Shown here piece after piece: positions 1-64,000 of a DNA stretch of 64,000 nucleotides. Position 1 is the first letter of the stretch; each line of letters begins with the position of its first letter. The stretch is from positions 3,315,001-3,379,000 of the forward strand of contig NZ_CP007031.1 of NCBI RefSeq assembly GCF_000224005.2, read 5' to 3'. This DNA is from Marichromatium purpuratum 984. GTDB taxonomy: Bacteria > Pseudomonadota > Gammaproteobacteria > Chromatiales > Chromatiaceae. A program made the position numbers and the translations under genes. Below the pieces are notes generated by a model that saw nothing but the letters and a program-made list of their open reading frames with translations, had not been told where the DNA came from and did not search any database.

Positions 1-40
1 CATGTACCTGCCGATCTTCAAGCTCGCCTCCGTCGTCTGA
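1..40 (+). CDS. pilC: PilC C-terminal end (partial)
   Basis: Only the last 12 codons and the TGA are present; they read MYLPIFKLASVV. This matches the usual C-terminus of PilC/GspF-type inner-membrane platform proteins, which end in a MYLPIF motif. The gene runs off the left edge of the window. PilC is the membrane platform for type IV pilus assembly, and the next gene is the prepilin peptidase gene pilD, as in the usual pilB-pilC-pilD order. The call rests on a very short stretch plus context. Confidence 0.7.
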   Translation, partial: MYLPIFKLASVV

Positions 41-97
41 CCTCGTGGCGACGCCCCGGCGTCGCCTCTCCCGACCCGCCCCAGCAAGGACTCGACC

Positions 98-967
98 ATG
101 CCCTGGCTAGAGCCATTCCAGCAGTCCCCCATGCTGCTCTATGTCACCGTCACGCTGCTCGGACTGATCCTCGGCAGCTTCCTCAACGTCGTCATCCTGC
201 GTCTGCCGCGGATGCTCGAGCACGAGTGGCGCGCGCAGTGCGCCGAGTTCGCCGGCGAGTCCGCCGACGCGACGCCGCCCCCAGGGCTGGCGCGCCCGCC
301 CTCGACCTGCCCGCACTGCGGTCACCGCATCCGCGCCCACGAGAACATCCCGCTGCTGAGCTTCCTGCTGCTGCGCGGACGCTGCAGCGCCTGCAAGACG
401 CCGATCGGTTGGCGCTATCCGGCCGTCGAGCTGCTCACCGCGTTGCTCGGTCTCGTCGCGGCGCTGCACTTCGGCGCCAGTGTGCAGCTACTCGCCGCGC
501 TGGTGCTGACCTGGGGCCTGGTCGCACTGGCGGTGATCGACCTCGACACCCAGCTGCTGCCCGACCGCATCACCCTGCCGCTGCTGTGGCTCGGGCTGAT
601 CCTCAGCCTGTTCGGGGTGTTCACCGACGCCCAGGCGGCGATCATCGGCGCGGCTGCCGGCTATCTGTTGCTGTGGAGCCTCTATCACGCCTTTCGCCTG
701 CTCACCGGCAAGGAAGGCATGGGCTATGGCGACTTCAAGCTGCTGGCCCTGTTCGGGGCCTGGCTCGGCTGGCAGGCGCTGCCCCTGGTGATACTGCTCT
801 CGGCGGTCTCCGGGGCGCTGATTGGTGGCGTGCTGATCGCACTGCGACGCCAGGGGCGCGACACCGCCATGCCCTTCGGTCCCTTCCTCGCCGTCGCCGG
901 CTGGGTCGCACTGCTGTGGGGCGAGCAGATCACCGGCGCCTATCTGCGCCTCAGCGGACTGGGATGA
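98..967 (+). CDS. pilD: Prepilin peptidase / N-methyltransferase PilD
   Basis: A 289-residue polytopic inner-membrane aspartyl protease that cleaves and N-methylates type IV prepilins and pseudopilins. The N-terminal methyltransferase region carries the two CxxC pairs (CPHC near residue 71, CSAC near residue 96) found in full-length enzymes. The two catalytic aspartates are in the VIDLD segment (about residue 147) and in the GxGD-type motif GMGYGDFK (about residue 208). Length is normal for the family. The ATG follows an AAGGA ribosome site. Its stop overlaps the coaE start as ATGA, so the two are translationally coupled, a common gammaproteobacterial arrangement. Confidence 0.96.
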   Translation: MPWLEPFQQSPMLLYVTVTLLGLILGSFLNVVILRLPRMLEHEWRAQCAEFAGESADATPPPGLARPPSTCPHCGHRIRAHENIPLLSFLLLRGRCSACKTPIGWRYPAVELLTALLGLVAALHFGASVQLLAALVLTWGLVALAVIDLDTQLLPDRITLPLLWLGLILSLFGVFTDAQAAIIGAAAGYLLLWSLYHAFRLLTGKEGMGYGDFKLLALFGAWLGWQALPLVILLSAVSGALIGGVLIALRRQGRDTAMPFGPFLAVAGWVALLWGEQITGAYLRLSGLG

Positions 968-1590
968 GCGCCATGCTGACCATCGCCCTCACCGGCGGCA
1001 TCGGTAGCGGCAAGAGCACCGTCGCCGCGCAGCTCGAGCGACTCGGCGCCGGCGTGATCGATGCCGACCACATCTCCCACGCCCTCACCCGTGACGACGC
1101 CGACACCCTGGCGACGATCGCCGCCACCTTTGGTGGCGAGATGATCGCTGCCGACGGCACCCTGGATCGCGCCGCGATGCGCGCGCGGGTGTTCTCCGAC
1201 CCCGAGGCCCGCCAGCGACTCGAGTCCATCCTGCACCCGCGCATCGAGGCGCGGATGTGCGCCGAGCGCGCCGCGCTGCGTACCCCCTACGCGGTGCTGG
1301 TGATCCCGTTGCTGTTCGAGACCGGACAGCAGCGTCTCGCCGACCGGGTGCTGGTGGTCGACCTCCCCGAGTCGGCACAGATCGAGCGCGTGCGTGCGCG
1401 CAGCGGGCTGGCCGACGACGAGATCGCCCGCATCATCGCCGCGCAGATCCCGCGCGCCCGCCGCTGCGCGCGCGCCGACGACCTGATCGACAATAGCGGC
1501 GAGCCGCAGGATCTCGCCGAGCAGGTACGGCGCCTGCACCAGCACTACCTGAGGCTGACCGCCGGGAAGACCGACTTGCAAAGCGGTTGA
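964..1590 (+). CDS. coaE: Dephospho-CoA kinase
   Basis: A 208-residue cytosolic P-loop kinase that phosphorylates the 3'-hydroxyl of dephospho-CoA, the last step of coenzyme A synthesis. The P-loop GGIGSGKS lies about 10 residues from the start. Further family markers are DADHISH, the LHPRIE motif and VLVIPLLFE. The start chosen (MSAMLTIALTGG) overlaps the pilD stop by four bases. A longer frame upstream is open only because it lies antiphase in pilD. Position after pilD is the usual gammaproteobacterial order. Confidence 0.95.
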   Translation: MSAMLTIALTGGIGSGKSTVAAQLERLGAGVIDADHISHALTRDDADTLATIAATFGGEMIAADGTLDRAAMRARVFSDPEARQRLESILHPRIEARMCAERAALRTPYAVLVIPLLFETGQQRLADRVLVVDLPESAQIERVRARSGLADDEIARIIAAQIPRARRCARADDLIDNSGEPQDLAEQVRRLHQHYLRLTAGKTDLQSG

Positions 1591-1665
1591 GCGCGACCTA
1601 GCTTTCCTCACGCCACGTACACGGCAGGGAGTTTCACCCGCAACCGACACGCACCGGAGGGAAGC

Positions 1666-1920
1666 ATGCGCATCAACCCGCGTCTCGTGCTGTCCATCAC
1701 CACCACCGCACTCATGCTCGGAACCGCCCCGACGCCCCATGCCGCCTCGGCCTGCAAGGGACTCGACAAGGGCGCCTGCGAGCGCAAGGGCGAGTGTCAC
1801 TGGGTCGATCCCTACACCCGCAAGGACGGGGTCAAGGTCTCCGGTCACTGCCGCAGCAGCGGTAGCGGCAAGAAGCAGGGGACGAGCAGCGGCTCGGGCG
1901 CGCGACCGGCCAGTTCATGA
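1666..1920 (+). CDS. Small secreted Cys-containing hypothetical protein
   Basis: An 84-residue protein with a strong ribosome site (GGAGGG) just before the ATG. Residues 1-27 look like a signal peptide ending in HAASA, so export to the periplasm is likely. The mature part has four cysteines in ACKGLDKGACERKGECHW and SGHC, then a low-complexity Ser/Gly/Lys tail. I recognise the ACKG...C...CxWV...KVSGxC pattern only as a small uncharacterised proteobacterial secreted family. Function unknown; two disulfides or metal binding are possible. It lies between coaE and pckA with no obvious operon partner. Confidence 0.7.
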   Translation: MRINPRLVLSITTTALMLGTAPTPHAASACKGLDKGACERKGECHWVDPYTRKDGVKVSGHCRSSGSGKKQGTSSGSGARPASS

Positions 1921-1984
1921 TCGCGCGCCCGGCACGATCCTGATCCGTCGCAAAGGAAGCGGGTATCGCACCGCTCGAGCGTCC

Positions 1985-2032
1985 GCAGCGGGGTCGATTT
2001 GGTGTAGGCTCCACGCCTATCGACCCCGTTGC
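1985..2032. promoter_or_regulatory. Inverted repeat in the pckA leader
   Basis: Two 14-base arms, 1985-1998 (GCAGCGGGGTCGAT) and 2019-2032 (ATCGACCCCGTTGC), are complementary at 13 of 14 positions. A 20-base spacer between them contains a smaller TAGGC/GCCTA stem. The structure ends about 60 bases before the pckA ATG and has no U-run. It could be an operator or an mRNA leader hairpin controlling pckA; the role is inferred. Confidence 0.5.
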
Positions 2033-2092
2033 GGCAAGATCCGAGCACTTGTCCAGCCTCCCTTGCCCAGAAAACCCAGATTGGAGCCAGCA

Positions 2093-3697
2093 ATGCGCGT
2101 TTCCGGACGTCCGAACAGCGACCACCCGCTCGAACAACACGGCCTCTACAACCTCAGCGCCGTCCATTGGAACCTCCCCACCGCGGAACTCTACGAGCAG
2201 GCGCTGGCGCGCTACGAGGGACAGGTCGCCCACATGGGTCCGCTGGTGGTGCGCACCGGCCATCACACCGGGCGTTCGGCCAACGACAAGTTCATCGTCG
2301 AGGAGCCGAGCAGCCGCGACGACATCTGGTGGGGCGAGGTCAACCGCCCGATCGACATCGAACACTTCGACCTGGTCCATCATCGTCTCGCCTCCTACCT
2401 GCAGATGAAGGACGTCTACGTCCAGGACTGCTTCGTCGGCGCCGATCCCAACTACCGGCTGCCGGCGCGCGTGATCACCGAGAAGGCCTGGCACAGCCTG
2501 TTCGCGCGCAATCTCTTCATCCAGCCCAAACCCGAAGAGCTGGAGCACTTCGCGCCCGAGTTCACCGTCATCGCCGCACCGCACTTCCACGCCATCCCCG
2601 GACTCGACAAGACCAACAGCGAGACCTGCATCCTGGTCAACTTCGAGAAGCGTCTGGTGCTGATCGGCGGCACCAGCTATGCCGGCGAGATCAAGAAGTC
2701 GCTGTTCACGGTGATGAACCACCTGATGCCGGGGCGCGGCGTGCTGCCGATGCACTGCTCGGCCAACATCGGCGAGGACGGTCGCACCGCGCTCTTCTTC
2801 GGTCTCAGCGGCACCGGCAAGACCACCCTCTCGGCCGACGCCTCGCGCACCCTGATCGGTGACGACGAGCACGGCTGGAGCGACGACGGGGTGTTCAACT
2901 TCGAGGGCGGCTGCTACGCCAAGATGATCCGGCTCTCGGCCGATGCCGAGCCCGAGATCCACGCCACCACGCGTCGCTTCGGCACCGTCCTCGAGAACGT
3001 CACCATGAACATGGAGACGCGCCGGCTCGACCTCGACGACGACTCGTTGACCGAGAACACCCGCGGCGCCTATCACATCAGCGCCATCCCCAATGCCAGC
3101 GACACCGGCATGGGCGGACACCCGGACGCCATCCTGTTTCTCACCTGCGACGCCTTCGGCGTGCTGCCGCCGATCTCGCGGCTGACCCCGGAGCAGGCGA
3201 TGTATCACTTCATCTCCGGCTACACCGCGCGCGTGGCCGGCACCGAGAAGGGCGTCACCGAGCCCTCGCCGGTGTTCAGCGCCTGCTATGGCGCGCCCTT
3301 CATGCCGCGCCACCCGCAACGTTACGCCGAGCTGCTCGGCAAGCGCCTGGCCGAGCACGGCACCCAGGTATGGCTGATCAACACCGGCTGGAGCGGCGGC
3401 CCGTATGGCGTCGGCAAGCGTGTCGCCATCCCCCACACCCGCGCCATGGTGCACGCGGTGCTCGATCGCAAGCTCGAGGGCGTGGCCACCCGTCCCGACC
3501 CGATCTTCGGGCTCAACATCCCCGAGACCTGCCCCGGGGTGCCGAGCGAGATCCTCGACCCGCGCGCCACCTGGTCCGATCCGGCCGCCTACGATGCCCA
3601 GGCACGCAAGCTCGCCGGGATGTTCCGCGACAACTTCACCAAGTTCACCGACGAGGTCGATGCCGCGATCCTCGCCGCCGGCCCGCAGGCGGGTTGA
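2093..3697 (+). CDS. pckA: Phosphoenolpyruvate carboxykinase (ATP)
   Basis: A 534-residue cytosolic enzyme that converts oxaloacetate plus ATP to phosphoenolpyruvate and CO2, the entry to gluconeogenesis. It carries the ATP-type P-loop [11 protein letters not shown] (about residue 240), the metal/oxaloacetate motif GDDEHGW, and the [14 protein letters not shown] segment near the N-terminus. Length matches the family (about 540). The ATG at 2093 is preceded by GGAG and starts at the conserved N-terminus; the longer open frame upstream covers the leader and was rejected. pyrC starts 5 bases after the stop. Confidence 0.97.
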
Positions 3698-3702
3698 TCG
3701 CG

Positions 3703-4743
3703 ATGACCGAGACGATCGAGATCACCCGCCCCGACGACTGGCACCTGCACCTGCGCGACGGCGCGGCGATGGCCGATGTGGTGGGACACAGCGCGCGCCA
3801 GTTCGCGCGCGCCATCATCATGCCCAACCTCAAGCCGCCGGTGACCGACACCGCCCTGGCGCTCGCCTATCGTGAGCGCATCCTGGCGGCACTGCCGGAG
3901 GGGAGCGGCTTCGAGCCGCTGATGACGCTCTATCTCACCGACCTCACCCGGCCTGAGGAGATCGACAGGGCACGCGCCAGCGGCGCGGTGGCCGCCTGCA
4001 AGCTCTACCCGGCCGGCGCCACCACCAACTCCGACAGCGGCGTCACCGACATCGCCCGCATCGCCCCGGTGCTCGAGGCGATGCAGCGCAACGCCATGCC
4101 GCTGCTGGTGCACTGCGAGGTCACCGACCCCGAGGTCGACATCTTCGAGCGCGAACAGCGCTTCATCGATGACAAGCTGGTGCCGCTGCTGCGCGACTTC
4201 CCCGAGCTGAAGGTGGTCTTCGAGCACGTCACCACCGCCGACGGTGTGGCCCTGGTGCGCGAGGGCCCGGAGACCCTGGGCGCCACCATCACCCCGCACC
4301 ACCTGCGCTACAACCGCAACGCTCTGCTCGCCGGCGGCATCCGTCCGCACTTCTACTGCCTGCCGGTGCTCAAGCACGAGCGTCACCGCGAGGCGCTGGT
4401 CGAGGCTGCAACCAGCGGTCATCCGCGCTTCTTCCTCGGCACCGACAGCGCCCCGCACCCGCGCACGGCCAAGCTCAGCGACTGCGGCTGCGCCGGCGCC
4501 TACAGCGCGCACGCGGCGCTGGAGCTGTATGCAGAGGTGTTCGACGAGGCCGGCGCGCTGGATCGGCTCGAGGGCTTCGCCAGTCATCACGGCGCCGACT
4601 TCTACGGACTGCCGCGCAACCAGGAACGGGTGCGGCTGACCCGCACGCCCTGGCAGGTGCCGGCGCACTATCCGTTCGGCGAGGACTGCGTGGTGCCGCT
4701 GCGTGCCGGGGAGACCCTCAGCTGGCGGCTCGAGACGGCCTGA
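3703..4743 (+). CDS. pyrC: Dihydroorotase
   Basis: A 346-residue zinc amidohydrolase that cyclises carbamoyl aspartate to dihydroorotate in de novo pyrimidine synthesis. It is the compact class seen in E. coli. Visible motifs are [10 protein letters not shown] (HxH metal site, about residue 11), [18 protein letters not shown] (carboxylated lysine site), VHCEV, FEHVTT and GTDSAPH. The start follows the pckA stop by five bases, so it is probably co-transcribed. Another pyrimidine gene, pyrF, lies about 30 kb away. Confidence 0.96.
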
Positions 4744-4800
4744 TCGGGCCGTTCTGGAAGAGGCTCTGGCGTCCCCGGGCGGGGACGCCGGATGGCGGGA

Positions 4801-5559
4801 TCAGATCTCGGCGGGACTGTCGAAGTCGATCTCGTCCCAGACGTCGCCGCCGCCTGCACCACTCGGCGGGTTGCCGTCGTGGACCAGGCTCTCACGGCGC
4901 TGCAGATAGGTCTCGCGCAGGAAGCTGTAGGGGTCGAGCGCGGCCTCCTCAAGGATATCGCTGGCATCGAGCAGGTCGGCCCGCTGATCGATCGCGCGCA
5001 GCACGACGGCTCCCCAGTAGATCTGGTTCTTCTTCAGGCTGAAGAAGGGGTCGAGCGCCACGTCACCGGCGAAGCCGAAAGTGTCGCGGATGCTGCTCGG
5101 ACCGACGATCGGCAACATGAAGTAGGCGCCGGACTCAAGCCCCCAGTAACCGAGCGTCTGACCGAAGTCCTCCTTGTAGCTCGGCAGCCCGACGTTGGTG
5201 GCAACGTCGAACACCCCGAGGATGCCCACGGTGGAGTTGATGAACACTCGACCGACATCGCTGCCGGCGCGCGACATCTTGAACTGCAACACGTTGTTGA
5301 CCGCCGAGGTCATGTCGGCGACATTGGCGAAGAAGTTGGTCACGCCGCGATCGACCGGCTCCGGCGTGACCTTGCGATAGGCGCGCGCCGTGGGTTGGAT
5401 GAAGGCCTTGTCGAAATCGCTGTTGAAGCGATAGACGGCCCGGTTGTAAGGCTCGAGCGGGTCGCGTGGATCGCTCACGCGCGCCGCGCCGGAGGCGCAA
5501 CCGGCCAGCAGCAGTGCCGCCCCGAAGATTCCCAGCCACTTGAACCCGCGTGTGTCCAT
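4801..5559 (-). CDS. mlaA: Phospholipid-binding lipoprotein MlaA
   Basis: A 252-residue outer-membrane lipoprotein of the Mla retrograde phospholipid transport system, which removes misplaced phospholipids from the outer leaflet. The signal peptide ends in a lipobox (LLLAGC, about residue 20). The family core follows: DPLEPYNRAVYRFN, VDRGVTNFFANV, FINSTVGILGVFDVA, EDFGQTLGYWG. The ATG chosen has an AAGGA site. An open extension upstream lacks signal-peptide character. The gene is divergent from rnt. Confidence 0.95.
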   Translation of the reverse strand: MDTRGFKWLGIFGAALLLAGCASGAARVSDPRDPLEPYNRAVYRFNSDFDKAFIQPTARAYRKVTPEPVDRGVTNFFANVADMTSAVNNVLQFKMSRAGSDVGRVFINSTVGILGVFDVATNVGLPSYKEDFGQTLGYWGLESGAYFMLPIVGPSSIRDTFGFAGDVALDPFFSLKKNQIYWGAVVLRAIDQRADLLDASDILEEAALDPYSFLRETYLQRRESLVHDGNPPSGAGGGDVWDEIDFDSPAEI

Positions 5560-5680
5560 CTCGACGTCCTTCACCTGATTCAACGCAACGAGTCGCGATC
5601 CTACCACAGCGCAGCCCCCTGACGCGGCCGGCATGGGCAACAGGATTGGCGTTGCCGACCAAACCACTTATGCTGTCGCG

Positions 5681-6346
5681 ATGAACGGTGAAGAACAGAT
5701 TCCAGACGGCATTGCACAGCGCTTTCGCGGCTTCCTGCCGGTCGTCGTCGATGTCGAGACCGCGGGCTTCGACGCCCAGCGCCACGCCTTGCTCGAGATC
5801 GCCGCGGTGGTCATCCGCATGGCGCCCGATGGCCGGCTCGAACCCGCGCCCGCGGTCCATTGCCACGTGCTGCCCTTCGTCGGCGCCGAACTCGACCCCA
5901 GGGCGCTCGCCTTCAACGGCATCGACCCGGACCATCCGCTGCGTGACGCCGTGCCCGAACACGAGGCGCTCAACCGCATCCTCTCCCCGGTCCGCAAGGC
6001 GGTGAAGAACACCGGCTGCACCCGCGCCATCCTGGTCGGGCACAACGCCCACTTCGACCTCGGCTTCATCAAGGCGGCGGTCGATCGTACCGAGTTCAAG
6101 CGCAACCCCTTCCATGCCTTCAGCGTCTTCGACACCGTCAGCCTCAGCGGGCTGATGTTCGGCCAGACCGTGCTCGCCAACGCCGCGCGCGCCGCCGGGC
6201 TCGGCTGGAGCAACAGCGAGGCGCACTCGGCGCTCTACGACGCCGAGCAGACCGCGCGACTGTTCTGCACCATCGTCAACCGCTGGAACGAGTTCGATCC
6301 ACTGCGCTTCTGGGAGAGCGGCGAGCGACTGCCCGCCCCCGAGTGA
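5681..6346 (+). CDS. rnt: Ribonuclease T
   Basis: A 221-residue DEDD-family 3'-5' exoribonuclease that trims the 3' ends of tRNA and 5S/23S rRNA. Motifs visible: [11 protein letters not shown] (Exo I, about residue 22), [10 protein letters not shown] (Exo II), and [14 protein letters not shown] (Exo III, HxxxxD). The start [10 protein letters not shown] is chosen because it aligns with the family N-terminus. There is no strong Shine-Dalgarno before it, and a TATGCT-like -10 lies within about 15 bases, so a very short leader is possible. It is convergent with grxD, often an rnt neighbour in gammaproteobacteria. Confidence 0.94.
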
Positions 6347-6359
6347 GACCCAGGCGGCG

Positions 6360-6695
6360 CTAGTCGGCGCCGCCCTCGGCGCGCGCCGCCGCCTGCTCCA
6401 TCATCGGCTTGAGTTCGCCCCCGGCATGCAGCTCGAGGGTGATGTCGCAGCCACCGACCAGCTCGCCGTCGATATAGAGCTGGGGAAAGGTCGGCCAGTC
6501 GGCATAGCGCGGCAGGTGCTCGAAGATCTCCGGGTCCTGCAACACGTTGACATAGGCGAAGGGCACGCCGCATTCCTGGAGTGCCTGCGCCGCACGCATC
6601 GAGAACCCGCACTGCGGGAACTGCGGCGTGCCCTTCATGTAGATCACCACCGGGTTGTTCTTGACCTGCTCGCCAATACGCTCCAACACGTCCAT
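6360..6695 (-). CDS. grxD: Monothiol glutaredoxin (Grx4/GrxD type)
   Basis: A 111-residue thioredoxin-fold protein of the CGFS class, which binds and transfers [2Fe-2S] clusters with glutathione. Visible motifs: KGTPQFPQCGFS (about residue 21, single active cysteine), WPTFPQLYI, and GGCDI near the C-terminus. Length is typical. It ends 13 bases from the convergent rnt stop. Confidence 0.96.
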   Translation of the reverse strand: MDVLERIGEQVKNNPVVIYMKGTPQFPQCGFSMRAAQALQECGVPFAYVNVLQDPEIFEHLPRYADWPTFPQLYIDGELVGGCDITLELHAGGELKPMMEQAAARAEGGAD

Positions 6696-6761
6696 CGCTC
6701 ACCTCGTACCGGATTTGATCCTGTCATCGCTGGCACGAGGATCGGGCCGACCGGGCCGATT

Positions 6762-8552
6762 TCAACCGGCGCCGACGCCATCGACATTGCGCTGCAGCCA
6801 CAGCTCGAGCGCGGCGAGGTGCCACAGCTTGTTACCTTGGATGCGGGTGTGGTGCATGTCGGGGGCGGCGAGCAGCTGCTCGATGTAGTCGCGCCGGTAG
6901 AGCCCGCGCTCGCGACAGGCGCGTGAGTCGAGCAGCTCGCGCATGAAGGCGAGGAAGGGCCCGCGCACGTACTTGAGCGCGGGCATCGGGAAATAGCCCT
7001 TGGGGCGATCGATCACCGCCGCCGGCAGCAGCCCGCGCGCCAGCGCCTTGAGCGGGTACTTGCCACCCTCGCGCAGCTTCAGCTCGGGCGGGCAGCGCGC
7101 GGCCAGCTCGACGAGCCGATGGTCGAGGAAGGGCACCCGCGCCTCCAGCCCCCAGGCCATGGTCATGTTGTCGACCCGCTTGACCGGGTCGTCGACGATC
7201 AGGGTGGTGACATCGAGACGCAGCACCGCATCCATGAAGGTATCGGCACCGGGCGCGGTGAGCGCCGGGCCGATCAGCTCGGCGGTGTGATCGGCACCGC
7301 CGTGGGCAGCCGCGACCATCCGCAGGTACTCCGCGTGATCGCGGTCGAAATAGTGCTTGGCGAAGCGCTCGAGCCGGCTGCCGCCGGCCTCGGCCTGCAT
7401 CCGCGGATACCAGAAGTAGCCGCCGAAGACCTCGTCGGCCCCCTGCCCCGACTGCACCACCTTGATCTCGCGCGAGACCTGCTCGGCGAGCAGATAGAAG
7501 GCCACCGCGTCCTGGCCGAACATCGGCTCGGCCATGGCGTCGATCGCCTCGGGCAGACGTTCGAGCACCTGGTCGTTGGGCACCTGGAAGCGCTGGTGGC
7601 GGGTGGCGTAATGGGCCGCGACCTGGTCGGAGTAGAAGAACTCGCTGCCCGACTCCTCCGGGGTGTCCTCGAAACCGACCGAGAAGGTGCGCAGATCGCT
7701 CACCCCGGTCTCGGCGAGCAGCGCCACCAGCAGACTGGAGTCGAGCCCGCCGGAGAGCAGCACCCCGACCGGTACGTCGGCGACCTCGCTGCGCACCCGC
7801 ACCGCGCGGCGCAGCTCGGCATGGATCGCCTCCAGCCACTCGCCCTCGTCGCGCGGCTGCGCCGGACGCGTCGCCTCCAGCTGCCAGTAGGCCCCGCCGC
7901 TGCGTCGGCCATCGGCGTCGAGACGCAGCCAGTGGCCCGGCTCGATCTTGCGCACCCCGCGCAGGATGGTGCGCGGCGCCGGCACCACCGCGTGCAGGGT
8001 GAAGAGATGATGGAGCGCCACCGCATCGACCGCGGTATCGACCCCGCCGGCGGCCAACAGCGCCTGGGAGTTGGAGGCGAAACGCACCCGCCCGGTCTGT
8101 TCCGACCAATACAGCGGCTTGATGCCGAAGCGGTCGCGCGCGAGGATCAGCGCCCGCTCGCGCGCATCCCACAGACCGAAGGCGAACATGCCGTGGAGGC
8201 GCTCGAAGCAGCCCTCGCCCCAGGCGTGCCAGGCCTTGAGGATGACCTCGCCGTCACCCTCGGAGAAGAAGCGGTAGCCGCGCCCGACAAGCTCGGCGCG
8301 CAGTTCGCGGTGGTTGTAGATGGTGCCGTTGAACACCAGCGCGAGCCCCAGCTCGGCATCGACCATGGGTTGATTGGCACGCACCGAAAGGTCGATGATG
8401 GAGAGACGGCGGTGCCCGAGGGCCAGGGCACCGTCGCTGTAGCTGCCCCCATGGTCGGGGCCACGTCGGGTCAGGCGCGCCATCATCGTCTCGATCGCGC
8501 CAAGATCGGCCGGGGCGCCGTCGAGGCGCAACTCACCGCAGATTCCGCACAT
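6762..8552 (-). CDS. Asparagine-synthetase-like class II amidotransferase, probably N-acetylglutaminylglutamine amidotransferase
   Basis: A 596-residue cytosolic enzyme. An N-terminal class II glutaminase domain begins MCGICGE, with Cys2 as nucleophile once Met is removed. A C-terminal ATP-pyrophosphatase domain carries the PP-loop LLSGGLDSSLL (about residue 263). The overall form is AsnB-like, but segments such as VDDPVKRVDNMTMAWGLEAR and DRPKGYFPMPALKYVRGP recall the subgroup that makes the osmolyte N-acetylglutaminylglutamine amide. The partner genes for that pathway (a GNAT/ATP-grasp synthase and a peptidase) are not in this window, so plain asparagine synthase cannot be excluded. Confidence 0.8.
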   Translation of the reverse strand: MCGICGELRLDGAPADLGAIETMMARLTRRGPDHGGSYSDGALALGHRRLSIIDLSVRANQPMVDAELGLALVFNGTIYNHRELRAELVGRGYRFFSEGDGEVILKAWHAWGEGCFERLHGMFAFGLWDARERALILARDRFGIKPLYWSEQTGRVRFASNSQALLAAGGVDTAVDAVALHHLFTLHAVVPAPRTILRGVRKIEPGHWLRLDADGRRSGGAYWQLEATRPAQPRDEGEWLEAIHAELRRAVRVRSEVADVPVGVLLSGGLDSSLLVALLAETGVSDLRTFSVGFEDTPEESGSEFFYSDQVAAHYATRHQRFQVPNDQVLERLPEAIDAMAEPMFGQDAVAFYLLAEQVSREIKVVQSGQGADEVFGGYFWYPRMQAEAGGSRLERFAKHYFDRDHAEYLRMVAAAHGGADHTAELIGPALTAPGADTFMDAVLRLDVTTLIVDDPVKRVDNMTMAWGLEARVPFLDHRLVELAARCPPELKLREGGKYPLKALARGLLPAAVIDRPKGYFPMPALKYVRGPFLAFMRELLDSRACRERGLYRRDYIEQLLAAPDMHHTRIQGNKLWHLAALELWLQRNVDGVGAG

Positions 8553-8830
8553 CCGTGCTCACTCCATCGTGTTCTTTTCGATTCACAGTCGGGGTCCGGG
8601 GCGGTCTCGGCGCCTCCCCGGAACATCTACCGCGATGGTCACACAGCGACGCCGGCCGTTGCAAAAGCGACCGTCTGACCTCAGTTTGGGCCGCAAGGCG
8701 AAGCCAAGTCCGAGCCGGGCCCGCCAGCCACGACCCGGGACACGCAGGATTCGGTCACGGGGCACGAGCCCCATGACGACCCACGCATCTTATCGACAAG
8801 CCGCACCCGTTATTCAGGAGGGGAACCCCA
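8553..8830. other. Divergent promoter region between amidotransferase gene and sodB
   Basis: 278 bases without a credible gene. A short imperfect hairpin, GTCACGGGG against CCCCATGAC (8754-8777), lies upstream of sodB. A strong ribosome site (AGGAGGGG) precedes the sodB ATG. No confident -35/-10 pair or Fur box was found by eye. Confidence 0.4.
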
Positions 8831-9412
8831 ATGGCACACGAACTCCCACCCTTGCCCTATGCCAAGGACGCACTCGAGCCGGTGATCTCGGCCGAGACCA
8901 TCGACTACCACTACGGCAAGCATCACCAGACCTATGTCACCAAGCTCAACGACCTGATCGTCGGCACCGAATTCGAGTCGGCCTCGCTCGAGGAGATCAT
9001 CAACAGTGCCCAGGGCGGCGTCTTCAACAATGCCGCCCAGGTGTGGAACCACACCTTCTACTGGCACTGTCTCTCGCCCAACGGCGGTGGCGAGCCGGCA
9101 GGCGCCCTGGCCAGCGCGATCGACTCGACCTTCGGCTCCTTCGATGCCTTCAAGCAACAGTTCGAGCAGTCGGCCGCGGGCAACTTCGGCTCCGGCTGGA
9201 CCTGGCTGGTGAAGAACGCCGAGGGTGCGCTGGAGATCGTCAACACCTCCAACGCCGCCAACCCGATGACCGAGGGCAAGACGCCGCTGCTGACCGTCGA
9301 CGTCTGGGAGCACGCCTACTACATCGACTACCGCAACGCCCGTCCGAAGTATCTGGCGGCCCTGTGGGACAAGGTCAACTGGGACTTCGTCGCGGCCAAC
9401 TATTCGGCCTGA
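8831..9412 (+). CDS. sodB: Superoxide dismutase, Fe type
   Basis: A 193-residue enzyme that dismutates superoxide to peroxide and oxygen. Metal ligands appear in order: H in [12 protein letters not shown] (about residue 27), H in QVWNHTFYW (about residue 74), and D and H in [13 protein letters not shown] (about residues 157-161). The [10 protein letters not shown] segment and overall length point to the Fe class. No signal peptide, so cytosolic. Strong ribosome site. A perfect 10-bp hairpin lies just after the stop. Confidence 0.97.
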
Positions 9413-9418
9413 TCGCCT

Positions 9419-9441
9419 CACGCCCGGCGTCGCCGGGCGTG
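9419..9441 (+). terminator. Perfect hairpin after sodB
   Basis: Arms CACGCCCGGC (9419-9428) and GCCGGGCGTG (9432-9441) are perfectly complementary with a 3-base loop, starting 7 bases after the sodB stop. No U-run follows, so it may be a weak or processed 3' end rather than a classical intrinsic terminator. Confidence 0.55.
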
Positions 9442-9527
9442 CCCCAGCCTCCAGCATGCAAGCTTTATCAATAGGATTCATGAACTTGCAAACATCTCGC
9501 AACACCCACGCGCGCAAGGTGGTTTCC

Positions 9528-9557
9528 TTGTAACCATCACGGCATTCGCGTTATATT
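9528..9557 (+). promoter_or_regulatory. Sigma-70-like promoter upstream of argD
   Basis: A TTGTAA -35 (9528-9533) and TATATT -10 (9552-9557) are separated by 18 bases. The predicted start, about 9564, lies only about 15 bases before the hairpin at 9579, so this promoter would feed directly into a terminator-like structure before argD. Confidence 0.5.
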
Positions 9558-9578
9558 CACTCACTTCGCCTTTGTTTG

Positions 9579-9620
9579 GAGGCGGTTTCCGCACCGAGGA
9601 ACCGCCTCTTTTCGTTTTTT
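9579..9620 (+). terminator. Intrinsic terminator in the argD leader
   Basis: Arms GAGGCGGTTTCC (9579-9590) and GGAACCGCCTC (9598-9608) form an 11-bp stem with one bulge and a 7-base loop, followed by TTTTCGTTTTTT. This is the clearest U-tract terminator on the plus strand apart from the one at 18.25 kb. It sits between the promoter at 9528 and the argD start, suggesting premature termination or a short RNA of about 55 nt. Confidence 0.65.
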
Positions 9621-9649
9621 CACCGGAGACCGAGCGGGGCCCTGCCGCA

Positions 9650-10828
9650 ATGAGCGATTCCTTGATGGCCACCTACAACCGTCTGCCCGTCACCTTCGCC
9701 CGCGGCGAAGGCGTCTGGCTGTGGGATACCGAGGGCAGGCGATACCTGGACGCGCTCGCGGGGATCGCCGTCTGCGGACTCGGCCATGCCCACCCGGCGG
9801 TGCGCGACGCGCTCTGCGAGCAGGCCGGAACCCTGGTCCACACCTCCAACCTCTATGGTGTCCTTGAGCAGCAGCGCCTCGGCGACCTGCTCATCGAACA
9901 GACCGGGATGGAGCGGGTGTTCTTCGGCAACTCCGGGGCCGAGGCCAACGAGGCGGCGATCAAGCTCGCCCGGCTGCACGCCCATCGCAAGGGCATCGAC
10001 AACCCGGCGATCCTGGTCACCGAGGGCAGCTTCCACGGCCGCACCTTGGCGACCCTCTCGGCGACCGGCAACCGCAAGGTACAGGCCGGCTTCGAACCCC
10101 TGGTCCAGGGCTTCGTGCGTGTCCCCTATGACGACATCGAGGCGATCGAGACGGCCGCGGCCAACCGCTCCAACATCGTCGCCATCCTGGTCGAGCCGAT
10201 CCAGGGCGAGGGCGGCATCAATGTCCCCGCCGCTGACTACAACGCCCGGCTGCGCGCGATCTGCGATCGCGAGGGCTGGCTGCTGATCCACGACGAGATC
10301 CAGACCGGCATGGGCCGCACCGGACGTCTGCTGGCACACCAGCACGACGGTGTCCAGCCCGATGTCGTCACCCTCGCCAAGGGGCTGGCCAACGGCGTGC
10401 CGATCGGTGCCTGTCTGGCGCGGGGCGAGGCCGCCGATACCTTCGGCCCCGGCAGCCACGGCTCGACCTTTGGCGGCAACCCCCTGGCTGCGCGCGCGGC
10501 GCGCGCGGTACTCGAGACGCTGCGCGACGAGGACCTCTGCAGCCACGCCGACACGATCGGTGCATGGTTGATGGAAGCCCTGCGCGAGACCTTCGCCGGG
10601 ACCCCGGGGGTGGTCGAGGTGCGCGGTCGCGGGTTGATGATCGGCATCGAACTCGATCGCCCCTGCGGCGTGCTGGTCGGCCAGGCACTCGAGGCCGGGC
10701 TGCTGATCAATGTCACCGCCGAACGCGTCATCCGTCTGCTGCCGCCGTTGATCCTGCAGCAGGCCGAAGCCGAACAACTGGTCGAAACGCTGACGGGACT
10801 CGTCCGGCGTTTCCTGGAAACCGATTGA
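9650..10828 (+). CDS. argD: Acetylornithine / succinyldiaminopimelate aminotransferase
   Basis: A 392-residue class III PLP aminotransferase that converts N-acetylglutamate semialdehyde to N-acetylornithine. Motifs: NSGAEANEAAIKLAR (PLP phosphate binding), GSFHGRT, LIHDEIQTGMGRTG, and TLAKGLANGVPIGA, which holds the Schiff-base lysine (about residue 244). The start at 9650 gives a normal N-terminus; ATG 9665 is a possible alternative. An open extension to 9572 runs through the leader terminator and was rejected. argF follows 27 bases after the stop, forming an arginine operon. Confidence 0.95.
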   Translation: MSDSLMATYNRLPVTFARGEGVWLWDTEGRRYLDALAGIAVCGLGHAHPAVRDALCEQAGTLVHTSNLYGVLEQQRLGDLLIEQTGMERVFFGNSGAEANEAAIKLARLHAHRKGIDNPAILVTEGSFHGRTLATLSATGNRKVQAGFEPLVQGFVRVPYDDIEAIETAAANRSNIVAILVEPIQGEGGINVPAADYNARLRAICDREGWLLIHDEIQTGMGRTGRLLAHQHDGVQPDVVTLAKGLANGVPIGACLARGEAADTFGPGSHGSTFGGNPLAARAARAVLETLRDEDLCSHADTIGAWLMEALRETFAGTPGVVEVRGRGLMIGIELDRPCGVLVGQALEAGLLINVTAERVIRLLPPLILQQAEAEQLVETLTGLVRRFLETD

Positions 10829-10855
10829 GCGCCACGGCGCTGGAGAGTTGAAACC

Positions 10856-11785
10856 ATGGATGCCGGTCACACCCCGCACTGCAGACACCTTCGCTCGCTG
10901 CTGGACCTGAGCAGCGAGGAGGCCAGGGCGCTGATCGCCCGCGCCATCGAACTCAAACGCATGCAGCGGGCCGGAGAGGACCACCGCACCCTCGCCGGCA
11001 AGGCGCTGGGGATGATCTTCGAGAAGTCCTCGACGCGCACCCGGGTCTCGTTCGAGACCGGGATGTTCCAGCTCGGCGGCCATGCCCTCTTCCTCTCGCC
11101 GCGCGACACCCAACTCGGGCGCGGCGAGCCGATCGAGGACAGCGCGCGGGTGCTCTCGCGCATGGTCGACGGCATCATGATCCGCACCTTCGACCAGGAG
11201 ACGGTGGAGCGCTTCGCCGAGTACTCCTCGGTGCCGGTGATCAACGCCCTCACCGACCGCTTCCACCCCTGCCAGCTGCTCGCCGACGTCCAGACCTTGG
11301 TCGAGCATCGCGGCGACATCCGTGGCAAGCGCGTGGCCTGGATCGGTGACGGCAACAACATGTGCCACTCCTTCATCAACGCCGCACGGCTGTTCGACTT
11401 CGAGCTGCGCATCGCCTGCCCCGAGGGCTACGCGCCTGACGGCGCCATCTACGCCGCCGCCAGCGACCGCTGCATCATCGTCCACGACCCGGCCAAGGCC
11501 GCCGAGGGTGCCGACCTGATCGCCACCGATGTCTGGGCGAGCATGGGCCAGGAAGACGAGCAAGCGCACCGCCAGGCGCTGTTCGCCCCCTTCCAGGTCG
11601 ATGACGCGATCATGGCGCGTGCGGCCAAGGACGCGCTCTTCATGCACTGCCTGCCGGCGCACCGTGGCGAGGAGGTCTCGGCCTCGGTGATCGATGGCCC
11701 GCAATCGGTGGTCTGGGACGAGGCCGAGAACCGGCTCCACGCCCAGAAGGCACTGCTCGAATTCCTGCTCAGGCCCGCGGCCTGA
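10856..11785 (+). CDS. argF: Ornithine carbamoyltransferase
   Basis: A 309-residue enzyme that joins carbamoyl phosphate and ornithine to make citrulline. The carbamoyl-phosphate motif SSTRTR (about residue 56), FHPCQ (about residue 139) and [10 protein letters not shown] near the C-terminus (ornithine-binding HCLP) are all visible, as is the DVWASMG loop. Length is typical. It is probably co-transcribed with argD; a GGAGA ribosome site lies just upstream of its ATG. Confidence 0.97.
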
Positions 11786-11904
11786 AGCCAACCCGTGCTG
11801 TCGGTCGAGCGCCGCCCTTGTCGGCGCGATCGCCAGCCATCGAAGATGCCGGGCAGGCGCCCGGCGTACAGCAGATTCAACCCCAGCCGAGTCGAGGACG
11901 CCTC

Positions 11905-12588
11905 GTGATACGCATCGCGCTCCTATCCCTTACGCTCCTGGCCACGCTGCTCGGTCAAGCCGCCATCGCCCAGGCCGAGACCCGCTATGTGACCGACGAG
12001 CTCGAGATCACCCTGCGCACCGGCGAGAGCACCCGCTATCGCATCATCCGCATGCTGCCGAGCGGCACCCCGCTCGAGGTGCTGAGCGTCAACCGGGCCA
12101 CCAAGTATGCCCGGGTACGCACCGAGGACGGTACCAGTGGCTACGTCCTGGTGCACGAACTCCAGGACGAACCGGCGGCGCGTGAGCGCGTGGCCACACT
12201 CGAGGCCAAGCTCGCCGAGCTGCAACAGAAGCCCGACGCACTCGCCGCCCAGCTGAGCAAGCTGCAGACCGAGCACGAGCAGGTGAGCGCCGACAATGCG
12301 GCACTGCGTCAGGAGAAACAGCGCCTGGAGCAGGAGCTGGCGACCGTCCGTCACGCCTCGGCCAACATCCTCGAGATCACCGAGGACCGCGATCGGCTGC
12401 GCATCCAGGTCAGCGAACTCACCCGCGAGCGCGCCGACCTGCAGCAGGAGAACCGCGATCTCAAGAACCAGACCCACCAGCGCTGGTTCCTGATCGGCGC
12501 GGGCGTGGTCACCGGCGGCGTCTTCCTCGGGTTGCTGCTGCCGCACCTGCGCTGGCGACGGCGGCGCAGCTCCTGGGCCTCGCTGTAA
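11905..12588 (+). CDS. Membrane-anchored SH3-domain coiled-coil protein (YgiM-like)
   Basis: A 227-residue envelope protein. A signal peptide (VIRIALLSLTLLATLLGQAA) is followed by a bacterial SH3 domain (about residues 27-90: YVTDELEITLRTGES, KYARVRTEDGTSGYV). A long coiled coil (about 95-195) rich in Leu, Glu and Gln follows, then one C-terminal transmembrane helix (WFLIGAGVVTGGVFLGLLL) and an Arg-rich tail. This layout matches the TIGR04211-type SH3-and-anchor family, whose function is not defined. The GTG at 11905 is chosen because it starts the signal peptide and has GAGG 8 bases before it. Confidence 0.85.
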   Translation: MIRIALLSLTLLATLLGQAAIAQAETRYVTDELEITLRTGESTRYRIIRMLPSGTPLEVLSVNRATKYARVRTEDGTSGYVLVHELQDEPAARERVATLEAKLAELQQKPDALAAQLSKLQTEHEQVSADNAALRQEKQRLEQELATVRHASANILEITEDRDRLRIQVSELTRERADLQQENRDLKNQTHQRWFLIGAGVVTGGVFLGLLLPHLRWRRRRSSWASL

Positions 12589-12596
12589 AGCGATAC

Positions 12597-12623
12597 GCGC
12601 GACCGCCCTGGCGGTGGTCGCGC
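12597..12623 (+). terminator. Hairpin after the SH3-anchor gene
   Basis: GCGCGACC (12597-12604) pairs with GGTCGCGC (12616-12623), and inner GC-rich bases extend the stem. It starts 8 bases after the stop codon. No U-run follows. It is a plausible 3' end but weak evidence alone. Confidence 0.4.
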
Positions 12624-12721
12624 AACCTCCCCTCCCGCCTGGACGCCAACGCGCGCCCGGGCTGCGTCCCTGCCGTACTGCGCCCCCCGATCGTGCTCGC
12701 TGCGGCCCATACGCCCGCGCC

Positions 12722-12750
12722 TCAGACCGTGGCGGTGAGGGGCGTATAAT
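12722..12750 (+). promoter_or_regulatory. ilvD promoter (-10 TATAAT)
   Basis: A perfect -10 hexamer TATAAT lies at 12745-12750, about 40 bases before the ilvD ATG. The -35 position 17 bases upstream reads TCAGAC, a poor match, so an activator may be needed. Confidence 0.5.
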
Positions 12751-12789
12751 CGAAGCGTGTCAAGTTCAACCCTTCAGGTCTGTCCCACT

Positions 12790-14640
12790 ATGCCCCAATA
12801 CCGTTCCAGAACCTCGACCCAGGGCCGCAACATGGCCGGCGCGCGCGCGCTGTGGCGTGCCACCGGCATGAAGGATGGCGACTTCGAGAAGCCGATCATC
12901 GCGGTCGTCAACTCCTTCACCCAGTTCGTCCCCGGACACGTGCACCTGAAGGACCTCGGTCAGCTGGTCGCCCGCGAGATCGAGGCCAACGGCGGCGTGG
13001 CCAAGGAATTCAACACCATCGCCATCGACGACGGCATCGCCATGGGGCATGACGGCATGCTCTACTCGCTGCCCTCGCGCGACATCATCGCCGACTCGGT
13101 CGAGTACATGGTCAACGCCCACTGCGCCGACGCCATGGTCTGTATCTCCAACTGCGACAAGATCACCCCCGGGATGCTGATGGCGGCGATGCGCCTCAAC
13201 ATCCCCACGGTGTTCGTCTCGGGCGGGCCGATGGAGGCGGGCAAGGTACTGCGCGACGGTGACGAGCTGCGACTCGATCTGGTCGACGCCATGGTCGCCG
13301 CGGCCAACCCCGAGGAGAGCGACGAGGCGGTCGCCCAGATCGAGCGCTCGGCCTGTCCCACCTGCGGCTCCTGCTCGGGGATGTTCACCGCCAACTCGAT
13401 GAACTGTCTCACCGAGGCGCTAGGCCTGAGCCTGCCGGGCAACGGCTCGCTGCTCGCCACCCACGCCGCGCGCAAAGGCTTGTTCCTGGAGGCCGGACGA
13501 CTGATCGTCGAGCTGGCCCGGCGTCACTACGAGCAGGACGACGCCAGCGTGCTGCCTCGCGCCATCGCCGACCGCCGCGCCTTCGAGAACGCGATGAGCC
13601 TCGACATCGCCATGGGCGGCTCGACCAACACCGTGCTGCACCTGCTGGCGACCGCGCACGAGGGCGAGGTCGACTTCACCATGGCCGACATCGACCGGCT
13701 CAGCCGCAAGGTGCCGAATCTGTGCAAAGTGGCTCCCGCGACTCAGCGCTATCACATGGAGGACGTGCATCGCGCCGGCGGCATCATGGGCATCCTCGGC
13801 GAACTCGACCGCGCCGGACTGCTCCACCGTGAGGTCGCCACCGTGCACAGCCCCAGCCTGGGCGAGGCGCTGGAGCGTTGGGACCTCAAGCGCACTGCCG
13901 CCCCCGAGGCCGAGACCCTGTATCGTGCCGCGCCCGGCGGCGTGCCGAGCCAGCAGGCCTTCAGTCAGGACCAGCAGTGGCCCGAACTCGACCTCGATCG
14001 CGCCAACGGCTGCATCCGTGAGCGTGAGCACGCCTACAGTCAGGACGGCGGACTGGCGGTGCTGTTCGGCAACCTCGCCGAGGCCGGCTGTATCGTCAAG
14101 ACCGCAGGGGTCGACGCCTCGATCCTCCGCTTCACCGGCCCGGCGCGGATCTTCGAGAGCCAGGACGCCGCGGTCGCAGCCATCCTCGGCGACCAGATCC
14201 AGGCCGGCGACGTGGTGCTGATCCGCTACGAGGGACCCAAGGGCGGACCGGGGATGCAGGAGATGCTCTATCCCACCAGCTACCTCAAGTCCAAGGGGCT
14301 CGGCAAGCAGTGCGCGCTGATCACCGACGGGCGCTTCTCCGGCGGCACCTCCGGGCTGTCGATCGGTCACGTCTCGCCGGAGGCTGCCGAAGGTGGTCTG
14401 ATCGGGCTGGTCGAGGAAGGCGACCGGATCGAGATCGACATCCCCGGTCGCAGGATCCACCTCGCCGTCGACGAGCAGACCCTGGCCGCACGTCGTCAGG
14501 CGATGGAGGACCGTGGCGAGGCCGCCTGGCAGCCGGGCGAGCGCGAGCGCAAGGTCTCCAAGGCGCTGCAGGCCTATGCCGCCCTGACCACCAGCGCCGC
14601 CTACGGCGCCGTGCGTGATCTCAGCCAGCTCAAGCGCTGA
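12790..14640 (+). CDS. ilvD: Dihydroxy-acid dehydratase
   Basis: A 616-residue iron-sulfur dehydratase of branched-chain amino acid synthesis that turns 2,3-dihydroxy-isovalerate and -methylvalerate into the 2-keto acids. Cluster cysteines sit in [13 protein letters not shown] (about residue 122) and [17 protein letters not shown] (about residue 195). [19 protein letters not shown] near the C-terminus is the family signature. Length equals the E. coli enzyme. The start [15 protein letters not shown] matches the family N-terminus; an open extension to 12757 was rejected. Confidence 0.97.
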
Positions 14641-14687
14641 CCCCGCCCACACTCACCCCGCCGTCGTCATCTGGCGCGGCGGGGGCT

Positions 14688-14729
14688 CCTCCAGCCTCCA
14701 GCCTCCAGCCTCCAGCCTCCAGCCTCCAG
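14688..14729. repeat. Six-copy 7-base tandem repeat (CCTCCAG)
   Basis: Six exact consecutive copies of CCTCCAG in the ilvD-sulP intergenic region. It is one of several arrays in the window sharing the same 7-base period but different unit sequences (28937, 29078, 56168). No coding frame runs through it convincingly. Confidence 0.95.
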
Positions 14730-14759
14730 CGAGAGGGTTGCCCGGGAATCGGTGGCGTA

Positions 14760-14925
14760 TAAGACGCCAATGGCGCGAAGGAAAGGCAGGCAACAGCTTG
14801 GGGTGGTGCCGTCAGACAGCCCACCGCTGACTTCAGCAACGCGACCGCGCACGGACGACGGAGAGCGAATCGCTACGCACGCATCCGCCACCGACCTTCG
14901 CACCCTGTGGCGTTGTGCGGTTCAA
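14760..14925. repeat. Degenerate copy of the TGAACCGC inverted-repeat element
   Basis: The left end (from 14760, TAAGACGCCAATGGCGCGAA) resembles the inner part of the terminal repeats of the element at 33846-34057. The right end (about 14911-14925) reads GCGGTTCAA after a TGGCGTTG stretch. The outermost TGAACCGC of the left end is lost. I treat it as a decayed copy. The rest of 14641-15274 carries no convincing gene: it has the 7-base array, this element, a promoter at 14935 and a long leader. Confidence 0.45.
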
Positions 14926-14934
14926 CCGTTCCGC

Positions 14935-14963
14935 TTGTTGCATCGCAACAGGCTCCGTATAAT
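14935..14963 (+). promoter_or_regulatory. Sigma-70 promoter far upstream of sulP
   Basis: TTGTTG (14935-14940), a 17-base spacer and a perfect TATAAT (14958-14963). The next gene on this strand starts at 15275, so the predicted leader is about 300 nt. It contains a GC-rich dyad (CCCCGG...CCGGGG, about 15151-15174). Confidence 0.6.
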
Positions 14964-15274
14964 GCCCGCCCTTCGAGACGACCCGGCCTCCCGCCTCCGC
15001 GCCGAGGTCATCCACGCGGCCATCCTGTCCGCGGACCGTCCATTCGTAACGCCACCAGACGAGACCAGATCGGCCCGATGACCGCCCCGGCGGCCGTGGT
15101 CGAGCAGGGCTTGCCGATTCCGGCACCGGGCATTCACCGTCCCCCAGACCCCGGCCGTCACCGGCGACCGGGGCAAGCCGTCTCGATGCATCACAGTCAC
15201 CGCCATTGCGGCTGGACCGGCGGCCTCAGCTCCGCACCGGGTCCGACCGTCGCGCACCAACCACGGAACCGCCG

Positions 15275-16753
15275 ATGATGAACGCCATACGCCAGGACTG
15301 GCTATCGAACGTCAAGAACGACCTGCTCGCGGGCCTGGTGGTCGCGCTGGCACTGATCCCGGAGGCGATCGCCTTCTCGATCATCGCCGGTGTCGACCCC
15401 AAGGTCGGGCTCTACGCCTCTTTCTGTATCGCTACCGTGATCGCCTTCGCCGGCGGCCGACCGGGGATGATCTCGGCGGCCACCGGCGCCATGGCGCTGG
15501 TAATGGTCACCCTGGTGAAGGATCATGGGTTGCAGTACCTGCTCGCCGCCACCGTCCTCACCGGCGTGTTGCAGATCCTTGCCGGCTGGTTGCGCCTGGG
15601 CTCGCTGATGCGCTTCGTCTCGCGCTCGGTGATCACCGGCTTCGTCAACGCCCTGGCGATCCTGATCTTCATGGCCCAGCTGCCGGAGTTGATCGGCATG
15701 CCCTGGGAGGTCTATGCGATGGTCGCCGCCGGATTGGCGATCATCTATCTCTTCCCCTACCTGACCCGCGCCGTGCCCTCGCCGCTGATCACCATCATCG
15801 TGCTCACCGCGGTCTCGATCGCTCTCGGACTCGACATCCGCACCGTCGGCGATATGGGCGAGCTGCCCGACACCCTGCCGATCTTCCTGCTCCCCGAGGT
15901 ACCGCTCAACCTCGAAACCCTGGCGATCATCTTCCCGGTCTCGCTCACCCTGGCGGCGGTCGGTCTGCTCGAATCGATGATGACCGCCTCGATCATCGAC
16001 GACCTCACCGACTCGTCGAGCAACAAAAACCGCGAATGTGTCGGCCAAGGCACGGCCAACATCGCCACGGGCTTCCTCGGTGGCATGGCCGGGTGCGCAA
16101 TGATCGGTCAGTCGGTGATCAACGTGAAGTCGGGCGGACGCGGTCGACTCTCGACCCTGACGGCCGGCGTCGTGCTGCTGATGCTGGTGGTCTTCGCCGG
16201 CGACTGGGTGGCGCAGATCCCGATGGCCGCGCTGGTGGCGGTGATGATCATGGTCTCGATCGGTACCTTCAACTGGGCCTCGATCCGTAACCTGCGCGAG
16301 CACCCCAAGAGTTCCAGCATCGAGATGATCGCCACCGTAGCGGTGGTGGTCGCCACCCACGATCTGGCCAAGGGCGTGCTGGTCGGGGTGCTGCTCTCGG
16401 GCTTCTTCTTCGCCCACAAGGTCGGCCAGGTGCTCTATGTCGGCTCGCACGCCGAGGACGAGGGCCGGGTCCGCGCCTACCGCGTGGTCGGTCAGGTGTT
16501 CTTCGCCTCGGCCGAACGCTTCGTCGCCTCGTTCGACTTCAAGGAGGTGATCGAGCGGGTGCGGATCGATGTCAGCCGCGCCCACTTCTGGGACATCACC
16601 GCAGTCAGCGCGCTCGACAAAGTGGTGGTGAAGTTCCGCCGCGAGGGCACCGAGGTCGAGGTGATCGGACTCAACAAGGCGAGCGCAACCATGGTCGATC
16701 GCTTCGCGGTGCACGACAAGCCCGAGGCCGTCGAACAGCTCATGGGTCATTGA
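15275..16753 (+). CDS. SulP-family anion transporter with STAS domain
   Basis: A 492-residue inner-membrane protein with about 10-12 hydrophobic segments followed by a cytoplasmic STAS domain (about residues 390-490). Family markers include [22 protein letters not shown] near the N-terminus and [20 protein letters not shown] in mid-protein. SulP proteins move sulfate, bicarbonate or other anions. The short form paired with a universal stress protein suggests bicarbonate or sulfate uptake, which cannot be decided from sequence alone. In an autotrophic sulfur oxidiser either would make sense. The start is ATG 15275 or the adjacent 15278. The Usp gene follows 17 bases on. Confidence 0.88.
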
Positions 16754-16770
16754 GGAAGGAAGGCAGCAAG

Positions 16771-17634
16771 ATGCATACAGACGAGAAGATCCTGGCCTGC
16801 GTCGACCAGTCGCGCTTCGCCGACTATGTCGCCGACTATGCCGCCTGGGCGGCGCAACGCATGCAGACTCCCCTGGAGTTCCTCCACATCCTCAGCCGTC
16901 ACCCCGAGATCGCCACCGGCGTCGACCACAGTGGTGCGATCGGCATCGGCGCCCAGGAGACACTGCTCACTGAACTGTCGAACCAGGACGAGACCCGCAG
17001 CCGTGATGCCCGCGAGCGTGGGCGACTGTTCCTCAACCGGCTGCGTGAGCGCGCCATCGCCGCCGGAGTCCCCTCGCCCGACATCCGCCAGCGTCACGGC
17101 GCGCTCGAGGAGACCCTGGTCGAGCAGGAGGACGACGTCCGCCTGTTCGTGCTCGGTCGACGCGGCACCGCCGCCGAGACCACCCAACGCGATCTCGGGC
17201 GCAACGTCGAGCGCATGGTGCGCGCGCTTCATCGCCCGATCCTCACCGTCACCGAGGGATTCAAGGAACCGCAACGGGTGATGGTCGCCTTCGACGGCAG
17301 CGCCGCGACCCGTCAGGGCGTCGAGATGGTCGCCGCGAGTCCGCTGTTCCAGGGGCTCACCGTGCACCTGCTGATGTCGGGCAAGGCCCGTGGCGATGCC
17401 CGCAAGCAGCTCGACTGGGCACGCCAACGGCTCGAGTCCGCCGGCTTCGACGCCCCCGCCTGGCTGATCCCGGGCGATGCCGAAAGTATCATCGCCCAGA
17501 CCGTGATCGCCCAGGACATCGACCTGTTGATCATGGGCGCCTACGCCCATTCACCGCTGCGCACTCTGCTCTTCGGCAGTAAGACCACCGACCTGCTGCG
17601 CTCGGCACGCATCCCCACCCTGCTGATGCGCTGA
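16771..17634 (+). CDS. Tandem universal stress protein
   Basis: A 287-residue protein with two Usp-type folds (about residues 1-145 and 150-287). The second half has VMVAFDGSAATRQGVEM and the G-2x-G-9x-G-type ending LLIMGAYAHSPLRTLLFGSKTTDLL, consistent with ATP binding. The start MHTDEKILACVD has a strong GAAGGAAGG ribosome site overlapping the end of sulP, so it is in the same operon. It may sense energy state for the transporter (inference). Confidence 0.88.
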   Translation: MHTDEKILACVDQSRFADYVADYAAWAAQRMQTPLEFLHILSRHPEIATGVDHSGAIGIGAQETLLTELSNQDETRSRDARERGRLFLNRLRERAIAAGVPSPDIRQRHGALEETLVEQEDDVRLFVLGRRGTAAETTQRDLGRNVERMVRALHRPILTVTEGFKEPQRVMVAFDGSAATRQGVEMVAASPLFQGLTVHLLMSGKARGDARKQLDWARQRLESAGFDAPAWLIPGDAESIIAQTVIAQDIDLLIMGAYAHSPLRTLLFGSKTTDLLRSARIPTLLMR

Positions 17635-17780
17635 GTCCCGGTTGACGAGCCGCAAGGACGCGGCCCGCTCCACACACTAGAGTGCGCCCGGCGACCTGTA
17701 CGGAGAAGTCGCACCCCAGGCACGCGCGCTCGCGTCCGCTCATGGACGGCTCGCACCCACCCAGGCATTGGAGCATCATC

Positions 17781-18218
17781 ATGGCATCGAATCACGAGAC
17801 CTTCTTCCAGCTCGGCAGCTTCGCGCTCGTCGGGCGTTCGGCAACCAAGCCCTTTCCCATCCTCAGCTATCGTCGGCTCAAGAAGCTCGGCAAAACCGTC
17901 TATGCCGTCGACCCCAGCACCAGCGAGATCGACGGCGATCCGAGCTTCGCCGACCTGAACTCGCTACCGGGCACGGTCGAGGGCCTGATCATCGAGACCC
18001 CGAAACAGGAGACCGCCGACTGGGTGGCGCAAGCCGCCGACGCCGGCATCAAGGATGTCTGGATCCACATGGCGCACGACACCCCTGAGGCCGTGGCAAC
18101 GGCGAGGGAGCATGGCATCAACCTACGCACGGGGACCTGCGCGGTGATGTATCTCAAGCCCGGCCTGACCTATCACAGCATCCACAAGCTGATCATGAAG
18201 GCGCTCGGCAAGTACTGA
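17781..18218 (+). CDS. CoA-binding domain protein
   Basis: A 145-residue cytosolic Rossmann-fold protein of the small CoA-binding family. The segment FALVGRSATKPFPILSYRRL corresponds to the nucleotide-binding start of the fold, and GLIIETPKQETADWVAQAADAGIKDVWIHM is typical. The precise role is unknown for the family. ATG 17781 has GGAG 9 bases upstream. The gene is followed by the strong bidirectional terminator at 18250. Confidence 0.85.
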   Translation: MASNHETFFQLGSFALVGRSATKPFPILSYRRLKKLGKTVYAVDPSTSEIDGDPSFADLNSLPGTVEGLIIETPKQETADWVAQAADAGIKDVWIHMAHDTPEAVATAREHGINLRTGTCAVMYLKPGLTYHSIHKLIMKALGKY

Positions 18219-18249
18219 GAACGGACGGCGTCCCAGACAATGGGCGCAC

Positions 18250-18293
18250 AATAAAAACCCCCGCCTGGTCTCGACCAGGCGGGGGTTTTTATT
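18250..18293. terminator. Strong bidirectional intrinsic terminator
   Basis: Arms at 18250-18270 and 18273-18293 are perfectly complementary over 21 bases. The GC core (CCCCCGCCTGGTC) is flanked by A-run/T-run, so it terminates both the CoA-binding gene (plus) and the convergent tRNA-Ser (minus), whose 3' end is 4 bases away. Confidence 0.95.
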
Positions 18294-18296
18294 GTA

Positions 18297-18389
18297 TGGC
18301 GGAGAGAGAGGGATTCGAACCCTCGATGGAGCTATTAACCCCATACTCCCTTAGCAGGGGAGCGCCTTCAGCCACTCGGCCATCTCTCC
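18297..18389 (-). tRNA. tRNA-Ser (anticodon GCT)
   Basis: The minus strand reads GGAGAGATGGCCGAGTGGCT at the 5' end and finishes with CTCTCTCCGCCA, so CCA is encoded. The anticodon arm is CTCCC-CTGCTAA-GGGAG with anticodon GCT. A long variable arm typical of serine tRNA is present, and GGTTCGAATCC gives the T-loop. Length is 93 bases. It lies downstream of csrA, the standard gammaproteobacterial order. Confidence 0.97.
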
Positions 18390-18545
18390 ATGCATGAGCA
18401 ACGGTTTACAACCGTCTCGTGCGATGACCCGGGATCTGGAAGAGACACCGGGTCACGGGACCCCTTTTGCCATTCGACGCCGCGTCGATCAGGGGCTATC
18501 GCGCTTGATCGAGTGATTATAACCCACTCGTTAGCCGGTTGCCAA

Positions 18546-18764
18546 TCACTCGATCTGGCCACCCTGATCGACTACCGCGACACCCGGGGTGGTCTCGGCC
18601 TGCTCACGCTTGATGCGCTCGTAGATCTCTTCACGGTGGACCGCGACGTCACGCGGGGCGTTGACGCCGATACGCACCTGATTGCCCTTGACGCCAAGGA
18701 CAGTAACGGTGACTTCGTCACCAACCATGAGGGTTTCGCCGACCCGACGAGTCAAGATCAACAT
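18546..18764 (-). CDS. csrA: Carbon storage regulator CsrA
   Basis: A 72-residue RNA-binding dimer that binds GGA motifs in mRNA leaders and controls carbon flow, motility and biofilm. The family start [18 protein letters not shown] and the RNA-contact segment [20 protein letters not shown] are intact. The ribosome site AAGGGAGAAC itself holds a GGA motif, consistent with possible autoregulation (inference). It lies between lysC and tRNA-Ser. Confidence 0.97.
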
Positions 18765-19233
18765 CGCTATGTTCTCCCTTTAGTTTCCCTTTCCAGCTTG
18801 ATGGTAATACCCAGACCGGCGACTCAACCCGACTCCAGCGGCGTCATCCGGAGGGTGTTTACACCCGATTCCGCCCGGGACCCCATGGCCCATGACGGAA
18901 GCTTAGCAACTGCCACGTCGATTCCATGGCAATTTGCTCAGGTTCATTGACATTTGTCTCTTGTGCGTGAATCCAAGACGAAATCCGTTGGGTTCCCGAT
19001 GACTGGTAGCCACCGTCACACGACCGCTCACGCTCTCAACCGCGCAGCGCCAGCATAGACGTCCAACGCCAGCAGCGACGAGACGTCGTTCATGGAGATC
19101 GACAAAAAAGCGAAGAGGAACGACCACCGCAGCACCGACCGGATTCAGCTCAGTCCGCCGCGTGTCACCCCCTCAGCCCTTGGAGACATATCCCACCGAG
19201 CCCTAGCGGGACGGCAGCAGGGTCATCGCAAGC
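18765..19233. other. Leader region between lysC and csrA
   Basis: 469 bases with no convincing gene. A dyad GGGTGT-TT-ACACCC lies at 18853-18866 within the csrA leader. No clear -35/-10 pair is visible on the minus strand. Open frames here lack family resemblance and ribosome sites. Confidence 0.5.
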
Positions 19234-20463
19234 CTAGACCTCGCCGTTCTGGTCCAGACCGAAGGCGCCGTGCAGCGCGCGCACGCCGAGTTCGAGATAG
19301 CGTTCGTCGACCACCACCGAGATCTTGATCTCGGAGGTCGAGATCATGCGGATGTTGATGCCCTCGTGTGCCAGGGTCTCGAACATCCGACTGGCGATCC
19401 CGGCATGACTGCGCATACCGACGCCGACCAGCGAGATCTTGACGATCTGCTCGTCGCCGAGTACCTGACGCGCGCCCAGCGCATCGGCACGCGCCTGCAG
19501 GATCTCCAGCGCCCGCGCATAATCGCCGCGCTGGACGGTGAAGGTGAAGTCCGTCGTCGCCTCCTCGGCGGCGACGTTCTGGATGATCATGTCGACCTCG
19601 ATGTTGGCCGCCGCGATCGCGCCGAGGATCTCGTGCGCCACGCCAGGACGGTCGGGCACGCCGAGGATGGTCAGCTTGGCCTCGTCACGGCTGAAGGCGA
19701 TGCCGGCGATCTTTGCGTCTTCCACTTCATCTTCCTCGAAGGTAATCAGCGTGCCCTCGCCCTCGCCGAAGCTGGAGAGCACGCGCAGGGGGACCTGGTA
19801 CTTGCCGGCGAACTCCACCGAGCGGATCTGCAACACCTTGGAGCCGAGACTGGCCATCTCCAGCATCTCCTCGAAGGTGATGCGATCGAGCTTGCGCGCC
19901 TTGGGTTCGACCCGCGGATCGGTGGTGTAGACACCGTCGACGTCGGTATAGATCTGGCATTCGTCGGCCTTGAGCGCCGCGGCGATCGCCACCGCCGAGG
20001 TATCCGAGCCGCCGCGCCCGAGCGTGGTGATGTCACCGCTCTCGTCGACCCCCTGGAACCCGGCGACCACCACCACGCGCCCCGCCTTCAGATCGGCCCC
20101 GACACGCGCCGCGTCGATGTCGCGGATACGCGCCTTGTTGTGCACGCTGTCGGTGAGGATGTGCACCTGGGCGCCGGTATAGGAGCGCGCCGGACAACCA
20201 CGCGCGGCCAGCGCCATGCTCAACAGTGCGATGGTGACCTGCTCGCCGGTGGAGAGCAGCACATCGAGTTCGCGCGGCTCGGGCCGCTCCTGGATCTGTT
20301 TGGCCAGGCCCACCAGACGGTCGGTCTCGCCGGACATCGCCGAGACCACCACCACCACCTGATTGCCCTGGTCGTGCCAGCGCTTGACCCGCTCGGCCAC
20401 TGCCTGGATACGCTCCACGCTCCCGACCGACGTCCCGCCGTATTTCTGGACGATCAGCGCCAT
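19234..20463 (-). CDS. lysC: Aspartate kinase
   Basis: A 409-residue enzyme that phosphorylates aspartate at the entry to lysine, threonine and methionine synthesis. The N-terminal kinase domain has KYGGTSVGS (residues 7-15) and GRGGSDTSAVAIAA. Two C-terminal ACT domains (about residues 265-400) bind the inhibitory amino acid. The length matches the single-chain class also known to use an internal start for a small regulatory subunit. It is placed after alaS on the same strand with a hairpin between them. Confidence 0.95.
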   Translation of the reverse strand: MALIVQKYGGTSVGSVERIQAVAERVKRWHDQGNQVVVVVSAMSGETDRLVGLAKQIQERPEPRELDVLLSTGEQVTIALLSMALAARGCPARSYTGAQVHILTDSVHNKARIRDIDAARVGADLKAGRVVVVAGFQGVDESGDITTLGRGGSDTSAVAIAAALKADECQIYTDVDGVYTTDPRVEPKARKLDRITFEEMLEMASLGSKVLQIRSVEFAGKYQVPLRVLSSFGEGEGTLITFEEDEVEDAKIAGIAFSRDEAKLTILGVPDRPGVAHEILGAIAAANIEVDMIIQNVAAEEATTDFTFTVQRGDYARALEILQARADALGARQVLGDEQIVKISLVGVGMRSHAGIASRMFETLAHEGINIRMISTSEIKISVVVDERYLELGVRALHGAFGLDQNGEV

Positions 20464-20512
20464 CGACTACTCCTGCCAGCCACGTCTTTCAGGTCTCCCC
20501 GATTGAAACGAT

Positions 20513-20548
20513 GGGACCGTCGGCGGCGCTGTGCCGCCCGACGGTCCC
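20513..20548 (-). terminator. Long hairpin between alaS and lysC
   Basis: A 15-base arm (20513-20527) pairs with 20533-20548 with a single bulged base and a 5-base loop. No U-run on either strand. It lies after the alaS stop on the minus strand and may mark the alaS 3' end or attenuate lysC. Confidence 0.5.
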
Positions 20549-20584
20549 CGGTGATGGGCCGGCGATCCCGACCCGGTTGCCGCA

Positions 20585-23194
20585 TCAGGCGGCGCCGCGC
20601 TGCGCGACCCAGTCGCGCACCAGCGCCAGCGCAGCGGGCAGTGCATCGGGCTCGCTGCCCCCGGCCTGCGCCATGTCGGGCCGACCACCGCCCTTGCCGC
20701 CGACCTTGGCTGCGACCTCGCGGATCAGCTCACCGGCCTTGAACTGGCCGGTGAGATCCTTGGTGACGCCGGCGACCAGCGCAACCTTGCCCTCGCTGAC
20801 GGTCGCGAGCACGATCACCGCCGAGCCGAGCTTGTCCTTGAGTTGGTCGACCGTCTCGCGCAGCCCCTTGGGATCGGCGCCCTCGAGTTCGGCGGCAAGC
20901 ACCCGCACCCCGGCGACCTCCTCGGCCTGGGCGGCAAGATCCTGACCGGCGGCGCTAGCGAGCTTGGACTTGAGCTGCTCAAGCTCCTTCTCCAACCGAC
21001 GACTACGCTCGAGCAGCTGCTCGACGCGCTCGTCGACGTCCTCGCGGGCGCCCTTGAGCAGCCCGGCGATGCGCAACACCCGCTGCTCGTCGGCCTCGAT
21101 CCAGTCGAGGGCCCCGGCCCCGCTCACCGCCTCGATACGACGCACCCCGGAGGCGATACCGGCCTCGGAGACGATCTTCATCAGACCGATGTCACCGACC
21201 GCCTTGACATGGGTCCCGCCGCAAAGTTCGACCGAGAACTCGCCCATCCGCAGCACTCGTACCTGATCGGCATACTTCTCGCCGAACAGCGCCATCGCCC
21301 CGGAGGCCTTGGCATCCTCCAGGCTCATGATGCGAGTCTCGACCAGGTGGTTGGCACGGATCTCGCCATTGACCAGACGCTCGATCTCGCGCAACTGCTC
21401 GCGCGAGACCGGCTCGAAGTGCGAGAAGTCGAAACGCAGCCGCTCGGGACCGACCAGCGAGCCCTTCTGCTGCACGTGCTCGCCGAGCACCCGGCGCAGC
21501 GCCGCGTGGAGCAGATGGGTGGCCGAGTGGTTGAGCGCGATGGCACGCCGCCGCTCGCCATCGACCTCGGCGCACACCATGTCACCGACGCACAGCTCGC
21601 CCTCGCGCAGCTCACCGATATGGCAGACCAGGGCACCGCCCTTCTTCTGAGTATCGGTGACCTCGAAACGCCCACCGCTACCGGTGATCCAGCCACGATC
21701 ACCGACCTGACCGCCGGACTCACCGTAGAAAGGTGTGAGGTCGAGGATCACCATGCCGCGCTCGCCGCCACCCAGCGAGTCGCAGGACTCGCCGTCGCGA
21801 TAGAGCGCGACCACCGTGGCCTCGTCCTCGCAGCGCTCGTAGCCGCGGAACTCGGTCTCGCCCTGGAGATCGATCTCGACGTCCTGCCCACCGCTGAACT
21901 GACTGGCCGCACGGGCACGCGCCTTCTGGTCGGCCATCGCCGCCTCGAAGCCCTCGAGGTCGACGCCGAGCCCGCGCTCGCGGGCGATGTCGGCGGTCAG
22001 GTCGGTGGGGAAGCCGTAGGTGTCATAAAGCTTGAACACCGTCTCGCCGGGGATGGTGCACGTGTCCCCGAGTCCGGCGATCGCCTCGTCGAGGATACGC
22101 ATGCCGTGCTCGAGGGTCTCGGCGAAGCGCTCCTCCTCGAGCCGCACGATCCGCTCGACGTGCGCCTGAGCTGCCACCAGCTCGGGATAGGCCGCGCCCA
22201 TCTCGGCGACCAGCGCCGCCACCAGACGATGGAAGAAGGGTTGCGACTGGCCGAGACGATAGCCGTGACGGATCGCGCGACGCATGATCCGACGCAGCAC
22301 ATAGCCGCGCCCCTCGTTGCCCGGGGTGACCCCGTCGACGATGAGGAAGGCGCTCGAGCGGATGTGATCGGCGATCACCCGCAGCGACTTGTCGCCGAGA
22401 TCCTCGCAGCCGGTCGCCTCGGCGGCGGCGGCGATGAGATTGCGGAACAGGTCGATGTCGTAGTTGCTGTGCACGCCCTGGAGCACCGCGGCCAGACGCT
22501 CGAGTCCCATGCCGGTGTCGACCGAGGGACGCGGCAACGGGGTCATGTTGCCCTCGGCGTCACGGTTGAACTGCATGAACACCAGGTTCCAGATCTCGAC
22601 GTAGCGGTCGCCGTCCTCGTCGGGCGAGCCGGGCGGACCGCCGGCGATCTCGGGCCCGTGATCGAAGAAGATCTCCGAGCACGGACCACAGGGGCCGGTG
22701 TCGCCCATCGACCAGAAGTTGTCCTTGGCACCGCAGCGCGAGAAGCGCTCAGCCGAGACCCCGATCTCCTTGAGCCAGATGTCGGCGGCCTCGTCGTCGT
22801 CCTCGTAGACGGTCACCCAGAGCCGCTCGGCGGGCAGACCCAGCTCGCCGGTCAGATACTGCCAGGCGAAGCCGATCGCCTCGCGCTTGAAGTAGTCGCC
22901 GAAACTGAAGTTGCCGAGCATCTCGAAGAAGGTGTGATGCCGGGCGGTGTAGCCGACGTTCTCGAGGTCGTTGTGCTTGCCACCGGCACGCACACAGCGC
23001 TGCGCGGTGACCGCCCGCGAATAGCCCCGACGCTCGCGACCGAGAAAGACATCCTTGAACTGGACCATTCCGGCGTTGGTGAACAGCAGGGTCGGATCAT
23101 TGGCGGGAACCAGCGGGCTGGAAGACACCTGCTCATGCTGGCGTTGCGCGAAATAATCAAGGAAGCTCGCTCGAAGCTCTGCACTCGTAGTCAT
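20585..23194 (-). CDS. alaS: Alanyl-tRNA synthetase
   Basis: An 869-residue class II synthetase. The N-terminal catalytic core starts [20 protein letters not shown] and includes [16 protein letters not shown]. The editing domain carries the zinc ligands [12 protein letters not shown] (about residue 562) and CGGTHV (about residue 664). The C-terminal oligomerisation (C-Ala) region ends in [15 protein letters not shown]. Length is normal. It sits in the recA-recX-alaS order. Confidence 0.97.
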
Positions 23195-23230
23195 GTGGGA
23201 GTTCTCGAATGAACCGCGCGGGCGGTTCGG

Positions 23231-23710
23231 TCAGTCGTTCCAGCGCAGCAGGCGCCGGACCATGTCCGTGGGGAAACCGCGCCGCGCCAGAAAGCGCGCG
23301 CGCTTGGCATAGCTGGCACGATCGGCGGGCGGCGCATCACCAAAGCGACGCGCATGGAGCGCGGCGAGATGCTCCGGCCACGCCTCGCGCAGTTGCCGTA
23401 ACTGGGGTTCGATCAAGGTATCGGCCACACCCTTGTCGTTCAACTCGGCCTGGATGCGCAGCGGCCCGAAGCCCTTTTCCATGCGTTCGGCCACATAGCG
23501 CTCGACCAGACGCGCCTCGTCGAGCACGCCACTGGCCTCGAGCCGGTCGAGCACGGCGGCAGCGGCGGCGGACTCGAAACCACGCGCACCGAGCTTGCGC
23601 GAGAGTTCCAGACGCGAGTGCTCGCGCATGGCGAGCAGACGCAGCGCCGACCGCTCGATCTCGGCGAGCAGGTCGGCATCAAGGAGGGTGCTGGCGGGGC
23701 GATCGTCCAG
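23231..23710 (-). CDS. recX: RecA-regulator RecX, apparent CTG start
   Basis: RecX binds RecA filaments and limits recombinase activity. From the first ATG (23629) the frame gives only 132 residues and begins inside the first conserved helix (LRLLA-MREHSRLELSRKL). The frame stays open upstream to the recA stop with no ATG, GTG or TTG. Two CTG codons fit: 23716-23714, overlapping the recA TGA as CTGA, and 23710-23708, which lies 7 bases after a GGAGG site. The second gives 159 residues, the usual family length, and I use it here. The shorter ATG form is the alternative. Family markers: GFGPLRIQAELNDKGV. Confidence 0.8.
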   Translation of the reverse strand: MDDRPASTLLDADLLAEIERSALRLLAMREHSRLELSRKLGARGFESAAAAAVLDRLEASGVLDEARLVERYVAERMEKGFGPLRIQAELNDKGVADTLIEPQLRQLREAWPEHLAALHARRFGDAPPADRASYAKRARFLARRGFPTDMVRRLLRWND

Positions 23711-23712
23711 GA

Positions 23713-24747
23713 TCAGTCCTCCGCCGGGGCGACGGCCTCGGCCGTCGCCTCGCTCGGCTGGGGCAATAGCTTGGCGCGGATCTTCGCCTCGATCTCCTGA
23801 GCCAGCTCAGGGTTCTCGCAGAGGAAGGCGCGGACGTTGTCCTTACCCTGGCCGATACGGTTGCCCTGGTAACTGTACCAGGCACCGGATTTGTCGACGA
23901 TGCCCTCGGCCACGCCCAGGCTGATGATCTCGCCCTCGCGCGAGATCCCCTGGCCGTAGAGAATGTCGAACTCGACCTGCTTGAACGGCGGCGCAACCTT
24001 GTTCTTGACCACCTTGACCTTGGTCTCGCTGCCGACCACCTCGTCGCTCTTCTTGAGACTGCCGATACGGCGGATGTCGAGTCGCACCGAGGAATAGAAC
24101 TTGAGCGCATTACCGCCGGTGGTGGTCTCGGGCGAGCCGAACATCACCCCGATCTTCATGCGGATCTGGTTGATGAAGACCACCAGACAGTTGGAGCGCT
24201 TGATATTACCGGTGAGCTTGCGCAGCGCCTGCGACATCAGTCGTGCCTGCAGGCCGACGTGCGAGTCACCCATCTCGCCCTCGATCTCGGCCTTGGGGGT
24301 GAGCGCCGCGACCGAGTCGACGATCACCACGTCGACCGCCCCCGAGCGCACCAGCATGTCGGTGATCTCGAGCGCCTGCTCACCGGTGTCGGGTTGCGAC
24401 ACCAGCAGGTCCTCCATCTGCACCCCGAGCTTCTCGGCATAGACCGGGTCGAGCGCGTGCTCGGCATCGACGAAGGCCGCGGTGCCGCCGAGCTTCTGCA
24501 CCTCGGCGACCACGTGCAGGGTGAGGGTGGTCTTGCCCGAGGACTCGGGACCGTAGATCTCGACCACCCGCCCCTTGGGCAAGCCGCCGATACCGAGGGC
24601 GATGTCCAGCCCCAACGAGCCGGTGGAGATCGCCTCGATGTTGCGCACCGCGCCGGCATCGCCCATGCGCATCACAGAACCCTTGCCGAACTGCTTCTCG
24701 ATCTGGGTCAGCGCGGCGGCCAACGCCTTCTTGCGATTGTCGTCCAT
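23713..24747 (-). CDS. recA: Recombinase RecA
   Basis: A 344-residue strand-exchange ATPase of homologous recombination and the SOS response. P-loop GPESSGKTT (about residue 67), VDAEHALDP, the DSVAAL Walker B region, LMSQALRKL and the MAW-type [19 protein letters not shown] segment are present. The acidic C-terminal tail is Ala/Glu-rich. No canonical CTGT-N8-ACAG LexA box was seen by eye in the 115 bases before it. Confidence 0.98.
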
Positions 24748-24862
24748 TGGATCTCCGTCAACTCTTGAGCGCAGCCGTCCGCCGCGCGTCGCCCGAGGCG
24801 ATCGCGTGTCGGTCGGTTCGTGTCTCGTGATCTTTCGAGCGGGCCGCGCGAATCATCGCTGA

Positions 24863-25405
24863 TTATCGCATAGGCGGCATGCTCACGTCATAGCCGGGGC
24901 GCAGCGGCCAACGCCGCTCGACCCGATAGCGCGGCACACACCCCGGGACGCTGCGGGCGAGCACGAACTCACGCACCGGCCAGCGCAACGGCGCCCCGAA
25001 CGACGCGCTCGGCGCCCTGCTGCGCCGCGCCAGGGTCAGGTGTGGCCGATAGGGCCGCAGCTCCTGGGTCAAGCCACAGACGCGCTGCGCCTCGACCAGC
25101 GCCAGCTGCAACGCCAGCAGCGACTCCGGCACCCGCTGTGGCGCGCACCAGGCCGCGCCGGCACGCGCGAAATAACCCAGCCGATCGAGCACCAGCTCGA
25201 AGGGCGGCGCGGCGACCCGCTGCGCCGCCGCGCCCACCGCATCGAGCTGCGGCGGCGTCAACGCACCGAGAAAGACCAGCGTCAGGTGCAGATCCTCGCC
25301 GTGGGCCGAGCGAGCGCCCGGCGGCAACCAGCCCGGCATGCGCCCGAGCAGCGCCCGACGCAGCGCCGGCTGCGGCCAGAGCGCGAAGAACCAGCGCTCA
25401 GCCAT
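24863..25405 (-). CDS. thpR: RNA 2',3'-cyclic phosphodiesterase (2'-5' RNA ligase family)
   Basis: A 180-residue 2H-phosphoesterase with both catalytic HxTx motifs: HLTLVFLG (about residue 40) and HLTLARRS (about residue 124). The start MAERWFFALWPQP overlaps the pncC stop (ATGGCTGA), so it is coupled. A longer open frame upstream lies antiphase in pncC and is not real. The pncC-thpR-recA order is known in gammaproteobacteria. Confidence 0.92.
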   Translation of the reverse strand: MAERWFFALWPQPALRRALLGRMPGWLPPGARSAHGEDLHLTLVFLGALTPPQLDAVGAAAQRVAAPPFELVLDRLGYFARAGAAWCAPQRVPESLLALQLALVEAQRVCGLTQELRPYRPHLTLARRSRAPSASFGAPLRWPVREFVLARSVPGCVPRYRVERRWPLRPGYDVSMPPMR

Positions 25406-25907
25406 CGGCGCCGAGGCCGCCGAGCAGGCCCAGCAGCGCAGCGCGCACCGCCTGCTCGCGCACCGCCTCGCGATCGCCGTCGAAGCACAAACAGCGCGCC
25501 GTCGGGCCCTCGCCGGGAAAGCCCCAGGCGAACCACACGGTACCGACCGGCTTGTCGACCGTGCCGCCACCGGGGCCGGCGATGCCGCTGACCGCCACCG
25601 CGACATCAGCGCGACTGCGGGCAAGCGCGCCGCTCACCATCTCGGCGACCACCCGCTCGCTCACCGCGCCATAGCGCTCGAGCGCATCGTCCGAGACCCC
25701 GAGCAGCTCGCGCTTGGCGTCATTGGAATAGGTGATGAAGCCGCGCTCGAACCAAGCGCTGCTGCCGGCGACATCGGTCATCACCTTGGCCACCCAGCCG
25801 CCGGTACAGGACTCGGCCGTCGCCAGCTGCCAGCCACGCGCACGCAACGCCTCGCCCAGACGACGGGCGAGCACCTCCAGGGCAGGAGAATCGTTTACAT
25901 CATCCAT
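25398..25907 (-). CDS. pncC: Nicotinamide-nucleotide amidohydrolase (CinA C-terminal domain)
   Basis: A 169-residue enzyme that deamidates NMN to NaMN in pyridine nucleotide recycling. The motifs ATAESCTGGWVAKVMTDVAG (about residues 29-48), FITYSNDAKRELLGV and AVSGIAGPGGGTVDKPVGTVW are those of the CinA C-domain family. Stand-alone length is typical for proteobacteria. The start MDDVNDSPALEVLARRLGEAL is chosen on the family N-terminus. Confidence 0.95.
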   Translation of the reverse strand: MDDVNDSPALEVLARRLGEALRARGWQLATAESCTGGWVAKVMTDVAGSSAWFERGFITYSNDAKRELLGVSDDALERYGAVSERVVAEMVSGALARSRADVAVAVSGIAGPGGGTVDKPVGTVWFAWGFPGEGPTARCLCFDGDREAVREQAVRAALLGLLGGLGADG

Positions 25908-26023
25908 GGTACGGAGTGTCGCCCAGCTCGACTCGTCGGGCAATCCTTGTCGGGCTGGAAAGCACCGGGCGGCGACCTCAGACTCTATCTCTCGAAACCA
26001 CGCGCAGCACGGACCCCAAACCA

Positions 26024-26302
26024 ATGGACGACACCGAGATCCATCACGAACGCCCCTCCCCCGCCAAGCTCGAGGTCATGGGCGTGGAGCACTGGCCGGT
26101 GTGGCGCCGCGAGGTGGCGACCTTTCCCTGGCACTACCGCCAGGAGGAGACCTGCTACATCGTGCGCGGACGCTTCCGCGTCACCCCCGAGGGCGGCGCA
26201 CCACGGGAGTACGCTCGCGGCGACCTGATCCGCTTCCCCGTCGGACTCAACTGCACCTGGGAGATCCTCGAACCGGTGGAGAAGCACTACCTGCTCACAT
26301 GA
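26024..26302 (+). CDS. Small cupin-domain protein
   Basis: A 92-residue single cupin. The segment FPWHYRQEETCYIVRGRFRVTP fits cupin motif 1, and EYARGDLIRFPVGLNCTWEILEPVEKHYLL fits motif 2 and the last strand, as in the Cupin_3 (DUF861-like) group. It could bind metal through His and Glu; substrate unknown. Divergent from pncC; the ferredoxin-reductase fusion gene follows 27 bases on, suggesting a two-gene unit. Confidence 0.82.
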   Translation: MDDTEIHHERPSPAKLEVMGVEHWPVWRREVATFPWHYRQEETCYIVRGRFRVTPEGGAPREYARGDLIRFPVGLNCTWEILEPVEKHYLLT

Positions 26303-26329
26303 AACGCCGAGTCATCTAGAGGCGTGCCC

Positions 26330-27790
26330 GTGACGACTTACCTGACGCTCTCGCGCGCCGCCCGGCTGGCCGGAGTCAGCCGCAGCGAGCTGCAACGACG
26401 CATCCGCCGCGCCGAGCTGACGACCTTCGAGGGTGAGGTGGCCGCGCACGATCTACTGCGCCTCTACCCTAGCCTGAGCCTCGAGCACGAGGGCGCGCTC
26501 GAACAGGTGCGCGAGATCGTCGACAACGCCCGCCCCCGGCTCAAACCCGAACCGGCAGCGCTGCCCGACGCCCGTATCCTGCTCGAACGGGCCCACGACC
26601 TGAGCGCGGCACTGGCGCGCGAGATCGAGGCCGGAGAGGCCGCGCGCGGACTGATCGAGCAGGTCGCCGAGCGGATCGCGGCGCTCTCCGCCAGCGACCC
26701 CGCCACGCTGCCCACGGCACTCGCGGCCCTCGGCCACTGGCTCGCCGAGGCACGTACCGCGCTACCCGCCAACGAGACGCCCGAGGAGCGGCCGACGCCG
26801 ACGCGCACCCTGGCCGCCCGGGTACGGCTGATCCCCAGTGGACACAGTTTCCTGGTGGAGGGAGAGGAGTCACTGCTCGAGGCCGCGGTGCACGCCGGCA
26901 TCCATCTCGAACACGGCTGCGCCAGCGGTAACTGCGGCGGCTGCAAAGCGCGGCTGGTCAGCGGCGAGACCCGCCAGATCAGACCCCACGACTACTCGAT
27001 CGGCGAGCGCGAGCGCCGACTTGGCTATCTGCTCACCTGCGCCCATACCGCGCTTACCGACCTCACCCTGGAGGTCGGCGAGGCGCGTTCGAGCGCCGAG
27101 CTGCCGCTGCAGCGCATCCGCGTCAGCGTGCGCCGTGTCGAGACGCTCGGCCCGACGCTGCGCGCGCTCCAGATCCAGACACCGCGCAACCAGCTGTTGC
27201 GCTTCATGGCCGGGCAGCGCGCGCGGCTCGCCCCCCCGGACGAGCCGTCGAGCGAGCTGCCGATCGCCAGCTGTCCCTGCGACGGACGCAACCTGCGCTT
27301 CCTGATCCGCGCCGCTGATGAGGCCCTCGCTCGCGCGCTCTTCGACGATCGGCTGGGACCGGGGCAACGGCTCGACCTGGAAGGACCCTACGGCGACTTC
27401 GTGCTCGACGAATCAGCGACCGACGAGGCGCTCTTCGTCGCCTGCGGCGACGGCATCGCCCCGATCCGCAGCCTGATCGAGCAGGCAGTCGCGATCGACG
27501 CCATCCCCCGCTATCACCTCTACTGGGAGACCGGCGCCCCCGAGGGGCATCACCTGGCGCACTGGGCGCGTGCGCTCGGCGACGCCCTGGACGACTTCAC
27601 CTACACGCTGCTCGAGGCCACGCCCGCTGACCGGCTTGCCACGCGCATCCTCGACGAACACCCGCCTCACCAGCACCAGAGCCTCTATCTCGCGGGGCCG
27701 AAGATCACCGTCAGCACCCTGGAGCAGGCCCTGAGGGCGGGCGGCGTGAGCGCCGAGCGGATCCGCATCGAGGCGCTGCGCGCCGACTGA
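26330..27790 (+). CDS. HTH–[2Fe-2S] ferredoxin–FAD/NAD oxidoreductase fusion
   Basis: A 486-residue soluble protein. Residues about 5-40 (YLTLSRAARLAGVSRSELQR) look like a MerR-type helix-turn-helix. A helical linker spans about 45-150. A plant-type ferredoxin domain (about 160-250) has CASGNCGGC and a fourth cysteine in LLTCAHT. The C-terminal half (about 255-486) resembles a ferredoxin reductase, with LRFMAGQRARL, GPYGDFVLDE and FVACGDGIAPIRSLIEQA. The usual flavin motif RxYS is replaced by ELPIAS, so FAD binding may be changed. GTG 26330 is 7 bases after AGAGG; GTG 26324 is the alternative. Function unknown. Confidence 0.85.
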   Translation: MTTYLTLSRAARLAGVSRSELQRRIRRAELTTFEGEVAAHDLLRLYPSLSLEHEGALEQVREIVDNARPRLKPEPAALPDARILLERAHDLSAALAREIEAGEAARGLIEQVAERIAALSASDPATLPTALAALGHWLAEARTALPANETPEERPTPTRTLAARVRLIPSGHSFLVEGEESLLEAAVHAGIHLEHGCASGNCGGCKARLVSGETRQIRPHDYSIGERERRLGYLLTCAHTALTDLTLEVGEARSSAELPLQRIRVSVRRVETLGPTLRALQIQTPRNQLLRFMAGQRARLAPPDEPSSELPIASCPCDGRNLRFLIRAADEALARALFDDRLGPGQRLDLEGPYGDFVLDESATDEALFVACGDGIAPIRSLIEQAVAIDAIPRYHLYWETGAPEGHHLAHWARALGDALDDFTYTLLEATPADRLATRILDEHPPHQHQSLYLAGPKITVSTLEQALRAGGVSAERIRIEALRAD

Positions 27791-27792
27791 GT

Positions 27793-27984
27793 TCAGGCCG
27801 CGACCGACGCACGCGCGCACGATCGCTGTGCCGGCAGAAATACCGTGCCCTTGCCGTAGCGATTGACCGCCATGTCACGCACCCAAGTCGGGGCGTCCTG
27901 ATAGAGACGGACATAGACATGACCGAGACCACCGCGGCTGATCGCCGCGACCCATCGATCGAATTCCCGCTTGTTTTCGCTCAT
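27793..27984 (-). CDS. Small hypothetical protein (63 aa)
   Basis: 63 residues starting MSENKREFDRWVAAISRGGL, with a good GAGGG ribosome site 5 bases before the ATG. It is basic and aromatic (YVRLYQDAPTWVRDMAVNRYG), with no signal or membrane segment. I do not recognise a family. It is convergent with the reductase fusion (2-base gap) and lies downstream of ubiG, separated by a perfect hairpin at 28038. An open extension upstream runs antiphase into ubiG and was rejected. Confidence 0.6.
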   Translation of the reverse strand: MSENKREFDRWVAAISRGGLGHVYVRLYQDAPTWVRDMAVNRYGKGTVFLPAQRSCARASVAA

Positions 27985-28037
27985 GACATCCCTCGTTGCG
28001 ATCGTTCGGTATCCGGGGCGATCTCCCTCGCCCCATG

Positions 28038-28061
28038 CGCAACCCGGAAATCCGGGTTGCG
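28038..28061 (-). terminator. Perfect 11-bp hairpin after ubiG
   Basis: CGCAACCCGGA (28038-28048) and TCCGGGTTGCG (28051-28061) are perfectly complementary with a 2-base centre. It lies about 30 bases after the ubiG stop. No clear U-run. A related sequence, TCCGGGTTGCATCATC, occurs again at 56653. Confidence 0.5.
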
Positions 28062-28091
28062 TCATCGCAGTGGACCGAGCCGAAAACCGGC

Positions 28092-28838
28092 TCAGCCGCG
28101 CTGAAACAGCATCATGTAGTTGACGCCCATCCAGCCGGTGAAGGAGAAGGCGCGATTGAAGGGGTTGACCCGCACACCGGTCCGGTGCAGCAGGTCGAAG
28201 CCCTCGCCGAGTCCGCCGCGCACCTCGTCGGGACGCACCAGCTTGCGATAGCGGTGGGTACCGCGCGGCAGCCAGCGCAACACGTACTCGGCGCCGATGA
28301 TCGCCATCAGCCAGGCGATCGGGGTGCGATTGATGGTCGAGACCAGCATCACCCCGCCGGGGCGCACCAGCTCGGCACTGTCGGCGAGGAAGTCGGGGAG
28401 GTGCTCGACGTGCTCGAGCACCTCCATGTTGAGGACCACGTCGAAGGTCGCGCCGGCCTCGCGCATCTCGGCGGCACTCGCCAGCCGATAGTCGACGGCG
28501 AGTCCGCCCGCCTCGGCATGCATGCGCGCGACCCTCAGGGTCTTCTCGGTGATGTCGATCCCGGTGACCTCGGCGCCGAGCGCCACCATGGATTCGCTGA
28601 GGATACCGCCGCCACAACCGATATCGAGCACCCGCAGCCCGGCGAACGGACGCGTGTCCCGCGCATCACGCCCGAACACCGCAGCCAGGCGCTCACGGAG
28701 ATAGCCGACCCGGAAGGCATTGAGCCGGTGCAACGGCCAGAAGGGGCCCTCGGCATCCCACCAGCGATGCGCCAGCCGCTCGTAATAGGCGACCTCCTCG
28801 GGATCGACGCTCGGAGCGGTGAGATGGGCGGTAGGCAT
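28092..28838 (-). CDS. ubiG: Ubiquinone biosynthesis O-methyltransferase
   Basis: A 248-residue SAM-dependent methyltransferase that performs both O-methylations of ubiquinone synthesis. SAM motif VLDIGCGGGILSE (about residue 70) and the post-motifs VTGIDITE, FDVVLNMEVLEHV are present. YYERLAHRWWDAEGPFWPLH is the UbiG N-terminal signature. The ATG at 28838 follows GGGAG. Confidence 0.96.
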   Translation of the reverse strand: MPTAHLTAPSVDPEEVAYYERLAHRWWDAEGPFWPLHRLNAFRVGYLRERLAAVFGRDARDTRPFAGLRVLDIGCGGGILSESMVALGAEVTGIDITEKTLRVARMHAEAGGLAVDYRLASAAEMREAGATFDVVLNMEVLEHVEHLPDFLADSAELVRPGGVMLVSTINRTPIAWLMAIIGAEYVLRWLPRGTHRYRKLVRPDEVRGGLGEGFDLLHRTGVRVNPFNRAFSFTGWMGVNYMMLFQRG

Positions 28839-28936
28839 CGACGAACTCCCTGGAATACCGGTTAATTGACATCCAATGGAGTCGATCATGGCGGATTCAA
28901 GCCCGTGGAGGCAAGCTGGCAGGCTTTAGCGACCAG

Positions 28937-28985
28937 CCGCCAACCGCCAGCCGCCAGCCGCCAGCCGCCAGCCGCCAGCCGCCAG
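28937..28985. repeat. Seven-copy 7-base tandem repeat (CCGCCAG)
   Basis: Seven consecutive heptads, the first CCGCCAA and six exact CCGCCAG, in the ubiG-zapE intergenic region. About 90 bases downstream the complementary heptad CTGGCGG recurs (29078-29119), so the two arrays could pair. Confidence 0.93.
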
Positions 28986-29077
28986 TGGGCGGCTTTGCTC
29001 AATCACGACCGCAGCGTCCAGGCCCACAGCAAGCCGGGAGCCCGGAGGGGCGCCCGAGGAGCCGATCGACAGCGCGA

Positions 29078-29119
29078 CTGGTAGCTGGCGGCTGAAGGCT
29101 GGCGGCTGACGACTGGCGC
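29078..29119. repeat. Six degenerate 7-base repeats (CTGGCGG type), inverted to the array at 28937
   Basis: Heptads CTGGTAG, CTGGCGG, CTGAAGG, CTGGCGG, CTGACGA, CTGGCGC in exact 7-base register. The consensus CTGGCGG is the reverse complement of CCGCCAG. The array ends 3 bases before the zapE stop codon (minus strand), so its RNA could fold at the zapE 3' end. Confidence 0.85.
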
Positions 29120-29122
29120 CAA

Positions 29123-30238
29123 TCAGGCCGCGACGCTGTCCGGTTCGGACTCGGCGGCGGTCGCGGCGGCCAGGTACTCGACCGACTGCATCTCCTGCAG
29201 GCGGCTGAGCAGGCGGGCGTGGGCGAAGTCGGTCATGCCGCCGGCATAGAGTTGGTCGAGCGGCACGTCGACCGACAGCACCAGCTTGACCCGGCGATCG
29301 TAGAGTTCGTCGACCAGGTGCAGGAAACGCCGCGCCGCGGCGTCGCAGCCGGGACCGAGCTGCGGCACCCCGGAGATCAGCACGGTGAGGTAGTCGCGAG
29401 CGATCTCGATGTAGTCGGCGGTGGAGCGCGGGGTGGCACAGAGCGCGTCGAAGTCGAACCAGGCGACGTTGCTGCCGAGCGCGCGCGCCTCGATCGTCCG
29501 GCCATTGACCTCGAGCCAGGAGGCGGCGACCCGGTGCCCGCCGCTAAGTTCGTCGAAGTCGATCGCCAGCCGCGCATCGCCGTCCTCGCCGGCGAGCACA
29601 TAGACGCCCTCGCGCATCAGCGTCTGCAACCGGTAGTCCTGGCCACCGTCGAGTTCGAAGACATCGGTATGACGATTGATCAGATCGATCGCCGGAAGGA
29701 AGGACTGGCGCTGCAGACCATTGCGATAGAGGTCGTCGGGCGGAGTGTTGGAGGTGGTCACCAGGGTCACGCCACGGGCGAACATCGCCTTAAGCAGACC
29801 GTAGAGCAGCATGGCGTCGGTGATATCGGTGACCAGGAACTCGTCGAGACAGAGCACCCGCAGATCGCGACACATCAGCTCCGCGACCCGGTCGAGCGGA
29901 TCGGTCTGGCGCGGTAGCCGCGCCAGATGGCCGTGCACCTCGCGCATGAAGTGATGGAAGTGCATGCGCCGCTTGCCCGGCAGCTCCAGCCCCTCGACGA
30001 ACCAGTCCATCAGGTGGGTCTTGCCGCGCCCCACGCCACCCCAGAAATAGAGCCCGCGTACCGGCGTCACCTCGCCACCGAGACGACGACGCACCCGACC
30101 GAACAACCCTCGCCCGGGCGCCGGCGCCTGCTCGAGCGCCTGGTGCAGCGCGAGCAGGCGCGCATGCGCCTCACGCTGCGCCGGGTCGCGAGGTTGGAAA
30201 CTGGATCGATCGGCGAAGGATGGGGATGAAGCGGTCAA
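29123..30238 (-). CDS. zapE: Cell division protein ZapE (AFG1-like ATPase)
   Basis: A 371-residue AAA-type ATPase that associates with the Z-ring in E. coli. P-loop FWGGVGRGKTHLMD (about residue 66), Walker B LCLDEF (about residue 133) and the family segments VTDITDAMLLYGL and TLVTTSNTPPDDLYRNGLQRQSFLPAI are present. The start is TTG 30238; no ATG or GTG precedes the conserved core, and the ribosome site is weak. Confidence 0.94.
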   Translation of the reverse strand: MTASSPSFADRSSFQPRDPAQREAHARLLALHQALEQAPAPGRGLFGRVRRRLGGEVTPVRGLYFWGGVGRGKTHLMDWFVEGLELPGKRRMHFHHFMREVHGHLARLPRQTDPLDRVAELMCRDLRVLCLDEFLVTDITDAMLLYGLLKAMFARGVTLVTTSNTPPDDLYRNGLQRQSFLPAIDLINRHTDVFELDGGQDYRLQTLMREGVYVLAGEDGDARLAIDFDELSGGHRVAASWLEVNGRTIEARALGSNVAWFDFDALCATPRSTADYIEIARDYLTVLISGVPQLGPGCDAAARRFLHLVDELYDRRVKLVLSVDVPLDQLYAGGMTDFAHARLLSRLQEMQSVEYLAAATAAESEPDSVAA

Positions 30239-30311
30239 GGCAGGTCTCTCGAAGCTTGTGTGTGGATGCAGAGGGAGCCTGCGGGACCTTGGCCCCGCAT
30301 GGCGATGGCGT

Positions 30312-31502
30312 TCAACGCGACCGGCATTGGACGAGGAAGCGGTCGATACGCCCCAGCGCCTCGTCGATCACCGGCAGATCGCAGGTGTAGGCGAAACGCA
30401 CGTGACGTTCGGCGCCATGACAACCGAAGTCGTGCCCCGGAGTCGCGGCCACCCCGACCTCCTCCAACATGGTGGTGGCGAACTGCATCGAGTCCACCCC
30501 CACCCAGTCGGGCAGCCGGGCATAGAGATAGAAAGCCCCCTTGGGCTCACCGTCGATACCGAAGCCGAGTCGACGCAAGCCATCGAGCAGGGCGTCGCGA
30601 CGCTCGCGGAAACAGGCGCGCCGCCGTTCGAGGATCTCCAGGGTGGCAGGCGCGAAGGCAGCGAGCGCGGCATGCTGTGCCGGGGTGTTGGGGGCGATGA
30701 ACAGGTTCTGCGCCATCCGCTCCATCACCTCGACCGCCGCCTGCGGCGCGGCCAACCAGCCGAGTCGCCAGCCGGTCATACCGAAATATTTGGAAAAGCT
30801 GTTGATGACATAGACATCCTCGGCCAGCTCGAGCGCACTATGATCCGGGGCATCGTAGACCAGCCCCTGATAGATCTCGTCGACGATCAGCGCCGCCCCC
30901 CTGGCGCGGCAGAGCGCATGCAGCTCGGCGAGCTGCTCGCGCCCGAGCAGGGTGCCGCTCGGATTGGCCGGCGAGGCGACGATCAGCGCGCGCACCCGTG
31001 GCGACCAGGCCGCCTCGGCGCGCGCCGCACTGAGCTGGAAGTCGTCGTCGGCATCGACCGCCACCGCACGCGGCTCCACCCCGAGCAACCGCAGCACCTG
31101 GCGATAGCAAGGGTAGGAGGGATCGCAGATCAGCACCTCGTCACCCGGCTCGAGCAGCGCCTGGAACACCAGCTGGATCGCACCCGAGGCCCCCGGCGTA
31201 ATCAGGATGCGGTCGGCCTCGACGCTGGCACCGTAACGCTCGGCGTAATAGCGCGACAGGCGCTCGCGCAACTGCGGCAGGCCCGCGGCGGGGGTGTAGT
31301 GCACGGCGCCGTCCTCCAGCGCGGCGCGTGCCGCGGCGAGGATCGGCTCGGGGGTCGGGAAGTCGGGCTCGCCGACCTCGAGATGGATGATCGAGCGCCC
31401 CTCGGCCTCCAGGGTCTTGGCCCGCTCGAGCAGGCGCATCACATGGAAGGGTTCGACCGCGCGTGCGCGCGGTGCCAGTCTGGGTTGTTCTGTGGATTGC
31501 AT
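30312..31502 (-). CDS. PLP-dependent aminotransferase (class I/II, aspartate-aminotransferase-like)
   Basis: A 396-residue fold-type I enzyme. VEPFHVMRLLERA and LEVGEPDFPTPEP mark the N-terminus. The Schiff-base lysine is in NSFSKYFGMTGWRLGW (Lys238). SPANPSGT and the arginine near the C-terminus (HVRFAYTCD) complete the site. It belongs to the broad AspC/AlaA-like subgroup; the amino acid substrate cannot be told. It sits between zapE and cbbY, all on the minus strand. Confidence 0.9.
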   Translation of the reverse strand: MQSTEQPRLAPRARAVEPFHVMRLLERAKTLEAEGRSIIHLEVGEPDFPTPEPILAAARAALEDGAVHYTPAAGLPQLRERLSRYYAERYGASVEADRILITPGASGAIQLVFQALLEPGDEVLICDPSYPCYRQVLRLLGVEPRAVAVDADDDFQLSAARAEAAWSPRVRALIVASPANPSGTLLGREQLAELHALCRARGAALIVDEIYQGLVYDAPDHSALELAEDVYVINSFSKYFGMTGWRLGWLAAPQAAVEVMERMAQNLFIAPNTPAQHAALAAFAPATLEILERRRACFRERRDALLDGLRRLGFGIDGEPKGAFYLYARLPDWVGVDSMQFATTMLEEVGVAATPGHDFGCHGAERHVRFAYTCDLPVIDEALGRIDRFLVQCRSR

Positions 31503-31508
31503 CTTGGT

Positions 31509-32291
31509 CTATGAGCTTTCAGGATGGCGCGCGCGTACAAGGTCCGCGAGCGTCGCAAGATCGACATGGGAGCGTCCCTCGAGCTGTCCATGCAGCACGC
31601 TGACGGGCGTCCCGGGCTCGCCGAGCCCGTCGACCACCAGGGCGGCGTCTGCGAATGCCTGCCCACGCGTATAGTCATTGACGGTGACCACCACCGTCTC
31701 GAGTCCGGCGGCGCGGGCCGCCCGCAGACCCGGTGTCGAGTCCTCCACCACCACGCAAGCGGCGGCGCCGAGCCCGAGGCGCTCGAGCGCCAGCAGGTAG
31801 ACATCCGGCGCCGGCTTCTTGTGCGCCACCATGTCCCCGGCGGCGATCACCTCGAACCACTCGGCCAGCCCCGACTCGCCGACATGCGCGAGCAATGCGT
31901 GCACGTTCTCCGGTGTCGAGGTGGTGGCGATCGCCAGACGGATACCCGCCGTGCGCGCCGCGCGCAACAGTCGCAGCACGCCTGGTCGCAACCCGATCGC
32001 GCCAGCCGCGAGCAACCGCGCATAGTGGCGTGATTTGGCCCGGTGCAGGCGCGCGGCGAGCGCCTCGGACTCGACACCGGGCGGCAACGCCGGGCGGCGC
32101 GCGGCGATGAAGGCGGCGATGCGCTCGCGCCCACCGGTCACCTCGAGCAGCTCGCCATAGGTAGCAACATCCCAGCACCAGTCCAGGCCGGCCTCGGCAA
32201 AGGCCGCGTTGAAGGCGCGACGATGGCCGTCACGCTCGGTATCGGCGAGGGTGCCGTCGACATCCCAGATGATCGCCTCAAAGGGATACAT
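31509..32291 (-). CDS. cbbY: CbbY-like HAD phosphatase
   Basis: A 260-residue HAD hydrolase. Catalytic motif I is IIWDVDGTLADTE (nucleophile Asp about residue 9). Motif II is IATTSTPENV. Motif III lysines appear in AHKKPAPDVY, and motif IV in VVEDSTPGLRAA. The N-terminal cap segment (HRRAFNAAFAEAGLDWCWD) is that of CbbY, which removes the Rubisco inhibitor xylulose-1,5-bisphosphate in autotrophs. A role in carbon fixation is therefore likely but inferred. The stop is 6 bases from the aminotransferase start, so they are in one operon. Confidence 0.88.
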   Translation of the reverse strand: MYPFEAIIWDVDGTLADTERDGHRRAFNAAFAEAGLDWCWDVATYGELLEVTGGRERIAAFIAARRPALPPGVESEALAARLHRAKSRHYARLLAAGAIGLRPGVLRLLRAARTAGIRLAIATTSTPENVHALLAHVGESGLAEWFEVIAAGDMVAHKKPAPDVYLLALERLGLGAAACVVVEDSTPGLRAARAAGLETVVVTVNDYTRGQAFADAALVVDGLGEPGTPVSVLHGQLEGRSHVDLATLADLVRARHPESS

Positions 32292-32500
32292 GCTCGATCT
32301 CCTGTTGTACTGACGGAAGACGGCGGGTGGCGGCAAGCCTCCCAGATTAGCCGACCAGCGACGCCCGCGCACGGCCGAACGTCTCATCATGAGTTGCCCA
32401 CCGCGCGGGGATCTGGTACTTAAGGGCGTTTTTCGCGAACAGGTCCGAATGGACCCGGTCGCTAGGACACCCCACGAGAAGAGCCTTCGGGAGCACATCC

Positions 32501-32935
32501 ATGGCCGAAGCAAGAGCACAAGACGCCAAGGCGTTCGGTTTCGAACCTTATGAAGCCGCGAGCGACGAGGACTACATGAGCCCCGAGCAGGAGGCGCACT
32601 TTCGCGCCATCCTCCAGGCCTGGAAACGGTCGCTGATGGAAGAGGTCGACCGCACCGTGCATCACATGCAGGACGAGGCGACCAACTTCCCCGACCCCAA
32701 CGATCGCGCCACCCAGGAGTCGGAGTTCAGCCTCGAGCTGCGTACCCGCGATCGCGAGCGCAAGCTGATCAAGAAGATCGACGAGGCACTCGATCGTCTT
32801 GACGAGCATGAATACGGCTACTGCGACGCTTGCGGCGTCGAGATCGGCATCCGCCGGCTCGAGGCCCGGCCGACGGCCACGCTCTGCATCGACTGCAAGA
32901 CGCTCGACGAGATCCGCGAGCGTCAGCGCGGCTGA
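32501..32935 (+). CDS. dksA: RNA polymerase-binding transcription factor DksA
   Basis: A 144-residue protein that binds the RNA polymerase secondary channel and works with ppGpp. The coiled coil (about residues 30-105) holds the tip segment DPNDRATQESE with acidic residues. The zinc finger is CDAC (about residue 109) and CIDC (about residue 130). The C-terminal helix is KTLDEIRERQR. Divergent from cbbY. Its stop overlaps the apparent gluQ start. Confidence 0.97.
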   Translation: MAEARAQDAKAFGFEPYEAASDEDYMSPEQEAHFRAILQAWKRSLMEEVDRTVHHMQDEATNFPDPNDRATQESEFSLELRTRDRERKLIKKIDEALDRLDEHEYGYCDACGVEIGIRRLEARPTATLCIDCKTLDEIRERQRG

Positions 32936-33831
32936 TCACCGGTTACCGGGGGCGCTTCGCCCCCTCCCCCACGGGGCCACTGCACTTCGGCTCGTTGGTC
33001 ACTGCGGTGGCCAGCCATGCCGATGCGCGCGCCCATGGCGGCGAGTGGCTGGTGCGTATCGAAGACCTCGACCGCCCGCGCGAGGTCGCGGGGGCGGCTC
33101 GCGCCATCCTCGACACCCTCGCCGCCTTCGGCATGCGCCACGACGGACCGGTGTGCTACCAGCACGACCGGCTCACCGCCTATGACGCCGCACTCGCCCG
33201 GCTCGCCGCACGCGGACTCACCTACCCCTGCGGCTGCAGTCGCGCCGAGATCGCCCACCGCGCCGCGCGCGGCGACGAAGGACCGATCTATCCCGGCACC
33301 TGTCGCGCCGGGCTGCCGCCCGGGCGCGCGCCGCGCACCATCCGCATGCGCACCGACAGCATCCCCGTCGAGTTCGACGACCGGGTGTTCGGCCCGTGCA
33401 CGCAGAATCTCGAACAGGCGGTCGGCGACTTCGTGCTGCATCGTGCCGATGCCATCCACGCCTACCAGCTCGCGGTGGTGGTCGACGACGCTTGGCAGGG
33501 CATCGATCAGGTGGTGCGCGGCGCCGACCTGCTCGACTCTACCCCACGCCAGATCTGGCTGCAGCGCGCTCTGAACCTGCCCCAGCCGCGCTACGCCCAT
33601 GTCCCGCTGGTGCTCGACCCCGAGGGGCGCAAGCTCAGCAAGCGTCTCGCCGCCGCCCCGGTCGATCCCGCAGACCCATTACCAGCACTGCACCGCGCCT
33701 GGGCCTTCCTCGGTCAGCCGCCCCCGCCGCCGCACTGTACCCTGCAGCGCTTCTGGGAACACGCCACCGCGCACTGGCGCATCGAACGCGTCCCGCAGAC
33801 GCGCCGCGCGCCGCTGCCAGCGGATCAGTGA
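32932..33831 (+). CDS. gluQ: Glutamyl-Q tRNA(Asp) synthetase, apparent CTG start
   Basis: A 299-residue GluRS-like enzyme that attaches glutamate to queuosine in tRNA-Asp. The HIGH-type motif RFAPSPTGPLHFGSL starts about residue 7, the zinc ligands are CGCSR..., and the KMSKS-type motif is RKLSKR. The essential RFAPSPTG is only six codons from the dksA stop. In this frame no ATG, GTG or TTG lies between TTG 32830 (deep in dksA) and that motif. CTG 32932, overlapping the dksA TGA as CTGA, gives the expected N-terminus (MITGYRGRFAPSPTG). The TTG 32830 alternative would add 34 unusual residues. Confidence 0.88.
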   Translation: MITGYRGRFAPSPTGPLHFGSLVTAVASHADARAHGGEWLVRIEDLDRPREVAGAARAILDTLAAFGMRHDGPVCYQHDRLTAYDAALARLAARGLTYPCGCSRAEIAHRAARGDEGPIYPGTCRAGLPPGRAPRTIRMRTDSIPVEFDDRVFGPCTQNLEQAVGDFVLHRADAIHAYQLAVVVDDAWQGIDQVVRGADLLDSTPRQIWLQRALNLPQPRYAHVPLVLDPEGRKLSKRLAAAPVDPADPLPALHRAWAFLGQPPPPPHCTLQRFWEHATAHWRIERVPQTRRAPLPADQ

Positions 33832-33845
33832 CAGCGACCAGGGGA

Positions 33846-34057
33846 GTTGAACCGCAAAGACTCCAAGGGCGCGAAGGGAATGAGGCCTCAAGCCTTGTGG
33901 TTGTCGGTCACCTTTGCAGGCAGTCTTCCGGGCCTCCCTGCCTCCGGTGACTCTGGCAGCCATGGTCACGGTCGAGTCAGACCGCTCACTGGTGACTGCC
34001 AGCTGGTAGCTGGTAGCTGTCTTCCCCTTTGCGTTCTTGGCGTCTTAGCGGTTCAAA
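33846..34057. repeat. Intergenic element with terminal inverted repeats (copy A)
   Basis: A 212-bp segment between the convergent gluQ and galU. The left 33 bases (33846-33878) match the reverse complement of the right 33 bases (34025-34057) at 27 positions; both ends start with a TTGAACCGC core. It encodes no protein. The inside includes two CTGGTAG heptads (34003-34016). Related ends occur at 44107-44282, 14760-14925 and 38167-38195. It looks like a non-autonomous (MITE- or REP-like) repeat. Confidence 0.8.
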
Positions 34058-34075
34058 GACGCCTCTGCCAACCCC

Positions 34076-34954
34076 CTACTGCTGCGCGATGAAATCGCGC
34101 AGATAGGTGGCAAAACGCTCGCCGAGTTCGGGGTGGTCGAGACCGAGTTCCACCGTCGCCTCCAGATAGCCGAGCTTGCTGCCGCAGTCGTAGCGCTTGC
34201 CCTCGAAGGGGTGAGCGATCACCGGCTCGTCGGCGAGCAATGCCGAGATCGCGTCGGTGAGCTGGATTTCACCGCCGGCGCCGGTTCCGGTGTTCTCGAG
34301 CTTGTCGAAGATCGCCGGGGTGAGCAGGTAACGCCCGACCACGGCGAGGTTCGAGGGCGCGTCCTCGGGCGCCGGTTTCTCGACGATCGAGACCACTCGC
34401 AGCTCGCCATCGGGGCCGGGCTCGACCTTGACGATACCGTACTTGTGCGTCTCCTCGCGCGGCACCTCCTGGACGCTGAGCACGCTGCAGCCATGGCGCG
34501 CGTGGACCTCGGCCATCTGCTCGACCACGCCCTTGCCCTCGGCGCGGATCAGGTCGTCGGCGAGCAGCACCGCGAAGGGTTCGCGGCCGACCACCGGCTT
34601 GGCACAGAGCACTGCATGGCCCAACCCCAGGGCCTCGGCCTGACGCACGTAGGCACAGGAGGTGCCTTCGGCGAGCACGTTGCGCACCACCTTGAGCAGC
34701 TTGTCCTTGCCCGCCTCGGCCAACTCCACTTCCAGCTCGAAGGCCTTGTCAAAGTGATCCTCGATCGAGCGTTTGTGACGTCCGGTGATGAACACCAACT
34801 GTTCCACTCCGGCGGCCTCGGCCTCCTCGGCGGCGTACTGGATCAGCGGCTTGTCCACGATCGGCAGCATCTCCTTGGGACTGGCTTTGGTCGCCGGCAG
34901 GAAGCGGGTACCGCGACCGGCCACCGGAAAGACTGCCTTGTGAATCTTCGCCAT
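34076..34954 (-). CDS. galU: UTP–glucose-1-phosphate uridylyltransferase
   Basis: A 292-residue nucleotidyltransferase that makes UDP-glucose for envelope polysaccharides. The N-terminal signature [29 protein letters not shown], in pieces [10 protein letters not shown] and [10 protein letters not shown], is complete. VGRYLLTP and GEIQLTDAI are also typical. ATG 34954 is preceded by an AGGAG site; an open extension upstream lacks homology. Confidence 0.97.
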
Positions 34955-35078
34955 CGAGTCATCTCCTCTCGTCGATATTGATTGCTTGATACGGCGCACC
35001 CCGCCCGGGGCGAGCACCTCCACGCATCGCCGGCGGGAGGCCCGATCGGCTTCGACCGGCACCGGCGGGGCGCCGTGT

Positions 35079-35777
35079 TCAGCCCGCGAGTTCGCGCTCG
35101 ATCTCGGCCAGCGCGGCCAGCGGATCGGGCGCGGCGGCGATCGGACGACCGATCACCAAATGATCGGAGCCGGCGGCAACCGCCTCGCGCGGGGTCATCA
35201 CCCGTTTCTGATCCCCCGTCGCCGCCCAGCTCGGGCGCACACCCGGGGTGACCAGCACGAAATCCTCGCCGAGGGCGGCCCGCACCGCCGCGGCCTCGCG
35301 CGGCGAGCAGACGATGCCGTCGAGCCCGGCCTCGCGGCCGAGTTCGGCGAGCGCGAGCACCCGCTCGGCCGGTTCGCCCGGACAGCCGACCTCGGCCAGA
35401 TCGTCACCGTCGAGGCTGGTGAGCACGGTCACCCCGATCAGCAGCGGCGCCTTGGGCAGGGCATCGAGCCGCTCGCGGGTGGTCTCGATCATCCGCCGCC
35501 CGCCGGTGACATGGACGTTGACCATCCACACCCCGAGATCGGCCGCCGCGGCACAGGCCGCGGCGACGGTGTTGGGGATGTCGTGGAACTTGAGGTCGAG
35601 GAAGACCTCGAAGCCGCGCGCCTGCAGGGTGGCGACGAAGTCCGGCCCGAGCCGGGTGAACAGCTCCTTGCCGACCTTGAGGCGACAGCGTGCCGGGTCG
35701 AGCTGATCGACCAGGGCGAGCGCCGGCTCGCGGGCGGGGAAATCGAGGGCCACGATGATGCGTGTCGACTGGGTCAC
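35079..35777 (-). CDS. pyrF: Orotidine 5'-phosphate decarboxylase
   Basis: A 232-residue TIM-barrel enzyme that forms UMP from OMP. The catalytic Lys-Asp array is in [13 protein letters not shown] (about residue 60). IIVALDFP at the start and LVTPGVRP near the C-terminus are family markers. It lies directly downstream of lapB, the conserved gammaproteobacterial order. Confidence 0.97.
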
Positions 35778-35813
35778 GAGGGTTCCTTCAAGGGTTCGGA
35801 TTGAGATCGGCGT

Positions 35814-37010
35814 CTAGGCCAGGCGCGGGCCGTCGAGCCCGGCGTCGATCACCAGCGGCTCGGGCTGTACCGGCACCACCGAGCCCCAGCGTTTGCAGCT
35901 CGGGCACTGCCAGTGCAGTGAGCGCGCCTGGAAGCCGCAATGATCGCATTGATAGGCCGGCTGGCGCGCGGCCAGATGGCGGATCACCGCCAGCGCGCGC
36001 TCGAGCCGATGGACATCGGCGGCGTCCGGCAGCTCCGTCAGCTCGAGCGCGAGCAGGCGCTCGAGCCCCACCAGGTCGGCGAACCGACGCAGGTGCGCGC
36101 AGAGCAGGTCGAGCGCCTCGGCGCGACCGCGCTCGGCGGCGACCCGCTCGGCCAGCGTCACCACCAACGCCGGACTGGGATGACGCGCCGCCAGCCCCTC
36201 GAGCACCGCCAGCGGGTCCTCCCCGGGGACACGCTCGAGCGCCTCGATCAGCGCCGGCAGGATCTCCGGCAGATAGGCGCCGTGGCGTTCGACCAGCCCG
36301 CGAAACAGCGCCAGCGCCCGCTGAGGCTCGCCCTCCTCGAGCGCCACCCGGGCCTCGAGCATGCTGGCGCGCACGCATTCGGGGTCGATCTGCAACGCCC
36401 GCGCGAGCTGCGCGCGAACGCGCTCGTGCTCGCCGCGACGGCGCGCCTCCTCGGCCAGCTCGCAGTGATAGTGGGCGATCTCGGCGTCGAGCACCGACTC
36501 GCCGCCGGGACGCAGCTGCTCGGCGACCTCCAGACAGCGCTCCCAGTCACGCTCCTGCTGATAGATCTCGCGCAGCCCGGCGAGCGCGCGCTGACGGTGC
36601 AGACCGAGCCCGGCGAGCTCCTGGAACAGCAGCTCGGCGCGATCGAGCAGCCCGGCGCTCATGTAGTCCTGGCCCAGCTCGAGCAGGGCATAGCCGCGCT
36701 GCTCGGCATCGAGGCTGGGACGCGCCATCAGGTTCTGGTGGATGCGGATCGCGCGGTCGACCTCGCCACGGCGACGGAACAGGCTGCCGAGGGCGAGATG
36801 GGTCTCGACGGTCTCGTCGTCGACCTCGGCGAGCTCGATGAACATGTCGAGCGCCTTGTCGGGCTGCTCGTCGAGCAGATAGTTGAGTCCGCGCAGGAAG
36901 CTCGGATGGGCCGCGCGGCGAGACCGCCGGGGCGCGGGACGCTCGTGTCGCGCCAGCCACCAACCGGAGGCCGCCGCAACCGGCAGCAGCAGGAACAGGA
37001 TCTCGATCAC
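35814..37010 (-). CDS. lapB: LPS assembly protein LapB (YciM)
   Basis: A 398-residue inner-membrane-anchored TPR protein that directs LpxC for FtsH degradation and so controls lipid A synthesis. One N-terminal transmembrane helix (IEILFLLLPVAAASGWWLA), then TPR units from FLRGLNYLLDEQPDKALDMF onward. A C-terminal rubredoxin-type metal site has CDHC and CPSC. GTG 37010 is 7 bases after GGAG and starts at the membrane helix. lapA, usually just upstream, is not present before it. Confidence 0.95.
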   Translation of the reverse strand: MIEILFLLLPVAAASGWWLARHERPAPRRSRRAAHPSFLRGLNYLLDEQPDKALDMFIELAEVDDETVETHLALGSLFRRRGEVDRAIRIHQNLMARPSLDAEQRGYALLELGQDYMSAGLLDRAELLFQELAGLGLHRQRALAGLREIYQQERDWERCLEVAEQLRPGGESVLDAEIAHYHCELAEEARRRGEHERVRAQLARALQIDPECVRASMLEARVALEEGEPQRALALFRGLVERHGAYLPEILPALIEALERVPGEDPLAVLEGLAARHPSPALVVTLAERVAAERGRAEALDLLCAHLRRFADLVGLERLLALELTELPDAADVHRLERALAVIRHLAARQPAYQCDHCGFQARSLHWQCPSCKRWGSVVPVQPEPLVIDAGLDGPRLA

Positions 37011-37319
37011 GCGCGCACTCCATCGAGCCGGGCCGGGGCCGTGCCTGAGGCTGCGCGGCACGACCACGGCAAGGGATCACGGCAAGCGTCACCGTGCGGC
37101 ACGCGCATGACCGCCCGTGTACCTCGCACCCCAGGAGCGCAAGGACCGAGAGGGGGGCCGTCAAGTGATCCGGATCGGTCGCTCACCGTCTCAATCATAA
37201 CAGGCCGGCACGACCGACCGCACGAGGCACGCCGAGGCCTCCGGGCCGGTCGGCCTTGAGTCCGTCCCGCGACCACCCCAGATTGCTCGGCACGAGCCCC
37301 TCGGGCAGGAGGTCCGAAC
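37011..37319. other. Divergent region between lapB and the SDR gene
   Basis: 309 bases with no credible gene. No lapA-like frame is visible. A TTGACG -35-like hexamer lies on the minus strand at 37164-37159 without a good -10. AGGAGG precedes the SDR start. Confidence 0.5.
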
Positions 37320-38036
37320 ATGATCCGCGAACCCGACCAGCAACTGGTCCTCATCACCGGCGCCACCGGCAACCTCGGCCGCGCCACCGCCGCCGCCTTC
37401 GCCCGACGTGGCGCCCGGCTGGCATTGCTCGCGCGCGACCGCGAGGCGCTCGAACGCACACGCGACGAACTCGGCACCGGGATCACCGTCGAGTGCCTCG
37501 CCTGCGACCTGCTCGCCCCCGACGCGCTCGGCGCCGAGCTTGCCCGGCTGGTCGAACGCCACGGCCGACTCGACACCCTGGCCAACCTCGCCGGCGGCTT
37601 CGCCATGGGCACGCCGCTGCACCAGACCAGTGACGCCGACTGGGACCGGATGCTCGACATCAACGTCCGCACCCTGCTGCACGGCGCGCGCGCCGCCGTG
37701 CCTCACCTGATCGCCGGCGGCGGCGGCGCCATGGTCAATGTCTCGGCCCGCGCCGCCCGCCCCGCCGGCGCCTACATGGGCCCCTACAGCGCCGCCAAGT
37801 CGGCGGTGATCGCACTCACCGAGACCCTCTCGGCCGAGCTGCGCGACCAAGGCATCAACGTCAACTGCATCCTCCCCGGCACCGTCGACACCCCGGAGAA
37901 CCGCGCCGCCATGCCCGACCAGGACCCCGGCGACTGGGTCGAGCCGGCCGCGATCGCCGAGGTCATCGTCTTCCTCGCCTCCCCCGCCGCACGCGCCGTC
38001 ACCGGCGCGGCGATCCCGGTCTACGGGCGGAGTTAG
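37320..38036 (+). CDS. Short-chain dehydrogenase/reductase
   Basis: A 238-residue classical SDR with a Rossmann fold. Cofactor motif TGATGNLG (about residue 14), NLAGG in place of NNAG (about residue 90), catalytic Ser in VNVSARA (about residue 141) and YSAAK (about residue 156). The substrate is unknown. An AGGAGG site precedes the ATG. Monocistronic by position; followed by repeats. Confidence 0.92.
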   Translation: MIREPDQQLVLITGATGNLGRATAAAFARRGARLALLARDREALERTRDELGTGITVECLACDLLAPDALGAELARLVERHGRLDTLANLAGGFAMGTPLHQTSDADWDRMLDINVRTLLHGARAAVPHLIAGGGGAMVNVSARAARPAGAYMGPYSAAKSAVIALTETLSAELRDQGINVNCILPGTVDTPENRAAMPDQDPGDWVEPAAIAEVIVFLASPAARAVTGAAIPVYGRS

Positions 38037-38039
38037 CAA

Positions 38040-38195
38040 CCAGTCGCCAGTCGCTGCCGACCCTCAAACACTGACGCCGAGCACGTGCGCCACGGCTGAT
38101 GGCAAGCCGTGCTGCCGTCGAGGACGCACAGCCATTGCTCGCGGGTCGCTTGCAACTTGCAACCGATTTGCGCACCTGGCGTCTCGCGGTTCAAA
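38040..38195. repeat. Repeat remnants upstream of mutS
   Basis: Two CCAGTCG heptads (38040-38053) and two CTTGCAA heptads (about 38150-38163). At 38167-38195 there is a stretch matching the right end of the 33846 element (TTTGCG...TGGCGTCTCGCGGTTC, one gap). The matching left end is missing. The mutS promoter probably lies after it (a TAGACT -10-like hexamer near 38236). Confidence 0.55.
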
Positions 38196-38271
38196 TTCCC
38201 CCGCTGCACGCATGCGTCAAAGTCTCTAGACTAGCTGGCCTTTTCCACCCGGCCACGGCAGACGAGCGCGG

Positions 38272-40866
38272 ATGTCCCAGGATCTTTCTCAGCACACCCC
38301 GGCGATGCGGCAATACCTCGGACTCAAGGCGGAGTACCCGGACCTGTTGCTGTTCTATCGCATGGGGGACTTCTACGAACTCTTCTTCGAGGACGCCGAG
38401 CGCGCCGCCCGGTTGCTAGACATCACCCTGACCAAGCGCGGCCAGTCGGCCGGGCGTCCGATCCCCATGGCCGGGGTGCCCTATCACGCCGCCGAGGGCT
38501 ATCTCGCGCGACTGGTGCGTCAGGGCGTATCGGTGGCGATCTGCGAGCAGATCGGCGACCCGGCCAAGAGCAAGGGACCGGTGGAGCGCAAGGTCACCCG
38601 CGTGGTCACGCCCGGCACCCTCACCGACGAGGCGCTGCTCGAGGACCGTCGCGAGAACCTGCTGGTGGCGATCGCCGAATCGGCGCGCGCGGGCTACGGG
38701 CTGGCCCAGCTCGAACTCTCCAGCGGCCGCTTCTCGGTGCTCGAGGTCAGCGGACGCGAGGCACTCGCCAGCGAACTCGAACGCCTGCGCCCCGCCGAGG
38801 TGCTGGTCGACGAGTCGTCCTCGCTGCCCGAGGCGCTGCGCCTCGAGCGCGGCCTCACCCGTCGCCCGGCCTGGCACTTCGAGGCCGACAACGGCGCGCG
38901 CATGCTCTGCGAGCAATTCGGCACCCGCGACCTCGGCGGCTTCGGCTGCGCCGGCATGACGCTGGCGATCGGCGCCGCCGGCTGTCTGTTGCAGTACGTA
39001 CGCGACACCCAGTTCGCCGCCCTGCCCCACATCCGCGGGCTGAGCACCGAGCAGCGCGACGAGGCGCTGATCATCGACGCCGCCACTCGGCGCAACCTGG
39101 AGCTGACCGAGAGCCTCGGCGGCGAGCACCAGCACACCCTCGCCGGGGTGATCGATCACACCGCCACAGCGATGGGCAGCCGGCTGCTGCGCCGCTGGAT
39201 CAACCGCCCGCTGCGCGACCGTCACGCCGTCGCCCGCCGTCACGGCGCGGTCGCCGCGCTGCTCGCGGCCCCGGGGCGTGATGATCTCGCCGAGCTGCTC
39301 GCCGGCATCGGCGACCTCGAACGCATCCTCGCCCGGGTCGCGCTCGGCTCGGCGCGCCCGCGCGACCTCGCGGTGCTGCGCGACTCGCTGGCACTGCTGC
39401 CGGCACTCGGCGAACACCTCGAGGCGATCGACGACCCGCTGCTCGCCGAGCTGGCCGACAGGATCGCCACCCACCCCGAGACCCAGGGTCTGCTCGCCCG
39501 CGCCGTCATCCCTCAGCCACCGCTGCTGATCCGCGACGGCGGGGTGATCGCCGCGGGCTATGACGCCGAACTCGACCGGCTGCGCGGCCTCTCGGAGAAC
39601 GCCGACCGCTTCCTCGTCGAACTGGAGCAGCGCGAGCGCGCGCGCACCGGCATCGCCACCCTCAAGGTCGGCTACAACCGGGTGCACGGCTATTACATCG
39701 AGGTCGGGCGCAGCCACGGCGACGCGGTGCCGGTCGAGTACGTGCGCCGCCAGACGTTGAAGGCCGCCGAGCGCTACATCACCCCGGAGCTGAAGGGTTT
39801 CGAGGACGAGATCCTGAGCAGCCGCGAGCGCGCCCTGGCCCGCGAGAAGGCGCTCTACGAGGCGCTGCTCACGACCCTGGCCGAACGGCTCGCGCCGCTG
39901 CAGAGGAGCGCCACCGGGATCGCCACCCTGGACGTGCTCACCAACCTCGCCGAGCGCGCCGAGCGCCTCGGCTGGGCGCGCCCGACGCTCGACGACACGC
40001 CCGGGATCGAGATCGTCGACGGCCGTCACCCGGTGGTCGAGCAGGTCATCGACCAGCCCTTCGTCGCCAACTCGCTCAGCCTCGACGCCGAGCGGCGGAT
40101 GCTGGTGATCACCGGCCCCAACATGGGCGGCAAGTCGACCTACATGCGTCAGTGCGCGCTGATCGTGCTGCTGGCCTATACCGGCAGCTTCGTACCGGCG
40201 CGCAGCGCCCGGCTCGGCCCGGTCGACCGGGTGTTCTCGCGCATCGGCGCCTCCGACGACCTCGCCGGCGGGCGCTCGACCTTCATGGTGGAGATGGAGG
40301 AGACGGCCAACATCCTCCACAACGCCACCGCCGAGAGCCTGGTGCTGATGGACGAGATCGGTCGCGGCACCAGCACCTTCGACGGGCTGTCGCTGGCCTG
40401 GTCGTGCGGGGTCGAGCTGGCCACCGGGATCGGCGCCTACACCCTGTTCGCCACCCACTACTTCGAGCTGACCACGCTGCCCGAGGAGTATCCGGGGATC
40501 GCCAACGTCCATCTCGACGCGGTCGAGCACGGCGACACCGTGGTGTTCATGCACGCGCTGCGCGAGGGACCGGCGAACCAGAGCTACGGACTGGCGGTGG
40601 CTGCGCTCGCCGGGGTGCCGCAGCCGGTGATCGCGCGGGCCCGCACGCGGCTGCAGGAGCTGGAGCACAACGCCCGCGCCCACGCCGAGCGCGAGACGGT
40701 GCAGCTGTCGCTGTTCGCCGCCGAGCCGGCGGCCGCACCCACGCCCGAACCGCCGGCACCGGACCCGCTGCACGAGGCGCTCGAGGCACTCGACCCCGAC
40801 GCGCTCAGCCCGCGCGAGGCGCTCGACGCGCTCTACCGACTGCGGGCACTGCTGACGACCAACTGA
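38272..40866 (+). CDS. mutS: DNA mismatch repair protein MutS
   Basis: An 864-residue mismatch sensor ATPase. The N-terminal mismatch-binding Phe-x-Glu lies in [14 protein letters not shown] (about residue 31). The ATPase has Walker [16 protein letters not shown] (about residue 620), Walker [22 protein letters not shown] and FATHYFELT. The C-terminal region is Pro/Ala-rich, then a helical end, as in full-length MutS1. Convergent with the PP2C gene (13-base gap). Confidence 0.98.
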
Positions 40867-40879
40867 GCCGGCACGCCGC

Positions 40880-41665
40880 TCAGCCGAGCGGATCGGTCTC
40901 CGGCACCAGCCGGGGGCCGACACCGAGCAACGCCAGGGTGATGTTGTCCTTGCCGCCCGCGGCGTTGGCCGCGGTGATCAGGTCCTCGGCGGTCCGTCCC
41001 AGGGACGCGGGGTCGGCCGCGCGCAGCGCCTCGCGCAGCTGCGCCTCGCCGAGCATGCCGCTCAGCCCGTCGCTGCAGAACAGATAGAGATCTCCGGGTG
41101 CCAGGGTGCAGATCGACGAACTCACTCCGGGGCTCGGCAGCGAACCCAGCGCACGGGTGAGGATGTTCTCGCCGATGCCGCTCGCCATCGCCTCCTCGCG
41201 CGAGTCGTAGAGCCCTTGGTCGAGCACCTCCTGGAGCAGGCTGTGATCGCGCGAGAGCTGTTCGAGTACGCCGTCGCGCAGCCGGTAGAGACGCGAGTCG
41301 CCGACATGGGCGGCCACCATCCAGCCGGGACCGAGCACGCCGAGCACCACCGTGGTCCCCATCCCGGCGCACCCCGGATTGGTGTTGGCATGGCGCCAGA
41401 TGGCGATGTTGGCCTCCTCGATCGCCGCCTCGACGAACAGCCGGGTACGCTCGGCGTCGTGGCGTGGCGAGGGGTGGCGACGGAAGCGCTCGGCGATGGT
41501 CTCGACCGCGGTGCGGCTGGCCACCTCGCCGGCGCTCGCGCCACCGACCCCGTCGGCGACCACGATCAGGCCGAGCGCGGGATGGACGCCGACGGCGTCC
41601 TCATTGTGCGCGCGCACCCGACCGCAGTCGGTCTGCCAGGCGTACTCGAGCTGATGCGACCACAT
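40880..41665 (-). CDS. PP2C-family serine/threonine phosphatase (Stp-like)
   Basis: A 261-residue metal-dependent phosphatase. Motifs: TDCGRVRAHNEDAVGV, VVADGVGGASAGEVAS, MGTTVVLGVL, VGDSRLYRLRDG, RDHSLLQEVLDQG, LFCSDGLSGM and NAAGGKDNITLALLGV. The metal-binding Asp residues are intact. It usually counters Hanks-type kinases or acts in type VI secretion, but no kinase gene is in this window. ATG 41665 is used; GTG 41668 is adjacent. Confidence 0.94.
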   Translation of the reverse strand: MWSHQLEYAWQTDCGRVRAHNEDAVGVHPALGLIVVADGVGGASAGEVASRTAVETIAERFRRHPSPRHDAERTRLFVEAAIEEANIAIWRHANTNPGCAGMGTTVVLGVLGPGWMVAAHVGDSRLYRLRDGVLEQLSRDHSLLQEVLDQGLYDSREEAMASGIGENILTRALGSLPSPGVSSSICTLAPGDLYLFCSDGLSGMLGEAQLREALRAADPASLGRTAEDLITAANAAGGKDNITLALLGVGPRLVPETDPLG

Positions 41666-41691
41666 CACGGGGCCACTCGCCGTCGCCGCGC

Positions 41692-42423
41692 TCAGGAGCC
41701 GGCCATCTGGTCGAGTTCGACCGCGAGGCGCTTGGGATCGACATAGCCCGGGATCAGGGTGCCGTCCTCGGTGACGATCGCCGGGGTGCCGCGCAGCCCC
41801 AGCTCACGCCCCAGCGCCATGTGCTCGGCCACCGGGTTGTCGCACTTGCGCATCTCGATCGACTTGCCCTGCTTGGCCTCGGTCATCGCCTCGCGACGCG
41901 CCTCGGCATCACCGGCGCACCACACCGAGACGGCCTCGCGATAGGCCTCGCTGCCCTCGCCGGCGCGGGGGAAGAACAGATAGCGCACGCGGATGCCGTT
42001 GGCGACATAGTCGTCGATCTGGCTGTGCAGCTTGCGGCAGTAGCCACATTCGATGTCGGTGAACACCGTCACCGTGTGCGCGGCGTCGGCGGGACCGAAG
42101 CTCACCATCGACTCCTCGCCAAGGGCGTCGATCAACCCCTTACGGGCCTCGGCCAGACGCGGCTCGGTGAGATCGGTGCGGGTCTTGAGGTCGACGATGC
42201 GCCCATCGATGAAATAACGACCGTCGGCGGTCATGTACATCAGCTCGCTGCCGACGAGCACCTCGTAGAGGCCATCGATCGGGGCCGGGCGGATGTCACG
42301 GATCTCGATGTCCGGGGACACCGCCTCGAGCGCGGCGCGAATCTGCTGCTCGGGACCGGCGTGGACGGCGGTGGCGAGGCAGCCGAGGGTGGCGGCCAGG
42401 GCGAGGGATCTGATTCTCAGCAT
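41692..42423 (-). CDS. dsbC: Thiol:disulfide interchange protein DsbC
   Basis: A 243-residue periplasmic disulfide isomerase. Signal peptide residues 1-22 (end AVHA). An N-terminal dimerisation domain (about 25-85) is followed by a thioredoxin domain with active-site CGYC in TDIECGYCRKLH (about residue 127) and the cis-Pro loop GTPAIV. It lies in a minus-strand run with yajQ and xerD. Confidence 0.95.
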   Translation of the reverse strand: MLRIRSLALAATLGCLATAVHAGPEQQIRAALEAVSPDIEIRDIRPAPIDGLYEVLVGSELMYMTADGRYFIDGRIVDLKTRTDLTEPRLAEARKGLIDALGEESMVSFGPADAAHTVTVFTDIECGYCRKLHSQIDDYVANGIRVRYLFFPRAGEGSEAYREAVSVWCAGDAEARREAMTEAKQGKSIEMRKCDNPVAEHMALGRELGLRGTPAIVTEDGTLIPGYVDPKRLAVELDQMAGS

Positions 42424-42431
42424 GGGGCTTC

Positions 42432-42914
42432 CTAGTCTCTGAAGTTTTCGAATTGCAGCGGCAGCCCCCAGTCGGACTCACGCAGTAGCGTGATCACCGC
42501 CTGCAGGTCGTCGCGCTTCTTGCCGGTGACCCGCACCTGCTCGCCCTGGATCTGGGCCTGCACCTTGAGCTTGCTCGTCTTGATCGCCTTGACCATGCGC
42601 TTGGCGGTGTCGCTGTCGACGCCCTGCTTGAGGACGATCTCCTGGCGCGCGGCATTGAGCGTCTGCACCGCCTCGCCCGGCTCCAGCGCGGCGAGATCGA
42701 TCTTACGCTTGACCAGCTTCTGGCGCAGGATGTCGAGCATCTGCTGGAGCTGGAACTCCTGCTCGGCGACGAGCTGGATCTTGTCCTCGGCGAGTTCGAA
42801 GCTGGCGGTGACGCCCTTGAAGTCGAAGCGGGTACCGATCTCGCGATTGGCCTGATCGACCGCGTTGCGCACCTCTTGTAGATCGAACTCGGAAACGATG
42901 TCAAACGATGGCAT
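42432..42914 (-). CDS. yajQ: YajQ-family nucleotide-binding protein
   Basis: A 160-residue cytosolic protein of the YajQ/UPF0234 family. It begins [20 protein letters not shown] and ends with QFENFRD, both near-invariant. Some homologues bind cyclic di-GMP; the role here is unknown, though a diguanylate cyclase is encoded 7 kb away. It precedes dsbC by 8 bases. Confidence 0.95.
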
Positions 42915-42948
42915 GAAGAACCTCGAACAGGGATATGGCCCGACCGGC

Positions 42949-43845
42949 TCAGCCGCGCGGATGATGCACGGCATGCATCCGCTTGAGCCGTTCACGGGCA
43001 ACGTGGGTATAGATCTGGGTGGTTGAAAGGTCGCTGTGCCCGAGCAGCATCTGCACCACGCGCAGATCGGCGCCGTGATTGAGCAGATGGGTGGCGAAAG
43101 CGTGACGCAGGGTGTGGGGCGAGAGCGGCTTGAGCACCCCGGCCTCAATGGCATAGCGCTTGATCAGCATCCAGAATGCCTGACGGCTCATGTGCTCGCT
43201 GCGACTGGTGGGGAACAGATAGTCGCTGCAACGCCCGCCGAGCAGCTCCAGGCGCGGCCCCTTGACGTATTCGCGCACCCAGTGGGTGGCCTCGTCGCCG
43301 AGCGGCACCAGACGCTCGCGCCCGCCCTTGCCCTGCACCCGCACCACCCCCTGGGTGAGGCTGATCTGGGCAGGCATCAGGGTGACCAGCTCGGTCACCC
43401 GCAACCCGCTGGCATAGAGCACCTCGAGCATGGTGCGGTCGCGATGACCGCGCGGGTCGGTGGTATCGGGCGCGCGCAGCAGATACTCGACCTCGGCCTC
43501 GCTCAGACTCTTGGGCAAGGGGCGACCCAGGCGCGGGGTCTCGATGCGCGCGCTGGGGTCGTCAGCGATCACCTCGCGGCGCAGCAGATAGCGATAGAAC
43601 TGACGCAGCGAGGAGACCAGCCGGGCGCTCGAGCGCGGCTTGCGCCCCTGCTCGGCGAGCAGCGCCAGATAGTCGAGCAGGTCCTGACGCGCGGCCGCGG
43701 CCAACCCGCGCTCGCGCTCGGCGGCGAGCCAGGCGGCGAAGGCGCGCAGATCGGAGCGATAGGCGCTCTGGGTGTTGCGGCTCGCGCCGCGCTCGAGCCA
43801 CAGCGACTCGACGAAGCGCTCGATCAGGATCCCGTCCTCGGCCAT
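42949..43845 (-). CDS. xerD: Tyrosine recombinase XerD
   Basis: A 298-residue site-specific recombinase that resolves chromosome dimers with XerC at dif. Catalytic residues in order: Arg in ASGLRVTEL (about residue 148), Lys in VQGKGGRER (about residue 172), [24 protein letters not shown] with the nucleophile Tyr (about residue 279). Length equals E. coli XerD. The ATG follows GGAGGA and overlaps the stop of the small upstream frame (TGATG). Confidence 0.96.
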
Positions 43846-44009
43846 CAGTCCTCCTCCCAGCCTTCGTGGCGCAGCAACCCGCGCTTGACGGCCAACGGCG
43901 CGGCGCAATTCTCCTCGCCCTGCGCCACGAGATCGATTCCGGCCAACGCACCCCCGCGCCAGTCGACGGCGATCGGCCCGAACGGGGCCTGGATCAGCGC
44001 CTTCGCCAT
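43845..44009 (-). CDS. Truncated Ogt-like N-terminal fragment, coupled to xerD
   Basis: 54 residues: MAKALIQAPFGPIAVDWRGG, then ALAGIDLVAQG and a divergent end. The start resembles the N-terminal ribonuclease-like domain of methylated-DNA–protein-cysteine methyltransferases. The catalytic half (PCHRV) is wholly absent. It has a good GGAGGG ribosome site, a TATAAT-like -10 at 44063-44058, and its TGA overlaps the xerD ATG (TGATG). It is likely a remnant of an ogt gene kept as a coupling leader for xerD; the homology is weak by eye. Confidence 0.6.
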   Translation of the reverse strand: MAKALIQAPFGPIAVDWRGGALAGIDLVAQGEENCAAPLAVKRGLLRHEGWEED

Positions 44010-44106
44010 GTTTCCCTCCTCCTCGACCCGGCCACCGGCCCAGCGACCGGACCGGCGATTATAGCCCAGGCGCCCGGCGGTCGACCTTCAGCAACCAGGG
44101 ACGGTC

Positions 44107-44282
44107 TGAACCGCAAAGACCCAAAGCGCGCAAAGCGCTGACGGGATGACCACCTCCAGTGGTCCCCCAGACTCGCCCACCCGCAAGCAACACCGCTCGC
44201 CGGGGATCGCCGAGCAAGCTGAATGCATCCACAGGCGACAGGACGCTGTTAGCACTCTGCTCCTTTGTGTCTTTGCGGTTCA
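44107..44282. repeat. Intergenic element with terminal inverted repeats (copy B)
   Basis: A 176-bp segment. The left end begins TGAACCGCAAAGACCCAAAG (44107-44126). The right end (44263-44282) is its inverted copy with one mismatch. The interior does not resemble copy A at 33846. No protein-coding potential. It lies between the truncated ogt and ycgN, which are divergent. The remainder of 44010-44362 holds only the promoter regions. Confidence 0.8.
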
Positions 44283-44362
44283 ATCATCCCCCTGGCGAGA
44301 CCCTCGGCTTTACGGCAAGATGAAGCGCTTTTCGCGCCCGATCGGGCGACCGAGGACCCCGC

Positions 44363-44806
44363 ATGAACCAGATTGCCGCCCCCTTCTGGGAGACCACCCC
44401 GCTCGAGCTGATGGACGCCGAGCAATGGGACGCGCTCTGCGACGGCTGTGGCAAGTGCTGTCTGGAGAAGTTCGAGGACGAGGACACGGGTCGCATCGTC
44501 TATTCGCGCATCGCCTGCGCCCTGCTCGACCTCGACACCTGCCGCTGCCGCGACTACCCCAACCGCGCGCGTCACATGCCCGACTGCATCACCCTCACCC
44601 TGGCGCACCTCGACGACCCCACCTGGCTCCCGGAGACCTGCGCCTACCGGCTGCTCGCCGAGGGCCGCCCCCTACCGCGCTGGCACCCGCTGATCAGCGG
44701 CGACCCGGAGTCGGTGGTCGAGGCCGGCGAGAGCGTGCGCGGACGCGTGCTCAGCCCGGAGACCGGCGAGAATCCGCTGATGCACCTGATCGACTGGGTG
44801 CGCTGA
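44363..44806 (+). CDS. ycgN: YcgN-family cysteine cluster protein (UPF0260)
   Basis: A 147-residue protein with the conserved cysteine array of the YkgJ/YcgN family: CDGCGKCC near residue 26, CRCRDYPNR near residue 60, DCITLT and CAYRL. The cysteines probably bind zinc or an Fe-S cluster. Function not established. Convergent with trhP. Confidence 0.92.
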   Translation: MNQIAAPFWETTPLELMDAEQWDALCDGCGKCCLEKFEDEDTGRIVYSRIACALLDLDTCRCRDYPNRARHMPDCITLTLAHLDDPTWLPETCAYRLLAEGRPLPRWHPLISGDPESVVEAGESVRGRVLSPETGENPLMHLIDWVR

Positions 44807-44816
44807 GCCGCCGCGC

Positions 44817-46076
44817 TCAGACCGCGCGGGTGAGCAGCGCCCGCGCCCCGGGCACGACACCCTCAGGCAGGCGCACCCGCACCGTCCAACCCGCACCCGG
44901 CGCGACCTCGAGCGGCGCGCCCTCGCGATCGCTGAGCGCTTCGAGACGGAACGGGTGGTTGCCGCCCGGGCTCATCAACTCCAGTTGATCGCCACGGGCG
45001 AAGCGGTTACGCACCGCCACCTCGGCCCAGCCGTCGCGTACCGCCAGCACCTCGCCGACGAACAGCTGGCGCTGGTTGCGCGAGGCGCCGCAGTCGTAGT
45101 TCTGCAGCGCCGGATCGGCGCCGTGACGGCGATAGAAGCCCTCGGTGTAGCCCCGATTGGCCAGGCCCTCGAGCGCCTCGAGCAGGTCGACACGGAAGGC
45201 GCGCCCGGCGAGCGCGTCGTCGATCGCCTGACGATAGACCTGGGCGGTGCGCGCGACATAGTAGTCGGACTTGGTGCGCCCCTCGATCTTCAGACAGTCG
45301 ATGCCGATCTCGATCAGCCGGGCGACGTGCTCGACGGCGCGCAGATCGCGCGAGTTCATGATGTAGGTGCCCTGCTCGTCCTCGAACACCGGCATGTACT
45401 CGCCCGGGCGTTCACCCTCCTCCAGCACGAACTCGGGCTCGGCGCCACCCACCTCGCCCAGGCGGTAGCGCCAGCGACAGGCGTTGGTGCACACCCCCTG
45501 GTTGGCGTCGCGGTGGTTGAAGTACCCCGAGAGCAGACAGCGCCCGGAATAGGCGATACAGAGCGCGCCGTGGACGAAGACTTCCAGCTCGGTGTCGGGG
45601 CAGGCCTCGCGGATCGCCGCGATCTCGTCGAGCGAAAGCTCGCGCGAGAGGATCACCCGCTCGACCCCCTGCGCCGCCCAGAAGCGCACCGCCGCGGCGT
45701 TGACCGTGTTGGCCTGCACCGAGAGATGGATCGGCAGCTCGGGCCAACGCTCGCGCACCAGCATGATCAGCCCGGGGTCGGCCATGATCAGCGCATCGGG
45801 GCCGAGCGCGACCAGTGCGCCGATGTCGTCGACGAAGGTGCGCAGCTTGGCCCCGTGCGGCATCAGATTGACGGCGAGATAGAAGCGCTTGCCGAGATCA
45901 TGGGCCGTGGCGATGCCGGTGGCGAGCGAGGCGGCGTCGAAGCCGCCCTTGCGCACCCGCAGGCTGTATCGGGGCAGCCCGGCGTAGACGGCATCGGCAC
46001 CATAGGCGAAGGCATAGTCGAGATGGCTGGGGCTGCCGGCCGGGGAGAGCAGCTCGGGACGGGGCGACATCGACAT
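44817..46076 (-). CDS. trhP: U32-family tRNA hydroxylation protein TrhP (YegQ)
   Basis: A 419-residue peptidase-U32-type protein. In E. coli TrhP helps make 5-hydroxyuridine at position 34 of tRNA. LLSPAGSPSHLDYAFAYGADAVY is the N-terminal signature. The cysteine cluster includes CIAYSGRCLLS and GVCTNACRWRY; KIEGRTKSDYYVA is also family-typical. Start 46076 overlaps the upstream stop (TGATG); ATG 46070 is an alternative. Confidence 0.92.
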   Translation of the reverse strand: MSMSPRPELLSPAGSPSHLDYAFAYGADAVYAGLPRYSLRVRKGGFDAASLATGIATAHDLGKRFYLAVNLMPHGAKLRTFVDDIGALVALGPDALIMADPGLIMLVRERWPELPIHLSVQANTVNAAAVRFWAAQGVERVILSRELSLDEIAAIREACPDTELEVFVHGALCIAYSGRCLLSGYFNHRDANQGVCTNACRWRYRLGEVGGAEPEFVLEEGERPGEYMPVFEDEQGTYIMNSRDLRAVEHVARLIEIGIDCLKIEGRTKSDYYVARTAQVYRQAIDDALAGRAFRVDLLEALEGLANRGYTEGFYRRHGADPALQNYDCGASRNQRQLFVGEVLAVRDGWAEVAVRNRFARGDQLELMSPGGNHPFRLEALSDREGAPLEVAPGAGWTVRVRLPEGVVPGARALLTRAV

Positions 46077-47209
46077 CAGCGCAACTCCACCTCGAGATCG
46101 AGCCGCTCCTCGGCGCCACGCAGGATGGTGACCGCGACCCGCTCGCCGGGGGTGCGATCGAGCAGCGCCAGGCGGATGTCGGCATAGTCGGCGATCGGGC
46201 GCCTGGCAAGGGCGAGGATGCGGTCTCCCACCGCTACCCCGGCGGCCTGCGCGCCACTGTCGGCGGCAAAGCCGACCACGCGGGTGCCGGCCCCTTCCTC
46301 GCCCTCGCCGAGCTGCACCCCCAGCAGCCCGGCCGGGGGCAGCTCGGCCGGGGCGGGGTAGAGATAGAAATCGGCCGCCGGCGGCTCGATCGGTCGTCCC
46401 TCGCCGTTGAGCAACACCGCACCCGGCAGCCCGAGCCGGCGCTCGACCCGGTCGGGGATGCCGATGCCGTACTCGAGGTGCCCGGCCCCGGCGAGCACCA
46501 CCAGGGTGCGCTCGGGGTTGGCGGCGAGATAGTCGGCGGCGCGCGCGGCCATGCCCTCGTCCCACAGCAGCTGGACCTCGATGAAGTGATCGAGATCGCG
46601 CTCGTCGCCGAAGGGGTGCTGGGCGAAGATCTCGCGCAGCCGTTCGCGATAGGCCTCGTCGGGCGGAGCGAGCGACGCGGGCAGGGCGGCGCGCTGGTGA
46701 CGGTCGAGCCCGTCGATGCCGACCTCGCCGACCCGACGGGTGAGGGCCTGGTCGAGATTGAGCGCGATCAGCGGGATCTCGTGCTCGCGCGCAAAGCGCA
46801 GGATCGGACGATAGAGCCGGTAGTCGAAGCGCCAACGCTCGAAGTACTCGGTGCGGCGCAGCATCTGCGCCTCGTCGATGGCGCCGGCGACATAGGCGTC
46901 GAGATGGATCTGGAAGGGCTGCTGGAAGCACTCCAGAGCGATCGCCAGCGGCTTGCCACGGGCATGCAGGCCGCGGATCACCGCCAGCTGGTCGAGATGG
47001 TCGGCATAGCGATCATGGTGTTCGCCGACATAGACCACACGCCGCTCGGCGATGCGCCCGAGCAGGGCCTCGACCCCGGTCAGCGCATCGAGTTCGAGCA
47101 CCCGGGTGGCCGCCCCCGCCACAGGCTCGGCATCCCGCGCGAGGACACTCGCCCCCGGCGCCGCCAGCACGACGGCGACGGCAATCATCGCCAAGCTTTT
47201 GTAGGACAC
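46076..47209 (-). CDS. ChaN-like (DUF399) protein with C-terminal PDZ domain
   Basis: A 377-residue exported protein. Signal peptide residues 1-24 (end VLARDA). A ChaN-type domain (about 40-265) has VVYVGEHHDRYADH and IALECFQQPFQ, which in ChaN is a haem-binding fold. It is followed by a linker and a PDZ domain (about 295-377: GLLGVQLGE, AAGVAVGDRILALARRPI). Overlaps trhP by one base, so coupled. Divergent from the M1 peptidase. The actual ligand is unknown. Confidence 0.88.
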   Translation of the reverse strand: MSYKSLAMIAVAVVLAAPGASVLARDAEPVAGAATRVLELDALTGVEALLGRIAERRVVYVGEHHDRYADHLDQLAVIRGLHARGKPLAIALECFQQPFQIHLDAYVAGAIDEAQMLRRTEYFERWRFDYRLYRPILRFAREHEIPLIALNLDQALTRRVGEVGIDGLDRHQRAALPASLAPPDEAYRERLREIFAQHPFGDERDLDHFIEVQLLWDEGMAARAADYLAANPERTLVVLAGAGHLEYGIGIPDRVERRLGLPGAVLLNGEGRPIEPPAADFYLYPAPAELPPAGLLGVQLGEGEEGAGTRVVGFAADSGAQAAGVAVGDRILALARRPIADYADIRLALLDRTPGERVAVTILRGAEERLDLEVELR

Positions 47210-47368
47210 GTCTCACCCCGCTGGTTTCGGGCCACCGCGGCCCGCATGATTGACCAGGTCACGCGCTCTGCGTTTCCCTCGAGCATCGAGAAGAAACGCC
47301 GAGCACCGACCCTGTTGCCCGGGGCACACACCGCCCCGCTCCCTATTCTGCCGAGGATCCGGATACTG

Positions 47369-49411
47369 ATGCGACACTTGATCCTTTCAACCCTGCTGCT
47401 GCTCGGCCTGATCCCAGCCCAGGCCGCGCCACAGCCGCCGCTCGTCGAGCACCAGCTCGCGGTGCACATCGACCCTGCCACCGGCACCCTGGAGGCGAGC
47501 GATCGGCTGCAGCTCCCCGCCGGGCTCGACGACACCCTGCTGCTGCTCGATGCCGGACTCACGCCCACCGTCGGCGACGAGACGGCGACCCTCACCCCGG
47601 TCGGGCGACGCGGCCACCTCACCGTCTATCGGTTGCGACACGCCGGCACCGGGCCGCTCACCCTCGACTACCGGGGTCAGATCCGTCACGGCCTGCGCCG
47701 CCAGATCGAGGGGGTTGGACGCGACCGACAGTGGTCGCTCGGCACCATCAGCGGCGATGGCATCTTCCTCTCCGGGGCCAGCGGCTGGTACCCGCTGCTG
47801 CCCGGGCAGCGACTGCGCTTCACGCTCGATGTCACCCTGCCCGCGGGCTGGATCGCCGTCTCCCAGGGCAGTGGTCCCGGCGCGGCACCCGAGTCGGGAC
47901 GCTCACAGTGGCGCGAGACGCAGCCGCAGGAGTCGATCTATCTGGTCGCCGCACCCTTCACCCTCTATCGCGACAGCAGCGAGGGCATCGCCACCCAGGT
48001 CTATCTGCGCGCGCCCGACCCCGCACTCGCGCGACGCTATCTCGACGCCACCGCCAGCTATCTGCGCGACTACGCCGAGCGCATCGGCCCCTACCCCTAC
48101 GCCAAGTTCGCGCTGGTCGAGAACTTCTGGGAGAGCGGCTATGGCATGCCCTCCTTCACCCTGCTCGGCTCACGGGTGATCCGCCTGCCCTTCATCCTCC
48201 ACACCTCCTACCCGCACGAGATCCTCCACAACTGGTGGGGCAACGGGGTCTATGTCGACGCCGACTCGGGCAACTGGAGCGAGGGGCTGACCAATTATCT
48301 CGCCGACTACTGGCAGCGCGAGCGCGCCGGCACCGGGCTCGAGGCGAGACGCGAGATGCTCAAGGCCTACGCCGATCACGTCCACCACGGCGAGGACTTC
48401 CCGCTGAGCGCCTTCCGTGCCCGTCACGACGGCGGCTCCCAGGCGATCGGCTACGGCAAGGGGGCGATGGTCTTCCACATGCTGCGCCGCCGCCTCGGCG
48501 ACGACACCTTCGACGCCGGGCTGCGCCGCTTCTATGCCGACAACCGTTTCCGCGCCGCCGGCTACGCCGAGCTGCGACATGCCTTCGAGCAAGTCTCGGG
48601 CACCGGCCTCGGCGAGTTCTTCGCCGCCTGGGCCGAGCGACCCGGGGCGCCGACCCTGGCGCTCGAGGGAGTCAGACTCGAACAACACGACGGCCAGATA
48701 GAGGTCCACGGCGAGATCCGCCAGACCCAGCCCGGCGCGCCCTTCCCGCTGCACCTGCCGCTGCGACTCGCACTGCCCGACGGCAGCAGTCGCACGGTCT
48801 GGATCGACACCACCGAGCACGCCCAGGCGTTCGGCATCGCGCTCGAACAGCGCCCGCTCGCCCTCGCCGTCGACCCCGGATTCGACGTCTTCCGCACCCT
48901 GCTGCCCGGCGAGACCCCGGTGGCACTCGGCAACCTGTTCGGTGCCGAGCAGGGGCTGATCCTGCTGCCAGCACGGGCGCCGGCAGCATTGCTCGACGGC
49001 TATCGGGCGCTGGCCGAGCGCTGGCGCAGCGGACATCCGGGCTGGCGGGTGGCACTCGACAGCGCGTTCGAGACCCTGCCCGAGCACGGCGCAATCTGGC
49101 TGCTCGGCTGGGAGAATCGCCATCGCGCAACCTTCGAGCACGCCGTCCCCGACCCCACCGCAGCGCCCCCGACGCAACGTCTCGACGGGCTCGACAGCAT
49201 CGTGCTCACCGCCACGCGTGGTGAACAGCCGCTCGCCTGGCTCGGCACCGAGCTGGCCGAGGCGCTGCCGGCACTGGCCCGCAAGCTGCCGCACTACGGC
49301 AAGTACGGTTATCTCGGTTTCGTCGGCGCACGCGCCGAGAATCGGCTCAAGGGACAATGGCCGAGCGGACCGAGCGCCCTGACCCACCGCTTCGCCCCGG
49401 CACCTCAATGA
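47369..49411 (+). CDS. Exported M1-family metallopeptidase
   Basis: A 680-residue protein with a signal peptide (residues 1-20, end AQAA). The zinc motif HEILHNWWGN (His283, Glu284, His287) and the third ligand Glu305 in NWSEGLTNYLADYW are intact. An N-terminal beta domain (about 25-220) and a long C-terminal region with no clear match follow. GYGMPSFT replaces the GAMEN exopeptidase loop of classical aminopeptidases, so substrate preference may differ. Divergent from the ChaN-PDZ gene. Confidence 0.9.
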   Translation: MRHLILSTLLLLGLIPAQAAPQPPLVEHQLAVHIDPATGTLEASDRLQLPAGLDDTLLLLDAGLTPTVGDETATLTPVGRRGHLTVYRLRHAGTGPLTLDYRGQIRHGLRRQIEGVGRDRQWSLGTISGDGIFLSGASGWYPLLPGQRLRFTLDVTLPAGWIAVSQGSGPGAAPESGRSQWRETQPQESIYLVAAPFTLYRDSSEGIATQVYLRAPDPALARRYLDATASYLRDYAERIGPYPYAKFALVENFWESGYGMPSFTLLGSRVIRLPFILHTSYPHEILHNWWGNGVYVDADSGNWSEGLTNYLADYWQRERAGTGLEARREMLKAYADHVHHGEDFPLSAFRARHDGGSQAIGYGKGAMVFHMLRRRLGDDTFDAGLRRFYADNRFRAAGYAELRHAFEQVSGTGLGEFFAAWAERPGAPTLALEGVRLEQHDGQIEVHGEIRQTQPGAPFPLHLPLRLALPDGSSRTVWIDTTEHAQAFGIALEQRPLALAVDPGFDVFRTLLPGETPVALGNLFGAEQGLILLPARAPAALLDGYRALAERWRSGHPGWRVALDSAFETLPEHGAIWLLGWENRHRATFEHAVPDPTAAPPTQRLDGLDSIVLTATRGEQPLAWLGTELAEALPALARKLPHYGKYGYLGFVGARAENRLKGQWPSGPSALTHRFAPAPQ

Positions 49412-49509
49412 AGACGTCACGACCTGCGCCAGCGCACCTGCATTAGGGACAGAATTGGCTAGAATTCGACGGACCCAACGACAGCCGGATACCGGCTCAA
49501 GGATTGACC

Positions 49510-49917
49510 ATGCCCATGTCATCACGCTCGCTGAAGCGTCTCGTCTTCCTCGCCACGCTCGCCGTCGCGCTCGTCGCCTGCGGGCCGGTCTATCGCACCG
49601 AGTACAGCTATGTCCCCCCGGCCGACCGTGCCGGCAAACAGTGTCTGAACCAGTGCCTGAACATGCGCGCGATGTGCCGCAGCCAGGCCGAGAGCCGCGC
49701 CGCCAATGCCCGCGCCGACTGCGAGCGCAACGCCATGATCAACTATACCGCCTGCATGGCCACGGCCAAGAGCGACAGCGAGCGCAGCAAGTGCTCCGCG
49801 ACCAGCTACTGCAGCCAGGACGCCGACACCAGGCAGTGCGAGGAGGAGTACCGTCTCTGCTACGAGAACTGTGGCGGCACCGTCAGCAGCTATCAGGTCT
49901 GCGAATACGGTTGTTGA
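49510..49917 (+). CDS. Cys-rich putative lipoprotein
   Basis: A 135-residue protein. The signal segment LVFLATLAVALVAC gives a lipobox cysteine (about residue 24). The mature part has about ten further cysteines (CLNQCLNMRAMC, DCERNAM, CMATAKS, KCSATSYC, CEEEYRLCYENC, CEYGC), consistent with several disulfides in the periplasm; a dsbC gene is 7 kb away. No family recognised. ATG 49510 is 6 bases after AAGGA. Confidence 0.8.
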   Translation: MPMSSRSLKRLVFLATLAVALVACGPVYRTEYSYVPPADRAGKQCLNQCLNMRAMCRSQAESRAANARADCERNAMINYTACMATAKSDSERSKCSATSYCSQDADTRQCEEEYRLCYENCGGTVSSYQVCEYGC

Positions 49918-49951
49918 CGCGCACCGGGCTGGCGCCACGACGCGCCAGCCC

Positions 49952-51001
49952 TCAGCAGCGATCGACCACGCAATTGCGCCCCCCTTCCTTGGCGCGGTAG
50001 AGACAGCGGTCAGCCACCGAGGCGAGCCGATCGTAGTCGGTCTCGCCCGGCTCGGCCTGGGCCAGCCCGATGCTCAGGGTCAGCGCCCGGGTGCATCCCG
50101 CCATCTCCAGCGGCGCACGCGCCAGCGTCTCGCGCAGCTTGTGCGCGAGGGTCGCAGCCCCATCCAGGTCGGTGTCGGGCAACAGCAGCGCGAACTCATC
50201 ACCGCCGAGCCGCGCCAACAGGTCCTGGCGCCGCACCAGCCCCTGGATCACCCGTACCACATGACGGATGGCAGCATCCCCCGCCGCATGCCCCAGCTCG
50301 TCATTGAGCTGCTTGAGCCGGTCGAGGTCGAAGAGCAGCAGCGAGACCGGCGTCCGCGACCGTTGCGCCAGCGTCATCCGGCACGCGAAACCGGCGAGGA
50401 AGCCACGCCGGTTGGCCACCCCGGTGAGCGGATCGGTGTTGGCCACATGGGCCAGGCGCCGCGCGGTATGGGCACGACTGTGCTCGTAGAGCAGTGAGAT
50501 CACGGTCGAGGCCAGCAAGGCCCCACCACCATTGACCATCGCCAGCCAGTTCAGGCCGAAGCCGGGATCCAACGCGATCCGCAGCCACAGTATCGACACC
50601 AGCACCACGCAGAACCCCAGCGAGACCGCCAGTCCCAACCACAGTCCGAGCACGAAGAAGGCCAGCGGCGGCAGCAACGCCGCCCAGATCAACACTCCGT
50701 CACCGGCCTCACCGGTGATCGACAGCACCGCGAGCAACACTCCGGCAAGGACCACACCGAGCAGCGGCAGAATGCGTTGGCCGTGACCGCGATACAGTCC
50801 CCAGGCGAGCCACGACAGCAGGACACAGAAGCTCCCCTCGGCGACGGCGTGGAACAGATAGCCGGTGACCCAGAAGTCGAACCAAGTGAAGAACGCGCTC
50901 AGAGCCACCCCGAGCAGCGACGCACGCAGGGTGAGACGAACCCGTCGGGCCTCGGAGTCGGCGCTAACGAGCACGATCTGGTCACACAAGGGGGGTTTCA
51001 T
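49952..51001 (-). CDS. Membrane diguanylate cyclase (GGDEF)
   Basis: A 349-residue protein. Five or six transmembrane helices (about residues 25-175) are followed by a GGDEF domain (about 190-349) starting ANTDPLTGVANRRGF. The active site GGDEF is intact and preceded by RRQD at the right spacing for the inhibitory I-site. No EAL domain. It makes cyclic di-GMP, the input being an unknown membrane signal. ATG 51001 fits the predicted cytosolic N-terminus; an open extension upstream was rejected. Confidence 0.92.
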   Translation of the reverse strand: MKPPLCDQIVLVSADSEARRVRLTLRASLLGVALSAFFTWFDFWVTGYLFHAVAEGSFCVLLSWLAWGLYRGHGQRILPLLGVVLAGVLLAVLSITGEAGDGVLIWAALLPPLAFFVLGLWLGLAVSLGFCVVLVSILWLRIALDPGFGLNWLAMVNGGGALLASTVISLLYEHSRAHTARRLAHVANTDPLTGVANRRGFLAGFACRMTLAQRSRTPVSLLLFDLDRLKQLNDELGHAAGDAAIRHVVRVIQGLVRRQDLLARLGGDEFALLLPDTDLDGAATLAHKLRETLARAPLEMAGCTRALTLSIGLAQAEPGETDYDRLASVADRCLYRAKEGGRNCVVDRC

Positions 51002-51280
51002 CGGCTGGAGGGGCGCGGAGGGGCGGTCGAGCGAGCGCCGGATCCAAGGGCGCGCGTGCTGTATTGAGGAGGCAAGATACGCTCGCCGGACAGCGCGATC
51101 AATCACCGCAGGTCAGGGACCGCGAACCACGCCGTCGCCTCGAATAGGGTCAGGGCCGGTCAGCGATGCAGACGCCGACTTGCCCAGGGCTTCAATCGAG
51201 CAAACGCGCCAGCGCAGCGCCAAGGGTGACACATGGCGGATATTCGTCTCAGCCGTGACAGCGGCCGATGACCGAGGGGG

Positions 51281-52255
51281 TCAGGCCACCGATTGATAGT
51301 AGAGGTTCTGCGGGTGGCGGGCCTCGGCGAAGAAGTACCAACGTTCGGCCATCAGGCCGACGAACTGGACGACGAAGGCGGTCAGCGCCAAGGGGCTCGA
51401 GGCCTCGGCATGGGCCAGGGCGATCAACACCACCGGCAGCGGGAACACGGTCACGAGGAAGAAGGCCCGCACCCAGCGCAGGGTCCGCGCGCTGCGCCCG
51501 TGGAAGAATTCGCGGGTGTTGAAGCTGCCGCCGGTGGCGCCCTGGGCCTTCTGCAGCAAGGCGCTGTGACGTACCCCGATGGCGCTCTGCACCGTGCTGC
51601 GAGGCTCGAGCCGGGCGTTGCGCAGCAGGTGAGCACTACGCGAGAGCGCGGCCGCGAGGGTGAGAATCACCGCCCAGGTGCCGAAGAAGCCGACCAGCGG
51701 GTTGCCGAGCCAGGCCGAATAGGCCGCCGCCAGCATGAAGCCCGAGGCGGTACCGAGCAGCAGGAAGTTGGTCACCGTCAGCGGCGAGTGCCACTCCTCA
51801 AGGAAGCGTACCGCGGCATAGACCATCGCGGTGCAGACGAACAGCGCCAGACTCGCCAAGGTGCCGAGCACGCCGAGGACCAACGACAGGTCGACGGCCA
51901 GGGCGCCGACCCGGAACCAGGGCGCGGTCCAGCCCAACAGGTGGGTCAGCGCATAGGCCGCGACCAGTCCCATGGTCAGTGGCAGCACGATCACCTCGCG
52001 CGAGAGCCACGAGGTGCGCCAGCAGCTCGCCGCGCGCCAGGCGCGCTCGGGACGACCGAGATGGAAGAAGGAAGCGGCCAGCCCGCCGAGCAGCAGCGAC
52101 AGCGCGAGCAGGCTGCCGCTGGCGTAGAAGTCCGAGGTCTGCAGCGGCAAGAAGTGGGCGATGGCATAGAGCTGTCCGGTGAACATCGCCAGGAACAGCC
52201 CCTGGCCGGCGCCGATCAGGGTGGTCAGCAGGATCACGGAGAAGGCGGGATGCAT
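51281..52255 (-). CDS. soeC: Sulfite-oxidizing enzyme membrane subunit SoeC (DmsC-like)
   Basis: A 324-residue integral membrane protein with about eight helices, of the DmsC/NrfD-like anchor class. It begins MHPAFSVILLTTLIGAGQGLFL and includes FFHLGRPERAWRA and SWLSRE, typical of DmsC-type anchors. It would pass electrons from SoeAB to quinone. Third gene of soeABC; an AGGAAG ribosome site is present. Confidence 0.9.
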   Translation of the reverse strand: MHPAFSVILLTTLIGAGQGLFLAMFTGQLYAIAHFLPLQTSDFYASGSLLALSLLLGGLAASFFHLGRPERAWRAASCWRTSWLSREVIVLPLTMGLVAAYALTHLLGWTAPWFRVGALAVDLSLVLGVLGTLASLALFVCTAMVYAAVRFLEEWHSPLTVTNFLLLGTASGFMLAAAYSAWLGNPLVGFFGTWAVILTLAAALSRSAHLLRNARLEPRSTVQSAIGVRHSALLQKAQGATGGSFNTREFFHGRSARTLRWVRAFFLVTVFPLPVVLIALAHAEASSPLALTAFVVQFVGLMAERWYFFAEARHPQNLYYQSVA

Positions 52256-52291
52256 GGGCGGCTTCCTGGTTGCGGTGGACGGGAACGGCTC

Positions 52292-53014
52292 TTACCAGGC
52301 CACGTCGTCGACGGACTCCTCGCCGGTGTAGTCGGTGAGGTCCTCGCGACGCAGCGGGTTGTCGACCCGCTCGAGGTCCTCGGGAGCGATGTGCATCCGG
52401 GTCTTGTGGCGTGGCAGATAGTGGTTGGCGGGCTTGGTGCCCCACTCGGCCATCAGCGCATAACCGCCGCGCTCGCGGATCGCCACCGAGACCTCGGAGT
52501 CGGGATCGTGGACATCACCGAACAGTCGTGCGCTGGTCGGGCAGGCGAGCACGCAGGCCGGCTGACGGTCACGTTCGGGGAGGCTGTCGTCGGTGATGCG
52601 GTCGATGCACAGGGTGCACTTCTTCATCACCCGCTCCTGGGCGTCGAGTTCGCGCGCGCCATAGGGGCAGGCCCAGGAGCAGTACTTGCAGCCGATGCAC
52701 TTGTCGTAGTCGACCAGCACCACGCCGTTGTCGGCACGCTTGTAGGAAGCACCGGTGGGACAGACCGGCACGCAGGGCGGATCCTCGCAGTGCAGACAGC
52801 TCTTGGGGAAGTGGACGGTCTCGGTGTCGGGGAAGGTGCCGACCTCGAAGGTCTGGACACGGTTGAAGAAGGTACCGCTAGGCGAGCCGTCGTAGGGATG
52901 CTCGTCGACCAGGGGACCGGCCGCGCCCGAGGTGTTCCACTCCTTGCAGGAGGTGACACAGGCATGACAACCGACGCAGACGTTGAGATCGATGACGAGG
53001 GCGAGTTGGGTCAT
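52292..53014 (-). CDS. soeB: Sulfite-oxidizing enzyme iron-sulfur subunit SoeB
   Basis: A 240-residue ferredoxin-like subunit with four [4Fe-4S] cysteine sets: CVGCHACVTSC (about residue 13), CLHCEDPPCVPVCP, CIGCKYCSWACP and CTLCIDR...CVLACP. It is cytoplasmic, with no Tat signal. It links the molybdenum subunit to SoeC. A CAGGAGG ribosome site precedes the ATG. An 87-base gap without a gene separates it from soeA. Confidence 0.93.
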   Translation of the reverse strand: MTQLALVIDLNVCVGCHACVTSCKEWNTSGAAGPLVDEHPYDGSPSGTFFNRVQTFEVGTFPDTETVHFPKSCLHCEDPPCVPVCPTGASYKRADNGVVLVDYDKCIGCKYCSWACPYGARELDAQERVMKKCTLCIDRITDDSLPERDRQPACVLACPTSARLFGDVHDPDSEVSVAIRERGGYALMAEWGTKPANHYLPRHKTRMHIAPEDLERVDNPLRREDLTDYTGEESVDDVAW

Positions 53015-53101
53015 GTCAGAGGGCCTCCTGCCACCAACGGTCAGTGATCGGCGAGACGGCGTGGCGCAGACGCCGGCACTCGCGATGCAGTCGCCGGGGG
53101 C

Positions 53102-55999
53102 TCATTTCTTGGAGAAGATGCCGGCCACATAGGCCTGCCAGCGGCCACGCCCCGGCTCCTGACCGGGCAGTCGCGGCATCGGCGCGAACTGCGGCGCGGT
53201 GATCGCAGGCTCCCTGGGGTCGGCCTTGTAGACCCGCACCCGCAGATCGAACCAGGCCGCCTGGCCGGTCACCGGATCGGCGTTGGAGAGGTGCGCCCCG
53301 GCGGCGTGCTCGGGCAGCTCCTCGGCGATCAGGTGATTGAGCAGGAAGCCCTTGCGCGACTCGTCGGCATCGGCCGCCAACCCCCAGGCCCCGGCGGCCT
53401 TGCCGATGGCGTTCCAGGTCCACACCGTGCCGGGCTCGACGGCCTCGGAGAAGCGACACATGCAGCGCACCCGACCGTGTGCCGACTCCACCCAGATCCA
53501 GTCGCCGTCGGCGAAGCCCTCGGCGGCGCCGACCCGTGGATTGACGAACAGATAGTTGTGGCTATGGATCTGACGCAGCCAGGCGTTCTGGCTGTCCCAG
53601 CTGTGATACATCGCCATCGGTCGCTGGGTCAGGGCGTTGAGCGGATAGCGCTCGGCATCGATCAGCCCGTCCTCGAGCGGCGCGTAGTAGAAGGGCAAGG
53701 GATCGAAGTAGGTGGCGATGCGCTCGCGTAGCCGCGGCGGCGGGCGCCGTCCCTCGCCCTTGCCCTGGGCGGCGCGACGGAAGCGCTGCAGCACCTCGGA
53801 GTAGAGGTGGATGATGATCGGGTCGGCATAGCGGATCATGCCGTGGGCGCGCGCCCAGTGCAGATAGCCCTTGTTCCAGTTGCGCATGTACTGGTAGCTC
53901 GGCGGCAACTGGTGGTGGAAGACGCAGCCGTGTTCGACATAGCGCTCCCACTGCTCGGGGTTGGGCGCGCCCTTGAGCACCTGATCGCCCTCGGCGCCGC
54001 GCCAGCCGGCGAGGAAGCCGATGCCGGAGCCGGGCGAGGTCTCGTAGTTGACGATGAAGTCGGGGTAGTCGCGGTACTTGCGCCGTCCCTCGCCGTCGAC
54101 GAAGGCCGGCAGCCCGAGCCGGCTGCCGAGTTCGATGAGCACGTCCTGGAAGGGCCGACACTCGCCCTTGGGCGGCAGCACCGGCACCCGCACCGCGTCG
54201 ACCGGACCGTCGAACTCGGAGATCGGCCGATCGAGCATCGACAGCACGTCGTGACGCTCGAGATAGCTGGTATCGGGCAGCACCAGATCGGCGAAGGCGA
54301 CGGTCTCGGAGGAGAAGGTGTCGCAGACCACCAGGAAGGGGATGCGATAGTCGCCCTGCTCGTCCTTGTCGACGAGCATCCGTCGCACCTCGCTGGTGTT
54401 CATCGTCGAGTTCCAGGCCATGTTGGCCATGAACAGCACCAGGGTGTCGATCGGATAGGGGTCGCCGCGCCAGGCGTTGGTGATGACGTTGTGCATCAGC
54501 CCGTGCACCGCCAGCGGGTACTCCCATGAGAAGGCCTTGTCGAGCCGCACCGCCTCGCCCGCGTCATCGACGAAGAGATCGTCCGGGTCGGCCGGCCAGC
54601 CCAGCGGCAGACCGTCGAGCGGGGTATCCGGGCGCACCGCCGCGGGGTCGTTCGGCGGCTTGGGACAGGGCGGGATCGGGCGTGGGAAGGGCGCCTTGTG
54701 ACGGAAGCCGCCGGGGCGGTCGATGGTGCCGAGCAGGCTCATCAGCACGCCGAGCGCGCGGATGCCCTGGAAGCCGTTGGAGTGCGCGGCCATGCCGCGC
54801 ATGGCGTGGAAGGCCACCGGATTGCCGGTGACCGAGGCGTGTTCGCGGTCCCAGCAGTCGGTCCAGGGGATCGGCAGCTCGATCTGATGATCGCGCGCGG
54901 TCACGCCCATCTCGTGGGCGAGCCGGCGGATGGTCGCGGCGGGGATGCCGGTGACCTCGGCGGCCCACTCCGGGGTGTAGTCGGCAAGTCGGTCCTTGAG
55001 CAGCTGGAAGGCGGGTGTGACCGCAGTACCGTCCTCCAGGGTATAGGCGCCGAGCAGCCGCGGCTCGACGCCGGGGGTGCGGGCGCGCACCGCGGCATCG
55101 CTCGCGCGATCCCACCACAGCCGGTCCTGGGGATCGAAACAGTCGGGGGCGGCATCGGTCTCGATACGATAGAACAGACCGGCCTCGTCATGCGCCTCAT
55201 CGCTCACCACCAGTTCGGCGGCATTGGTGTATTGAATGAGGAAGTCGCGATCGAACAGCCCGCGCTCAAGGATCTCGTGATTGATCGCGAGCAACAAGGC
55301 GCCATCGCTTCCCGGACGGATCGGCACCCATTCATCGGCGATCGCCGAATAACCGGTACGCACGGGATTGATCGAGATGAATCGACCGCCACGCCGCTTG
55401 AATTCGGAGATCGCGATCTTGAGCGGATTGGAGTGATGATCCTCGGCGGTGCCGATCATCACGAACAGCTTGGCGCGATCGAGATCCGGGCCACCGAACT
55501 CCCAGAACGAACCACCGATGCTGTAGATCATCCCGGCGGCCATGTTGACCGAGCAGAAGCCACCGTGGGCGGCATAGTTGGGGGTGCCGAACTGCTTGGC
55601 GAACATCCCGGTGAGCGCCTGCATCTGATCGCGCCCGGTGAACAGCGCGAAACGCTTGGGGTCCTCGGCGCGCAGTCGGCGCAGCCGGGTCTCGAGCAGC
55701 TCCAGCGCTTCGTCCCAGGAGATCTCCTCGAAGGCGCTCTCGCCGCGCTCGGCCCCGGGCCTGCGCCGCAGCGGGCGGGTCAGGCGCGCCGGCGAGTACT
55801 GCTTCATGATCCCCGAGCTGCCCTTGGCGCAGATCACCCCCTTGTTGAGCGGATGACGCGGGTTACCATCGATATAGCGGACCTCGCCGTCACGCAGATG
55901 CACGCGAATGCCACAGCGACAGGCGCACATATAGCAGGTGGTCTCCTTGATCTCGACCTGACCGAGCGCGCTATCCGAATGACTGGGAGCTTCTTGCAT
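53102..55999 (-). CDS. soeA: Sulfite-oxidizing enzyme molybdenum subunit SoeA
   Basis: A 965-residue molybdopterin oxidoreductase of the DMSO-reductase family. The N-terminal [4Fe-4S] ligands are CYMCACRCG (about residue 22) and CAKG. It has no twin-arginine signal, as expected for the cytoplasmic SoeABC complex of purple sulfur bacteria, which oxidises sulfite to sulfate. The split A-B-C order with a DmsC-like anchor fits. A related polysulfide or DMSO reductase role cannot be fully excluded by sequence alone. ATG 55999 has AAGGG upstream; GTG 56005 is an alternative. Confidence 0.92.
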   Translation of the reverse strand: MQEAPSHSDSALGQVEIKETTCYMCACRCGIRVHLRDGEVRYIDGNPRHPLNKGVICAKGSSGIMKQYSPARLTRPLRRRPGAERGESAFEEISWDEALELLETRLRRLRAEDPKRFALFTGRDQMQALTGMFAKQFGTPNYAAHGGFCSVNMAAGMIYSIGGSFWEFGGPDLDRAKLFVMIGTAEDHHSNPLKIAISEFKRRGGRFISINPVRTGYSAIADEWVPIRPGSDGALLLAINHEILERGLFDRDFLIQYTNAAELVVSDEAHDEAGLFYRIETDAAPDCFDPQDRLWWDRASDAAVRARTPGVEPRLLGAYTLEDGTAVTPAFQLLKDRLADYTPEWAAEVTGIPAATIRRLAHEMGVTARDHQIELPIPWTDCWDREHASVTGNPVAFHAMRGMAAHSNGFQGIRALGVLMSLLGTIDRPGGFRHKAPFPRPIPPCPKPPNDPAAVRPDTPLDGLPLGWPADPDDLFVDDAGEAVRLDKAFSWEYPLAVHGLMHNVITNAWRGDPYPIDTLVLFMANMAWNSTMNTSEVRRMLVDKDEQGDYRIPFLVVCDTFSSETVAFADLVLPDTSYLERHDVLSMLDRPISEFDGPVDAVRVPVLPPKGECRPFQDVLIELGSRLGLPAFVDGEGRRKYRDYPDFIVNYETSPGSGIGFLAGWRGAEGDQVLKGAPNPEQWERYVEHGCVFHHQLPPSYQYMRNWNKGYLHWARAHGMIRYADPIIIHLYSEVLQRFRRAAQGKGEGRRPPPRLRERIATYFDPLPFYYAPLEDGLIDAERYPLNALTQRPMAMYHSWDSQNAWLRQIHSHNYLFVNPRVGAAEGFADGDWIWVESAHGRVRCMCRFSEAVEPGTVWTWNAIGKAAGAWGLAADADESRKGFLLNHLIAEELPEHAAGAHLSNADPVTGQAAWFDLRVRVYKADPREPAITAPQFAPMPRLPGQEPGRGRWQAYVAGIFSKK

Positions 56000-56167
56000 C
56001 GGCACACCCTTGGGGATGATTTGTTTTACCGCATTCTAATATTGCAGTCGTCTATCTTTCAAACCCAAAGATGCCGATGAAAAAGCTTATTAAATGATTG
56101 GCCTATTCATTTTATTTATACAAATGAATACCACCATGGTGACCAACGCAGGACAAGCAGACGGACC

Positions 56168-56202
56168 AGCGGGAAGCGGGAAGCGGGAAGCGGGAAGCGG
56201 GA
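56168..56202. repeat. Five-copy 7-base tandem repeat (AGCGGGA)
   Basis: Five exact consecutive AGCGGGA heptads between the soeA start and the orphan gene at 56278. Same period as the arrays at 14688, 28937 and 29078 but a different unit. Confidence 0.93.
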
Positions 56203-56210
56203 ACGAAAAC

Positions 56211-56259
56211 GGACGCCGCAGGCGTCCGCAAGGGGCGGCGACGCATCCATGCGTCGCCG
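56211..56259 (-). terminator. Double hairpin downstream of the 89-aa gene
   Basis: GGACGCC/GGCGTCC (56211-56227) and an 11-bp perfect stem, GGCGACGCAT against ATGCGTCGCC plus a closing C-G pair (56236-56259). They follow the stop of the minus-strand gene at 56278. A short U-run (from CGTTTTCG) lies beyond the first hairpin on the minus strand. Confidence 0.5.
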
Positions 56260-56277
56260 GCAGGCATCAGGTCATGA

Positions 56278-56547
56278 TCAGGCGGCGTTGTAGCGAGGCA
56301 GCCAGGAGCTGAGTCGCTCACGCTCGCGCTCGAGGTCGAGCGAGAAGAAGTGGTTGAGCACCTGCAGCGCCTCGTCGAGGTTCTCGCACGGCCACTCGTT
56401 GGTGACGGTGTGGCAATTCCAGTCTTCGACGTGATAGCAGCAGTGACCACCCTTGGCGGCACCCTCGGCATCGAAGCGCAGCTTGTAGCCGGTCTGGGTG
56501 CGTGGATTCCACTTGTAACGGATGCTGTTTTCAGTTTCGTCAAACAT
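56278..56547 (-). CDS. Hypothetical protein (89 aa) near soeABC
   Basis: 89 residues beginning MFDETENSIRYKWNPRTQTG, followed by YKLRFDAEGAAKGGHCCYHVEDWNCHT in pieces, with four cysteines (HCCYH, NCH, PCEN). The C-terminal helix is LDEALQVLNHFFSLDLERER. Soluble, no signal peptide. Spacing of Cys and His hints at metal binding. I do not recognise a family. An upstream open extension is AT-rich and was rejected; a weak purine-rich site precedes the ATG. Own terminator-like hairpins follow. Confidence 0.65.
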   Translation of the reverse strand: MFDETENSIRYKWNPRTQTGYKLRFDAEGAAKGGHCCYHVEDWNCHTVTNEWPCENLDEALQVLNHFFSLDLERERERLSSWLPRYNAA

Positions 56548-57116
56548 TGTCGGGCCTGGTCCGGTTGAGCATTTGAGGGGCGGGCGATCGAGGGGAGACG
56601 CGGTACCTGTGGCCAACTGGGAACAGGAATGATGCAAATAAGCAACAAACCATCCGGGTTGCATCATCAACGCTATCTCACACTTTCAGTCTAGTACAAA
56701 AAAGCAACAGCCAACAAGCACAATCGAGTCGAAATGTCCATAAAGCTGGAAACTGATGCTGTCTTCACAAAACCCGATACAGGTTCCATCCAGGCAATCG
56801 CCCTGTGACGATCGTGGATTTTTCACAACACGAAGACCTTTTGTGTAACCTTAGCGCAACAAGACGCAGTGTACGAGAGACGGGGGTGCACCGGACGGGG
56901 CTGTTCGGACTGGCGATGGTCCAATCAAAACAGCGACTTGAAAACATCCCATCTCGACCATCGCCAGTCATGGCGCGCGATCCCGGCCAGGGGAAACAGG
57001 ATGAATGAGGTGCTGGAGCGCGCAAGAAGCGACGATGAGAGGCTTCACGCACATCGCACACGATACGAATACGACGACTCCGGCGCGGCGCCGGTGGCGC
57101 CGAACGCGGAGCGGGA
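56548..57116. other. Long AT-rich intergenic region
   Basis: 569 bases with no convincing gene between the 89-aa gene and metA. Much of 56640-56860 is AT-rich. A copy of TCCGGGTTGCATCATC (one mismatch to 28051) lies at 56653. A perfect 14-base inverted repeat lies at 56908-56969. Short open frames here lack ribosome sites and homology. The region may hold promoters or a small RNA. Confidence 0.5.
56908..56969. repeat. Perfect 14-bp inverted repeat with 34-base spacer
   Basis: GACTGGCGATGGTC (56908-56921) and GACCATCGCCAGTC (56956-56969) are exact reverse complements. The spacer is AT-rich. It lies about 150 bases after the metA stop (minus strand). It could be a long-range hairpin in a 3' UTR, a small RNA stem or a protein-binding dyad. 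Confidence 0.7.
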
Positions 57117-58211
57117 TCAGCTTGGATGCACCGCCTCATCGCGACGCCAGCTCAGGGCCAGCGGGTCGCGCGGGTCGATATGCGGCATGAAGGGAAGCTT
57201 GCGATCGCTGTTGGTGACCTGATAGATCAGGCCCATCCAGTTGCCGAGCACGCCCTCGGCGGTGTCGTGCCAGGTGTTGTCGAGTCCGGCGACGATCCGC
57301 GCCTCGGGGAAGGGCGGCAGCGCATCCCCCCGTGCCTGCGCCGCGACCACCCGAGCGCGATACTCGTCGAGGATGGCCCGCGCCTGCAGCCCGAAGTAGG
57401 CCTCGGGGAAGGGCGGATATTCCGCGCGCTGACCGGCGAAGAACAGACGCACCTCACGCTTGTACTCCTTGAGCAGCGAGATGGTGTCGTACTCCGGGTG
57501 GCCCTGGAAGAAGACCTGACGCAGCCCATCGGCGCTCACCGCCAGGTGCACCCCGGCCGCGCTCTCGGCGAGCACGTGCAGGCCGGCGGCCTCGAACTGG
57601 GCGCGCGAGACCTCGTTGTAGCGCGAGTGCGGCACGTCGAAACAGGTGTTGACGTTGCTCACCAGGGGATGGGAGCGATCGAACACCCGGTGCGGATAGA
57701 CCCCCCAGCGCTTCTCCATCAGGCGCCGACGACGCTGGCCATAGGCGAACTGCAGCACCGCATGGGTCGCCAGACAGGAGAACAGGGTCGAACAGACGTA
57801 CTCACTGGCCCATTCCACCACCTCGATCAACGGCGCCCAGAACGGCTCGTCGGCCAGCTCCGGGCCGGTGACGTTGGCGCCGGTGATGATCAGCGCATCC
57901 AGCCCCTCGGCGCGAATGGTGTCGAACGACTCGTAATAGCGCTCGATATAGGCGCGGGCCTCGTCGCTACGCTTGAGCCCGTCGAGGGTGAAGGGGTGGA
58001 TGTAGAACTGGGCGATCTGGTTGCTCTGACCGATCAGCCGGAAGAACTGCCGCTCGGTGGCCGCCAGCGCCGGGTCCGGCATCATGTTCAACAACCCGAT
58101 GTGCAGCTCGCGGATGTCCTGCTGCAACGCGCGATTGGGCTCGAGGATGGTCTGCCCCTCCTCGCGCAACCGGCTGAAGGTGGGCAGATCGTTGTGGGCG
58201 ACGATGGGCAT
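57117..58211 (-). CDS. metA: Homoserine O-succinyltransferase (MetA family)
   Basis: A 364-residue acyltransferase that activates homoserine for methionine synthesis. The catalytic cysteine is in TLFSCLATHAVLQF (Cys146). The His-Glu pair is in FFQGHPEYDT (His238, Glu240). IGLLNMMPDPALAATERQFF is the family N-terminal signature. It is longer than E. coli MetA by about 55 residues at the C-terminus. Acetyl- versus succinyl-CoA use cannot be told by eye. It follows the P-loop kinase gene by 23 bases, so they are in one operon. Confidence 0.94.
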   Translation of the reverse strand: MPIVAHNDLPTFSRLREEGQTILEPNRALQQDIRELHIGLLNMMPDPALAATERQFFRLIGQSNQIAQFYIHPFTLDGLKRSDEARAYIERYYESFDTIRAEGLDALIITGANVTGPELADEPFWAPLIEVVEWASEYVCSTLFSCLATHAVLQFAYGQRRRRLMEKRWGVYPHRVFDRSHPLVSNVNTCFDVPHSRYNEVSRAQFEAAGLHVLAESAAGVHLAVSADGLRQVFFQGHPEYDTISLLKEYKREVRLFFAGQRAEYPPFPEAYFGLQARAILDEYRARVVAAQARGDALPPFPEARIVAGLDNTWHDTAEGVLGNWMGLIYQVTNSDRKLPFMPHIDPRDPLALSWRRDEAVHPS

Positions 58212-58234
58212 GGACGTCTCAGTGCTCCTCTCGA

Positions 58235-59095
58235 TCAGGCGGCCACCGCCTGGGCGGCGATCGCCGATTCGACCAACTGCAGAAAGTCTTGCTCGTCACG
58301 CACCTGGGCAACGTCCTCCGAGGAGACCGTATAGCCGTGAGGACGAGCGATGGCCTCGTAGCGCGGTACCCGCGAGTGGAACAGACGCGGGAACACCCAG
58401 CGGGTGAAGTCATCGGGTTCGATCTCGGCGACATAGTCGAGACCGCGCTCGGCGAGATAGTCGGAGACCGCCTCGCGGAGGAAGTCGGGACGATAATAGA
58501 GCGGCTTGGGATCGGCCTGGGCGCGCTCGATCAGCTTGATCTCGTCGACCTCGGGGACACGGATATAGAGGATCAGGCTGTGCGCGGCCAGGAGATCGAT
58601 CACTCGCGGCTCGTCGAGTTCGCACAGGCTGCCGCCGACATCGTTGACCAGATGGGGATAGTTGTAGATGTCCTGCGCCTTGCGTACGAACTCGGGCAGG
58701 TCGAGCATGGCGGCGATCTCGGCCTGACGATAGAGCGCCTGACGGCGGCTGAACTCCTCGAGTCCGAGCCCGCCGCGCTCGGGGTTGCCGAGCTTGCCGA
58801 CGAAGCTCATCACCGGCCCCAGGTCGGTGACCTTGATGTTGTTGCGCATCGAAATCCAGTCGCGCCGCAGCAGCTCGCGCAAGAAGGGATCGCGCATCGC
58901 ATGCGCCTTGACCAGATCGAGGATCGGCTCGTCGAGATAACGGGTGCCGATGCGGTAGTCGCCGGAATAGTGGAACCAGTCCTGACGGCGCAGCATCGCC
59001 GACAGATGGGTCTTGCCGACACCGGACATGCCGAGCAGGGTGACGCACTTGTGGGGCCAAGCGCGGAATTCTTCGACCGTGAACTTCAAGGACAA
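58235..59095 (-). CDS. P-loop kinase/ATPase of unknown function, linked to metA
   Basis: A 286-residue cytosolic protein with a P-loop LLGMSGVGKTHLSA (residues 20-33), like small-molecule kinases of the shikimate-kinase fold. Later segments (NDVGGSLCELDEPRVIDLLAAHSLILYIRV) hold a likely Walker B equivalent and a nucleotide-sugar-kinase-like core. No close named family recognised. Its place just upstream of metA suggests a link to methionine or homoserine metabolism, or only co-transcription. Confidence 0.75.
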   Translation of the reverse strand: MSLKFTVEEFRAWPHKCVTLLGMSGVGKTHLSAMLRRQDWFHYSGDYRIGTRYLDEPILDLVKAHAMRDPFLRELLRRDWISMRNNIKVTDLGPVMSFVGKLGNPERGGLGLEEFSRRQALYRQAEIAAMLDLPEFVRKAQDIYNYPHLVNDVGGSLCELDEPRVIDLLAAHSLILYIRVPEVDEIKLIERAQADPKPLYYRPDFLREAVSDYLAERGLDYVAEIEPDDFTRWVFPRLFHSRVPRYEAIARPHGYTVSSEDVAQVRDEQDFLQLVESAIAAQAVAA

Positions 59096-59218
59096 TGCTC
59101 CTGGATGCTGCGATGGACGATCACCGCGCGCCGGCGAGGCGAGCCCCGCGCCCGGCGGCGGCGACCGGGATCTGCACCCGATGGTAGTCAGTCCGTCCAG
59201 CGCTGACCAGCGTCGGCG

Positions 59219-61123
59219 TCAACCACGCCGCGCCTCGAGCGCCTCCCAGCGCACGAAGGCCTGCTCCAGCTCGCGCTCCACCGCCTCAAGTTCGGCACGC
59301 GTCGTCGCCACCGCCTCGCCCGCCTCGCGATAGAACGCGGGATCGGCCATGCGCGCGTGCAGCTCGGCCTGGGCCTGCTCGAGCGACTCGATCCGCGCCG
59401 GCAACTCGGCCAGCTCGCGGGTCTCCTTGTAGCCGAGCTTACCGCCCTCGCGCTTGGGCCGCGGCGCCGGCGCCGTCTTGGCCGGGCGGGCGCGTTCGCG
59501 CTCGGCGGCGGCCGCCTCGGCCTCGCGACGCGCCTGCTGACGCTGCCAGTCGGTATAACCGCCGACATACTCACCGATCCGCCCATCACCCTCGAACACC
59601 AGGGTGCTGGTGACCACGTTGTCGAGCAGCGCGCGGTCGTGGCTGACCAGCAGCAGGGTGCCCTGGAAGTTCACCAGCAGCTCATCGAGCAGCTCCAGGG
59701 TCTCGGCGTCGAGATCGTTGGTCGGCTCGTCGAGCACCAGCAGGTTGGCCGGTCGGGTGAACAGCTTGGCCAGCAGCAGGCGATTGCGCTCGCCGCCGGA
59801 GAGCGCCTTGACCGGCTGGCGCGCCCGCTCCGGGGTGAACAGGAAGTCCTTGAGATAGGAGAGCACGTGCAGGCTGCGGCCCTCGACCTCGATCTGGTCG
59901 CTGCCCTCGGCGACGTTGTCCTGGACGCTGCGCTCGGGGTCGAGCTGGGCGCGCAGCTGATCGAAATAGGCAACCTCCAGATTGGTCCCGAGCCGCACCC
60001 GCCCCTGCTGCGGTTCGAGCGCGCCGAGCAGCAGCTTGAGCAGGGTGCTCTTGCCGGCACCGTTGGGACCGATCACCCCGACCTTGTCGCCGCGCAGGAT
60101 CAGGGTGGAGAAGTCGCGGATCACCGTCTTCTCGCCCCAGGTGTGGGCAAGCCCCTCGGCCTCCACCACCAGCTTGCCCGAGCGCTCGCCGGCGTCGACG
60201 CGGATCCGCGCCTGCCCCTGCTGCTCGCGCCGCGCCCGGCGCGCCTCGCGCATCGCCTCGAGCGCGCGCACCCGGCCCTCGTTGCGGGTGCGCCGGGCCT
60301 TGATGCCCTGACGGATCCAGCGCTCTTCCTCGGCGAGCCGGCGATCGAACTGGGCGGCGGCCTGGGCCTCGGCGTGGAGCCGCTCCTCGCGCCGGCGCAG
60401 ATAGTTGGCGTAGTCGCCCGGCCAGTCGGTGAGCTTGCCGCGATCGAGTTCGAGGATGCGGGTGGCGAGCCGCTGCAGGAAGCGGCGATCATGGGTGATG
60501 AACAGCAGCGCCCCCTGGAAGTCGACGAGGAAGGACTCGAGCCAGTCGATCGAGTCGATGTCGAGATGGTTGGTCGGCTCGTCGAGCAGCAGCAGATCGG
60601 GCTCGGTGACCAGGGCACGGGCGAGCAGCACGCGGCGTTGCTGACCGCCGGAGAGCGCCTCGAAGCGTGCCTGCGGGTCCAGCCCGAGGCGCGAGATCAC
60701 TCGCTCGGTGCGCTGTTCGATCTCCCAGCCGCCCTCGTCGTCGAGCCGCTGCTGCAGCCGCGCCAGCCGCGCCAGCTCGTCCTCGCCGGCATCGGCGCCG
60801 AGGGCGTGCGAGCAGGTGAAATACTCGCGCACCAGCTCGCCGAGTTCGCCGAGTCCACCGGCGACGACCTCGAACACGCTCGCCTCATGACCGACCGGCA
60901 ACTCCTGATCGAGCTTGGCGATACGCATCCCCTGCCCCACCCGGCGCTGGCCGCCATCGGGCTGGACCTCGCCGGCGACGATCCGCATCAGCGTCGACTT
61001 GCCGGCGCCGTTACGACCGATGAGACAGACGCGCTCGCCCCGCTCGATGGTGAAGGAGACACCGTCGAGCAACGGCGGCAGACCATAGGAGAGGGAAACA
61101 TCATCGAGACTGAGTAGGCTCAT
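59219..61123 (-). CDS. uup: ABC-F ATPase Uup
   Basis: A 634-residue soluble tandem ABC ATPase. First Walker A GRNGAGKST (about residue 36), signature ALSGGQQRRV and Walker B LLLLDEPTNHLDID. Second set GPNGAGKST, ALSGGERNRL and LLVLDEPTNDLDAET. A C-terminal coiled coil (about 560-634) is rich in Glu/Arg, as in Uup. ABC-F proteins act on ribosomes or DNA repair intermediates. ATG 61123 matches the family start; an upstream extension was rejected. Confidence 0.95.
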   Translation of the reverse strand: MSLLSLDDVSLSYGLPPLLDGVSFTIERGERVCLIGRNGAGKSTLMRIVAGEVQPDGGQRRVGQGMRIAKLDQELPVGHEASVFEVVAGGLGELGELVREYFTCSHALGADAGEDELARLARLQQRLDDEGGWEIEQRTERVISRLGLDPQARFEALSGGQQRRVLLARALVTEPDLLLLDEPTNHLDIDSIDWLESFLVDFQGALLFITHDRRFLQRLATRILELDRGKLTDWPGDYANYLRRREERLHAEAQAAAQFDRRLAEEERWIRQGIKARRTRNEGRVRALEAMREARRARREQQGQARIRVDAGERSGKLVVEAEGLAHTWGEKTVIRDFSTLILRGDKVGVIGPNGAGKSTLLKLLLGALEPQQGRVRLGTNLEVAYFDQLRAQLDPERSVQDNVAEGSDQIEVEGRSLHVLSYLKDFLFTPERARQPVKALSGGERNRLLLAKLFTRPANLLVLDEPTNDLDAETLELLDELLVNFQGTLLLVSHDRALLDNVVTSTLVFEGDGRIGEYVGGYTDWQRQQARREAEAAAAERERARPAKTAPAPRPKREGGKLGYKETRELAELPARIESLEQAQAELHARMADPAFYREAGEAVATTRAELEAVERELEQAFVRWEALEARRG

Positions 61124-61332
61124 CGGGTATCCTGATGCGATTGCGGGAAAAGAGCGTCGGCACGGCCGATCGAAGATCCCCGAGGTTAGAGAGGGCGGCC
61201 AAGGCGCGCAACAGCCGACACCGCCGCCACCCTGGGTGGGTGGCTGCGCCCACGAGACGAAAACGGGGTACACTCTCAGTCCCTGATTCGCACGCGCGAC
61301 CCGCGCGCCACCCTGGAGTTGATACCGATCCG

Positions 61333-62040
61333 ATGGTGAAGAGCGTCACACTTCGGGATGCCTGGTCCGGAGAGGCAAACTGCCTGAACTGCTCGCTGCG
61401 AGCCTCGGTGCTGTTCGCCGGGCTCGAGGAGACGGACTTCGAGCGCATCCACGACCCGATCGACCAGTTCACGCTGAAACCAGGCACCGCCCTCTATCAG
61501 GCCGGCGACGCCGCCGGGTTCATGTTCACGGTCCGCAGCGGGGCGCTCAAGCTGGTGCAGTACCTCCCCGACGGCAGCCAACGCATCGTACGCATCGTGC
61601 GCACCACCGACGTGCTCGGGCTCGAGGCGCTGCTCGAGGAGAGCTACCACCACGATGCCGTCGCCCTGCAACCGACCGAGGTCTGCCGCTTCCCGGCGCG
61701 CGCGGTGCGCGAGCTGGGGATCGAGAACCCGGCACTGCACCGCGAGCTGATGGCGCGCTGGCAACACGCCCTGAGCGAGGCCGACGCCTGGCTCACCGAA
61801 CTCTCGACCGGATCGGCCCGACAGCGCGTCTCGCGCCTGCTGCTGCGGCTGGTGCGCGACCGCCAGACCAGCGAATGCCAGCTGTTCAGCCGCGAGGATA
61901 TGGGCGCCATGCTCGGTGTCACCACCGAGACGGCCAGTCGCACCATCGCCGAGTTCAAGCGTCAGAGCCTGCTGGTCGAGACCGCGCCCAACACCTTCCT
62001 GCTCGATATCCCCAACCTGCGCCGCATCGCCGAGGACTGA
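61333..62040 (+). CDS. Crp/FNR-family regulator with incomplete FNR cysteine set
   Basis: A 235-residue regulator: cyclic-nucleotide-like beta-roll (about 30-125), dimer helix (about 130-160) and winged HTH (about 186-225) with recognition segment VTTETASRTI, close to the FNR E--SR pattern. Cysteines C17, C20 and C118 align with FNR C20, C23 and C122, but the FNR C29 position is V26. So an FNR-type [4Fe-4S] cluster would lack one ligand. A near-FNR box TTGAT-ACCG-ATCCG overlaps the region just before the ATG (61319-61332). Divergent from uup. Confidence 0.9.
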   Translation: MVKSVTLRDAWSGEANCLNCSLRASVLFAGLEETDFERIHDPIDQFTLKPGTALYQAGDAAGFMFTVRSGALKLVQYLPDGSQRIVRIVRTTDVLGLEALLEESYHHDAVALQPTEVCRFPARAVRELGIENPALHRELMARWQHALSEADAWLTELSTGSARQRVSRLLLRLVRDRQTSECQLFSREDMGAMLGVTTETASRTIAEFKRQSLLVETAPNTFLLDIPNLRRIAED

Positions 62041-62262
62041 GCCGAGTCCGCCATGCCACGCGGTTGACCGATTTCAATGCCCCCTCGGGGGCCGCGCCCT
62101 ACCCTCCCCGCTCTGGAAGCCGAGCGCCACACCCACCAGCTTCCGCTCTCGCGGCCCGAGGTCTCGACTCCCAAGGGATAGAGGAGACCAGCCGCCCGCC
62201 GGCGGACGCGCAAGGAGGCAGGGCCAGACACGCGCGCGATCACCGACGGAGTTTTTGAGCGC

Positions 62263-63033
62263 ATGAAACAGAGCCTGTACCAGGAACGGTATCCGGTCTA
62301 TTGTCTCGAGATCGGTCGCGAAGAGACCAGCTACGACTCGGTCGAAGCCATCTGCGACTACTTCCGCGCCTGTATCGAGCGCTACGACTCGGCGCGCTTC
62401 ATCGCCGAGTTCGATCACCACGCCCACACCAGCGCGCTGCCCGAGGGCCACGTCGGCGAGGGCATCCTCGCGGCCAAGAACCTGATCTTCTGCTTCGGCA
62501 TCTCGTTGCCGGACGTTCAGGTGCTGGCGCTGCGTCCCCGCTCGATCGGCATCGCCGAGACCGAGTCCGGCTTCGTCATCACCTTCATGGAAGCCCCGAT
62601 GCCGGTGGTCAACGCCGCGATGGAGGACTGGGCCTGCGGTCTCTGCGACAGACATCCCCTGCCAACGACCAGCAACCGGAGCCGTGCCATGCGCATCGCC
62701 GTCACCAGCCAGAACTTCCGCACCATCACCGGACACGCCGGCAAGACCCGTCGCTTCCTCATCCTCGAGGCCGGTGCCGAGGGCGCCACCGAGATCGAGC
62801 GGCTCGATCTGCCCGCGGGCATGTCGCTGCACGACTACCACGGCGACGACCACCCACTGTTCATGCTCGGGCTCGATGCGCTGCTCACCCAGGGCGCCGG
62901 TCAGGGGTTCGTGCAGCGCATGTCGCGACAAGGTGTAGTGGTACACACCACCAGCGCCACCGATCCGTTCGAGGCCGCAACCATGCTCGCCGCCGGCAAA
63001 CTGCTCCCGGCTGCACGCCCGCACGAGCACTGA
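62263..63033 (+). CDS. Two-domain protein: unknown N-domain fused to NifX-like C-domain
   Basis: 256 residues. Residues 1-130 (MKQSLYQERYPVYCLEIGRE) form a compact domain I do not firmly recognise, with Cys-rich end EDWACGLCDR. Residues 143-256 begin MRIAVTSQNFRTITGHAGKT and look like the NifX/NifB-type cofactor-binding domain (dinitrogenase iron-molybdenum cofactor family). The junction contains CGGAG 7 bases before the internal ATG 62689, as if two genes had fused in frame or the second domain is also made separately. Placed between the FNR-like gene and cydA. Confidence 0.75.
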   Translation: MKQSLYQERYPVYCLEIGREETSYDSVEAICDYFRACIERYDSARFIAEFDHHAHTSALPEGHVGEGILAAKNLIFCFGISLPDVQVLALRPRSIGIAETESGFVITFMEAPMPVVNAAMEDWACGLCDRHPLPTTSNRSRAMRIAVTSQNFRTITGHAGKTRRFLILEAGAEGATEIERLDLPAGMSLHDYHGDDHPLFMLGLDALLTQGAGQGFVQRMSRQGVVVHTTSATDPFEAATMLAAGKLLPAARPHEH

Positions 63034-63442
63034 ACCGACCGCGCCGCCGTCCCTCAGCGAGCGGCGCCAATCCCACGAAGAAAACGTGGGGAAGAGCGCC
63101 GATTAGCCCTCCAACCTGACAGGTTCGGCCTCATCGGCAAGGCTCTAGCCTTGCCGACAAGTCTTTCCGAAACAAACACTTGAAGAAGCCCAGGCACAGC
63201 CTCGGACACACCCTGATGGGGCGCTCCGCCCCCACTGAAGCAGCCGACGGCTGACCTCCGCCTGCCCACCGATCTTGCCGCAGGTCATTCCTCTCGCATA
63301 TTCCGCGCACTAACCTGTGGCCTCAGGCGCCCCCGGGCTGGATTTTACGCGCCACCGCCGCCATCAGGGTGGCACGTCATTGATCCAGCGCAGCGACGTC
63401 GTCGCTTCACCCTATGTTTCGGCTCCCTCTGGAGACCCGCCT
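63034..63442. other. cydA upstream region with several hairpins
   Basis: 409 bases with no gene. Hairpins: CCCACG/CGTGGG (about 63073-63091) and a perfect 11-bp stem, TCGGCAAGGCT against AGCCTTGCCGA (63134-63157). A GC-rich TGGGGCG dyad lies near 63215. The first two probably end the upstream transcript. An FNR half-site-like TTGAT lies about 60 bases before cydA. Confidence 0.5.
63134..63157 (+). terminator. Perfect 11-bp hairpin after the NifX-domain gene
   Basis: TCGGCAAGGCT (63134-63144) and AGCCTTGCCGA (63147-63157) are exact inverted copies, with only a short mixed CAAGTCTTT tract after. It is a plausible transcript end for the gene at 62263. Confidence 0.5.
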
Positions 63443-64000
63443 ATGCTCGACAGTACCATGATCGAACTCTCGCGGTGGCAGTTCGCCAGCACCGCGATGT
63501 ATCACTTCCTGTTCGTCCCCCTGACCCTGGGTCTGTCCTGGATCCTGGTGATCATGGAGAGCGTCTATGTGATGACCGGTCGCGAGATCTATCGCGACAT
63601 GACCAAGTTCTGGGGCAAGTTGTTCGGTATCAACTTCGCCCTCGGTGTCACCACCGGTCTGACCATGGAGTTCCAGTTCGGGACCAACTGGGCCTATTAC
63701 AGCCACTATGTCGGCGACGTCTTCGGCGCACCGCTGGCGATCGAGGGGCTGATGGCCTTCTTCCTCGAGTCGACCTTCATCGGCCTGTTCTTCCTCGGCT
63801 GGGAGCGGCTCTCCAAGCGCCAGCACCTGACCGTGACCTTCCTCACCGCGCTCGGCTCCAACCTCTCGGCGCTGTGGATCCTCATCGCCAACGGCTGGAT
63901 GCAGCACCCGGTGGGAGCTGAGTTCAGCTACGAGACCATGCGCATGGAGATGACCAGCTTCATGGAGGTGGTCTTCAATCCAGTCGCCCAGGTCAAGTTC
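63443..64000 (+). CDS. cydA: Cytochrome bd ubiquinol oxidase subunit I (partial)
   Basis: The first 186 codons of CydA, running off the right edge. [20 protein letters not shown] is the family N-terminus. The haem-ligand His lies in [12 protein letters not shown] (about residue 21), with the TM segments [12 protein letters not shown] and [11 protein letters not shown] also conserved. It reduces O2 at high affinity using quinol and contributes to microaerobic protection. GGAG precedes the ATG by 10 bases. cydB is presumably beyond the edge. Confidence 0.96.

Follow-up and report, generated by a model that had tools for sequence, protein, structure and literature searches.

The window analysed here, a stretch of 64,000 nucleotides from the purple sulfur bacterium Marichromatium purpuratum 984, carries near its downstream end a regulator gene of the FNR/CRP family, a predicted operator, a reading frame that encodes two different domains and the beginning of cydA, all on the same strand (Table 1). 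The frame is uninterrupted (256 amino acids plus a stop), and its second domain begins at an internal ATG. An earlier sequence-only reading of this DNA had proposed this arrangement, namely a stop-free frame joining two domains, the second of them opening with MRIAVTSQNFR 7 bases behind a CGGAG, and the whole flanked by an FNR-like regulator and cytochrome bd; each of these elements was found where it had been placed. A sequencing error does not account for the fused frame, since it is intact in two other Marichromatium species (95% and 90% identity). The genome of the window is a single contig of 3.78 Mb, and the nearest named genomes are those of Marichromatium gracile and M. bheemlicum.

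Table 1. The fused gene, its parts and its neighbours (positions in the window)
Feature	Position	Strand	Evidence
FNR/CRP-family regulator, 235 amino acids	61333..62040	+	Pfam PF00027 (cNMP_binding) and PF13545 (HTH_Crp_2), alignment
Predicted operator TTGACCGATTTCAA (TTGA-N6-TCAA)	62064..62077	+	Strict form present nowhere else in the genome (3.78 Mb)
Fused gene, DUF6858 + NifX-like	62263..63033	+	Open reading frame, profile matches, comparison with relatives
DUF6858 domain, residues 1-128	62263..62646	+	Pfam profile, alignment, predicted DUF302 fold
Linker, residues 129-142	62647..62688	+	Rapid protein-level drift between fused species
CGGAG, Shine-Dalgarno-like	62677..62681	+	7 nt 5' of the internal ATG; retained in 3/3 fused species
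NifX-like domain of Nitro_FeMo-Co fold; its ATG may serve as an internal start	62689..63030	+	Profile, alignment, fold match
cydA, cytochrome bd subunit I	63443..64000, continues past window end	+	Open reading frame; PF01654 match at window 63467-64951 in the whole genome

The N-terminal domain, which had been taken for an unfamiliar one, has a name: it is a full-length match to the Pfam family DUF6858 (PF21651; 177.4 bits against a gathering cut-off of 27), whose function is unassigned. In an alignment of 77 sequences, M1, H55, T56, A71, C77, G79, R91, P92, G96, P112, M113 and W123 are invariant, and D51, H52 and E110 nearly so. Structures were modelled for the DUF6858 and NifX-like halves separately. 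The DUF6858 model, built from these 77 sequences (pLDDT 92), finds its best matches among DUF302 proteins (1q9u, Z 12.4; 7tj1, Z 12.4; 1j3m, Z 10.7), against Z 8.8 for the next unrelated fold, and the structural alignments with 1q9u and 1j3m span 105 to 109 residues (109 for 1q9u). DUF6858 is predicted on this basis to have the DUF302 fold. The likeness is one of fold alone: a profile comparison with DUF302 (hhalign) gives a probability of 2.5% and E 0.019, PF03625 is absent among the Pfam matches of the N-terminal half up to E 1, and PDB sequence searches with DUF6858, as a single sequence and as a profile, returned nothing convincing. The entry 7tj1, which ranks with the DUF302 structures, is titled as a putative CrcB fluoride transporter, a title that may be wrong. 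As to where DUF302 genes lie, part of one report places them in sox clusters of sulfur oxidisers (PMC5037610), and a protein table in a micro-oxia study of Bradyrhizobium lists one beside ccoG/fixG (PMC6515984).

For the C-terminal half (residues 143 to 256) a domain of NifX/NifB type had been proposed, and the part of that proposal that concerns the fold holds. The model, built from 83 sequences (pLDDT 95), matches NifX in the NifEN complex, NafY, PH0822 and TM1816 (9ian_F at E 1.1e-5 and TM 0.66; 2yx6, 1p90 and 1o13 at E < 0.001). The assignment to NifX or NifB does not stand: the equivalog profile of NifX (TIGR02663) gives 16 bits against a cut-off of 112, and that of NifB (TIGR01290), of which only the C-terminal part aligns, 19 bits against 344. 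The general family profile PF02579 stays below its cut-off of 26.3 as well, with 25.2 bits for the half alone and 22.7 bits in the full protein. The C-terminal half is a NifX-fold protein, not NifX or NifB. In the alignment of 83 sequences H16, A17, G18, H55 and G71 are invariant and H48 nearly invariant (domain numbering), and in an alignment with NafY the histidine of the HAG motif falls on that of the HFG motif, which is linked to cofactor binding in NafY. Relatives of this half are also carried by Azospirillum plasmids (13 records, 12 of them from Azospirillum), and in the two regions that we read no neighbour is annotated as DUF6858. Parts of transcriptome and proteome studies of Allochromatium and Thiodictyon name dinitrogenase-cofactor proteins (PMC11267869, PMC6413534). 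No link from these to the present gene could be made: Alvin_1737 and Alvin_1740 adjoin cobyrinic acid synthase genes, unlike this locus.

In most relatives the two halves are neighbouring genes. Counting identical DNA once, we found 62 distinct adjacent DUF6858/NifX-like pairs, of which 59 are two genes and three a single frame, the latter in the window genome and in two further species of Marichromatium. The 59 separate pairs are closely spaced (median 35 nt, 42 within 60 nt, 6 overlapping), and in G002, a genome assigned to Marichromatium with 72% identity over the N-terminal half, the genes are separate too. The sequence-only reading had suggested a fusion and advised a search for genomes in which the halves lie apart, and its suggestion is supported by these counts. 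Judged by this comparison two linked genes have fused in one particular lineage and, because separate genes prevail, G002 included, and every fused frame is from Marichromatium, a single stop-loss inside that lineage is the simplest history. Pairs also occur outside the order, in L122 (the same as G364) and in L077 (Rhodobium).

A few loci were kept out of the pair count. In L071 the genes are on opposite strands, and in L025 and L136 the order is SLAC1, NifX-like, FNR, DUF6858. In Endoriftia (L081:1172-1655, and L034), where the N-terminal match begins at residue 10, DUF6858 is in frame with a NifX-like start and a frameshift follows soon after, possibly an independent fusion; with the frameshift inside the NifX-like part and a draft assembly, it was not counted as a second one, and the late beginning of its N-terminal match removed it from the 62 pairs. 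The long DUF6858 frames of L171 and L172, considered as further fusions, merely include open sequence upstream of the natural start.

The regulator upstream has a CxxC, a central cysteine and an ExxSR recognition helix. Across 68 aligned sequences, that of the window included, C17, C20 and C118 are invariant (68/68) and C182 is present in 64. It reached none of the NCBIfam cut-offs for Fnr, FnrL or FixK (Fnr, 69.9 bits against 228), and the same was found for one relative. We looked for the four cluster cysteines of FNR at the positions that we assume for the E. coli protein and did not find the full set: the residue that we take to match the third N-terminal cysteine is not a cysteine.

Between the regulator and the fused gene lies the candidate operator. 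We examined 104 regions that precede DUF6858 or its SLAC1 partner. The generic site TTGA-N6-TCAA is present in 51 of them, where dinucleotide shuffles gave 0.5 on average and 3 at most, and the strict form in 37, against 0.00 in shuffles. These counts ignore kinship among the genomes and, for the strict form, use a pattern derived from these same loci; 53 of the 104 regions are without even a generic site. Where an FNR-like gene is part of the locus the generic site is found in 34 of 46 regions, against 2 of 6 in the large loci without such a gene. Each of the four genomes assigned to Marichromatium has the strict form once, at this operon. This single copy points to a putatively local, dedicated regulator and, because the site is conserved, we infer that the regulator would bind TTGA-N6-TCAA between its own gene and the module. 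Over 55 genomes the strict form has 81 matches (38 genomes with at least one), against 14 for the pattern read backwards. Judged by position, twelve of the 81 are at a DUF6858 or NifX-like locus and 69 elsewhere, and we read 20 of the latter: many are inside frames, such as ribosomal-protein and cbb3-oxidase genes, and a few precede genes without a common theme. These 20 are taken as background, and no second member of the regulon was identified among them. Before cydA in the window, a scan that allowed one mismatch gave no site. Of 48 regions upstream of NifX-like genes that DUF6858 does not directly precede, 7 have the generic site, against 0.2 expected. At four such genes (L035, L097, L103 and L109) the site is a strict operator, TTGATCATTTTCAA, which suggests shared control in trans, as read from these upstream regions.

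The surroundings of DUF6858 recur from genome to genome. Of 74 distinct loci, 47 have an FNR-like regulator directly upstream on the same strand and 13 have a SLAC1-type channel there, and in 52 the NifX-like gene follows directly; in the large loci genes were called mechanically, and these loci were mostly drawn by a search with the fused protein and are hence biased to pairs. A search with DUF6858 alone suffers less from this bias; the gene is present in 124 of 210 genomes of the order and in 4 of 398 in a sample of the phylum that includes the window genome. A NifX-like gene lies within 1.5 kb downstream at 82 of the 150 DUF6858 places listed (80 of 120 genomes), and over the 210 genomes 103 have both genes, 21 and 26 a single one and 60 neither (p 9e-15, with kinship ignored). 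Directly downstream of the NifX-like gene, cydA is found in 43 of the 132 places listed. The association of DUF6858 with cydA is weaker (69 genomes with both, 55 with DUF6858 only, 26 with cydA only), and since 55 of the 124 DUF6858-positive genomes, drafts included, have no cydA match, the bd oxidase is not the only partner. The fullest respiratory setting is that of L128, where genes for a molybdopterin oxidoreductase, Fe-S and DmsC-type subunits and two other proteins are followed by SLAC1, DUF6858, NifX-like, CydA, CydB, CydD and CydC, CydB being assigned by position and likeness. A SLAC1/TehA-type anion channel, for whose substrate sulfite is one guess, also lies between regulator and DUF6858, or directly before DUF6858, in L044, L065, L067, L187 and others besides L128. 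In L121, DUF6858 has no adjoining NifX-like gene and lies beside a metallo-beta-lactamase-fold protein and a catalase-peroxidase (6790-7476 and 4471-6633).

Comparison of these genomes of sulfur bacteria shows a module made of an FNR-like regulator with its operator, sometimes a SLAC1 channel, DUF6858, the NifX-like gene and, in many genomes, cydA. A literature search, with most subscription journals outside its coverage, returned no paper that names DUF6858 or that, by its title or the start of its abstract, deals with the module. This regulator-controlled cluster is apparently undescribed; it often adjoins cytochrome bd, an oxygen-scavenging enzyme, rather than nitrogenase.

How would such a module work? 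In the Marichromatium lineage, as the comparison shows, the stop codon was lost between two neighbours, DUF6858 and NifX-like, that would work together. A dedicated FNR-like regulator would govern the module that contains both genes, probably by binding the conserved TTGA-N6-TCAA site. The product is most likely a soluble two-domain carrier of a metal, an iron-sulfur or a sulfur species, given its folds and conserved residues: its DUF302-fold domain conserves a D-H-x2-H-T/Cys/RPR set, and its NifX-fold domain conserves histidines. Its neighbours suggest that it would be expressed once the regulator, through its thiols, detects a change in oxygen, NO or sulfide, and that it would help to sustain respiration through cytochrome bd where conditions are micro-oxic and sulfidic. 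Bd oxidases are tolerant of both sulfide and NO. Some free NifX-like protein is probably still made from the ancestral internal start. We favour, as the putative function, a metal or sulfur carrier pair for micro-oxic respiration in sulfidic habitats. The whole chain, from stop-loss fusion through a regulator-controlled carrier pair to the support of cytochrome bd-based respiration, is our leading account and a tentative one, falling a little short of probable.

Three other explanations are considered. The stop-loss may have been neutral, with ribosomes mostly restarting at the internal ATG and the two domains acting as two proteins, as in the relatives. The window and M. gracile differ at 11 of the 42 linker bases, with no bias for codon position (3, 3 and 5), against 2, 1 and 16 over the 128 codons of the N-terminal domain, and the linker has an excess of non-synonymous changes (Fisher p 0.023, 0.004 and 0.10 for three species pairs, which are not independent). 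In these alignments the linker is under relaxed constraint at the protein level. The CGGAG is intact at the same spacing in all three fused species, and this conservation in a drifting linker makes a short second product from the ATG plausible; the pattern fits a formerly intergenic stretch with a ribosome-binding site that is still used. A GGAG, GAGG or AGGA core precedes the start of the separate NifX-like gene in 29 of 59 relatives, against 9 and 5 of 59 in control windows shifted upstream and 0, 26, 27, 3, 1 and 3 of 59 in six shifted downstream. The two high values presumably come from conserved coding motifs, and because of them the count at the start itself is supportive only. What speaks against neutrality is that the same 42-nt linker has kept an open frame in all three species, a weak argument, as a stop codon seldom arises by chance in a stretch of 14 GC-rich codons. 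We regard a neutral event as quite possible, if less than likely.

The other two alternatives concern function. The cluster may serve against nitrosative or nitrite stress, with an FNR-like NO sensor, an anion channel, an NO-tolerant bd oxidase and sometimes an octaheme tetrathionate/nitrite reductase. The SLAC1-type channel and the NO tolerance of bd oxidases agree with this, as does an octaheme cytochrome of the tetrathionate reductase family (TIGR04315) that directly follows the pair in Rhodobium (L077:6733-8427) and in L113 (L113:4265-5920) is separated from the NifX-like gene by about 3.5 kb; such a neighbour was seen, however, in these two loci only, no further NO-related gene was noticed next to the module, and we consider this role unlikely. 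The protein may instead assist nitrogen fixation, carrying FeMo cofactor as NifX or NafY does, in micro-oxic diazotrophy. This would agree with the NifX/NafY fold, with the HAG histidine and with the correlation to nifH, which in the order is positive for both genes (odds ratios 4.1 and 5.8). However, the scores stay far under the nif equivalog cut-offs (for NifX, 16 bits against 112), and 31 genomes with both genes gave no nifH match at 1e-60. In the window genome nifH lies at 670390, with another PF02579 copy about 4.3 kb from it at 675489; the fused gene is 2.7 Mb away from nifH along the contig or, should the chromosome be circular, about 1.1 Mb in the opposite direction. A part in nitrogen fixation is quite improbable by our estimate. 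The sequence-only reading had suggested a redox-linked use apart from nitrogenase. The context (the remote nifH, the regulator-operator pair and cydA) supports it; because both genes correlate with nifH, independence from nitrogen fixers is not absolute.

A broader reading allows for two uses. Sulfur bacteria would have an undescribed respiratory module with a dedicated three-cysteine FNR-like sensor at its head, and the DUF302-fold/NifX-fold pair under its control would move a metallocluster or sulfane sulfur, to serve either respiration through cytochrome bd or protection from sulfide or NO. It is speculative, and we consider it rather doubtful. If it is true, a NifX-fold protein would have a job outside nitrogenase, within one polypeptide in Marichromatium; functions would be gained for DUF6858 and for the NifX-like group; and, for purple sulfur bacteria and related symbionts, a regulator-operator pair would be added that serves life under micro-oxic or sulfidic conditions. 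Proteins of the NifX fold are common outside nitrogen fixation, and the function of few of them is known. Here one is linked with another uncharacterised family through synteny, co-occurrence and a common operator and, in a single genus, through covalent fusion, the fused form being a natural sign of joint action of the two proteins. The setting, with an FNR-like regulator, cytochrome bd and, in one locus, also CydDC, suggests an assay.

Compared with known systems, the N-terminal half shares its predicted fold with DUF302 (PF03625; 1q9u, 1j3m) without a convincing sequence match; within Pfam it is a full-length member of DUF6858, from which it differs by its fusion to the NifX-like domain. 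The regulator shares with FNR regulators the cNMP and Crp HTH domains, the CxxC with the central cysteine, the ExxSR motif and the TTGA-N6-TCAA operator; unlike them, it is without one N-terminal cluster cysteine, and its strict operator occurs once in the genome. The NifX-like half shares the fold and the HAG/HFG histidine with the Nitro_FeMo-Co family PF02579 (NifX, NafY, the C-terminal domain of NifB and the orange protein), and differs from it in scoring under the curated cut-off, in the further conserved H48 and H55 and in its place outside any nif cluster.
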